Below, piece by piece: positions 1 through 37,594 of a DNA stretch of 37,594 nucleotides. The stretch spans positions 1-37,594 of the forward strand of contig JAOAJH010000007.1 in the NCBI GenBank assembly GCA_026414305.1, given 5' to 3'. Source of the DNA: Candidatus Aenigmatarchaeota archaeon. GTDB lineage: Archaea > Aenigmatarchaeota > Aenigmatarchaeia > CG10238-14. A program made the position numbers and the translations under genes. How positions within the stretch are numbered: position 1 is the first letter of the stretch; every line of letters begins with the position of its first letter. Under the pieces are notes generated by a model that worked only from the letters and a program-made list of their open reading frames with translations, was not told the origin of the DNA and ran no database searches.

Positions 1-564
1 TATTATACTGCAAACATAAGACTGACAAATCCATCCCCTTATGAGATTCAAGCCAAAGTGTATTTTGATTGTAAGGACTGTACAACAGATGTGAAAATAT
101 TTGGTGCAAAAATAGGCGAAAAGACAATAGATTATAGGTCATTTTTCACTTTAGAAAAGGATGACGTTAAAATAGCGCCATTTGTAACAGGAAACGATGG
201 CCCTGCTATAAAGCTTACATTTTCACCAAAATTTATTCTAAAAAATTACCTTAGAATATACACACCTGACTTTATCAATTTTTTCATAAAAATTGTAAAC
301 AAAAATTATAAAAACAGTTTTGTCATTCCTTATTACTCTTTGTTTATAGGAGAAAAGAGTTTCAGAGGCCTGATTGTTGCTGATGTTTATGCTTCCAGTT
401 TTGGTTACATGGGTGTAACACCATCTGTTGGATCAACAATAGAAATACATGCAACAGGAATGCCTGTTCTAAGCTTTGTCTTTCTTCTTGTTCTTCTTGT
501 TCTTCTTGTCTATTTTTCTTATACCAAAATAAAAAGCTATAAGAAAGACAAGCACAAAAAATAG
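1..564 (+). CDS. Surface protein with C-terminal membrane anchor and Lys-rich tail (5' end outside window)
   Basis: The reading frame is open from the first base, so the true start lies upstream and about 187 codons are visible. The visible part is a beta-rich, presumably extracytoplasmic region with a CxxC (CKDC) near its start. It is followed by a very hydrophobic Leu/Val/Phe membrane segment and a short Lys-rich tail (KSYKKDKHKK). This layout predicts a single-pass protein with the bulk outside the cell. The minus-strand gene ending at 469 has the same layout, and the two share 96 bp of antisense coding sequence exactly over both membrane anchors. I do not recognise a family. A role in the cell surface is inferred from topology and from the surface genes that follow. 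Confidence 0.75.
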   Translation, partial: YYTANIRLTNPSPYEIQAKVYFDCKDCTTDVKIFGAKIGEKTIDYRSFFTLEKDDVKIAPFVTGNDGPAIKLTFSPKFILKNYLRIYTPDFINFFIKIVNKNYKNSFVIPYYSLFIGEKSFRGLIVADVYASSFGYMGVTPSVGSTIEIHATGMPVLSFVFLLVLLVLLVYFSYTKIKSYKKDKHKK

Positions 565-1011
565 CTTTGAAAAATTAAGACCAACAAGCTTGACATTTAT
601 GTTTGACGTGACTATTATCGACGTAGGTTCGTCTGTTTTCACATAAACTTTGCATTTCATATAATTTTCACCAGTAGTGACGCTGTATTTTGTAACCCCT
701 TTATTTTCAAAAAAAACAGGATTTTTTACAGTCAAAAGTATAGGCTTCGCATCTGTAACATTTGTATTTTTTTCGACGGTCATTCTTTTTGGGTGCACAT
801 AAACATTTTCATAATACTTGTCACCCATTTTGCAGCTTACATTTATGTCTACATTTACATCCTTCTCGGACGGGTTGAACACATAAATATTTGTTTTGAA
901 TGTTTTGAACGGCTGTATGGTTACAGACTCGTTAACAGGAAATATTCCTATACTTGACGAAGATACGATTGGAATCATCAAAAACAATGCAATTATGAAT
1001 TTAGCATTCAT
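469..1011 (-). CDS. Small secreted Ig-like membrane-anchored protein with Lys-rich tail
   Basis: The protein starts with a typical signal peptide (MNAKFIIALFLMIPIVSSSS). A single beta-sandwich-like domain of about 110 residues follows, resembling archaeal proteins with NPCBM/NEW3-type folds (for example NIYVFNPSEKDVNV). Next come one membrane helix and a strongly basic tail (KKNKKNKKKDK). I chose ATG at 1011 over the in-frame GTG at 1023 because a GGTG Shine-Dalgarno lies nine bases before the ATG. The gene overlaps the end of the upstream 198-residue gene by 11 bp, so the two are probably cotranscribed. Its 3' end overlaps the opposing gene by 96 bp. The exact function is unknown. A surface role is inferred. 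Confidence 0.75.
   Translation of the reverse strand: MNAKFIIALFLMIPIVSSSSIGIFPVNESVTIQPFKTFKTNIYVFNPSEKDVNVDINVSCKMGDKYYENVYVHPKRMTVEKNTNVTDAKPILLTVKNPVFFENKGVTKYSVTTGENYMKCKVYVKTDEPTSIIVTSNINVKLVGLNFSKLFFVLVFLIAFYFGIRKIDKKNKKNKKKDKA
482..508. repeat. Three perfect tandem copies of a 9-bp unit (TTCTTCTTG)
   Basis: Copies lie at 482-490, 491-499 and 500-508. The array is in frame with both overlapping genes. On the plus strand each unit reads Leu/Phe-Leu-Val inside the membrane helix of the first gene. On the minus strand it reads Lys-Lys-Asn inside the basic tail of the opposing gene. A change of one unit would lengthen or shorten both proteins by three residues. Confidence 0.9.
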
Positions 1012-1597
1012 TGTCCACAACACCTATTATCTGATAAGTTGTGTTAAAGATGTAAGGCGGCGAATTTGGCGGTACGTCGAGCCAATATCTGAAATATATA
1101 GTCTTTGGTACATCAGAATTTTGGATTATTTTATTTTGATTGTCAAAACCTATAACAAATGGTATTGAGTTTGAAATCGATGGATTGTTTAGATCGTTTG
1201 TTTCTGATTTGCTCCACTTTGCATTGTTTATGTTTATCAAATAGTTGTCAATACCTATACATCCAGGATTTGAGCATAAATGGTTTGTTGCGCCATGACA
1301 TACGCTTATTTCAGCTCCTTGAATGTAAGCATAAACCCAGTATTCGGTTTTGCCATTGCTATTATTATAATTCCAAACAGCGTTATTATTTGTTGTTCCA
1401 GAAACTAACATATACTGTACATTTTGGTTTGCTCCAGTAGAATTTGTAAAAAGTATACCTTTTGACAGTTCAGCGCTCGTTTGTATGTAATAATATATCG
1501 AGTTTTGTAATGATGTATTCATAACAAAATCTGTTGATTCGTTTGCTTTAAACAAAATTACAAGCAAAACAAAAAAAATCAGAATTTTTTTCAGCAC
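1001..1597 (-). CDS. Secreted protein made of a four-Cys C-terminal module, ending on Cys
   Basis: A signal peptide (MLKKILIFFVLLVILFKANE) is followed by a single domain from about residue 42 to the end. It can be aligned by eye with residues 648-802 of the 802-residue protein at 11496-13904. Shared points are LSxGIxFT near the start, a WNYN segment, a C-x7/8-C-x4-C cluster (CHGATNHLCSNPGC here), an FRYWLDVP segment, YxFNTTY, and a final residue that is cysteine (VVDNEC). There is no membrane anchor. The four cysteines could form two disulfides, one through the C-terminal residue. The start is GTG, with GGTGAT just upstream at 1601-1606. It is divergent from the surface operon at 1665, and the next gene overlaps its end. 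I know no named family for this module. Confidence 0.8.
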   Translation of the reverse strand: MLKKILIFFVLLVILFKANESTDFVMNTSLQNSIYYYIQTSAELSKGILFTNSTGANQNVQYMLVSGTTNNNAVWNYNNSNGKTEYWVYAYIQGAEISVCHGATNHLCSNPGCIGIDNYLININNAKWSKSETNDLNNPSISNSIPFVIGFDNQNKIIQNSDVPKTIYFRYWLDVPPNSPPYIFNTTYQIIGVVDNEC

Positions 1598-1630
1598 AAA
1601 ATCACCACATCATATAATTAATTGAAACAT

Positions 1631-1641
1631 AATTTAATATT
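1631..1641 (+). promoter_or_regulatory. TATA box of the surface-protein operon
   Basis: AATTTAATATT is centred about 28 bp before the ATG at 1665. This predicts transcription starting at or next to the start codon, that is, a leaderless mRNA. The 67-bp divergent gap also serves the minus-strand gene starting at 1597. Confidence 0.5.
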
Positions 1642-1664
1642 AATTTCCAAAACATAGATTAATT

Positions 1665-3647
1665 ATGAGATTGTTTTGTTTGTTGGCGTTATTGATATTC
1701 ATAAATTCAGTTCAAGCCGCATCGTCAGTTATGAATTCAAGTGTTGGTTTGTTTCCAAACATTTTAATTGATGCAAGGCCTTCAAGTAGTTCATATTGCC
1801 CTGGAGATGTAATAAACATAACAAACAATGTCACTAACATAGGCAACAATCAGACTGTTTTTAGACTTGATCAAAAAATATTTGATCAGTATTCTGTTCT
1901 TTACACAAACGAGACTTGGTATAACCAACAGATATTGCCGATGCAGCAGAATTTTTACTATATGACAAAGTTGGTCGGAGACAATGAAATTGCGGGAATG
2001 TACACCGTAATTACAAATTTAACCTCTCCTATAAATTCAACATTACATGAAACAAACTTTAGAATAAAACAAAAGTATGGAACTCTTGTGTCATCCCCAT
2101 CTTTTATAGAAAAAACTGTTTTTCCAGGCGACTTTATCGTGGAAGATCTCTATTTATGGCTTTTGTTTCCGTGTTATGGCACAAATGTCAGGTTAAATGT
2201 CACAGGTGATATTTCAAATTGGGTTTATTTTTCAGCAAACCCAGTTTATCTTTCTCCTGAAACTTGGAACTATACAAGAATAGGTGTATTCATAGACTTG
2301 CCTTGGAATACAATACCGAGAGATTACACTGGTTATATAATTGCTGAAATAAAGAATGAAGTAACCATGTACATACCAGTCACCATACATGTACAGACGA
2401 CCGCTATATTTGACGTTCAAACAGAAGTCATCTCACAACATAAAGAAGTGTGTCAAGGTAGCGATGTCACGGCCAAGGTAAATTTACTGAAAGTTTTCCC
2501 ACCAGAGCCAATAGACGTAAACATGACATATATAATAGAATATGCAGGAAACAAATATTCTGAAAGAAGAGAAACCATTGCTGTTTTAGATACTTTGGAA
2601 AAGTTTGTTACTTTGAAATTACCTTTAAACTCTCCCGAAGGAATTTACACTTTTTACAGCATTTTGGATGTTTCAACCTCAAACTGGGCTGTGAATATTT
2701 CATCGTCTGACACTTTTAATGTTGTGCTTTGTCAGCAACCACCACCTGTTGCAGGCGGAACACCAGGCGGCGGCCAGTCTTTTCCTTTGGAAGAAAAAAA
2801 GGAAATTTTCCTGAATGTTTCAAGATATAAAATAACAGGGATAGTTGGAAATTTGTCATCTTTCTTTGTAACAGTAAAGAACAATGGTATGCAAGATGTC
2901 ACAAACATAAAACTCCAGATTGACGGGATTCCTCTTGAATGGATAACAGTATCTCCATACAAAGTTGATAAAATAGACAAAGGACAAAGCGCCGACTTTG
3001 TTGTTTTTATAAAAACGCCTTTAGATGCAAAAACAGGTGTCTATCCATTTTCAATAAAAGCCAAAAACTCAGTTGAAAGCAACAAAGAAAATTTAGTTTT
3101 CCTGCTTTCACAAGATGAAAAAAGCCTGACAGAGCTTCTTTTTCAAGAATCAGAGAAATACAGACAAAATGCAAACAGGACGCTTGGTATGAATTGTATT
3201 GATTTATCAGAGTTAAAGGTAAAGTTTCAAGAATCAGAGAAAATAAGAGAGCTTGCAATAGATGCTATGTTAAAGGGTGAATACAAAAAATCACAGGAGT
3301 TTTTCCTGAAAATAATCTCAGATTACGAGTCCATAAATTTAAAAGCCAATTTGTTGATGAAGGAAAGACTTTTGGGCCTCAATATGATAAAAATATTTCC
3401 ATTTGCATCTTCGATAACAGAGGCTAGAGACATGGCTGAGATTAACATGAAAGAAAACCAGTATGAATATTTCTGTGAAAATGTAAATAAAATAGCCAAA
3501 TACAACTCCTATTCTCTTGCAGAAATAATATTTTTATCAATCATTTTAATTTTATCTGCTTGGTTTGGTTATTCTAGATACAAGAAGATGAAAGAGAGAA
3601 GATTTGAGGAAAAACTGAAAGACATAAAACAAAGGCTTGGCTACTAA
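1665..3647 (+). CDS. Single-pass surface protein with NEW3-like domain and helical stalk
   Basis: A signal peptide covers residues 1-18 (cleavage after VQA). Several beta-sandwich-like repeats with many N-glycosylation sequons follow to about residue 355. A Pro/Gly-rich linker (PPPVAGGTPGGG) comes next, then an NPCBM-associated NEW3-like domain at about 375-470, including TVKNNGMQDVTNIKLQIDG. Residues 475-612 form a helical region with two copies of FQESEK, looking like a stalk next to the membrane. One membrane helix lies at about 615-635 with a basic cytoplasmic end. The family resemblance of the NEW3-like part is by eye. The gene is first in the plus-strand operon, 40 bp before the giant ATPase gene, so the two proteins are likely partners at the cell surface. 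No enzymatic motif is visible. Confidence 0.8.
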   Translation: MRLFCLLALLIFINSVQAASSVMNSSVGLFPNILIDARPSSSSYCPGDVINITNNVTNIGNNQTVFRLDQKIFDQYSVLYTNETWYNQQILPMQQNFYYMTKLVGDNEIAGMYTVITNLTSPINSTLHETNFRIKQKYGTLVSSPSFIEKTVFPGDFIVEDLYLWLLFPCYGTNVRLNVTGDISNWVYFSANPVYLSPETWNYTRIGVFIDLPWNTIPRDYTGYIIAEIKNEVTMYIPVTIHVQTTAIFDVQTEVISQHKEVCQGSDVTAKVNLLKVFPPEPIDVNMTYIIEYAGNKYSERRETIAVLDTLEKFVTLKLPLNSPEGIYTFYSILDVSTSNWAVNISSSDTFNVVLCQQPPPVAGGTPGGGQSFPLEEKKEIFLNVSRYKITGIVGNLSSFFVTVKNNGMQDVTNIKLQIDGIPLEWITVSPYKVDKIDKGQSADFVVFIKTPLDAKTGVYPFSIKAKNSVESNKENLVFLLSQDEKSLTELLFQESEKYRQNANRTLGMNCIDLSELKVKFQESEKIRELAIDAMLKGEYKKSQEFFLKIISDYESINLKANLLMKERLLGLNMIKIFPFASSITEARDMAEINMKENQYEYFCENVNKIAKYNSYSLAEIIFLSIILILSAWFGYSRYKKMKERRFEEKLKDIKQRLGY

Positions 3648-3660
3648 AGAAAACCTAATA

Positions 3661-3671
3661 TTAATTAAAAT
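3661..3671 (+). promoter_or_regulatory. Possible TATA box before the giant ATPase gene
   Basis: An A/T-only stretch (TTAATTAAAAT) is centred about 23 bp before the ATG at 3688, in a 40-bp gap downstream of the previous gene. A second A/T stretch, TATATAAATA, lies closer to the ATG. Either could give a leaderless internal transcript, but the AT-richness of the region limits confidence. Confidence 0.3.
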
Positions 3672-3687
3672 ATATAAATATTAGATT

Positions 3688-6600
3688 ATGAAGAATCGTT
3701 CGATTTACTTATTGTTATTGCTATTTATTCTATTTATTTCAATAGCCAGTTCAATTCAGCAGCAAAGCTACATTTTGGATTTGGAAAATACAGTTTTCAA
3801 TTTTTCAACTTATGTTTTCAATGACAGCTCTATTAGCGTCGAGTTGACATTCAACGATAGCGATCATAGAGTAGCATGGATCAATATACCAAAAAACTCT
3901 TCTATAATTGACTCGCGAATTTATTTCCAAGGCTTGATGAAGCCTTTGGCTGCAACAACAAAAGAGCAAATAATAGATCTTAAAGTAGCAAACATAAACA
4001 GCAACATTGATTGGGATGAGATTGTAATAGGGACTACAGGTTCGCCGCATAATATAAGACTTCTCAATGCTTCTGGCTATCAAATATGGAATTATAGCAT
4101 AGACACAGATGTCTCTTCAGTGTCTTTTGGAAATCTTCACAGCAATGCTGGCAAAGAGATAGTTGCTGGCTCAGGTTCACTGTTGTTTTTGTTCAATTCC
4201 ATGGGCAGTCAGCTGCAAAACAAAACAATGAGCACTATAAATGATATTGAAATAGGCGACGTTGTGCCAGGCGGTTTTGATGAAATTGCTATAGCAGCAG
4301 CAGATAACAGAGTCTATCTTTTGTCAAATGATCTTTCTGAACTTTGGAACTATTCATCTTCAATTCAATTCAAGGGTGTTGGTATAGGTGAATTGGATTC
4401 AATTAGTGGTAAAGAAGTGATAGCATCCAGCGGCTCAATTTTGTTTTTGCTTAGCTCAAATGGAAACTTGATAAGCACGAAAGACTTGGGATTTTTGATA
4501 AATGATGTTGACGCATACAACATAGACAATTTTGGATATGATGAAATAGCTGCTGTGACGGACAATGGCACTCTATATGTTTTGGATAATAGTTTAAACG
4601 TGCTTTGGTCATACTCAATCGGTTCTAAAATAGATAGTGTTAAAATAGGCGAGGTCACTACAGAATACTCAGGCAATGAGATAGTGATAGGCAGCTATGA
4701 TGATAATGTTTATGTAATAAGTTCGACCGGAGGCCTTGTTTGGAAATACAAAACAGAAAATGATGTTAAAGGTGTTGGCATAGGAAATCTTACTTCAGAT
4801 CCAGGAAACGAGGTAGTAGCTGGCACTCAAATTCCAGCAAGCCATACGCTGCACATACTTAATTTTGAATACTTTCCTACAGACGTTACACTAGATATAG
4901 GCAACGATGGTGATGTAGATTGGTTTTATCCAAACAAATTTAGAACATCAGCTAACATAACAAACAATACTGAAATTCAAAATTTCTTGAATATTTGCAC
5001 ACCTGATATATCAGGATATTGTCAATTAGGGTTGAACTTCAGCTCAAGCTTCCCAGGTGTTTTGAAAATAGAATCTATAAATCTAACATATGTATACAAC
5101 GCTACAAATCTGCTCCAAGTTTCTACAGTTTCAGAATGGTCTAGAACAAACAATGTTAGGGCAAATGAAAGCGTTGGAAATCAAGTTAAAAGAATAAACT
5201 TTGGAAAGCCGACACAAGACATTCAATTTAAATACATAAAAGTCTCACCTTCAGCGACTTTGTGTGATTTCAACGGAACAAGATATAATACAATTGTTTT
5301 GGGTGGTGTAAAGGTTTGTGACATTTCATCATCACCAAAAACCATTTTTTCTTCACAAAATTCTAGTTCTGACGCCATTTGGGACAATACAATGTCATCT
5401 TATGTTCCCATATTTTACAATGAAACAAACGGAGTTGCTTATGGTGGATTTTGGAGAAAGAACATGACTGTTTGGAATTCAACTTCTCAAGTTTTTACAA
5501 ACATCATATTAAATACAACCCTTGATGAATCTTATATAACAGGGAATTCCAAATTAAGAGTGGAATGGTTTAACAATGGCACACTATATGACATAACTCC
5601 TGTACAATCTCAAACAAACTGCTTGACAAACCCAACATATAGTGAAATTATTTTAGGCGATTACACATTTTTTGTTTGCAAACAAGATACAAATTCAAAT
5701 GGGAAAATAGATTTTTTCATATGGAAACAACCTGACACGAACAGGACACACACATTTTACGAAGTTTCAGGCTCTGCAAACAATCCACCTCAAATAAACA
5801 GCGTGCAAATATCAGCAAATAATTTTTGGGGGAGAAATTTTAGCATAACAGTTAATGTAAGCGATAATGAAGGAAACAACATATCTGTTATACCTTGCTT
5901 AAACTTCACAAAAACATTTAATTTAACTCAAGTAAATCTTTCACAGCTTACATGGCAATGTTTTGATGAAAAGAACTCTACATCAGAAACAACAATTGGC
6001 GAAGAGATTACTTTCACCCTATCTTCAAATTCAACATGGGTAGGCAATAACATACTTACTTTTATGTTGAGGGACTTTGATGGCGAAACTGTTTATCACG
6101 ACTATGAGTACTATGGCTTGTATTTTGGTCCAAATGTGACAAGGCATACAACAAACATTTTGCCTGTGCAGCAACCTTCAGAAGTTAATAGATCCCAAAG
6201 TACAATCTTAAGCGTTTATGCCAATGACACAAGCGATAATTTGCCATCCCCAAATGCTAGATGCGTTTTTTGGGTTAGCCTAAATAATACTTCATGGGAT
6301 TCTGGTTATGTTACAACATCAAACTCATCCGGCTATTGCAGCTATTTGTTTACTCCAAACTCAAGCTACACTCCTGGTTTGAGGTGGTGGAAGGCAGGTG
6401 TTTTAAATGATCAAATTTACAATGACAGCACAAGTTCCAATTTTTCAATTTCTGTTTATGGAAAAATGAGCATAAATTTCACTCAAGAAACTTACAACTT
6501 CAACATCACAAGAAACAGACCAAATATATTGAGAGCAAGAATTTACGACGAATATGGCCAAACAATAAATCAAACAGGCCAGCAGTGCGTATTTTCAATC

Positions 6601-9600
6601 AACCAAACTCAAATCGGAACAAACGTCACATCATCTGGTTTTTGTCTAATTAACTTTCAACCATCTTGCAGCTATGATTTGGGCTTGTATATTCTAAATG
6701 CTTCTGTGTCAAGCAGCACAAATCCATATTATCATTTAAATCAATCAGAGCACGCAGCCCAGAGCTATTTGAAAGAAAACATAAATAGCTCTATAATTTC
6801 ACCATTATCAACACAAATATTTCACAAAGGCCAACAGATGAATGTATCCTCTTACATAATAGATTCTTGCGGCGTCCCTCAACATTCATATACATCAACG
6901 TGGATTTTCAACTGTTCCTCAATATATCCGCCAAACCCTTACAACACGACAATAGGTACTAATATATCATCAGTTGTTCAGTGCAATCCAGGAATCTTGT
7001 ATCTTTCAAACAGAATTTCAGGAGATCTTTACAATCAACAAACATCATCTATCAGCTTAGACGTTTATGGATGGTCAAAAGTAAAAATGATACAGCCAAC
7101 AAACGGCACATACAACAGAACAGAAACAAACAGAATAATAAACATAACATGCGAAGTCACTGATTCAAACAACACAGCGATAAAGCTGGATCCCTACAAT
7201 GTTGATATATTGTACAGGTATGAAGGTGGCGATTTTGTTAGGCTTACAAATATGAACACTGTTTCTCCAACAGGCACTGTAAACTACATTTGGAACATAT
7301 CTTCAAATCAAACAGTTCCCGAAGGACTTTACACAATAATGTGCAATATAACAGATCAAAATCTTGACATGAATAGAAAATACAATGCTTCACAAAAAGA
7401 GGATTATACAGACATAGTCATAATTGAAAAGGACACAACTCCGCCTAAAATTGTCAGCTTAAGAATAAATTCCACTCTTAAAGGCGGCAACACATCAATT
7501 CAAGCAAACATAACAGACTGGTATGGTGTCAGCCGTGTGTGGATGGATGTTTATTATCCAAATCAGACTTTTAACAGATTTTATTTGATAAATCAGACAG
7601 CTGATACAAAACAAACAATATGGTATTACAATTTTTCAAACATGCAGCTGCTCGGTGATTATGACATTTACGTTTATGCGAATGACACGTCAAACTACAC
7701 TTCATCAAATCACACGTGGTTTGAAGTTTATGAAACAATACAGCTTTACGCAGAGACAAATTATCCTTTGAGATATACAATGTATAGGCCTGGAACGAGA
7801 TTTATTATACACAACTATACAAATCCTGCTGGACAGCAAAATTTAACATTACATCAAAGAAATTATGATTTTGTCGCGCAAATACAAGATGATGCTGCGC
7901 AAATGCATGAAATAATTTTCAATGATTTGAATTCAACGCTCACATCAAAGCAGCAGTTTGGTTCTGTTACAAACATAACAAACCCACTAAATATTTCAAC
8001 AATACCTCTGATAATTTTGAATCCGCCTGTGCCATGGAGACATGAAATAGCAGGTGTTTACATTTCATCAAGCTTTGCATATTCAAACCTGACGGTTTCT
8101 TTTGACTATTCAAAGAAAATCGGTGAAATAGACTATGCACCTGCTTTAGTAATATACAAATGCTCTAACTGGACAGGCCAATGCAATTCCGAATGGCAGC
8201 AGCTTAATACAACAATAAACACAACTTCTTATAGAGCATATACAATTCAAAACAGCACGTCGGCCTATTATCTTTTTGAGGCAGAAATATGCGGCAACGG
8301 CATATGCGGCACAGGCGAATCTTGCGTAAATTGCATTTCTGATTGTGGTGAATGCTCTACTGGCGGATCAACAGGTCAGGCAGCAGGCGCGCCTTCTTCT
8401 GGATCAGGCAGCTCAGGCTATAGAGAGGTTTGCGGCAATGGTATATGCGATCCAAATGAAAACGCATTCAGCTGCCCGCAAGACTGCTCAAGTTTCTTCA
8501 GCGTAAAAACAAACTTAACTCAAGATTATGTGAATCCAGGCAGCAGAAAAACATATTCATTGTGGCTGTCAAACATGATGTCTCAGTCAATACAAGCAGA
8601 AATAATTATAAACGGCCCTGTTTCAAACATACTGTCTTTGAATCAAAAATCAGTTTTAGTGGAATCGCTAAAAGAAGTTGAAATACCAATACAACTTTCT
8701 GTACCAGAAAACATTCAAGTTGGAACTTATACAGGAGAAATAATAGTGTCAAGCGGAAGAAGGGAAAGATTGCCTGTCACAATATTTGTCACAAAAGATA
8801 CATCTGAACTCCAAATGAGCTTGAAAACATTGACAAAAACATTAAAGCCTAACGAAACTCTTGTTTTTGAGCTTAACTTTTTCAGCTTAACCCAAAAAAA
8901 GGAGATGAATACAGAGATAGTTTACACAATACAAAAGATGAAAGGCAATGAAATAATTTATCAGGAAATTGAGAATGCTTTTGTGTCGACTCCGCATCAC
9001 ATAATAAAATATATTCACTTGCCTGAAAACATAACATCAGGGAAATATTATGTCATGGTAAATGCAACTTACGATGGCGGCAAACTTTCTTCTGTAGACA
9101 GCTTTGATGTATCTTCCCCATTCCTCACAGCATCCACTGTCAGATATATTTTGATAGCAACAGCTTTTGTGCTGCTGTCTATAATAGGATTTATAGTTAT
9201 AAGAAAATACAGCGAATGGAAGAAATCAAAACTAAGATACATATTCCCTGTAAACTTTAATCTTCTTCCAAAAGGCGATCTAAGTCTTGGCAAAATAGCA
9301 GAAACAAACATCAAGGCAACGTTTGCTTCAGGTGACATAACAACTCACATTATAGTTGCAGGGTCAACCGGCGCAGGCAAGTCAGTTTCAGCAAGCATAT
9401 TTGCAGAAGAACTGCTTGAAAAGAAAATACCAGTTGTTGTTTTCGACCCAACAGCGCAATGGACTGGTTTTGTCAAGCCATGCAAAGATGAGAATGTTTT
9501 GAAATATTACAAAAATCATGGCTTGACTGTTGACAATACAAAATCCTATCCAGGAAACATATATGAAATGACAGATCCCAAAGCAAAAATAGATTTCAAA

Positions 9601-10302
9601 AAATACATGAATCCAGGCGAAATAACTGTTTTTGTCTTGAATAAATTAAAGCCTGGAGAGTATGACGAGGCTGTTACGAATATAATTGATAGCATTTTCA
9701 GCCAGTCATGGGAAGAGTCCACACAACCTAAATTGATAATAGTTTTTGACGAAGTTCACAGGCTCCTTGAAAAATATGGCGGCAAAGGTGGCTATGTAGC
9801 TTTGGAAAGGGCGTGCAGAGAATTCAGAAAGTGGGGCATCGGCTTAATAATGGCTTCTCAAGTTTTGTCAGACTTCAAAGAAGCAATAAAAGGTAATGTA
9901 TTGACAGAAATACAAATGCACACAAAAAGCTTGAATGATCTGCAAAGAATTGAAAAGAAATATGGATTGGAATATGCTAGAAGAGTTGCAAAGGAAGAGG
10001 TAGGCATAGGAATGATACAAAACCCAAAGTACAACAAAGGTATGCCTTGGTTTATTTCGTTCAGACCGCCATTGCACATGCCGCACAAGATAACAGACCA
10101 AGAAATGCAAATGTATAAAGAATATAATTCTAGAATTGAAAAATTAGAACAGGAGATAGAGAGATTGGCAAGCACAGGAAAGGATGTGTTTGATTTGAGA
10201 ATAGAGTTGAAGCTTGCAAAAGACAAGCTAAAGAAAGGAATGTTCAGAGTCGCAGAAATATACATAGAATCTTTGAACAAAAAATTGGGGTTGAGTAAAT
10301 GA
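3688..10302 (+). CDS. Giant type I membrane protein: propeller/Ig ectodomain fused to a HerA/FtsK-like ATPase
   Basis: The protein has 2204 residues. Residues 1-22 are a signal peptide. Residues about 90-390 hold seven repeats of the type xVxIGxLxxxxGxEIVxGxxD, resembling FG-GAP/PQQ-like beta-propeller blades. A long stretch of Ig-like, sequon-rich domains follows to about 1530. Two Cys-rich knots start CGNGIC near 1534 and 1580, and a NEW3-like domain lies at about 1607-1705. One membrane helix spans about 1819-1839 with a basic inner side. The cytoplasmic part has Walker A GSTGAGKS (1892-1899), Walker B LIIVFDE near 2016-2022 and a MASQ motif near 2054, as in HerA/VirB4/FtsK-type (DUF87) pumps. 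A helical tail ends the protein. The N-terminal HAS barrel of HerA is not visible. The next gene overlaps the stop (ATGA) and encodes a coiled coil. It is probably an ATP-driven surface or translocation machine, but its substrate is unknown. Confidence 0.85.
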   Translation: MKNRSIYLLLLLFILFISIASSIQQQSYILDLENTVFNFSTYVFNDSSISVELTFNDSDHRVAWINIPKNSSIIDSRIYFQGLMKPLAATTKEQIIDLKVANINSNIDWDEIVIGTTGSPHNIRLLNASGYQIWNYSIDTDVSSVSFGNLHSNAGKEIVAGSGSLLFLFNSMGSQLQNKTMSTINDIEIGDVVPGGFDEIAIAAADNRVYLLSNDLSELWNYSSSIQFKGVGIGELDSISGKEVIASSGSILFLLSSNGNLISTKDLGFLINDVDAYNIDNFGYDEIAAVTDNGTLYVLDNSLNVLWSYSIGSKIDSVKIGEVTTEYSGNEIVIGSYDDNVYVISSTGGLVWKYKTENDVKGVGIGNLTSDPGNEVVAGTQIPASHTLHILNFEYFPTDVTLDIGNDGDVDWFYPNKFRTSANITNNTEIQNFLNICTPDISGYCQLGLNFSSSFPGVLKIESINLTYVYNATNLLQVSTVSEWSRTNNVRANESVGNQVKRINFGKPTQDIQFKYIKVSPSATLCDFNGTRYNTIVLGGVKVCDISSSPKTIFSSQNSSSDAIWDNTMSSYVPIFYNETNGVAYGGFWRKNMTVWNSTSQVFTNIILNTTLDESYITGNSKLRVEWFNNGTLYDITPVQSQTNCLTNPTYSEIILGDYTFFVCKQDTNSNGKIDFFIWKQPDTNRTHTFYEVSGSANNPPQINSVQISANNFWGRNFSITVNVSDNEGNNISVIPCLNFTKTFNLTQVNLSQLTWQCFDEKNSTSETTIGEEITFTLSSNSTWVGNNILTFMLRDFDGETVYHDYEYYGLYFGPNVTRHTTNILPVQQPSEVNRSQSTILSVYANDTSDNLPSPNARCVFWVSLNNTSWDSGYVTTSNSSGYCSYLFTPNSSYTPGLRWWKAGVLNDQIYNDSTSSNFSISVYGKMSINFTQETYNFNITRNRPNILRARIYDEYGQTINQTGQQCVFSINQTQIGTNVTSSGFCLINFQPSCSYDLGLYILNASVSSSTNPYYHLNQSEHAAQSYLKENINSSIISPLSTQIFHKGQQMNVSSYIIDSCGVPQHSYTSTWIFNCSSIYPPNPYNTTIGTNISSVVQCNPGILYLSNRISGDLYNQQTSSISLDVYGWSKVKMIQPTNGTYNRTETNRIINITCEVTDSNNTAIKLDPYNVDILYRYEGGDFVRLTNMNTVSPTGTVNYIWNISSNQTVPEGLYTIMCNITDQNLDMNRKYNASQKEDYTDIVIIEKDTTPPKIVSLRINSTLKGGNTSIQANITDWYGVSRVWMDVYYPNQTFNRFYLINQTADTKQTIWYYNFSNMQLLGDYDIYVYANDTSNYTSSNHTWFEVYETIQLYAETNYPLRYTMYRPGTRFIIHNYTNPAGQQNLTLHQRNYDFVAQIQDDAAQMHEIIFNDLNSTLTSKQQFGSVTNITNPLNISTIPLIILNPPVPWRHEIAGVYISSSFAYSNLTVSFDYSKKIGEIDYAPALVIYKCSNWTGQCNSEWQQLNTTINTTSYRAYTIQNSTSAYYLFEAEICGNGICGTGESCVNCISDCGECSTGGSTGQAAGAPSSGSGSSGYREVCGNGICDPNENAFSCPQDCSSFFSVKTNLTQDYVNPGSRKTYSLWLSNMMSQSIQAEIIINGPVSNILSLNQKSVLVESLKEVEIPIQLSVPENIQVGTYTGEIIVSSGRRERLPVTIFVTKDTSELQMSLKTLTKTLKPNETLVFELNFFSLTQKKEMNTEIVYTIQKMKGNEIIYQEIENAFVSTPHHIIKYIHLPENITSGKYYVMVNATYDGGKLSSVDSFDVSSPFLTASTVRYILIATAFVLLSIIGFIVIRKYSEWKKSKLRYIFPVNFNLLPKGDLSLGKIAETNIKATFASGDITTHIIVAGSTGAGKSVSASIFAEELLEKKIPVVVFDPTAQWTGFVKPCKDENVLKYYKNHGLTVDNTKSYPGNIYEMTDPKAKIDFKKYMNPGEITVFVLNKLKPGEYDEAVTNIIDSIFSQSWEESTQPKLIIVFDEVHRLLEKYGGKGGYVALERACREFRKWGIGLIMASQVLSDFKEAIKGNVLTEIQMHTKSLNDLQRIEKKYGLEYARRVAKEEVGIGMIQNPKYNKGMPWFISFRPPLHMPHKITDQEMQMYKEYNSRIEKLEQEIERLASTGKDVFDLRIELKLAKDKLKKGMFRVAEIYIESLNKKLGLSK

Positions 10303-11513
10303 TTCTACCTAAAAAAGATGATAAAAAAGAGGCTTTGAAAGCAAAGTTTGGCGTTACAAAAGACATACCAAAACAACAAGTTCAAGAAGAAGTTGTCAAA
10401 CAAGAGAAAACAAATGTACAGGAAGCCGATGTAAATCCATTAAGCTTGCTGCTTAGAATTGAAAAACTCGAGGGGAAATTTTCTGCTTTTGAAGACATAA
10501 AAGATGACATAAATGAGAGAATATCAAGAATTTCAGAGGAAATAGGCGAGTTGCGATCATCATTTCTTGAGCTTGACAAAAATTTCACTTCATTGGAAGC
10601 CAGAGTCGAAAAGTTTCTTGACGCAGTAAGCCAGATACAACCAGAAAAGTTTTACAAAGACTTGCAAAAAAAGGAAGCAGACATAATGAAATTGCAGGCA
10701 GAGACAGAATCAATAAGGATTGTTTTGACTTCATTGAAAAAGGAAAATGAAAAATTGAATTCTGTTTTGGAGAAAATAAAAAACATTGAAAATCTTGTTG
10801 TGATGTACAAAAAATTGAGCGAAAAAATACAGCTGATAGATGACACCAAAGTTTATGTTGATAGGCTAGCTGGAAAATCAGAGACAATATTTTCTGAAAT
10901 GGAAAGCAAAATGAAGGATGTTGAAGACATGAAAGCAAAAGTTGCGAAACTTGATGATTTGACAGTTGACATAGTCAAAATGCTTGATGGTGTGAGCATA
11001 AAAATACCAAAGTTTATTGAAAAGGAGAATGTTGAAAAACTGATAGATGAGATGACAAAAAGAAGCATTGAAAATGTCAATAAAAACTACTTGAATGAAA
11101 TAAAGGCTATAGCAGAATCTACAAAAAATCAAGCCAAAAAAGAAATAGAAGATGAGAAGGTCAAATTAAAATCAACTTTGAGCGAGCTGACATCATTGTT
11201 AGATTCAGTTAAAAAGGAAATTTCTTCAAAATCAGCTACAGTTATTGATCAAAAGGTTGATTTATACTTTAAATTTTTACAAGCTGTTTCAAGTTTTAAT
11301 ACGCTTTCAACAAAAGAAGAAATTTCATCAAACATGGAGCTTGTGAGATCTTTAAGAAATAGATTGATTCAAATAAATGCATGGACAAATGACGCTGAAA
11401 ATTATTTGTTGCGAAGCTTGTATTATATTAGCTTTGTTTGGGAGCAATATGGCAACCAAGAAATAAAACAAATGATAGATCAAGAAATATTTTCATTAAC
11501 AAGGAGACCCTGA
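10299..11513 (+). CDS. Cytoplasmic coiled-coil protein coupled to the giant ATPase
   Basis: This 404-residue protein has no signal peptide or membrane segment. After a charged N-terminus (about 1-45) it is mostly heptad-rich helix to about residue 330, with a Lys/Glu-rich composition. It ends in a compact helical domain (about 330-404) with aromatic residues (YISFVWEQYG). The ATG overlaps the stop of the ATPase gene by 4 bp, which implies translational coupling and probably a physical complex with its cytoplasmic domain. The coiled coil loosely recalls archaellum accessory proteins of the FlaC/D/E type, but I see no diagnostic motif, so I do not assign that. Its 3' end overlaps the convergent 802-residue gene by 18 bp. 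Confidence 0.8.
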   Translation: MILPKKDDKKEALKAKFGVTKDIPKQQVQEEVVKQEKTNVQEADVNPLSLLLRIEKLEGKFSAFEDIKDDINERISRISEEIGELRSSFLELDKNFTSLEARVEKFLDAVSQIQPEKFYKDLQKKEADIMKLQAETESIRIVLTSLKKENEKLNSVLEKIKNIENLVVMYKKLSEKIQLIDDTKVYVDRLAGKSETIFSEMESKMKDVEDMKAKVAKLDDLTVDIVKMLDGVSIKIPKFIEKENVEKLIDEMTKRSIENVNKNYLNEIKAIAESTKNQAKKEIEDEKVKLKSTLSELTSLLDSVKKEISSKSATVIDQKVDLYFKFLQAVSSFNTLSTKEEISSNMELVRSLRNRLIQINAWTNDAENYLLRSLYYISFVWEQYGNQEIKQMIDQEIFSLTRRP

Positions 11514-13904
11514 TTCCACATTTCTAACTGAAAATGTTGTGTTGTATATTCCAGACGGCTTGTCTCTTTCAACATAAAGCCAAAATCTGAAATAATGATA
11601 CTCTCCAGGCATTACGTTCTCAGCTATTTTAACATAGCTTGTGCTCAAGTTTCTGTCTGAACTAAATGATGGATATGTTGCATTGTTAAACGTAGAGTTG
11701 GTGAAAGCCACGTTTGATGCTGATATTGTCATTGTTGTACAAGGTCCATTGTAGCATGTCAAATCTGCGTTAGCCTTTAAGCAAAAGTCTTGATTTACAT
11801 TGCCGCTGTTGTAAATCCAATACATTGTTTTATTGTCTCCATGTGAAGGTGTTTTATTATAGTTCCAAGTTGCATTGTTCCATTTTTCTATTTCTACCGG
11901 CAGTTGAGTGTTGTTTAAAGAACCATTAACGCTTGTGAAAAATATACCTTGAGATAATTTTTCTGACAATGACACAGAAATTATTTTTGGGAATAGTATT
12001 ATTTCAACAATTTTACTTTGGTTGATGTATTCTATAGTTGAGTTGAACATATTTTCTTTACTTGCTGAAAAATTATACGGGCTAGCACAACTTAAATTGG
12101 ATTGCGAGGATGGGCAAGAATAGACATAGCTGCCGTTAGCAAAGAATTCTGGCAGTAGCTGCGTTTCAATGTAGCCGTTGCTGCCTGTGTAGCTTGAATG
12201 GATCAAGCTGTTTGTGTAGTTTGTGATGTTGACTTGAGCAGCGTTTATAGGATCAGTGAAGTTTCTGACATAAACATCAACATAATAAGAAACATTTATC
12301 CATGCATTTAAAGCTGTAGATTCCCAAGAAACTTTTGACTTGTTAAAGCTTGTGTTGATTATTTGCATGGAGCTGTTTTCTCTGAATCTTATGTGATCTG
12401 CTGTTGTGTTTATTGTGTTGTTAATCAATGTCAAATTGAAGCTGCTTTCATAAACATAAAATCCATAAGATCCGCTGTTAAAGGAAATGGCAGAATTGTT
12501 GACAAACTGATTTTTTGAAGCAGCCCTTAGCATGTTAACATAACTCCACCATCCATTTGCCCTCAAGTAGTTGCTTTTAACCAAATTGTTCTCGCTGGAA
12601 TAAAGGTATACGCCATAAGCATAATCACCCGAAGTGGAGATATGATTCAAATTAATTGTGTTGTTAGTGCTTTGATACATGAAAATGCCGCTAGCAGAAT
12701 CTGCATTTGTTGTTATGTTGTTCGATTCTATTGTGTTGTTTGCGCTTGTATGAGTTATTATTCCATATGAAGTTCCAATAATTGTTATGTTGGAATTTTT
12801 TATTGTGTTGTTTTTGCTGGAGTCCATGGCAACGCCATAAGAGTTTGTTCCTCTTGTGGTTATGTTGACGGATTGCGCAGTTGAAAAGTTTGAATAGTAA
12901 AAGTAGATTCCATAAGAATAATCATAGCTGCCTCCAGACATTCTACAGTTCTTCACAGTGACATTATTTTTTTGTTCAACATAAACACCATAACCGCTTG
13001 CTGACTGCGCATAATTTATTCTTTTCCAATTGCAGTCCAATTCAACATTATTTGCTGTTATGTTAAAGCAAGTTCCAATGGCAGAAACATCATTGTCAAG
13101 CCTATAATAGCCGCTTGATGTTATGTTTTGACAACCAGACAAAATACCTATTTGTATGTTATTTGTGCCTGTCACAAACCAATTTCCACAAGTATCATTG
13201 GCATAAATTCTCCATGAAACAACAGTACTAGAAAAGGATGAATTTTGCCAAGTAAAATTACTCCAACCAGAATTGGCTCTTATGGTTAGGGGAGATCCGT
13301 ATATGCTTTTGTTTTGCCATACACCAGTTTCATTTGTTTCCAATATCGCATGAGAAATATTTCCATTGTCTTGCCAAAAAGCGTAAATTTTAACTGCTTG
13401 GCCAACATTGATGCTGCTGACATTTTGCCCTATGTTTGAAGCAATAGGCAGCACATCATCTATTTTACAGCATAATTGATTTGCATAGAAGCCAGGTTCA
13501 CCAATATGGGAGTTTGTGCTTGAATTCATAGAAACCAACGCATACTCACCGCTCAAGCAGCTGCTTCTTAGAGTGCATATCCACGGGCAATCAACACAAA
13601 CCCTGTAATTATAATTCCCTTCAGTGAAAACTTCTGCATGCGAATTGGTATAATTAAACATGGAAATAGTACCATTCTGGCCCAAGCTACAAGATGATTT
13701 TATTTCGACATTGGTTAGATAAGGGTCAGAACAGCATGTCAGGTTTCCATAAGCAGTGCAGTTTCCAACATGAGTATTATTAGCCTGAAATCTTGAAAAA
13801 AGGCAAAATTCTCCTGGATTGCATGAATTCTGTCTTATAGTGCACTGTATAGCCAGAACTGACGGCAATAATACAATCAAAAATGCAATCCAAGCGGTTT
13901 TCAT
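11496..13904 (-). CDS. Secreted beta-helix protein with Cys-rich N-terminus and four-Cys C-terminal module
   Basis: A signal peptide (1-18) leads into a Cys-rich region (19-145) with three related motifs: NNTHVGNCTAYGNLTCC, TNSHAEV...CVDC and TNSHIGE...CC. An Ig-like domain follows (about 150-255). Residues about 260-520 are a right-handed parallel beta-helix of the NosD/pectate-lyase type, with repeated NNTIxxNxI turns. After an Ig-like linker, residues 648-802 carry the same module as the 198-residue protein at 1001-1597. It includes a C-x8-C-x4-C cluster and ends in cysteine (VESGSPC). No membrane anchor is visible. Beta-helices of this kind often bind or cleave polysaccharide, but no catalytic residues can be assigned here. 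A TATA-like AAAAATAAATTT about 26 bp upstream suggests a leaderless mRNA. Confidence 0.8.
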   Translation of the reverse strand: MKTAWIAFLIVLLPSVLAIQCTIRQNSCNPGEFCLFSRFQANNTHVGNCTAYGNLTCCSDPYLTNVEIKSSCSLGQNGTISMFNYTNSHAEVFTEGNYNYRVCVDCPWICTLRSSCLSGEYALVSMNSSTNSHIGEPGFYANQLCCKIDDVLPIASNIGQNVSSINVGQAVKIYAFWQDNGNISHAILETNETGVWQNKSIYGSPLTIRANSGWSNFTWQNSSFSSTVVSWRIYANDTCGNWFVTGTNNIQIGILSGCQNITSSGYYRLDNDVSAIGTCFNITANNVELDCNWKRINYAQSASGYGVYVEQKNNVTVKNCRMSGGSYDYSYGIYFYYSNFSTAQSVNITTRGTNSYGVAMDSSKNNTIKNSNITIIGTSYGIITHTSANNTIESNNITTNADSASGIFMYQSTNNTINLNHISTSGDYAYGVYLYSSENNLVKSNYLRANGWWSYVNMLRAASKNQFVNNSAISFNSGSYGFYVYESSFNLTLINNTINTTADHIRFRENSSMQIINTSFNKSKVSWESTALNAWINVSYYVDVYVRNFTDPINAAQVNITNYTNSLIHSSYTGSNGYIETQLLPEFFANGSYVYSCPSSQSNLSCASPYNFSASKENMFNSTIEYINQSKIVEIILFPKIISVSLSEKLSQGIFFTSVNGSLNNTQLPVEIEKWNNATWNYNKTPSHGDNKTMYWIYNSGNVNQDFCLKANADLTCYNGPCTTMTISASNVAFTNSTFNNATYPSFSSDRNLSTSYVKIAENVMPGEYHYFRFWLYVERDKPSGIYNTTFSVRNVESGSPC

Positions 13905-13934
13905 TGAAATAATTTTGTTATTTGAAAAATAAAT

Positions 13935-15200
13935 TTAATTCAAGCTAGCCAAAAATTCAATATTTGTCCTTGTTTCTGTCTCTGTCTGTTCAAAAACCAC
14001 ATCTTCGCTCTTGTATACTAGCGAGCCAAAAAATTCATTGCCTCTAAGATCACTTGAAATTACATTCACATATCTTGAGCTTACTATCACCAAGCCATTT
14101 TTGTTGTTTTTAGCATTCAAACCCTCAATTATCACATTTTCAGAATTCTTTACCATCAAAGCCACTTCAGCATCAAGAACATTGCAATTAACTATTTTTA
14201 TGTCTTTCGCATCTTTTACAATTATACCAAATTTGGCTGCTTTTATACTATAATGCTTACAATCCATTGTTGTATTAAATCCTGTAATTGTAAAAGCAGT
14301 GTCTTCTGATAACACATCGTTGTCAAGCACTATATCGCCTTGTATGTGTTTTTCCTTTTCAACCGTGAAGTTTGCTTCAAAAACTCTTTCATCAGTTAAA
14401 TAAAGAGAAAACGTGTAAGAGCCAGGTTCAAACAGCTCATTGAAAATATAAAAACCATTTTGGTTTGTTTTTGCAAAATATACTTTTGACAAATTAAGCG
14501 AATCAAATTTCAATGCAACATCTGTTTCTGGATCAGCATAGACTTTGAGCGAAACATTTTCAACATAATTATCCTGTATCTCCACCTTTGCTTCGCTTTC
14601 TTTCTTGATTATTTCGAAATTTTCAGAAACGGTTTTGTTCAAGTAATCTAAAACAACGGTGTATATACCTTCGGAAAGATTCAAGTTGACGACAAAGCTG
14701 CCGTTTTCATTTGTGGATGCATACAATGCAAATATGCTTGAGCCGTCTTTGTTAACACTCAAACTAAAATTTGTATTATCAGATCCGCTTATGTTTATAT
14801 AAAAAGGAATGTTTGAATAATGTTTTTTTTCCAAAAAAACATAAAGCACTTTATCATCTCCTGTCAAGTTGCTTTCATCTAAATTATTTTCAGTTGAATT
14901 GCTTACATAAAAAGATCGATTTACATCCATTTCTATTACTCTTATATAGGTTGAATTTATGATGTCTGTCAAGTTGTAAAAAACCAAGTAATAATTCCCA
15001 GGAGATATATTAAATGAATAATAATCGGTTAAATTTGAAAATATGATGCTGTTGTTTTCGTCATATATGTCTAAAACAAGACCACTAAAGTTTATCGACT
15101 GGTTTTGAACGTATAAAGTCAAATTATAGTCTTGAGACATGTTTTGGGATATAGCAATGCCTAAAATAGCAAATAGCATCAAAAAGACGGCCTTTTTCAT
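13935..15200 (-). CDS. Secreted protein with Ig-like repeats and C-terminal beta-helix
   Basis: A signal peptide covers residues 1-18. Three beta-sandwich-like domains follow (about 25-125, 125-205 and 205-285), with phrases typical of carboxypeptidase-regulatory-like folds such as NENGSFVVNLNLSEGIYTV and NQNGFYIFNELFEPGSYTF. Residues about 285-405 are a short parallel beta-helix with DIKIVNCNV, NVIIEGLNAKNN and YVNVISSDLRGN coils. No membrane anchor or catalytic motif is visible. The gene lies upstream of, and on the same strand as, the 802-residue beta-helix gene 30 bp away, so the two may work together on the cell surface. A TATA-like stretch near 15214-15230 overlaps the end of the aIF2-beta gene and would give a leaderless transcript. 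Confidence 0.75.
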   Translation of the reverse strand: MKKAVFLMLFAILGIAISQNMSQDYNLTLYVQNQSINFSGLVLDIYDENNSIIFSNLTDYYSFNISPGNYYLVFYNLTDIINSTYIRVIEMDVNRSFYVSNSTENNLDESNLTGDDKVLYVFLEKKHYSNIPFYINISGSDNTNFSLSVNKDGSSIFALYASTNENGSFVVNLNLSEGIYTVVLDYLNKTVSENFEIIKKESEAKVEIQDNYVENVSLKVYADPETDVALKFDSLNLSKVYFAKTNQNGFYIFNELFEPGSYTFSLYLTDERVFEANFTVEKEKHIQGDIVLDNDVLSEDTAFTITGFNTTMDCKHYSIKAAKFGIIVKDAKDIKIVNCNVLDAEVALMVKNSENVIIEGLNAKNNKNGLVIVSSRYVNVISSDLRGNEFFGSLVYKSEDVVFEQTETETRTNIEFLASLN

Positions 15201-15226
15201 ATAAATTAATTGGTTTTATTTTAATT

Positions 15227-15643
15227 TTACTTTATCACCCTTACAGGATTTTTTGCGCCGCATGCCTCACACTTTAAAATGTAGATCCTGTCCTGCTTGA
15301 TTATTTGCGTGTCAGGTTTTTTGCAAATGGGGCAATACAAAAATTCCCTGAAATATGATTCGAGCTTCTTTTCTATCAATCCGCTGTATAATTTTCCCTG
15401 AAACAATGCTCTATTGCCTTCTATATGTGCAGGCGCTGCAAGCTCTTTTGAAAGAAATTTGAGCAAATGATCAGGCTTTCTTCTTATCACATTAGCAATT
15501 TCTACAAAATTTGCTATTATTGTTTGACTGCCTTGAATAGAAACTTCTGGTTTTGGTATTTCAAGTCTATTGTCAGACTTTACCTCTTCTGGTATTTTTT
15601 CCAAACCTTCTTTAAGCATTTCTTCATATTCTTTCATTTTCAC
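15227..15643 (-). CDS. Translation initiation factor aIF2, beta subunit
   Basis: The 138-residue protein has the family's usual size. It contains the central fold (NVIRRKPDHLLKFLSKELAA, then ALFQGKLYSGLIEKKLESY) and a C-terminal zinc ribbon, CPIC...CEAC. The factor is part of heterotrimeric aIF2, which delivers initiator Met-tRNA to the small ribosomal subunit. A GGTG Shine-Dalgarno lies just upstream. The start overlaps the stop of the upstream RPA-like gene by 4 bp, so the two are translationally coupled. Confidence 0.95.
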   Translation of the reverse strand: MKMKEYEEMLKEGLEKIPEEVKSDNRLEIPKPEVSIQGSQTIIANFVEIANVIRRKPDHLLKFLSKELAAPAHIEGNRALFQGKLYSGLIEKKLESYFREFLYCPICKKPDTQIIKQDRIYILKCEACGAKNPVRVIK

Positions 15644-16380
15644 ACCAATTTTATAGTTCCTGGCAAAGGCTCAAAACACAAACCGTCTTCAAGCAGCTCA
15701 TTTATGCTTTCACTTAAAATTTCTATAGGTATGTCAAGCTCTTGAGTCAATTTTGCTAGCTCAACACCTTTACCCTTATCCAACTCCTTTATTTTTTCAA
15801 TTATTAAAGATTTATAATCTTTTTTTGCAGAATTTTCAAACAGTGCAAAGTATTCGATTATGCCGCTTGTTTCATCCTCGTCAAGAGCATACTCTTTTTG
15901 CAGAAAAACCTTTAATTCTTCCAGATCAGCAAAATTGGATTTTTGCGAATTTACAATGTCAAAAATCCTTTTTCTATGCTTTAACTCCTTTAGTATTTCG
16001 AGCTTGTGTAGCAAGAAGGCATTGGGATCTGCTACTTTTCTTACAAAGTTTGGTATGATATATATTTCGTCAGCATATTCTCTCGGCTTGCCGACGACAA
16101 TTACAATATCACCTTCATTTATTTCAGAGAGCATGCCCACATCTTCCTTGAAAACCTTTACCCTTATGGCATCTGTTTCATCATCAATAGTTATTGCGGC
16201 ATAGTTTCCATCCTCGCTTACATATTTGTTTGTAACACTTCCCATGATTTTTGCTTTGGAAATTTTGATTCCCATGTCGGTTACCACATAACTTGGCTCA
16301 AATCCGTCCTTTTTGACAAATCTAGATTTGGTTAAATCAGAAATTCTTGAAACTATTGCTGGCTGCCTTTTTGTTTCCAT
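15640..16380 (-). CDS. RPA-type single-stranded DNA-binding OB-fold protein (COG3390-like)
   Basis: This 246-residue protein begins METKRQPAIVSRISDLT and has an OB fold at about residues 30-125 (KIMGSVTNKYVSEDGNYAAITIDDETDAI and EGDIVIVVGKPREYADEIYI). A helical C-terminal region follows, ending in a winged-helix-like segment. This matches the archaeal RPA-associated family often paired with RPA genes in replication and repair. It is cotranscribed with aIF2-beta. The single OB fold and the lack of an obvious zinc finger favour the COG3390 type over a full-length RPA. Assignment is by motif recognition only. Confidence 0.8.
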   Translation of the reverse strand: METKRQPAIVSRISDLTKSRFVKKDGFEPSYVVTDMGIKISKAKIMGSVTNKYVSEDGNYAAITIDDETDAIRVKVFKEDVGMLSEINEGDIVIVVGKPREYADEIYIIPNFVRKVADPNAFLLHKLEILKELKHRKRIFDIVNSQKSNFADLEELKVFLQKEYALDEDETSGIIEYFALFENSAKKDYKSLIIEKIKELDKGKGVELAKLTQELDIPIEILSESINELLEDGLCFEPLPGTIKLV

Positions 16381-16423
16381 TAACTTATATTAGTCAGAAA
16401 AAGCTTTTATTGTTAATAAAACT

Positions 16424-16456
16424 AAAAAAACAGCCCTTTATTCCAAAAGGCTGTTT
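16424..16456 (-). terminator. Hairpin plus U-run terminator of the 69-residue gene
   Basis: On the minus strand AAACAGCC (16456-16449) pairs with GGCTGTTT (16435-16428), eight base pairs. Three more A-T pairs follow inside after one mismatch, with a short loop. The stem runs directly into seven T (16430-16424). The hairpin starts inside the last codons of the gene ending at 16438. Archaea usually need only a T-run, so the strong stem is notable. Confidence 0.6.
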
Positions 16457-16647
16457 AAAACATCCTCATCTGAAATACCTTGAACTGCTTTGTCAACTTC
16501 ACTTTCGACTGTTCTGTCAATATTTTCGTTTATTATATCTTCATCGACCCTTTGTGCTTGTTCAACAGGTTTGTCTGTAAAATACTTCAAGGCAAAAAAA
16601 GCGGCCAAGATGAAAAACACTATTGCAACGGCTATTGCAACTTTCAT
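16438..16647 (-). CDS. Small single-pass membrane protein
   Basis: The 69-residue product has an N-terminal hydrophobic helix (VAIAVAIVFFILAAFFAL), a short basic stretch and then an acidic, helical tail rich in Asp and Glu. The first helix could be an uncleaved anchor with the acidic part outside. It follows the 287-residue secreted-protein gene by 4 bp and is therefore in the same operon. A terminator-like hairpin overlaps its stop codon. I recognise no family. Confidence 0.65.
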   Translation of the reverse strand: MKVAIAVAIVFFILAAFFALKYFTDKPVEQAQRVDEDIINENIDRTVESEVDKAVQGISDEDVLNSLLE

Positions 16648-16651
16648 CTAT

Positions 16652-17515
16652 TCACCTTTTGCCCCTTGTTTGGTTTATCATGTTTTTCATTTTTTCCCTG
16701 GTTTGCTGGACTTTTTCCAATCTCTCCTGAATTTTTTCAGCGTTTTTCTCTCTTATGCCACATGTCTCTGGGTATGACTGGCAAAAGTTCATGCATTCTT
16801 CGCTGTTTGTGTTATTCATGCAATTCCTTTTCATTATTTGTCTGCATCTAGCATCTTCTGTGTTGTTTAGGCAAAAGTTTTTAGTTATGGCTATGCATCT
16901 TTGATCTGCTGGGTTTTGCTCGCAAAATTCTGCTATTTTTTCCCTGCAAGAGGGATCATCAACTTTGTCGCAAAATCTGTTGCCTATGCCTTTTGCCATT
17001 TGCGTGCAGTTTGTGCTATTTCCCTGGCAAAACTCCTGAAATCTTTGCTTTATTTCATTTTTTTCAAAATTTCTTTTACCTTCCATTATATAGACATTAT
17101 ATTCCTTTCCGTCTATCTGCATTTCACCTGTCCATATGTCTGTCCCATCCTTTTCCACTAATACAAGAGATATGCCACCTACTTTTGTTTCATTCAAATA
17201 TATTTCTGAAGACACTGACCCATTTTCTATAACTGAGTTCTTTAGCAAGTATTTAGTTTGACCGATCCATAATATACCTGCTTGTCTTGTTATTGTTTGG
17301 TTGTCATATTCTATCTTTACATCAACCAACCCTATTTTAATTATTTCAAAATTGGTTGGGCTACTGTCTGCTATTGCTATACCCTTTCCCAATACCCCTA
17401 TTTTTGTTATTTCTGGTCTGCCTATCATTGGTTTCAAGTCCTGCATTCCTAGATTTTGGGCTGCTACCAACATTGGCAGCAACATTATCACTGCAACCAA
17501 ATACAATTTTTTCAT
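16652..17515 (-). CDS. Secreted protein with six Cys-pair repeats
   Basis: A signal peptide (1-19) is followed by a beta-rich domain to about residue 155. The C-terminal third contains six units of the form [FN]C-x(6-8)-C spaced about 14-18 residues apart: FCQGNSTNC, FCDKVDDPSC, FCEQNPADQRC, FCLNNTEDARC, NCMNNTNSEEC and FCQSYPETC. A charged helical tail ends the protein. The regular spacing suggests stacked disulfide-linked alpha-hairpins. A GGTGAT Shine-Dalgarno lies 4 bp before the ATG (17520-17525). The gene is divergent from the secreted-protein gene at 17609. I do not recognise a named family. Extracellular location is inferred from the signal peptide and even Cys number. Confidence 0.75.
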   Translation of the reverse strand: MKKLYLVAVIMLLPMLVAAQNLGMQDLKPMIGRPEITKIGVLGKGIAIADSSPTNFEIIKIGLVDVKIEYDNQTITRQAGILWIGQTKYLLKNSVIENGSVSSEIYLNETKVGGISLVLVEKDGTDIWTGEMQIDGKEYNVYIMEGKRNFEKNEIKQRFQEFCQGNSTNCTQMAKGIGNRFCDKVDDPSCREKIAEFCEQNPADQRCIAITKNFCLNNTEDARCRQIMKRNCMNNTNSEECMNFCQSYPETCGIREKNAEKIQERLEKVQQTREKMKNMINQTRGKR

Positions 17516-17608
17516 TTCATCACCAACAATTATAATGTCCGTTTCATGTTATTAAAAACTTCTTGAAACAATAGCGAAACAATTTTATTTGCAAAAAATA
17601 TATTAATC

Positions 17609-18205
17609 GTGATTAAAATGAAAGCATTGTATACACTTGTTTTTTTGGTATTTTTGTTTTCGGCATTTGCTCAGAGAGGTGACCTACCCGTACAAAACAG
17701 GGAAGACATGAATACACAAAACCAAGGAGACCAAAGCCAGTTAAAAATACAGGAGAGCAATGAGATAAGATTACAAGAAAACGTTTCAAATGATGCAAAA
17801 GCAGGCAAATCAGAAAACGCAGCAAATTCAGGCCAATATAATATGTCTATTAAAACAAGAGTTAATTTGGTTCAACAAAACCAGGGAAATAATACAAAAA
17901 TTAGCGTTCAGTTGAGCAACGGTAGAAACGCAGAAATAAAAGTTATGCCAAATACAGCTTCAGATATTGCCATACAGAGGTTAAGGCTAAGAGTTTGCAC
18001 AGAAGAGAACAACTGCTCTATAGAGTTAAAGGAAGTTGGACAGGGCGATCAAGTTAGAGCTGTTTACGAAGTTCAAGCTCAAAAGCAGGCAAAAATCCTC
18101 GGCATATTTGCTACAAAACTGCAGCTAAGGGCACAAATAGATGCAGAAAACGGTGAAACAAAAATACAAAAACCTTGGTGGTCATTTTTGGCCGTAGAAA
18201 GCTAA
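17609..18205 (+). CDS. Secreted Gln/Asn-rich protein with conserved-looking C-terminus
   Basis: A signal peptide (KALYTLVFLVFLFSAFAQ) is followed by about 60 low-complexity, Gln/Asn/Glu-rich residues. A compact beta-rich domain follows (about 75-198) with two cysteines (VCTEENNC) and the ending KPWWSFLAVES. The start is either GTG at 17609 or ATG at 17618. A TTTTATT box at 17583-17589 sits about 26 bp before the GTG and slightly favours it as a leaderless start. The 3' end overlaps the convergent membrane regulator gene by 4 bp. I recognise no named function. Confidence 0.7.
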   Translation: MIKMKALYTLVFLVFLFSAFAQRGDLPVQNREDMNTQNQGDQSQLKIQESNEIRLQENVSNDAKAGKSENAANSGQYNMSIKTRVNLVQQNQGNNTKISVQLSNGRNAEIKVMPNTASDIAIQRLRLRVCTEENNCSIELKEVGQGDQVRAVYEVQAQKQAKILGIFATKLQLRAQIDAENGETKIQKPWWSFLAVES

Positions 18206-19014
18206 ATCCAATAAATTTTGTTTGTTCTACCTTTTTTTTCTTTTTTTATCAACCCTTTTGATTCAAGTTTTTTCACAATTCTAGTCATTTTAGCCCTGCT
18301 GAAACTCAACTCCTTTTCAATTTTGTTTTGCATTTCAATCTTTCTTTCCCTTAATATTTCAATTACTTTTATCTCATCGTTGCTGAAACCCATTAAAAAG
18401 CTGTCATCTTTTTTGCTCAAAATCAAAGCCAATGCTCCGAACAAAACAAAAATTATTGACAAAAATGCATACAAATTTTCTGATACAGGCCTATGAAATC
18501 TTACCATTATGGGGATTTCGGTTGTATCAAAATTCCATTTTAAATATATTCTTTCACCGTCTGTTATAAACTCGGCATCTTCAGGCAAGAACGTCCTTTC
18601 ATAGACGCTATAGCCTTTAGGTAAAATAACATAAGCTGAAATTCTTTTTGCATCCGGGAATTTCAGTGTTGTTATCAATTCCTTTTTGCCGTCAAAATCT
18701 TTTACAATATCGTTTGTCTTGAATGAAATGAAAATCTGCTGACTGCCTTCCGGAACTTTAAATTTTATTTCCTTTAATTTTTGACTTTCAACTGTATAAT
18801 CCAATTTTTCCAAAGTGTTGTTTATTTCAATGTCATAAAAATTACCAGATATGTAATATTTGAATTCAGTTTCATTCACAGGGTTTTCAAAAACAATTTT
18901 TATTTCTTCTCTAACACTCATATCATGGTTTATGTCAAAAACAATTCTGTATATCTGTATGTCCTGAGCACTAACAATGTTAAAAAGCAGCAGCAAAATT
19001 AAAAATTTCTTCAT
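18202..19014 (-). CDS. Membrane-anchored winged-helix transcriptional regulator (COG2512-like)
   Basis: The ATG at 19014 gives a clean signal peptide (MKKFLILLLLFNIVSAQD), so I prefer it over the upstream in-frame start at 19047. An extracytoplasmic beta-rich domain covers about residues 20-185 and one membrane helix about 187-208. The cytoplasmic end is a winged helix-turn-helix (EIKVIEILRER...SRAKMTRIVKKLESKGLI). This domain order matches the archaeal membrane-associated regulators of COG2512. It probably senses a surface signal and controls genes directly. The target is unknown, but nearby secreted-protein genes are natural candidates. It lies 38 bp downstream of uS9 on the same strand. 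Confidence 0.8.
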   Translation of the reverse strand: MKKFLILLLLFNIVSAQDIQIYRIVFDINHDMSVREEIKIVFENPVNETEFKYYISGNFYDIEINNTLEKLDYTVESQKLKEIKFKVPEGSQQIFISFKTNDIVKDFDGKKELITTLKFPDAKRISAYVILPKGYSVYERTFLPEDAEFITDGERIYLKWNFDTTEIPIMVRFHRPVSENLYAFLSIIFVLFGALALILSKKDDSFLMGFSNDEIKVIEILRERKIEMQNKIEKELSFSRAKMTRIVKKLESKGLIKKEKKGRTNKIYWI

Positions 19015-19052
19015 AAAATTATTTTCATAGAAAGATTTTAAAAGCATTGAGA

Positions 19053-19472
19053 CTATCTCTTGCTTCTTTGTTTGTGCCTTCTTGCATTCTGCCTTGATCT
19101 TGATGGTTTGTGTGGCTCTGTTCTTCTGTAATCATATACAATTAGATTTCTGTCATAGTCGATAAACTTCTTTTTCAACTCCTGGTTTTTTGTCATCTCC
19201 ACAAGGCCTTTAGCTATGGCTTGTCTTATTGCGTCAACTCTGGAGCTTGTACCTCCACCCCTTACACTTACTTTTATGTCAATTCCGTTTGCATCTTTGT
19301 CTGCAAGCATGAATACTTCCCTTATTCTGAATCTACCAAATTCAGGCTCAAAAAGATCAAGAGGCGTGTTATTTATTGTAATTTTGCCGTCACCCTTCCT
19401 TAAAACTGCTCTAGCTACACTTGTCTTTCTTTTACCTGTTGCAAAAACAATTTCATTTTTCATCTTTACCAT
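19053..19472 (-). CDS. rpsI: Small-subunit ribosomal protein uS9
   Basis: The protein has 139 residues from ATG 19472; MKNE at 19463 is an alternative start. It carries the uS9 signatures GKRKTSVARAV near the start, VRGGGTSSRVDAIRQAIAKGL in the middle, and the basic tail RRTEPHKPSRSRQNARRHKQRSKR at the tRNA-contacting C-terminus. It is third in the eL18-uL13-uS9 order typical of Archaea and overlaps the end of uL13 by 7 bp. Confidence 0.97.
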   Translation of the reverse strand: MVKMKNEIVFATGKRKTSVARAVLRKGDGKITINNTPLDLFEPEFGRFRIREVFMLADKDANGIDIKVSVRGGGTSSRVDAIRQAIAKGLVEMTKNQELKKKFIDYDRNLIVYDYRRTEPHKPSRSRQNARRHKQRSKR

Positions 19473-19897
19473 CTCTTTTTAGCACCCAATGCCACAGACA
19501 GGTCACTAATAGTTATGTATTTTGATGTAATATCATTTATTCCTTTAACATTGATATCCTGAACTTTACCCTTAAATTCATCAGGCAAGCCAACCCATAC
19601 TTTGATTCTTTTTAATGAAGCTTTGCCTGTTTGCTTTTTGTAATCTATCATCCCTCTTATAGCTCTTTTGACTATGCCTGTCGGTGTTTTTGGAAAATAA
19701 GGGCCATGATGAGGATCTCCTCTTTCTATTCTTTGCTTGTATTTTTTCTTTGTAAATTCAGGATCTCCTATTATTATTGCTTTTTCGCAGTTTACAACAT
19801 GTATTTGCTCACCTTTTATAGCTTGTTTAGCAACAACGGTAGCCAACCTTCCCAATATTTTACCTGTAGCATCATATACTTTCATATCCATCAACAC
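19466..19897 (-). CDS. rplM: Large-subunit ribosomal protein uL13
   Basis: The 143-residue product shows the family pattern DATGKILGRLATVVAKQ, VVNCEKAIIIGD, and a GPYFPKTPTGIVKRAIRGM segment. It binds 23S rRNA early in large-subunit assembly. Starts at 19897, 19891 and 19885 are all in frame; the first is annotated and overlaps the end of eL18 by 7 bp. It is the middle gene of the operon. Confidence 0.97.
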   Translation of the reverse strand: MLMDMKVYDATGKILGRLATVVAKQAIKGEQIHVVNCEKAIIIGDPEFTKKKYKQRIERGDPHHGPYFPKTPTGIVKRAIRGMIDYKKQTGKASLKRIKVWVGLPDEFKGKVQDINVKGINDITSKYITISDLSVALGAKKRW

Positions 19898-20256
19898 ACT
19901 ATTTTGACACCAGTACCTCTAGGATTTTTTCTTACAAGTTCTTTTATACTTATTGCAGTTGAGCTGCTTTTCTTTATCTTTTCAAGTGCAGGCTCTGAAA
20001 ATTTCCATGCACTTATGGTAATCTTTTTTTCAAGCTCACCATAACCCAAAACAACGCCAGGAACTATTATGACATCACCATCTTGGCAGCTTCTGTTTAT
20101 ATCAGCCAAATTGACTTCAACTCTTTGTCTTCTTGGTTTGTTCAATTTTTCAGCTATTTCCTTCAAAAAAGGGCTAGATATTTGATGAGAAGCCATTTTC
20201 AATTCATCAACCAATTGCTTTAACAACGGATTTGTAGGTCCGGTGCGCTTTGCCAT
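19891..20256 (-). CDS. Large-subunit ribosomal protein eL18
   Basis: The 121-residue protein starts MAKRTGPTNPLLKQLVDEL and contains RRQRVEVNLADINR and VVLGYGELEKKITISAWKFS, typical of archaeal L18e. A GGGTG Shine-Dalgarno (20266-20270 on the minus strand) lies about nine bases before the ATG. It is the first gene of the eL18-uL13-uS9 operon and has its own TATA box at 20298-20306. Confidence 0.97.
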   Translation of the reverse strand: MAKRTGPTNPLLKQLVDELKMASHQISSPFLKEIAEKLNKPRRQRVEVNLADINRSCQDGDVIIVPGVVLGYGELEKKITISAWKFSEPALEKIKKSSSTAISIKELVRKNPRGTGVKIVC

Positions 20257-20297
20257 ATCGCTACACCCATTTAACTTTAGAATTATTACAATATAGA

Positions 20298-20306
20298 TTT
20301 ATAAAT
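20298..20306 (-). promoter_or_regulatory. TATA box of the eL18 operon
   Basis: ATTTATAAA on the minus strand lies about 46 bp before the eL18 ATG. It predicts a start near 20276 and a short leader carrying the GGGTG ribosome-binding site. It sits directly downstream of the tRNA gene. Confidence 0.6.
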
Positions 20307-20317
20307 ATTGGTTTCAA

Positions 20318-20389
20318 TGCACCAGCCGGGATTCGAACCCGGATTGTCGGCTTGGGAAGCCGAAGTCATAGCCGTTAGACCACTGATGC
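20318..20389 (-). tRNA. tRNA-Gly, anticodon CCC
   Basis: The minus strand folds into a full cloverleaf. It has a 7-bp acceptor stem (GCATCAG with CTGGTGC, one T-G pair) and a D arm closed by GTC/GAC. The anticodon stem TCGGC/GCCGA carries loop TTCCCAA, so the anticodon is CCC. The T arm is CCGGG-TTCGAAT-CCCGG. The discriminator is A and the CCA end is not encoded. The gene lies between the ribosomal operon and the divergent beta-CASP nuclease gene. No intron is present. Confidence 0.95.
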
Positions 20390-20392
20390 TTA

Positions 20393-20405
20393 GATATATA
20401 AATAA
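20393..20405 (+). promoter_or_regulatory. TATA box of the beta-CASP nuclease gene
   Basis: GATATATAAATAA is centred about 33 bp before the GTG at 20432. This fits a very short or absent leader. The tRNA on the other strand probably uses the separate TTTTATT (minus strand) near 20415-20421, about 26-30 bp from its 5' end. Confidence 0.5.
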
Positions 20406-20431
20406 TTAACCCGAATAAAAGAATTTATCTT

Positions 20432-21685
20432 GTGATGAAAATGGAAGTTTGTTTCAAAGGCGCAGCAAAGGAAGTAGGCAGATCAGCAATACTAGTTAAA
20501 ACAGCAAAAGCCAAAGTCATGTTTGATTATGGGTTGAAGCCATTGCCTAAAGGCGTGGACTTTCCAGAAAAAGTTAACGACAAAATAGACGCTCTATTCA
20601 TTTCTCACGGCCATCTTGATCATTTAGGTGCAGCGCCCCTGCTAAAAGACATACCTGTTTATGCCCATGAAATAACATCCCACTTTACCAGACTTTTGCT
20701 GACAGACACCTTAAAAATAGCAAAGCAGGACGGCTATGAATTGGGCTATGGTGAAGAGGATGTGAAAAGTTTGCAAAGGAACTTTCAATTCATGGAATAT
20801 GATGAAACAGTGTCAATAAATGGCGAAAAAATCAAAGCAATAGATGCTGGTCACATGCCAGGTTCTTTTATGTTTTTTATGAAGGACCAATCCCTTTTGT
20901 ACACAGGAGATTTTAAACTAGAGGATACAAGGTTAGTAAAAGGTGCAAATCCAGATATAGGGCAAGTAAAAACTTTAGTGATGGAAACCACCTATTCTGA
21001 CAGGGATCATCCTGACAGGGAAAAGGAGGAAAAAAGGCTTATGGACTTTATAAAGCAAACTTTGGACAATGACGGAGTTATGCTGATGCCCACTTTTGCG
21101 ATTTCTAGAACCCAAGAGTTAATACTAGTTCTTAATGAATATGGGATAAAGACACCCATTTACATAGACGGAATGTCAGCGTCTGCAACAGAAATAATAA
21201 ATGCTTATCCTGAATTACAAAAGGAATATAATTCTGTTAAAAAGGCAATGCAAAGACTTGATGTAAGATATGTTGATGCTCCAAACAGGAAAAAAATAAT
21301 AAAAAAACCGTGCATTGTAATAACAGGCTCTGGTATGCTTGAAGGCGGTGCTATTTTAGAGTACATGAAAAGGTTGCATGATAATGAAAATTGTTCTGTT
21401 GCTTTGACAGGTTTTCAAGTTCCAGGAACAGCAGGCTTTAAACTTCTCCAAACAGGTCAAATGTCAATAAACGGGAAGGATGTAAAAGTAAAAGCAACTG
21501 TGAAAAAATTTGATTTTAGCTCCCATGCGTCTCGAACAGATATACTAGAGCTAATAGACAAATTGAATCCAGAAAACATCTTCTGTGTTCATGGTGAGAA
21601 AACAGAAGAATTTGCAGATGAACTAAAAAATAAAGGATATAATGCTTATTCTCCTGAAAGAAAATGCTATAAAATAAACCTATAA
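20432..21685 (+). CDS. MBL-fold/beta-CASP ribonuclease, aCPSF2-like
   Basis: The 417-residue protein has the metallo-beta-lactamase zinc motif HGHLDH, GHMPGS, TGDF and METTYSD. The beta-CASP features TGSGML, SSHAS and the C-terminal VHGE follow. It lacks the N-terminal KH domains of aCPSF1, and its length fits the aCPSF2 group related to mRNA 3'-end processing factor CPSF73 (COG1236). It likely cleaves or trims RNA in the cytoplasm. Candidate starts are GTG 20432, ATG 20435 and ATG 20441. An RNase J-type activity cannot be excluded by sequence alone. Its 3' end overlaps the convergent small gene by 19 bp. Confidence 0.9.
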   Translation: MMKMEVCFKGAAKEVGRSAILVKTAKAKVMFDYGLKPLPKGVDFPEKVNDKIDALFISHGHLDHLGAAPLLKDIPVYAHEITSHFTRLLLTDTLKIAKQDGYELGYGEEDVKSLQRNFQFMEYDETVSINGEKIKAIDAGHMPGSFMFFMKDQSLLYTGDFKLEDTRLVKGANPDIGQVKTLVMETTYSDRDHPDREKEEKRLMDFIKQTLDNDGVMLMPTFAISRTQELILVLNEYGIKTPIYIDGMSASATEIINAYPELQKEYNSVKKAMQRLDVRYVDAPNRKKIIKKPCIVITGSGMLEGGAILEYMKRLHDNENCSVALTGFQVPGTAGFKLLQTGQMSINGKDVKVKATVKKFDFSSHASRTDILELIDKLNPENIFCVHGEKTEEFADELKNKGYNAYSPERKCYKINL

Positions 21686-21948
21686 AATATGTAAAAGATT
21701 ACAAATATGGCATACACAATTAACAGTATCAGATAATCCTTTGTGAGACCAAATACATACTTTCCTGTTATGAAAAGTATGAGACCAAGTATAAACGAAC
21801 CTATGATCATGTTTATTGGATTTGATGACGAAAATGAAGCTATCTCAAAGGAAAACTCGAAAAACTTTTTTATTATGAATATTATTGCCTCTCCAATGCT
21901 GGTTATGAGAAAGGAGATGACTTCAAGTATTGTTCCAAACGCAGACAT
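21667..21948 (-). CDS. Small membrane protein, about three helices
   Basis: The 93-residue product is almost wholly hydrophobic. Helices lie at about 5-35 (partly amphipathic), 45-63 and 70-92, with a short Ser-rich loop (SFSSSNP) between the first two. No charged active-site residues or known motif stand out. It is a lone gene, divergent from the gene at 22036 and convergent with the nuclease gene, whose end it overlaps. I do not recognise a family. Confidence 0.6.
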   Translation of the reverse strand: MSAFGTILEVISFLITSIGEAIIFIIKKFFEFSFEIASFSSSNPINMIIGSFILGLILFITGKYVFGLTKDYLILLIVYAIFVIFYIFYRFIL

Positions 21949-22002
21949 CTTTAAATATTATGCAAAATCACAATAAAAAAGAGTGTTTACTACGGAATAG
22001 TA

Positions 22003-22013
22003 ATATTTAAATA
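22003..22013 (+). promoter_or_regulatory. TATA box for the 95-residue helical protein
   Basis: ATATTTAAATA is centred 28 bp before the ATG at 22036. This supports that start, rather than the GTG at 22030, as a leaderless initiation site. Confidence 0.5.
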
Positions 22014-22035
22014 TTAGAACTACCAATAAGTGATT

Positions 22036-22323
22036 ATGAAACTAGAGCCAAGAGAGATAATAAACACATGCTCTCAACATTATTATACCTGGAAAGAGGA
22101 AGCATTGAATTCTACAGATCCAGTTAAAGCTAAAAAGTTTATGGAAAAAGCATTTTTTTGGTTAGAATTGCAGAATAGCTTGCTGATGCTTTGGACAATA
22201 GAAAAGTCAGTCGGCAATGATCCTATAATAAAGGAAAAGATAGATTCTGCTCAGGCAAACATAAACAAAAAAATAATGGATTATGCTTCTAGCATATTGG
22301 ATGAAATGACTGAAAAGTATTAA
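22036..22323 (+). CDS. Small all-helical soluble protein, unknown
   Basis: The 95-residue protein (MKLEPREIINTCSQHYYTWK...) is predicted to be all alpha-helical and charged, with no membrane segment and one cysteine. The central part, AKKFMEKAFFWLELQNSLLMLW, looks like a helix-hairpin core. A TATA box at 22003-22013 supports the ATG at 22036. The next gene starts 24 bp downstream on the same strand. I do not recognise a family. Confidence 0.7.
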   Translation: MKLEPREIINTCSQHYYTWKEEALNSTDPVKAKKFMEKAFFWLELQNSLLMLWTIEKSVGNDPIIKEKIDSAQANINKKIMDYASSILDEMTEKY

Positions 22324-22347
22324 AAGATTACTTTTTTTAAATAATTT

Positions 22348-22758
22348 ATGAAAATTTTTAGGTCACAAAATTATGGAAGCCAAAGCGGTTATCTTCATGA
22401 TACTCCCGTAAACCAATTTTTAATAGATCCAATTTCAACATGGTTATGTGGATTGGTTTATTCAGAAATTTTCAAGATTGGTCATGACATTGAAATTAAA
22501 GAATTTCCATATTTGTTGGCGGCAACGAGATTATTATCTAGTATTATTTATAATTCAGTTGCAGATAAAAACGAGAATAACATTTCAAGGTTTTTCAGAG
22601 ATTATATAATGCCACCTGCATTAGCAGCAGGGGTAGGATATATATATGGTTTATCTGTCGATCAAAACTTAGCATTGACAGCAGCTATGATCACTGGAAT
22701 TTCAGAGCTTTTAACCGATGTTATAGAATACAGATTGGAAAGAAGGTTTAAAAAATAG
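22348..22758 (+). CDS. Small unknown protein with weakly hydrophobic helices
   Basis: The 136-residue product has moderately hydrophobic helices at about 40-68 and a possible membrane pair at 92-125 (PALAAGVGYIYGL and LALTAAMITGISELLTDVI). It ends with a basic tail (ERRFKK). It could be an integral membrane protein with two to four short helices. It follows the 95-residue gene by 24 bp and precedes the RNA cyclase gene by 31 bp. No family is recognised. Confidence 0.6.
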   Translation: MKIFRSQNYGSQSGYLHDTPVNQFLIDPISTWLCGLVYSEIFKIGHDIEIKEFPYLLAATRLLSSIIYNSVADKNENNISRFFRDYIMPPALAAGVGYIYGLSVDQNLALTAAMITGISELLTDVIEYRLERRFKK

Positions 22759-22789
22759 AAATAATTAAATAAAAAACAAAAATAATTTT

Positions 22790-23830
22790 ATGATTCATAT
22801 TGACGGCTCAATAGGCGGCGGACAGATGCTTCGCTCTGCTATTTCTCTATCAGCTTTAACAGGTAAAGGAGTGAGAATAACAGAGATAAGAAAAGGCAAG
22901 ACAAATGCTAAACCTGGGTTAAGACCGCAACACATGAAAGTAATAGAAACTATAGGAAGTTTTTGCAACGCAGAAATACTAGGATTAAAAGAAAATTCAC
23001 TTGAAATTGATTTTAGACCGTGGCAATTGAGTGTAAAAGATAGAAAGATAGATATAGGCACAGCAGGTAGTGTAAGCTTGCTTGTACAATCTGTCTTACC
23101 ATTAATGTTTTTTTCAAACAAAGAAAACATTTTGACAATAAAAGGCGGCACAGATGTTTCTTGGTCTCCATCAATAAACTATTTGAAATACGTTTTCTTG
23201 CCGATGCTAAGAAAAATGGGAGCAATAGCTGAATTAGAAATTTTAAATCACGGATTTTATCCAAAAGGCGGCGGCGAAGTAAAATTAAGAGCAACTCCTG
23301 TAAAGCAGATAAAATCAATAAATGCAATAGAAAGAGGAAACTTGATAGGAATACATCTGGAATCTGTTGTTGGCAAATATCCAAAAGAATATGCTGAAAG
23401 ACAGGCAAAATCTGCCTTGGGTGTTTTTGAATATGAATTGCCAAAAGAAAAAATTTCTGTTAGTTTGAAAGCAGCAAATACCGAAGACTTTGGCAGTTCT
23501 ATGCTTTTGTATGCTTTGTTTGAAAATTCAATAATAGGAGTTGATGCTATTTCAGAAAGAGGATTTGAGCCTGAAAAGTTTGGGTTGAGAATAGCAGAAG
23601 ATTTTGTGAGCATGTTGAAAAAAGATTTTGCAGTAGATAAATTTCTTGCAGATCAACTTTTGCTCTACATGGCTTTAGCCAAAGGAAAATCACAAATAAA
23701 AGTGGAACAGATAACAGAACATTGCTTGACAAACATTCATGTAATTGAAAAATTCTTACCTGTTAATTTTGAAATAGACAAAGTAAACAAAATAATTTCA
23801 GTCGAAGGTGCTAATTTTTCAAGGGAATGA
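22790..23830 (+). CDS. rtcA: RNA 3'-terminal phosphate cyclase
   Basis: The 346-residue protein has the RtcA hallmarks: IDGSIGGGQMLRSAISLSALTG at the start, RPQHMKVIE, GGTDVSWSP, the HGFYPKGGGEV segment, and EHCLTNIHVIEKFLP near the end, whose histidine is the residue adenylylated in the family. It converts an RNA 3'-phosphate to a 2',3'-cyclic phosphate using ATP. No RtcB ligase gene is in the window. The length is normal. An A/T-only box about 23 bp upstream suggests its own leaderless promoter. Confidence 0.95.
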   Translation: MIHIDGSIGGGQMLRSAISLSALTGKGVRITEIRKGKTNAKPGLRPQHMKVIETIGSFCNAEILGLKENSLEIDFRPWQLSVKDRKIDIGTAGSVSLLVQSVLPLMFFSNKENILTIKGGTDVSWSPSINYLKYVFLPMLRKMGAIAELEILNHGFYPKGGGEVKLRATPVKQIKSINAIERGNLIGIHLESVVGKYPKEYAERQAKSALGVFEYELPKEKISVSLKAANTEDFGSSMLLYALFENSIIGVDAISERGFEPEKFGLRIAEDFVSMLKKDFAVDKFLADQLLLYMALAKGKSQIKVEQITEHCLTNIHVIEKFLPVNFEIDKVNKIISVEGANFSRE

Positions 23831-23867
23831 AATATTGAATTAGAAAATAATATTTATTTTTTTAAAA

Positions 23868-23880
23868 TCTTTTTAAAAAA
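23868..23880 (+). promoter_or_regulatory. TATA-like box of the ornithine carbamoyltransferase gene
   Basis: CTTTTTAAAAAAC is centred 26 bp before the ATG at 23900. This is the expected spacing for a leaderless archaeal transcript. Confidence 0.45.
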
Positions 23881-23899
23881 CAAACACCAATATCTTTCT

Positions 23900-24850
23900 A
23901 TGCTAAAAGATTTTTTGAGCATAAATGACATAAAAAGAGATGAGATGGTTGATCTTTTCAGACTAACAGACAAATTGAAAAAATATCCAAATTCTGATGT
24001 TTTGAAAAACAAAATGTTTTGCCTTTATTTTGAAAAACCATCCACAAGGACAAGAATATCTTTTGAAGTTGGAATAAAGGAATTAGGTGGTGAAGTAGTA
24101 TTTCTAGATAAAATAACAAGTCAGTTATCAAGAGGCGAGCCTTTAGAGGATACAATAAGGACAGTAGAAAGATATGCTCATGTCATTGTTGCAAGAGTTT
24201 TCTCTCATAAAGATTTAGAGTTAATGGCAAAATTGTCAAAGATGAATGTGATAAACGCTTTGTCTGATTTAGAGCATCCTTGCCAAGCTCTAGCTGATAT
24301 TTACACAATAAGAGAAAAGTTCAAGACACTCAAAGATATAAAAATCGCTTTTGTTGGAGACGGCACTGACAATGTTTTGCATTCATTATTGCTTGCATCA
24401 ACTAAATTAGGCATTCACATGAATATAGCTTGCCCGAAAGGTTTTGAGCCAGAAAAATCAATATTGGAAAGGGCAAGAACACAAGCAAAAATAAGCGGAA
24501 GCAAAATTTCTATAACACATGAACCAGAGCATGCAGTAAAAGATGTTCATGTAGTATATACAGACGTCTTTGTAAGCATGGGTCAAGAAAAAGATTCTAA
24601 AAAAAGATTGAAAAAATTCTTGCCAAAATATCGTGTCACACAAGAACTGCTAGAAAAAGCAGGAAGTGCATTGTTTATGCATTGTTTGCCAGCCCACAGA
24701 GGTCAGGAAGTTGATGACAAAGTTATAGATGACATAAGATCAATTGTTTTTGATCAAGCAGAAAATAGATTACATACACAAAAGGCATTGATAATTAAAT
24801 TGCTTGGTCTAGAACAAATGTATAACATAAAACTGTCTTTACAAGATTAA
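23900..24850 (+). CDS. argF: Ornithine carbamoyltransferase
   Basis: The 316-residue enzyme has the carbamoyl-phosphate site STRTR (residues 48-52), the HPCQALAD motif, the ornithine-loop signature TDVFVSMGQE and HCLPAHRGQEV. The SMG loop separates it from aspartate carbamoyltransferase. It interconverts ornithine plus carbamoyl phosphate and citrulline. No other arginine genes are nearby, so the direction (arginine synthesis or a deiminase-type energy pathway) cannot be judged from the window. It overlaps the convergent glycyl-tRNA synthetase gene by 12 bp. Confidence 0.95.
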   Translation: MLKDFLSINDIKRDEMVDLFRLTDKLKKYPNSDVLKNKMFCLYFEKPSTRTRISFEVGIKELGGEVVFLDKITSQLSRGEPLEDTIRTVERYAHVIVARVFSHKDLELMAKLSKMNVINALSDLEHPCQALADIYTIREKFKTLKDIKIAFVGDGTDNVLHSLLLASTKLGIHMNIACPKGFEPEKSILERARTQAKISGSKISITHEPEHAVKDVHVVYTDVFVSMGQEKDSKKRLKKFLPKYRVTQELLEKAGSALFMHCLPAHRGQEVDDKVIDDIRSIVFDQAENRLHTQKALIIKLLGLEQMYNIKLSLQD

Positions 24851-26314
24851 TTTGTTTTTTATGAAATTTTCAATTTCGTTTATCTTTATTCTTTCTTGCT
24901 TTGTGCTATCTCTATCTCTTATTGTCACAGTGCCATCTTCCAAAGTTTGATAATCAATTGTTATACCAAAAGGCACACCAATTTCATCAGCCCTTGCATA
25001 TCTCTTTCCTATTGATCCAGAATCATCAAACAAAACATCAAAATTCTTTTTCAACGCCTTGAAAATTTCTTTTGCCTTTTCATTTATTCCATCTTTATTT
25101 ACAAGAGGATACACGCCAGCAACATATGGTGCTATTTTTGGCGGCAGCCTTAACCAATTCCATCCCCTTTCTTTGTCTTCAACAAAATTGTGCAAAAGAA
25201 TTGCATATAAAATTCTTTCTAATCCAAATGAAGGCTCAACAACATGAGGCAATATCTTTCTTCCATCTGGCAAGCTCACAGCCAAATCTTCACCTGAAAA
25301 TTTAGAATGGTTTTTAAGATCATGATCAGTTCTATAAGCATTTCCCACAGTTTCTTTCCAACCAAAATCAAACTTTATTTCCAAATCAAAATTACCACCA
25401 GAATAGTGTGGTGTCTCTTCTGGCAACATATGTCTAAATCTCAATGCATTCTCAGGAATACCCAATGATTTGAAAAATTCAAACTCTTTTGCCAAAAAGA
25501 AGCCCATCCATTTGTTTGGTATTATTTTTTTGCTAATAGCATCTTTTATTTTTATCTTTACAGCATCAGTTTTTTTGATTTGAGCTTCTCTTGTGACAAG
25601 GATTATCTCTTTATTGGCAATTGACTGAAATTCTTCAAAATCATCATTTTCAGGATCAAAAAACATTTCAATCTCTATTTGGTTAAACTCTCTTGACCTT
25701 ATCACAAATTGTCGGGCAGATATTTCATTTCTAAATGCATGACCATGTTGAGCTATGCCAAAAGGCAGTTTTGCTCTTGAAGATCTGAAAACACGCTCAA
25801 ATGATGTGAATATGTTTTGCGCACTCTCAGGCCTCAAGTATGCTATTTGCTCTCCAGTAGGGCCTGCAAATGTCTTGAACATTAAATTAAACATCTTTAC
25901 CTCGCTTAACTTTCCCTTACAGCTTGGACAGCTTAATTTTTCTTGAGCAATTATCTCTGTCAATTCTTTTGTTGATTTTCCTTCAACAAATTTTCCAGTC
26001 TTTTCTTCAATAAAATTGTCAGCCCTGTAAATGCTTTTGCATTTTTCACATTGTGTTATAGGATCAACAAATGATTCAACATGACCAGATGCTATTAACA
26101 CTTTCTCAGGCAATATAGTGGCACCATCCACCTCTACAATACAATCCATTGTTTTTATGAAAAACTCTCTCCAGTATTCTATAAACTTTCTTTTTATCAA
26201 AACACCAACAGGACCATAATCAAATGTACCGCTCAAACCGCCGTATATTTCAGCCGTGGGATAAATTATTCCCCTAGTTAGACAAAGCCTCTGTATATCT
26301 TCTAGTTTTACCAT
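24839..26314 (-). CDS. glyS: Glycyl-tRNA synthetase (class II, dimeric type)
   Basis: The 491-residue protein has GGLSGTFDYGPVG near the start and a zinc-ribbon-like insertion with CEKC and CPSC pairs (about residues 90-140). Class II motif 2 is in FRNEISARQ, preceded by YLRPESAQ, and motif 3 is PSFGLERILYAIL. A C-terminal anticodon-binding domain ends the protein. It is somewhat shorter than many archaeal GlyRS of about 550-580 residues. The gene closes the primase-GINS-eL42-eS27 operon, 9 bp after eS27. Confidence 0.95.
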   Translation of the reverse strand: MVKLEDIQRLCLTRGIIYPTAEIYGGLSGTFDYGPVGVLIKRKFIEYWREFFIKTMDCIVEVDGATILPEKVLIASGHVESFVDPITQCEKCKSIYRADNFIEEKTGKFVEGKSTKELTEIIAQEKLSCPSCKGKLSEVKMFNLMFKTFAGPTGEQIAYLRPESAQNIFTSFERVFRSSRAKLPFGIAQHGHAFRNEISARQFVIRSREFNQIEIEMFFDPENDDFEEFQSIANKEIILVTREAQIKKTDAVKIKIKDAISKKIIPNKWMGFFLAKEFEFFKSLGIPENALRFRHMLPEETPHYSGGNFDLEIKFDFGWKETVGNAYRTDHDLKNHSKFSGEDLAVSLPDGRKILPHVVEPSFGLERILYAILLHNFVEDKERGWNWLRLPPKIAPYVAGVYPLVNKDGINEKAKEIFKALKKNFDVLFDDSGSIGKRYARADEIGVPFGITIDYQTLEDGTVTIRDRDSTKQERIKINEIENFIKNKLIL

Positions 26315-26323
26315 AAAACCAAT

Positions 26324-26509
26324 TTAGGATATTATCTTTAAAATTTTTGCACTTATTCTTCCAGCGCCCCCTGTTGGCTCTGCAAGAACATTGTCGCAAA
26401 CCAAGCACTTTACAACCATTGACGGTTTGCTGAATATTATCTGCTCATTTTTGCATTTTTCACACTGAACCTTCAAAAACCTACTTTTTGGAGTTGGTAT
26501 TATTTCCAT
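26324..26509 (-). CDS. Small-subunit ribosomal protein eS27
   Basis: This 61-residue zinc-ribbon protein has CEKC...CLVC cysteine pairs and the phrase VQCEKCKNEQIIFSKPSMVV, followed by LAEPTGGAGRI as in archaeal S27e. A GGTG Shine-Dalgarno precedes the start. It follows eL42 by 3 bp, the usual archaeal order. Confidence 0.97.
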   Translation of the reverse strand: MEIIPTPKSRFLKVQCEKCKNEQIIFSKPSMVVKCLVCDNVLAEPTGGAGRISAKILKIIS

Positions 26510-26512
26510 ATT

Positions 26513-26794
26513 TTACACCTTCTTTAGCTGAAACTTTTTGGCTCTAAAACCTTCGCCTTTAACATGCTTTTTGCCGCATATGCTACATTTATATCTTAAA
26601 TCAATCTTTTTTGTTGATTTTTCATGATCAGGTTTTGGTCTTGGGAATCCTGTGTAGCCTTCAAGCTTTCTTAAATATCTTCTTTGGCCTTGAGCAAGAG
26701 TCCTTCTCTGCCTTTTTTTGACAACTTCAACCGTGTGCATAGTATGCTTTTTACAAAACTTGCAATATGTCTTCATTTGCTGAGGTAGATTCAT
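26513..26794 (-). CDS. Large-subunit ribosomal protein eL42 (L44e)
   Basis: The 93-residue protein has [13 protein letters not shown] near the start, the [10 protein letters not shown] segment and a second pair CSICGKKH, together forming the family's zinc site. It contributes to the ribosomal E site. The start overlaps the GINS gene stop by 4 bp, with GGTGA upstream. Confidence 0.97.
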
Positions 26795-27330
26795 TCATTC
26801 ACCTTTATTGCCTTGCCTGATTTTACAAGCAATTCTGCATTATTTTTTGGTATTAATGCCTTATCTCCTTTATTGTATGGACCCAATTTTTTTAAATCTA
26901 TGCCTACAAACTCCTCTACATCCTCTAGAAAAGCGATTTCCACATACTCTACATCATCTTTAGCCTTTTTATCCTTTTTGCCTAAAAGCCTGTCTACAAA
27001 ACTTCTGCTGCTTTTAAGTCCTTTTACAACATAATCAAACAATTCTCTTTCGTTTCTTGTCATATTTGCCGGTATTATCCCAGTTCTGACAGAAAGCAGA
27101 GCCAATGAGACTACTTTGGATTCTCTTCTGTTGTAAATGTCCTCTATTATCCTTTCAGCATTCCTTAATTCGACCATTGCATCTTCATTCTTTTTAGCCA
27201 TTTCTTTTTTCTGCTCAAGGTATGTTTTGACATTCTCAAAGAAATCTTCAGGAAGATCACACAATTGCTGGCTTTTCATCTCAGCCCTTTGAGCCTCTCT
27301 TATATACTCAAAAGTGATTATCTCTTCCAT
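26791..27330 (-). CDS. GINS complex subunit, Gins51/Gins15 type
   Basis: The 179-residue protein has a helical N-terminal A domain (about 1-110) and a small beta-rich C-terminal B domain, [35 protein letters not shown]. This order (A then B) and the EFVGxD motif fit archaeal Gins51. GINS supports the MCM replicative helicase together with a GAN/Cdc45-type protein. It lies between primase and eL42, a classic archaeal neighbourhood. Confidence 0.9.
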
Positions 27331-27352
27331 ATTTTAGAATTAAACTTTAAAA

Positions 27353-28603
27353 TTAAAATATCCCTTTTTTCTTCTTGTAAACATAGCTCACAGGGTTTTT
27401 TATTTCTTTGTGCATGTCATCGCCGCAATAAATCCCTAGGACTTTGTAAGCATCATCACTGCAATTATAAGGCATTAAATCTGTTGTTTTTTTCTTAAAG
27501 TCCTTAAGCTGTCCTTTTACATATCTAGCAGGCAAAGGCGGCTTGTTCTTGCTATTCCATGTTTCAACTTCTTTTTCGATCTCTTCCCATGTCCAGTTCA
27601 TTTTCTTCAAAAATGTTACAAGGATAAACAATCCCCTTTTTCTACCATCACTAAATCCACCTTCTAAAAGTCTTTTCATGCAAGGTGGAAAATCTTGCTT
27701 GCTTATTTGTTTGCCTACCTTTTTTGTAAAAATTTGTTTCGGCCTTTCTTCAATCACGCTTTTATTAACAAAATCCAAAGATTGAATTACAAGAGATGTA
27801 GCTTCGCCTTTTTTCGGCTGAAGAAATAACTCTTTTACACCTTCAAATCTGCTTAATTCTGCTTGTTCTTTTGCAAAGTTTGTAACATCTTTTATTGGCA
27901 AACTTATAAGATGGTTTTTTTCATGCAAAGCATATGGCATTCTAAACAAGTGGCGAGGAGATATTATGTTAGTATCTATAGAAACCACTTTAAATGGGTC
28001 TATTTTTCTGTCTGTTAAAATATCATCAACACTTTTCCCCACTTTATCTGCTATTTCTCCTAGGCTAAATTCAAGCAACCTTTCACTTAAAGTGTCTTTA
28101 ATATAATCCTTCAGATATTCAAGAATTGCTCTTGGTAGCTCAGGATAAAGCATCTCTATAGGCTTCATGTTTATTTTTTTAGGAAAACTGTCTGAATGCA
28201 ACCCTATGTGAAACCCTTTCCCACCAGTAAATTTTATTGAATAGTGCTTTATGCCATGCTCTTGCAAAGCATCTTCTATGACAGACACAGCTATCTTCGA
28301 TATGTCCATGCTTGGGCAATCAGGATCAATTATAAAATCCCACCCTGTCCTCAAATGGCTAATATCAGTTTCAGTTTCTATTTTCATGGGATTGCTCCAC
28401 TTTTCCAATGAGCAGTGAAAAGATACAACACCTTTTTTAACCATTTGGACAATGTCATCTGGGTATGCTATTATGTTAGGCCTTTTATCAAAACTGCCGT
28501 TAGAATAAACGCCAACCACTTCCCTGTCTTTTCCAAAATCCAGAATAGTTTTCTGAACATCCTTCCTAGAGTAATAATTTAATATAGAAGAAAAGCTAAC
28601 CAT
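27353..28603 (-). CDS. priS: Archaeo-eukaryotic DNA primase, PriS with PriL-like C-terminal domain
   Basis: The 416-residue protein has the PriS catalytic core at about 1-290: the acidic pair D93-P-D95, the nucleotide-binding GGKGFH (127-132) and a third acidic/His segment, IDTNIISPRHLFRMPYALH. Residues about 300-416 resemble the Fe-S domain of the large primase subunit, with PPC (C308), YNC (C381) and YC (C393). The fourth Fe-S cysteine is not visible; H398 sits nearby. A PriS-PriL fusion is known in Nanoarchaeum. The fusion here is inferred from the order and Cys spacing. It makes RNA/DNA primers for replication. It is the first gene of the operon running to glycyl-tRNA synthetase and is divergent from eS17. 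Confidence 0.85.
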   Translation of the reverse strand: MVSFSSILNYYSRKDVQKTILDFGKDREVVGVYSNGSFDKRPNIIAYPDDIVQMVKKGVVSFHCSLEKWSNPMKIETETDISHLRTGWDFIIDPDCPSMDISKIAVSVIEDALQEHGIKHYSIKFTGGKGFHIGLHSDSFPKKINMKPIEMLYPELPRAILEYLKDYIKDTLSERLLEFSLGEIADKVGKSVDDILTDRKIDPFKVVSIDTNIISPRHLFRMPYALHEKNHLISLPIKDVTNFAKEQAELSRFEGVKELFLQPKKGEATSLVIQSLDFVNKSVIEERPKQIFTKKVGKQISKQDFPPCMKRLLEGGFSDGRKRGLFILVTFLKKMNWTWEEIEKEVETWNSKNKPPLPARYVKGQLKDFKKKTTDLMPYNCSDDAYKVLGIYCGDDMHKEIKNPVSYVYKKKKGIF

Positions 28604-28665
28604 AATAATCCATAAAATCTTTAAATTCTTAAAATAAGATGGTTATTATTTTAGCAGGTGAAAGC

Positions 28666-28878
28666 ATGGGAAATATAAGAACAGCGCAAATAAAAAATGT
28701 TTCAGAAAGACTTGTCACAGCATTTCCCGACAAATTTACAGACAGTTTTGAACAAAATAAAAAAGTGTTGGATGAAATGCTCAAAGTCCATTCAAAAATC
28801 ATAAGGAACAAGGTTGCGGGTTACATAACTCACATAATTCAAAAACAAGGCTCAAGCAAGCCTGTTAAAAAGAAATAA
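28666..28878 (+). CDS. Small-subunit ribosomal protein eS17
   Basis: The ATG at 28666 gives the canonical start MGNIRT and a 70-residue protein with FTDSFEQNKKVLDE and SKIIRNKVAGYITHI. A GGTG Shine-Dalgarno lies at 28657-28660, five bases before it. An in-frame ATG at 28639 would add nine residues (MVIILAGES) not seen in the family. That ATG lies near the predicted transcription start. The gene is alone on its strand, divergent from primase. Confidence 0.95.
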   Translation: MGNIRTAQIKNVSERLVTAFPDKFTDSFEQNKKVLDEMLKVHSKIIRNKVAGYITHIIQKQGSSKPVKKK

Positions 28879-28900
28879 ATCTCTTTTTACATTCATTATA

Positions 28901-28967
28901 AAGGCGGCGATGATATCACCATCCCGGTTTGAATTAATGAAAGGCGAGGTAGTTGTAGAGCCGCCTT
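28901..28967 (+). ncRNA. Candidate structured small RNA, possibly a C/D box sRNA
   Basis: A perfect 8-bp stem (AAGGCGGC 28901-28908 with GCCGCCTT 28960-28967) closes a 51-base interior, strikingly GC-rich for this genome. The interior has a C-box-like GCGATGA (28907-28913) next to the stem, TTGA and ATGAAAG in the middle positions expected for D' and C', and TAGA (28956-28959) where a D box (CTGA) would lie. The boxes deviate from consensus, so the class is uncertain. AT-rich sequence about 26 bp upstream could be its promoter. It lies in the only convergent gap of the window that is not closed by gene overlap. The strand is a guess. Confidence 0.4.
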
Positions 28968-28974
28968 CCAAATT

Positions 28975-29385
28975 TTAATCAGAATTTTGAGGCTTGAAAT
29001 GGGGTATTTTGGGGACGACAAATGAAACTAGCGTACAAACAAGACCCATGAAATAATAGCCAAATCCATAACACATTCCAATTGCAGCAGCAAACCATAT
29101 ACTTGCTGCAGTTGTTAAATTTTTTACTCTGTTTCCTTCTTTCAATATCAATCCAGCTCCAAGAAAACCAATACCTGTGACTATTTGCGCTGCTATGGGT
29201 TGTGAAGGGCTAATCAAAGTTGAAACAAAAGAGAATATCATAGATCCAGTTATTACAAAAGTGTGCGTGCTTATACCAGCATCCTTGCCTCTAGATTCTC
29301 TTTCAGCGCCTATTAAAAAACCCGAAAATAATGAAAGCAATATTTTTAAAAGAAAAACAGCTTCAGTTGTTGTTATGTCAATCAA
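28975..29385 (-). CDS. MgtC/SapB-like membrane protein
   Basis: The 136-residue protein matches the N-terminal membrane domain of the MgtC family: SGFLIGAERESRGKDAGISTHTFV, then GIGFLGAGLILKEGNRVKNLTTAA. About four to five membrane helices are visible. The cytoplasmic ACT-like domain of longer MgtC proteins is absent. The family is linked to magnesium stress and virulence in bacteria; the role in Archaea is unclear. It begins directly after the stop of the PIN-KH ATPase gene, so the two are cotranscribed. Confidence 0.9.
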   Translation of the reverse strand: MIDITTTEAVFLLKILLSLFSGFLIGAERESRGKDAGISTHTFVITGSMIFSFVSTLISPSQPIAAQIVTGIGFLGAGLILKEGNRVKNLTTAASIWFAAAIGMCYGFGYYFMGLVCTLVSFVVPKIPHFKPQNSD

Positions 29386-31194
29386 TCAGCTCACCAAAAC
29401 CCTTATCTTCTTTTTATTCATCATGGCTTTTATCAATTCTCTTCCTATCTCAGATGATTTACCAATTTTTATTTCATTGTTCTTTCCGACTGTAGCAGAC
29501 ATTATAAAATCATCATTCACATAAACAGAAACCTGCTTGCCTCTCAACGAGTTTTCGAAACCTATTATTAATGAGTTGCCTGATTCGCTTATGTTATGAT
29601 CGACCTCTTTTCCTGTGCTGGCAATTTTTGGTTCAACATCAATATGTATACCGAGTCTTCCTTCGATTTCTTCAATGTTTCTACCTTCTTTGCCTATTAG
29701 CCTTGCAATGCTTTTGTTGTCAACCCTGACTGTAACTCTGTCTTTTGATGTGAAAGTTATTTCAGCATCATCATCATATTTCTTTATTTCTTGAAAAACA
29801 GCCTTTCTAGCAAGATCTTCAACAGCAGAACTTTGCTCTTTTTCAATTGGTATTACCACATTTTCCTCCCCATAAGAATAAATTTCATACACAAGCTTTC
29901 CATTTTCAAAATCCCTTACTTCAACGACAGGTCTGGCTAGATCAGCCTCGCTCATACCAAATGGCACTTTTACGGTTAATGATAGGACATAAACATTTTT
30001 TATCTCCCCGTCTTTCAAGAATATGACTGTGTCAACGACATGAGGTATCATACCAAGCTCTATTTTGCCTATGAATCTTTGTATAGCATCTATTGCCTCT
30101 GAAGCATGAACTACACCTATCATGCCTATGCCAGATAGTCTCATGTCAGCAAATATTTTAAAATGCTTTTCAAGCCTTACCTCATCAAAAATGGTATAAT
30201 CAGGCCTTACTAGAAGCAAGATATCAGCTGTTTTTGCAAAATCACCGCCTAATGGCCCATATTGAGTTACTTCATCAGGAACTTGCAAATCTTTTGGTGA
30301 TTCAATCGTCTTTATTATAACATTCTTTTCTTTTATCAAAAATTCAGCAATTGAAGTTGCAAATGTGCTTTTTCCGCTTCCAGGCGGGCCTGCAATCAAA
30401 ATTCCTTCAGCTTTTACTTTCAACCTTTCCACAAGCTTGTTTGAAAGTTTGTAGTCATTCAAAGTTAGCTTTACTATAGGCCTTACTATTGTTATCTCAA
30501 ATCCGTCTGAAAAAGGAGGGCGGGCTATAGCTATTCTGTAATTGCCTAATTGAATGACCAGTGCACCACCATTTTCAGCTTCAATAAATGCATCTTCTCT
30601 TGTTCTGGCAATTTCAATGGTTTCATATATCATCTTTTGCACATCATCCCTTGTCAAGGGCTTGTCAATTTTCACCAGCTCAAACTTACCTGGCTTGCCT
30701 CTTTTGGCCATGGGGCTGACATTTTCTTTTATATGGACACTCATGGTGTCTTGCGTAAAATATTTTTCAAAACTCAATTGCTTTACTTGCAATTCAGGCG
30801 GCAAATATTCTGTTTTTACACCTTCGGCTTCGCCTGTCAAAGCTTGAACATAATCAGCTGTTAGCAATACAGCATTTTCCTCTTTGGCAACATCCCTTAT
30901 AATTGCATCAAGCCTGCCACCCTTTGCCAATTTTATATCCTCCAAACTAGGTCTTTCTCCAGCAAATCTTATGTTTATTTTTTTGTCAGCACAAAGCTGC
31001 CTTATCTTTTTTAATTCATCCAAACCAAGAAAGCCAGACTCTCTGCCCTTTGATGCTTGTGATTGCAGCTCATCCAAAACAGCCCTTGGTATTATTATTT
31101 CTTTCACATCCTCAAGTTCGTTTTCAATTAACATTTTGGATATTTTACCATCAACGATTATGCTTGTGTCACAAACAATCTTGCTTACTTTCAT
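29386..31194 (-). CDS. PIN domain - ATPase - KH domain protein (COG1855)
   Basis: The 602-residue protein has an N-terminal PIN nuclease domain (about 1-130, with D9, D96 and D114 as likely metal ligands). A PilT-like ATPase covers about 180-420: Walker A GPPGSGKS at 269-276, Walker B near TIFDEVR. A KH domain lies at about 485-525 with the GKEGRN loop. This order is the widespread archaeal PINc/VapC-ATPase family of unknown precise role, thought to act on RNA. The length is normal. A TATA box at 31215-31224 predicts a leaderless mRNA. Confidence 0.93.
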   Translation of the reverse strand: MKVSKIVCDTSIIVDGKISKMLIENELEDVKEIIIPRAVLDELQSQASKGRESGFLGLDELKKIRQLCADKKINIRFAGERPSLEDIKLAKGGRLDAIIRDVAKEENAVLLTADYVQALTGEAEGVKTEYLPPELQVKQLSFEKYFTQDTMSVHIKENVSPMAKRGKPGKFELVKIDKPLTRDDVQKMIYETIEIARTREDAFIEAENGGALVIQLGNYRIAIARPPFSDGFEITIVRPIVKLTLNDYKLSNKLVERLKVKAEGILIAGPPGSGKSTFATSIAEFLIKEKNVIIKTIESPKDLQVPDEVTQYGPLGGDFAKTADILLLVRPDYTIFDEVRLEKHFKIFADMRLSGIGMIGVVHASEAIDAIQRFIGKIELGMIPHVVDTVIFLKDGEIKNVYVLSLTVKVPFGMSEADLARPVVEVRDFENGKLVYEIYSYGEENVVIPIEKEQSSAVEDLARKAVFQEIKKYDDDAEITFTSKDRVTVRVDNKSIARLIGKEGRNIEEIEGRLGIHIDVEPKIASTGKEVDHNISESGNSLIIGFENSLRGKQVSVYVNDDFIMSATVGKNNEIKIGKSSEIGRELIKAMMNKKKIRVLVS

Positions 31195-31214
31195 AAAATC
31201 AACTTAAAAAGGCA

Positions 31215-31224
31215 TTTAAATATA
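31215..31224 (-). promoter_or_regulatory. TATA box of the PIN-KH ATPase gene
   Basis: On the minus strand TATATTTAAA and flanks are centred about 26 bp before the ATG at 31194, as expected for a leaderless transcript. The divergent zinc-ribbon gene has its own box at 31261-31271. Confidence 0.5.
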
Positions 31225-31260
31225 TTTAATGCTTTCACAAATAATATGGCAATTAAAAGA

Positions 31261-31271
31261 TTATAAATAAA
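31261..31271 (+). promoter_or_regulatory. TATA box of the small zinc-ribbon gene
   Basis: TTATAAATAAA is centred about 29 bp before the GTG at 31295. It predicts a transcript starting within a few bases of the start codon. Confidence 0.55.
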
Positions 31272-31294
31272 TCTTCATTTTTTCATAATATAAA

Positions 31295-31420
31295 GTGGTT
31301 GTAATTTCATTAAAATGCCCTGATTGTGGCGGCAAGGCATTATTGTTTGGCACAAATGCATATTGCCAGGATTGTGGTTTGATTTTCTCAACTCAAATAT
31401 CAGAAGAGCCTATTTTTTAG
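31295..31420 (+). CDS. 41-residue zinc-ribbon protein, leaderless GTG start
   Basis: The frame from GTG 31295 to TAG 31418-31420 encodes a protein with two knuckles, KCPDCGGK and YCQDCG, 12 residues apart. This is the TFIIB-type treble-clef/zinc-ribbon pattern. An in-frame stop at 31286-31288 rules out a longer N-terminus, and a good TATA box sits about 29 bp upstream. The hydrophobic residues between the knuckles (ALLFG) and after them (LIFS) fit the fold. Its end overlaps the convergent histidyl-tRNA synthetase gene by 21 bp. It could bind nucleic acid or a protein partner. The function is unknown. Confidence 0.75.
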   Translation: MVVISLKCPDCGGKALLFGTNAYCQDCGLIFSTQISEEPIF

Positions 31421-32689
31421 AATATCTTCAATTTCATTCAGGCTGCATTCAATTTCTTTACTTTTATCCATGTCCTTTAGCTTATAAATGCCTTTTTTGA
31501 CTTCTTCCGATCCTACTATTAGGCAGAATGGTATTGAAAGGCTGTTTACATATTCCAACTGTTTTGATAGTTTTCTACCAGCTATGTCAGTCTCAACTTT
31601 AAATCCCCTTTCTCTTAGAAACTTGGCTAATTTCAAAGCATCTTTTCTATTTTCATCAGAAACAGGAGCAACAAAAATTTGTGTTACTGTTTTTCTTTTT
31701 TCCTCTTTTGCTTTTAATAGCTCTATGATTCTTTCAACACCCAATGCAACTCCCACAGCAGGTATATCTTCTTTGCTTTCAGCGAATTTTGAGATCATTT
31801 TATCATATCTTCCTCCGCCTGCTATGCTGCCAATAGACTTGTCGGATGAAACCATCTCAAAAATTGTAGAAGTGTAATAATCCAACCCTCTTGCTAAAGA
31901 CAAATCAATCTCAAAATATTTTTCGTCAAAATAGCCTTTCAAAGTTTCAACAAGATCTTTTAGTTCGTTAAGGCCACTTTTTCCTTCATCTGTTTTTAAT
32001 ATGCTTTCAAGTTTTGCTATTATTTTTTCATTTCCTTTTATTGAGATTATGTTGAAAATTTTTTCAATTTCCTTTTTGTTTATGTTTAATTTTTTCAATT
32101 CCTTTTTAACTCCATTTTCTCCTATTTTATCTAATTTATCCAAAATTCTTAGGACATCGTTTTTATTTTCACCCTCTATTATTTCGTTCAGTATTTTTCT
32201 GTTGTTTATTCTCATTTTTATGTCCTTGAACCCAAGCTCTATCAATGCTTGTAAAGCACAAGCTATTATCTCAGCATCTGCTAGCATGCTTTTTGATCCG
32301 ATTGTGTCAATGTCGCATTGCCAGAACTCTCTATATCTACCTCTTTTTATCTCTTCATACCTCCACACTCTTGAAATTTCATACCTTTTAAATGGTTTTG
32401 GTATTTGCGGATTGCATGCTATTAATCTTGCTAATGGGACAGTCTGATCAAATCTTAATGCTAGCTTCCTTCCTGATTTGTCTTCAAATGAATAAATGTT
32501 TTTCAAACTCTCCTGTCCTATTGAAAATTTGTTTGCAAAAACTTCATAATATTCCAGTGAAGGAGTCAATGCAGGTGAAAAACCAAATCTCTCGAAGACA
32601 CTTTTAATTTTACTAAACAACTTTTCCCTTAATATAGCTTCCTGTGGTAGAAAATCTCTCATCCCTTTTACTGTTTGAAATTTTGTCAT
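31400..32689 (-). CDS. hisS: Histidyl-tRNA synthetase
   Basis: ATG 32689 gives MTKFQTVKGMRDFLPQEA, the usual start; an upstream in-frame start at 32725 would overlap the patatin gene. The 429-residue enzyme has LRFDQTVPLARLIA, motif 2 (RVWRYE), the histidine-specific ARGLDYYTSTIFEM and AGGGRYD, and motif 3 (GVALGVERIIELL). A C-terminal anticodon-binding domain follows. GTGATTTT precedes the ATG as a weak Shine-Dalgarno. The gene begins 4 bp after the patatin stop. Confidence 0.96.
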   Translation of the reverse strand: MTKFQTVKGMRDFLPQEAILREKLFSKIKSVFERFGFSPALTPSLEYYEVFANKFSIGQESLKNIYSFEDKSGRKLALRFDQTVPLARLIACNPQIPKPFKRYEISRVWRYEEIKRGRYREFWQCDIDTIGSKSMLADAEIIACALQALIELGFKDIKMRINNRKILNEIIEGENKNDVLRILDKLDKIGENGVKKELKKLNINKKEIEKIFNIISIKGNEKIIAKLESILKTDEGKSGLNELKDLVETLKGYFDEKYFEIDLSLARGLDYYTSTIFEMVSSDKSIGSIAGGGRYDKMISKFAESKEDIPAVGVALGVERIIELLKAKEEKRKTVTQIFVAPVSDENRKDALKLAKFLRERGFKVETDIAGRKLSKQLEYVNSLSIPFCLIVGSEEVKKGIYKLKDMDKSKEIECSLNEIEDILKNRLF

Positions 32690-32693
32690 AAAA

Positions 32694-33494
32694 TCACGCA
32701 TTATTTGTTTTGAAATTATCCACAAGCTCTTTTATCTTAGGTAATGCTTTCTTGGCCGCAATTTCACCTCTTTTTATCGAAGACCTAGCAAGTTTTTCTG
32801 AAACTGAAAAAGTGCTTATACCCCTTATATTTGGTGTTATCAAAACAGAGTTTTCCACATTTTTTATTTTCAATTCCGTTAGACATGACTCCATCATTTT
32901 TATTGATCTCCACACAACATTCTTGTAATTTACTTTGAAATTTTTTGTAAAGTCATAAAATTTAACACCTATTACAATGTCAGCGCCCTTTTGCTTTACA
33001 ACATTCATTGGAAGATTATTTATAATTCCGCCGTCAACAAGCAACATGTCATCCAAATGGACAGGCTTTACCAAACCAGGGTAAGCTATGCTCGCCCTTA
33101 TGGCAAGAAGTGCATCGCCTTTGTCAATTACAACTTCTTTAAAATTTCTTATGTCTGCAGAAACTGCGGCAAATGGTATTTTAAATTCTTCAATTGTCTT
33201 TTTTGATATCAAAGATTCCACAAACTTCATTATTTTTTCAGCCTTTACTATACCAGCCTGTGGTTTTGAAAGATCCAAAATAAAACCAAGAAAATCTCTG
33301 CTTTTCATCTCTAAAACTTTTTTTTCAACATTTTTGATAGGCGTGCCGCTAGCATAAATCCCACCTATAATTGCACCAGCGCTTGTACCAGCTATGAAGT
33401 CTATTGGTATGTTGTTTTTTTCAAGGACTTTTATTACTCCTATATGAGCTAGTCCTTTGGTTCCACCACCGCTTAAAGCAAGTCCTATTTTCAT
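32694..33494 (-). CDS. Patatin-like phospholipase (RssA-like)
   Basis: The 266-residue protein has the oxyanion loop SGGGTKGLAH at the N-terminus, the nucleophile elbow GTSAG and the catalytic aspartate in DGGIINNLP, giving the Ser-Asp dyad of patatins. No signal peptide is visible, so it is probably cytoplasmic and acts on membrane lipid or acyl esters. It is cotranscribed with histidyl-tRNA synthetase and divergent from the M50-like gene. Confidence 0.92.
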   Translation of the reverse strand: MKIGLALSGGGTKGLAHIGVIKVLEKNNIPIDFIAGTSAGAIIGGIYASGTPIKNVEKKVLEMKSRDFLGFILDLSKPQAGIVKAEKIMKFVESLISKKTIEEFKIPFAAVSADIRNFKEVVIDKGDALLAIRASIAYPGLVKPVHLDDMLLVDGGIINNLPMNVVKQKGADIVIGVKFYDFTKNFKVNYKNVVWRSIKMMESCLTELKIKNVENSVLITPNIRGISTFSVSEKLARSSIKRGEIAAKKALPKIKELVDNFKTNNA

Positions 33495-33513
33495 AAGAAA
33501 ATAATATATGTTG

Positions 33514-33525
33514 AAATATTTTAAT
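33514..33525 (+). promoter_or_regulatory. TATA box of the M50-like gene
   Basis: AAATATTTTAAT is centred about 27 bp before ATG 33547. This supports that start over the upstream in-frame ATG at 33508. Confidence 0.5.
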
Positions 33526-33546
33526 CTAAAACTTCAAAACATTATT

Positions 33547-34113
33547 ATGAAATTTTCAAATGATGAGTTCAGAGACGTCATGATTTCAATACCTGTTATG
33601 ACTCTTTTTTACACTTTCCCTGAGTGGAGCATGAACTTTATCATATACTTTTTGATAATTTTTTTCTCTTTTATGCTTAAACAGATAATGCATAAAATGG
33701 TTGCAAAAAAACTTCAGTGCACGGCAACTTATAAATTACACATGCCTTTTTTCATATTCGGCTTGTGGCTAATGATTTTAAAACCAGTTTTAGGCTTGGC
33801 GTTTCTTGTTGTTGGCAGCATAGAAATAGCGCCATACAAGTTTGGAAGGTGGGGTATAAAACTAGTCAAATTGACTCCATATGATTTGGGTGTGATAACA
33901 CTAGCCGGTACAATGGTAAATCTTTTACTAGCTTATACATTTCTTTTTGTAGAAACAGATTTAGCGAAAACAATAGTAAGAATAAACTCAATGCTTGTCA
34001 TATTCAACATGATACCATTTCCCCAGTTTGACGGAAGCAAGGTTTTCATGTGGACAATATGGGGATGGCTTTTTATTTCTTTGCTTGGTATTATTCCATT
34101 ATTGCTGATATGA
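33547..34113 (+). CDS. M50 site-2-protease-like membrane protein with degenerate zinc motif
   Basis: The 188-residue protein has about five to six membrane helices and the general order of archaeal M50 proteases. A helix contains the position of HExxH, followed by MVAKKLQCTATYKL, then an AGTMVNLLLA helix (like the family's aGPltN), then FNMIPFPQFDGSK with aspartate D162. The HExxH position reads K45-Q46-I-M-H49, so the first zinc histidine and the catalytic glutamate are missing. It is therefore probably not a protease in the usual way and may be a binding or chaperone-like pseudoprotease. It is likely cotranscribed with the VTT protein 10 bp downstream. Confidence 0.75.
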   Translation: MKFSNDEFRDVMISIPVMTLFYTFPEWSMNFIIYFLIIFFSFMLKQIMHKMVAKKLQCTATYKLHMPFFIFGLWLMILKPVLGLAFLVVGSIEIAPYKFGRWGIKLVKLTPYDLGVITLAGTMVNLLLAYTFLFVETDLAKTIVRINSMLVIFNMIPFPQFDGSKVFMWTIWGWLFISLLGIIPLLLI

Positions 34114-34123
34114 GGCTATGAAG

Positions 34124-34627
34124 ATGGCAGTAAGTTTGATGGATTTTTTGTTTGAAGTTTTTGCTTTTCTAGATCAACTTGGTTATATAGGCCTTGCAAT
34201 AACGTCTATGCTTTCAAGCGCACTTTTCATTCCCTTTCCATTGCCAATAGTAGTTTTTACCATGGGTGCAAACATGAATCCGATATTAGTCGCTTTGATA
34301 GCAGCTTTATTTAGCACCGTAGGCAGCAGCGTAAAATATCTTATAGGTTTGGGTGGAAAGGAAATTTTAGAGAAAAAATACGAAAAAGAAATAAGCAAAG
34401 TTAGAGAAGCCTTTGAAAAATACAAGTTCTTTTGGTGGCTTTTTGCAGTTGGGTTAACACCGTTTCCAGATGATCCTGTCAGCATCTTTTGCGGCATAGT
34501 CAAATATGATTTCAAAAAATATTTCCTATCAATGTTTTTAGGCAGATTGGTATTATACCTTGTAGTTTCACTTGCCGGATATTATTCAATATCAGCTTTG
34601 GTAAAAATAATAAATGTTACAACATAA
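34124..34627 (+). CDS. VTT/DedA-like (SNARE-associated) membrane protein
   Basis: The 167-residue protein has the VTT pattern: a hydrophobic re-entrant segment with FIPFPLPIVVFTMG, a GSSVKYLIGLGGKEIL segment, a charged loop and FPDDPVSIFCGIVKYDFKKYF, then a GRLVLYLVVSLAGYY helix. Such proteins are linked to lipid or membrane-carrier transport. ATG 34124 is preferred over ATG 34118 because a GAGG Shine-Dalgarno ends eight bases before it. The 3' end overlaps the convergent methyltransferase gene by 11 bp. Confidence 0.8.
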   Translation: MAVSLMDFLFEVFAFLDQLGYIGLAITSMLSSALFIPFPLPIVVFTMGANMNPILVALIAALFSTVGSSVKYLIGLGGKEILEKKYEKEISKVREAFEKYKFFWWLFAVGLTPFPDDPVSIFCGIVKYDFKKYFLSMFLGRLVLYLVVSLAGYYSISALVKIINVTT

Positions 34628-35372
34628 GATCTATGCAATATTTGTTAACTCTGGGCGCGTATGGCAAAACTTTTTTTATGAAAAATTTTTTTGCATTTAT
34701 TTTTTTTGCAATATCTTGAGCCACTTCTTGTATTTCCTCCTCGCCTCTTATGACATAAAGATGAATCCAACCGTTTGGTTTGATGCAATCTAAAGCCTCA
34801 TCAAGAAACAACTCTGATTTGTGAGGCAAAGGCATTATAATTCGGTCAAATTCTTTTGAATATTTTTTAGCTTCTTTTTTTACATCACCTAGAACCGCTT
34901 TTATTTTTCCTTGTAATTTGTTTATTTCTATGTTTTTTTTCATATATTTGACTGCGTCTTGATTTATTTCAATTGCGACAATCTCAACATCAGGTTGCTT
35001 TTTGGCTATTGCAACCGCTATAGGTCCTATGCCCGCAAACATCAACATTATTTTTTCCCCTTTTTGCACAAGTGAAGCCAATCTTTGCCTTTCAGTGCCC
35101 TCTCTTGGAGAAAAGTATACTTTTCTTGGATCTAAAAAAAGTCTATAACCATATTCAATGTGGACTACTTTTGTATCTTTGTTCCCACAGATAATTCTGT
35201 ATGATCTTGTCCTTATGACCCCCTTTCTTTCTGACATTTTTTTCAGAACTGTTTTAACGTTCTTGTGCTTATTCATTATATCCTCTGCAATTTTTTTACT
35301 GTTTTCGCCTTTTTCAATTTCGACTATTGCTATTGCTTTGTCTCTATTACCAATAATTTCATAACCACCCAT
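34617..35372 (-). CDS. Trm5-like tRNA methyltransferase (COG2520)
   Basis: The 251-residue protein has an N-terminal strand-rich region with RTRSYRIICG, the family phrase LFLDPRKVYFSPREGTERQR, a SAM-binding motif MLMFAGIGPIAVAIAKK followed by an acidic EIN strand end, and the catalytic-loop region IIMPLPHKSELFLDEAL. It resembles the Trm5/TYW2 family that modifies position 37 of tRNA. A Trm5 (m1G37) role is more likely, as TYW2 is an add-on pathway, but the two cannot be separated here. The short length suggests the N-terminal D1 domain of larger Trm5 is reduced. Confidence 0.85.
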   Translation of the reverse strand: MGGYEIIGNRDKAIAIVEIEKGENSKKIAEDIMNKHKNVKTVLKKMSERKGVIRTRSYRIICGNKDTKVVHIEYGYRLFLDPRKVYFSPREGTERQRLASLVQKGEKIMLMFAGIGPIAVAIAKKQPDVEIVAIEINQDAVKYMKKNIEINKLQGKIKAVLGDVKKEAKKYSKEFDRIIMPLPHKSELFLDEALDCIKPNGWIHLYVIRGEEEIQEVAQDIAKKINAKKFFIKKVLPYAPRVNKYCIDLML

Positions 35373-35387
35373 AAATCAGATTTATAA

Positions 35388-35397
35388 TTATAAAACT
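35388..35397 (+). promoter_or_regulatory. TATA box of the dphB gene
   Basis: ATTATAAAAC is centred about 26 bp before the ATG at 35419 and predicts a leaderless dphB-DUF357 transcript. Confidence 0.55.
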
Positions 35398-35418
35398 ATT
35401 AAAATCAACTGTGTTAAT

Positions 35419-36192
35419 ATGCTGATATTCATAAGCATCGGGTTGAATGATGAAAATGACATGAGCCTTAAAGCATTAAACACAGCAAGAGAATGTGACA
35501 TGCTTTTTGCAGAATTCTATACGCATAAACTAAACACAACTAAAGAGAGATTGGAAGAGTTTATAGGCAAGCAGATAATAAAATTAAGCAGAAAGCAGCT
35601 TGAAGAAGAGACAGAGATAATTCTTGAGCCAGCCAAGACAAAAAAAGTGGGCTTGCTTGTTGGAGGCGATGCGTTTTGTGCAACGACTCATATTGCTTTA
35701 AAACATGAAGCAATGAAACTTGGGATTGAAACAAAAGTAATTCATGGATCTTCAATTTTTTCTGCAATAGGTGAAATAGGATTGCATATGTATAAATTCG
35801 GTACAACTGTTACAGTGCCTTTTCTTGAAAAATTGATGGGTAAGCTACCGATCTCTGCTTATGAAAGAATAAAAGACAATAAAGAAAGAGGTTTACATAC
35901 GCTAATTCTTTTTGATATAATTGAAGAAGAAAAAAGATACATGACACCAAAAGAAGCAATGGAAATTCTTTTATCGATTGAAGAAAAAATGAGAGATCAT
36001 GTTTTTACAGAATACACAGAAATTATTGTTTTTGCAAGAGCTGGAAGTGAAAATCAACTAATAAAATATGGTACAGTTAAAGAGCTAATTGATCATGATT
36101 TTGGCGAGCCGCCTATGTGCATAATTCTTCCTGGATCATTACATTTTACAGAGAGAGAATATTTGGAGATGTTGAAAAATGATAAAGGATAG
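35419..36192 (+). CDS. dphB: Diphthine synthase
   Basis: The 257-residue protein belongs to the tetrapyrrole-methylase fold: FISIGLNDENDMSLKAL at the start, GGDAFCATTHIAL for the SAM site, and IHGSSIFSAIGEIGLHMYKFGTTVTVPF, a strong diphthine synthase signature. It methylates the modified histidine of elongation factor 2. Residues near the C-terminus (LPGSLHFTEREYLE) are typical. The end overlaps the DUF357 gene by 14 bp. Confidence 0.95.
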   Translation: MLIFISIGLNDENDMSLKALNTARECDMLFAEFYTHKLNTTKERLEEFIGKQIIKLSRKQLEEETEIILEPAKTKKVGLLVGGDAFCATTHIALKHEAMKLGIETKVIHGSSIFSAIGEIGLHMYKFGTTVTVPFLEKLMGKLPISAYERIKDNKERGLHTLILFDIIEEEKRYMTPKEAMEILLSIEEKMRDHVFTEYTEIIVFARAGSENQLIKYGTVKELIDHDFGEPPMCIILPGSLHFTEREYLEMLKNDKG

Positions 36193-36412
36193 AATTCCTA
36201 GAGAAGAAATAGAAAAATGGATGGAAAAACTTGAAAAAAAATTGAAAGACGTCAAAATAAGTAAAGAAAATGAAAATTTTGTTAAAAACATTAACGCTTA
36301 TGTCAAGGATTGCAAATATTGGATTGAAAAAGGAGATTATGTCAAGGCATGGGAAGTTATATCATTTGCATGGGGCTTGTATGAAGCAGGAGTTGAGCTT
36401 AACTTTATTTGA
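36179..36412 (+). CDS. DUF357-family small helical protein
   Basis: The 77-residue protein has the helical DUF357 pattern, ending with YVKDCKYWIEKGDYVKAWEVISFAWGLYEAG. The KGDYVKAWEVISFAWG part is the family's best-conserved stretch. Its function is unknown. It overlaps dphB and is cotranscribed with it, a pairing also plausible as a conserved archaeal neighbourhood. It overlaps the convergent membrane-protein gene by 8 bp. Confidence 0.85.
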   Translation: MIKDRIPREEIEKWMEKLEKKLKDVKISKENENFVKNINAYVKDCKYWIEKGDYVKAWEVISFAWGLYEAGVELNFI

Positions 36413-37007
36413 ATTTACTTTCTGGAATGAAAACATACTTTTTGTTCCTTTCATCTTCTGATAATTCCTTTTCATCTTTTATGACAAACCCTATTATAAT
36501 AACAGTTGCTATTACAAGAATTATCAAAGCAACATCTTTTCCGCTTATGTTGACACCAGGCGGAATCAAGTTTGAAAACAGCTTTACGCCACCGCTAGAA
36601 ACAAACATGGCTAGTATTATCAATGCACCGACAAGCAATACAGGCCCTACCCTTTGAACAACCCAATTTTCTTGCTTAAAGAAAGGCGACCATATAAACA
36701 TTGAAACAACCATTGCAAATACCATCAACAATATCAAAGCAATTGATGATTGAGTGAAAAATGTTGCAAAGAAGTTGCTTATAGGTATAGCAGCAGGTGA
36801 AAATATTGTAACATACATAGCAGCTATAAATGAAACTAGAGCAGAAATTTTATTTCCAGTCGGATCAGTTCCACTTATTTTGAATAATCCCATTCTTTTT
36901 AGTAACCCAAAAAATATTGCAAAAGTCAGCAGAAAAGGCAGATAAACTTCATACACACCTTGCGTTTTTAGAACTCCTATCAATCCTTGCAAAGCATTTT
37001 CCGCCAT
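36405..37007 (-). CDS. Five-helix membrane protein, paralogue of the next gene
   Basis: ATG 37007 gives MAENALQGLIGVLKTQ and about 200 residues. It starts 7 bp after the stop of the upstream copy, so I prefer it to the in-frame ATG at 37022. There are five hydrophobic helices, with the loop GGVKLFSNLIPPGVNISG between helices 4 and 5, and a charged tail (DEKELSEDERNKKYVF). It is the diverged twin of the gene at 37015. I recognise no family. Small membrane protein pairs in tandem may form hetero-oligomers, which is only inference. Confidence 0.75.
   Translation of the reverse strand: MAENALQGLIGVLKTQGVYEVYLPFLLTFAIFFGLLKRMGLFKISGTDPTGNKISALVSFIAAMYVTIFSPAAIPISNFFATFFTQSSIALILLMVFAMVVSMFIWSPFFKQENWVVQRVGPVLLVGALIILAMFVSSGGVKLFSNLIPPGVNISGKDVALIILVIATVIIIGFVIKDEKELSEDERNKKYVFIPESKFK
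36496..36608. repeat. Nearly identical patch shared by the tandem membrane-protein genes (copy 1)
   Basis: This 113-bp stretch matches 37082-37194 with only two mismatches that I can see. It covers helix 5 and the loop before it. Flanking parts of the genes differ much more, including in length. Confidence 0.9.
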
Positions 37008-37014
37008 TATATCA

Positions 37015-37594
37015 CTATGCATTTACAACATGAATATAATCTTTTTGTGGGGCAGGACCCTCTCTTGTCACTGCACTTATAATAATAACAGTTGCTATTA
37101 CAAGAATTATCAAAGCAACATCTTCCCCGCTTATGTTGACACCAGGCGGAATCAAGTTTGAAAACAGCTTTACGCCACCGCTAGAAACAAACATACCCAA
37201 AACAATCAAGCCACCAACTCCTAATATTATAGGCACAGCATCCTTACCAAATTCAAAAATCTTTTTTTGGGAAAAGAAAGGTGACCATAAAAACATTGAA
37301 ACAACCATTGCAAATACCATCAACAATATCAAAGCAATTGATGATTGAGTGAAGAATGTTGCAAAAAAATGGCTTATAGGTATGGCGGCTGGTGAAAATA
37401 TTGTAACATACATTGCAGCTATGAATGCAATTAATGCAGAAATTTTGTTGCCTGAATCATCTGGTTTTCCGTCAGAAGTCAATGTTTTGAACAGCCCCAT
37501 TCTTCTCAACAATCCATAAAATATTGCAAAAGTCAGCAGAAAAGGCAGATAAACTTCATACACACCCTGCGTTTTTAGAACTCCTATCAATCCT
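37015..37594 (-). CDS. Five-helix membrane protein, second tandem copy (5' end outside window)
   Basis: The reading frame runs off the right edge, so the N-terminus is missing; the first visible residues are GLIGVLKTQ, matching codon 8 onward of the neighbour. Five helices are in the same positions as in the neighbouring copy, but the linker after helix 1 is longer (TSDGKPDDSGNK) and the C-terminal tail is different (REGPAPQKDYIHVVNA). The gene is upstream of and probably cotranscribed with the other copy. Function is unknown. Confidence 0.75.
   Translation of the reverse strand, partial: GLIGVLKTQGVYEVYLPFLLTFAIFYGLLRRMGLFKTLTSDGKPDDSGNKISALIAFIAAMYVTIFSPAAIPISHFFATFFTQSSIALILLMVFAMVVSMFLWSPFFSQKKIFEFGKDAVPIILGVGGLIVLGMFVSSGGVKLFSNLIPPGVNISGEDVALIILVIATVIIISAVTREGPAPQKDYIHVVNA
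37082..37194. repeat. Nearly identical patch shared by the tandem membrane-protein genes (copy 2)
   Basis: Counterpart of 36496-36608 at an offset of 586 bp. A second patch, near the 5' ends (36904-36984 against 37518-37594), is almost identical as well. Confidence 0.9.

Follow-up and report, generated by a model that had tools for sequence, protein, structure and literature searches.

Architecture of the giant protein and its relation to SPEARE proteins

The locus described here raises the question of what an ATPase does when it is built into the cytoplasmic end of a giant surface protein. It lies in the window, by which we mean the whole analyzed stretch of 37,594 nucleotides, from the 819-kb genome of a DPANN archaeon that is probably host-dependent. 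The initial annotation had described a single frame of 2204 residues containing a signal peptide, a seven-repeat propeller, Ig-like domains, two CGNGIC modules, one membrane helix and Walker A and B motifs, and a coiled-coil gene starting inside its stop codon. All of these elements were found (Table 1), including the gene overlap, where the ATG in AATGATT overlaps the TGA stop. Six of the propeller repeats were detected by pattern search, and the seventh (DNFGYDEIAAV) was read off the translation; Ig/NEW3-type domains are present in the ectodomain. All transmembrane calls are based on hydropathy, and the topology of an exported ectodomain with a cytoplasmic end is supported by the distribution of N-X-S/T sequons, with 84 outside the membrane versus 0 inside.

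Table 1. Features of the giant ATPase locus, with positions in the window
Feature	Coordinates	Strand	Remarks
Surface protein of 660 aa, with signal peptide, NEW3-like Ig domain, TM 615-637 and 23-aa cytoplasmic tail	1665..3647	+	NPCBM_assoc E 1.5e-6
Whole gene of the giant SPEARE-like surface ATPase (2204 aa)	3688..10302	+	single open frame
Signal peptide, residues ~1-26	3688..3765	+	hydropathy
Seven-repeat beta-propeller, residues ~97-390	3976..4857	+	repeat pattern; PF25292 E 3e-12
Membrane-proximal stalk, residues ~1245-1825	7420..9162	+	ectodomain part alignable across family
Two CGNGIC modules within stalk, residues 1535 and 1582	8290-8307, 8431-8448	+	
Single TM helix, residues ~1811-1842, then K/R-rich inside flank	9118..9213	+	hydropathy; helix in predicted model
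Walker A GSTGAGKS, residues 1892-1899	9361..9384	+	
Walker B LIIVFDE, residues 2016-2022	9733..9753	+	
Invariant REFRKWG, residues 2044-2050, candidate arginine finger	9817..9837	+	aligns with REGRKFG of HerA
C-terminal three-helix domain, residues ~2137-2199	10096..10284	+	confident prediction, conserved
Coiled-coil partner CC, cytoplasmic, 404 aa, with signature SEEIGELRS	10299..11513	+	ATG overlaps upstream stop

The ectodomain is variable beyond close relatives, except for its last ~580 residues before the membrane, which align in most members of the family, and the stalk, the membrane helix and the motor therefore form a constant unit. Values of dN/dS are ~0.02 for the ATPase part and ~0.10-0.16 for the ectodomain, indicating purifying selection over the full length of the window gene.

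It had also been stated that no described system with this layout was known. This proved wrong, and since the layout is known, the first claim to novelty fails. Hamm et al. (2019, PMC6642349) named the SPEARE proteins in Nanohaloarchaeota and noted that their conserved intracellular part also occurs in Woesearchaeota, Aenigmarchaeota, Micrarchaeota and Altiarchaeales. For SVXNc_0300/BNXNv_0298, Reva et al. (2023, PMC10266531) described the order signal peptide, Ig, propellers, ~75 Ig domains, transmembrane helix, VirB4/TraG-like ATPase and coiled coil, reported a second VirB4-like ATPase gene downstream of the giant gene, proposed a "straw" by which the giant protein secretes effectors into the host, and disputed the protease and endonuclease domains of SPEARE proteins. 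The window protein likewise has a signal peptide, a large adhesion-type exterior with propeller, Ig domains and Ig array, a single transmembrane helix near the C-terminus, and a cytoplasmic ATPase that is the most conserved part, and it too is encoded by a DPANN archaeon. It differs in its length, 2204 aa versus ~6,000-9,400 aa for the nanohaloarchaeal SPEARE/giant proteins, and in its coiled coil, which is here a separate, overlapping gene. No Laminin-G, serine protease or toxin-like domain was matched by Pfam in the window protein or in the scanned pieces of its paralogue.

Published SPEARE proteins of the EX4484-52 MAGs measure 8146 and 3105 aa in KA24 and 12,127 aa in KA27 (PMC8470020). 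Our A1 profile matched frames of 8146 and 3107 aa in genome G181 and of 12,145 aa in G186 (E 3e-185, 1e-190 and 4e-198). These frames equal or nearly equal the published lengths, and the conserved intracellular domain is taken as homologous to the one in the SPEARE proteins of those MAGs; this identity is defined by matching protein lengths and published domain layout rather than by accessions, and the halophilic members were compared by description. On this sequence comparison, the window gene encodes a short SPEARE-like protein.

Classification of the motor domain

Profile searches kept the C-terminal domain inside the HerA clade, in agreement with the HerA/FtsK assignment made at first sight. 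Pfam matched DUF87 (E 4e-10) and HerA_C (E 2.5e-7) in the window protein, and both models were matched in 29/29 members, as were the NCBIfam models of CedD and HerA. The top NCBIfam model for the window member was CedD (NF053655), followed by HerA, with VirB4/TraC types well behind; the CedD score was 59 bits against a curated cut-off of 600, and its best stretch was the P-loop region. The AlphaFold2 model of the cytoplasmic domain (pTM 0.77) was used as the query of a fold search, and Sulfolobus HerA (PDB 4d2i) was the closest solved structure both by this search and by sequence profile. Little or no variation was seen across 110 distinct homologues at the Walker A lysine, at H2024, in the acid pair of Walker B or in REFRKWG. 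The motor is HerA/CedD-like and, judged by its residues, catalytically intact.

The window motor shares with the hexameric DNA translocase HerA a RecA-type core, Walker A and B motifs, REGRKxG...Q motifs and a REGRKFG-like arginine motif. Unlike HerA proper, it is anchored by a transmembrane helix and is devoid of a HAS barrel, for which the window protein has no room, with only ~50 residues between the helix and Walker A. The HAS barrel serves assembly in HerA. The conserved C-terminal three-helix domain is TPR-like in the predicted model and is a candidate docking site.

CedD is a membrane-anchored ATPase of the HerA clade in Sulfolobales, on which DNA import in Saccharolobus depends (PMC11868833). 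It resembles the window motor in being membrane-anchored and HerA-type, but has no giant ectodomain, and no CedA-like or pilus genes recur as neighbors at the loci of the giant ATPase. Two separate soluble HerA-type genes (L190, L191) are present in the same genome as the window. One motor gene copy, at locus L181 (G127:C1), has TAG codons in its frame, and the CC gene next to it is intact; this copy may be a pseudogene or an instance of recoding.

A conserved coiled-coil partner

A relative of CC adjoins the ATPase gene in the first set of loci wherever the flank is present. A CC profile built from this set and run on 40 further loci of other genomes detected CC in 35. In the pooled loci CC was found in 64/70, in 62 cases downstream on the same strand, with 15 genes overlapping the ATPase gene and 25 more lying within 100 bp. 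Among the six misses, two loci are cut at a contig or stretch end; the other four have no recognizable CC despite some flank, and one of these is near a contig end. Genome-wide (E<1e-20), CC was detected in 20/22 ATPase-positive versus 0/35 ATPase-negative relatives, and in the two ATPase-positive genomes without it the ATPase match is at a contig end. The coupling of the ATPase to a coiled-coil partner, suggested initially from the window, is thus stronger than was claimed. The distances of the motor are correlated with those of CC (rho 0.65, 0/2000 permutations), a mirror-tree signal that partly reflects species history, and each of the two systems in the window's genome has a CC lineage of its own. 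Judging from this linkage, CC is likely a dedicated cytoplasmic partner, almost obligate in that it almost always accompanies the giant ATPase. Previous descriptions, as given in their open-access main texts, seem to have missed it.

CC was predicted to form long helices (pTM 0.27), and a comparison with solved structures gave no match. Like CC, the archaellum accessory proteins ArlC/FlaC are coiled coils, and their profile matches it weakly. An identity of CC with FlaC/ArlC (PF05377) was considered and rejected, since the match (E 1.7e-4) scored 22.4 bits versus a gathering cut-off of 27.8 and is of the generic coiled-coil kind; PF05377 was matched by only 4/28 CC members, and other coiled-coil models match at least as often. 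Downstream of CC, convergent secreted proteins are encoded on the minus strand (11496-15200), the first of which has a right-handed beta-helix and overlaps the end of CC by 18 bp. The window ends in a tandem pair of very similar polytopic membrane proteins of 205 and at least 192 aa (36405-37593).

A second surface protein and a shared helical hairpin

The gene for the 660-aa protein is directly upstream of the giant ATPase gene, with a gap of 40 bp, and the order is the same in two sister genomes. Large signal-peptide proteins with one C-terminal transmembrane helix recur beside the ATPase-CC pair. The Woesearchaeota-type order is a ribbon-helix-helix regulator, a ~1,000-aa PKD/Ig surface protein, a ~1,300-aa ATPase and CC; in other phyla, a 1,000-2,100-aa protein of NEW3/MG2 type often follows CC. 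At L158, L159, L161, L165, L174, L177 and L178, the operon of the Woesearchaeota type is opened by a conserved ribbon-helix-helix protein of ~90 aa.

Several of the NEW3/MG2-type proteins have a cytoplasmic tail with a SHOCT-like helical hairpin, GIISExxYxELxxKNxEKL; the likeness to SHOCT comes from CC members, which gave three weak Pfam matches. A strict regular expression found few hairpins, and a profile was needed. Seeded only from seven surface-protein tails, this profile matched 23/64 CC proteins versus 1/449 other ORFs. The presence of one hairpin in both CC and the tails suggests homotypic docking. The hairpin is absent from the CC and the 660-aa protein of the window, so docking must differ in the window's subfamily.

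Distribution of the family and a second system in the same genome

A profile search with the cytoplasmic domain returned homologues in three DPANN phyla, with CC as a recurrent neighbor. Relatives of the cytoplasmic domain are present in 22/57 near genomes, and homologous frames were found in 55/156 genomes of Aenigmatarchaeota, the phylum of the window, in 24/34 genomes of a second DPANN phylum and in 40/194 genomes of a third, the Woesearchaeota-type group. Frames are ~1,100-1,400 aa long in most Woesearchaeota-type genomes. The longest, in genome G060 (L155, L156), has 15,809 aa and is accompanied there by frames of 11,928 and 9,175 aa, very large for archaea.

The window's genome carries a second SPEARE-like system, consisting of a frame of 11,249 aa and a separate CC of 462 aa (L044-L046; G000:C12, ~80.7-114 kb). 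A Pfam scan over most of this paralogue gave only NEW3/DUF11/MG2/Ig-like matches and no enzyme domain. The proteins of this system are 99-100% identical between G000 and G003, which looked like recent transfer; the DNA, however, is 83-89% identical, as are the flanks, and the near-identity is therefore no evidence of transfer. For one and the same pair of genomes, the window and L005 have 69-76% DNA identity, and L044 and L057 have 83-89%; mixed bins or uneven divergence are candidate causes of this inequality.

Proposed mechanism and alternative explanations

The reading that we favor, at about even confidence, is that of a contact-dependent, ATP-driven surface machine of the SPEARE family, held together by CC, that most probably moves a polymer where it meets the host. 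The giant protein is exported via its signal peptide and held by one membrane helix, and the propeller and the Ig array form a long adhesive ectodomain displayed on the conserved stalk. Under the membrane, the HerA/CedD-type motor is expected to assemble as a ring, presumably a hexamer. In complex with the motor, CC would scaffold the ring and link it to the second membrane-anchored surface protein. Binding of the host could then activate the motor, which would move a polymer at the contact site, DNA being a likelier cargo than protein because of the relationship to CedD and HerA. No polytopic membrane protein recurs near the ATPase as a channel component in the clustered loci; ComEC is absent from 57/57 relatives, for which reason DNA uptake via ComEC was dropped as a pathway. 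With no channel gene, PF03135 or ComEC, translocation would need the ring's own transmembrane helices or an unlinked channel. The missing HAS barrel, and the missing hairpin in the window's CC and its 660-aa neighbor, likewise count against this reading.

The absence of a channel gene would also fit a machine that is not a pump, in which an ATP-driven ring clusters, positions or locks adhesins at the contact pole and signals inward via the coiled coil. The coiled-coil scaffold and the shared hairpins suggest assembly, as this explanation would have it, and genes for MinD/ParA-like ATPases are present in six CC loci (L052, L053, L055, L056, L058 and L157), adjoining CC in L052 and L058. At the degenerate locus L185, a short piece of CC and a MinD fragment are left and the giant gene is gone. 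Two response-regulator-like (CheY-like) genes and a CheC/CheX-like gene lie near CC at L188:10046-11422. The MinD count may, however, be near chance for stretches of 15-20 kb and is taken as a lead only, the Che genes represent a single locus, and the motor residues, with the candidate arginine finger among them, are kept more strictly (dN/dS 0.02) than a static scaffold needs. We regard this as the main alternative, possible but less probable than the machine that moves a polymer.

That the protein belongs to a type IV secretion system, its VirB4/TraG-like ATPase injecting effectors into the host through the "straw" of Reva et al. (2023), appears unlikely. The published layout with its second VirB4-like ATPase gene points in this direction, as do weak matches to the T4SS-DNA_transf and TraD models and the tandem second ATPase copies at L147, L155, L156, L177 and L178. 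In the fold search, however, a VirB4 structure ranked only 43rd, and the CedD and HerA models, matched throughout the family, outscore those of VirB4 type in the window member. Membership by way of PF03135, the VirB4 N-terminal domain, was dropped: the domain was found in 0/57 relatives, which include the window's own genome and of which 22 carry the giant protein, and the control matches in Caulobacter. Linked VirB6/VirB8-like membrane components are likewise not recurrent neighbors in the clustered loci. At several of the tandem loci a giant copy lies beside a ~700-aa copy with signal peptide and transmembrane helix; the two possibly form mixed rings, and the ATPase gene that follows SVXNc_0300 in the published description may be accounted for by a short copy of this type.

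An assembly join, or a fusion of two unrelated genes, for which the draft state of the genome and the unusual domain order would speak, has next to no probability and is refuted by comparison with independent genomes: the continuous frame recurs in sister genomes and across three DPANN phyla with the stalk kept together with the motor, and since the sister genomes share frame and gene order, dN/dS is low and the catalytic residues are kept, the window frame is neither chance nor join.

Returning to the polymer-moving machine, a wider reading may be offered tentatively, namely that the three DPANN phyla share a translocation or contact system of its own kind. In such a system a HerA-type motor ring would be fused to giant adhesins, held by a dedicated coiled-coil scaffold and joined by a second surface receptor docked via SHOCT-like hairpins, without type IV secretion parts. 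Short ATPase copies in tandem would make the giant arms sparser in a mixed ring.

Implications for DPANN-host interaction

SPEARE proteins are a main suspect in the means by which DPANN archaea attach to their hosts and exploit them. Their enzymatic end was earlier called a (type III) restriction enzyme and then a type IV secretion ATPase of VirB4/TraG type, whereas the comparison made here places the motor with HerA and CedD. New are this placement, the finding that the lineage has no VirB4-type marker of type IV secretion, and two candidate components, CC and the second surface protein, both of which can be expressed and their binding tested.
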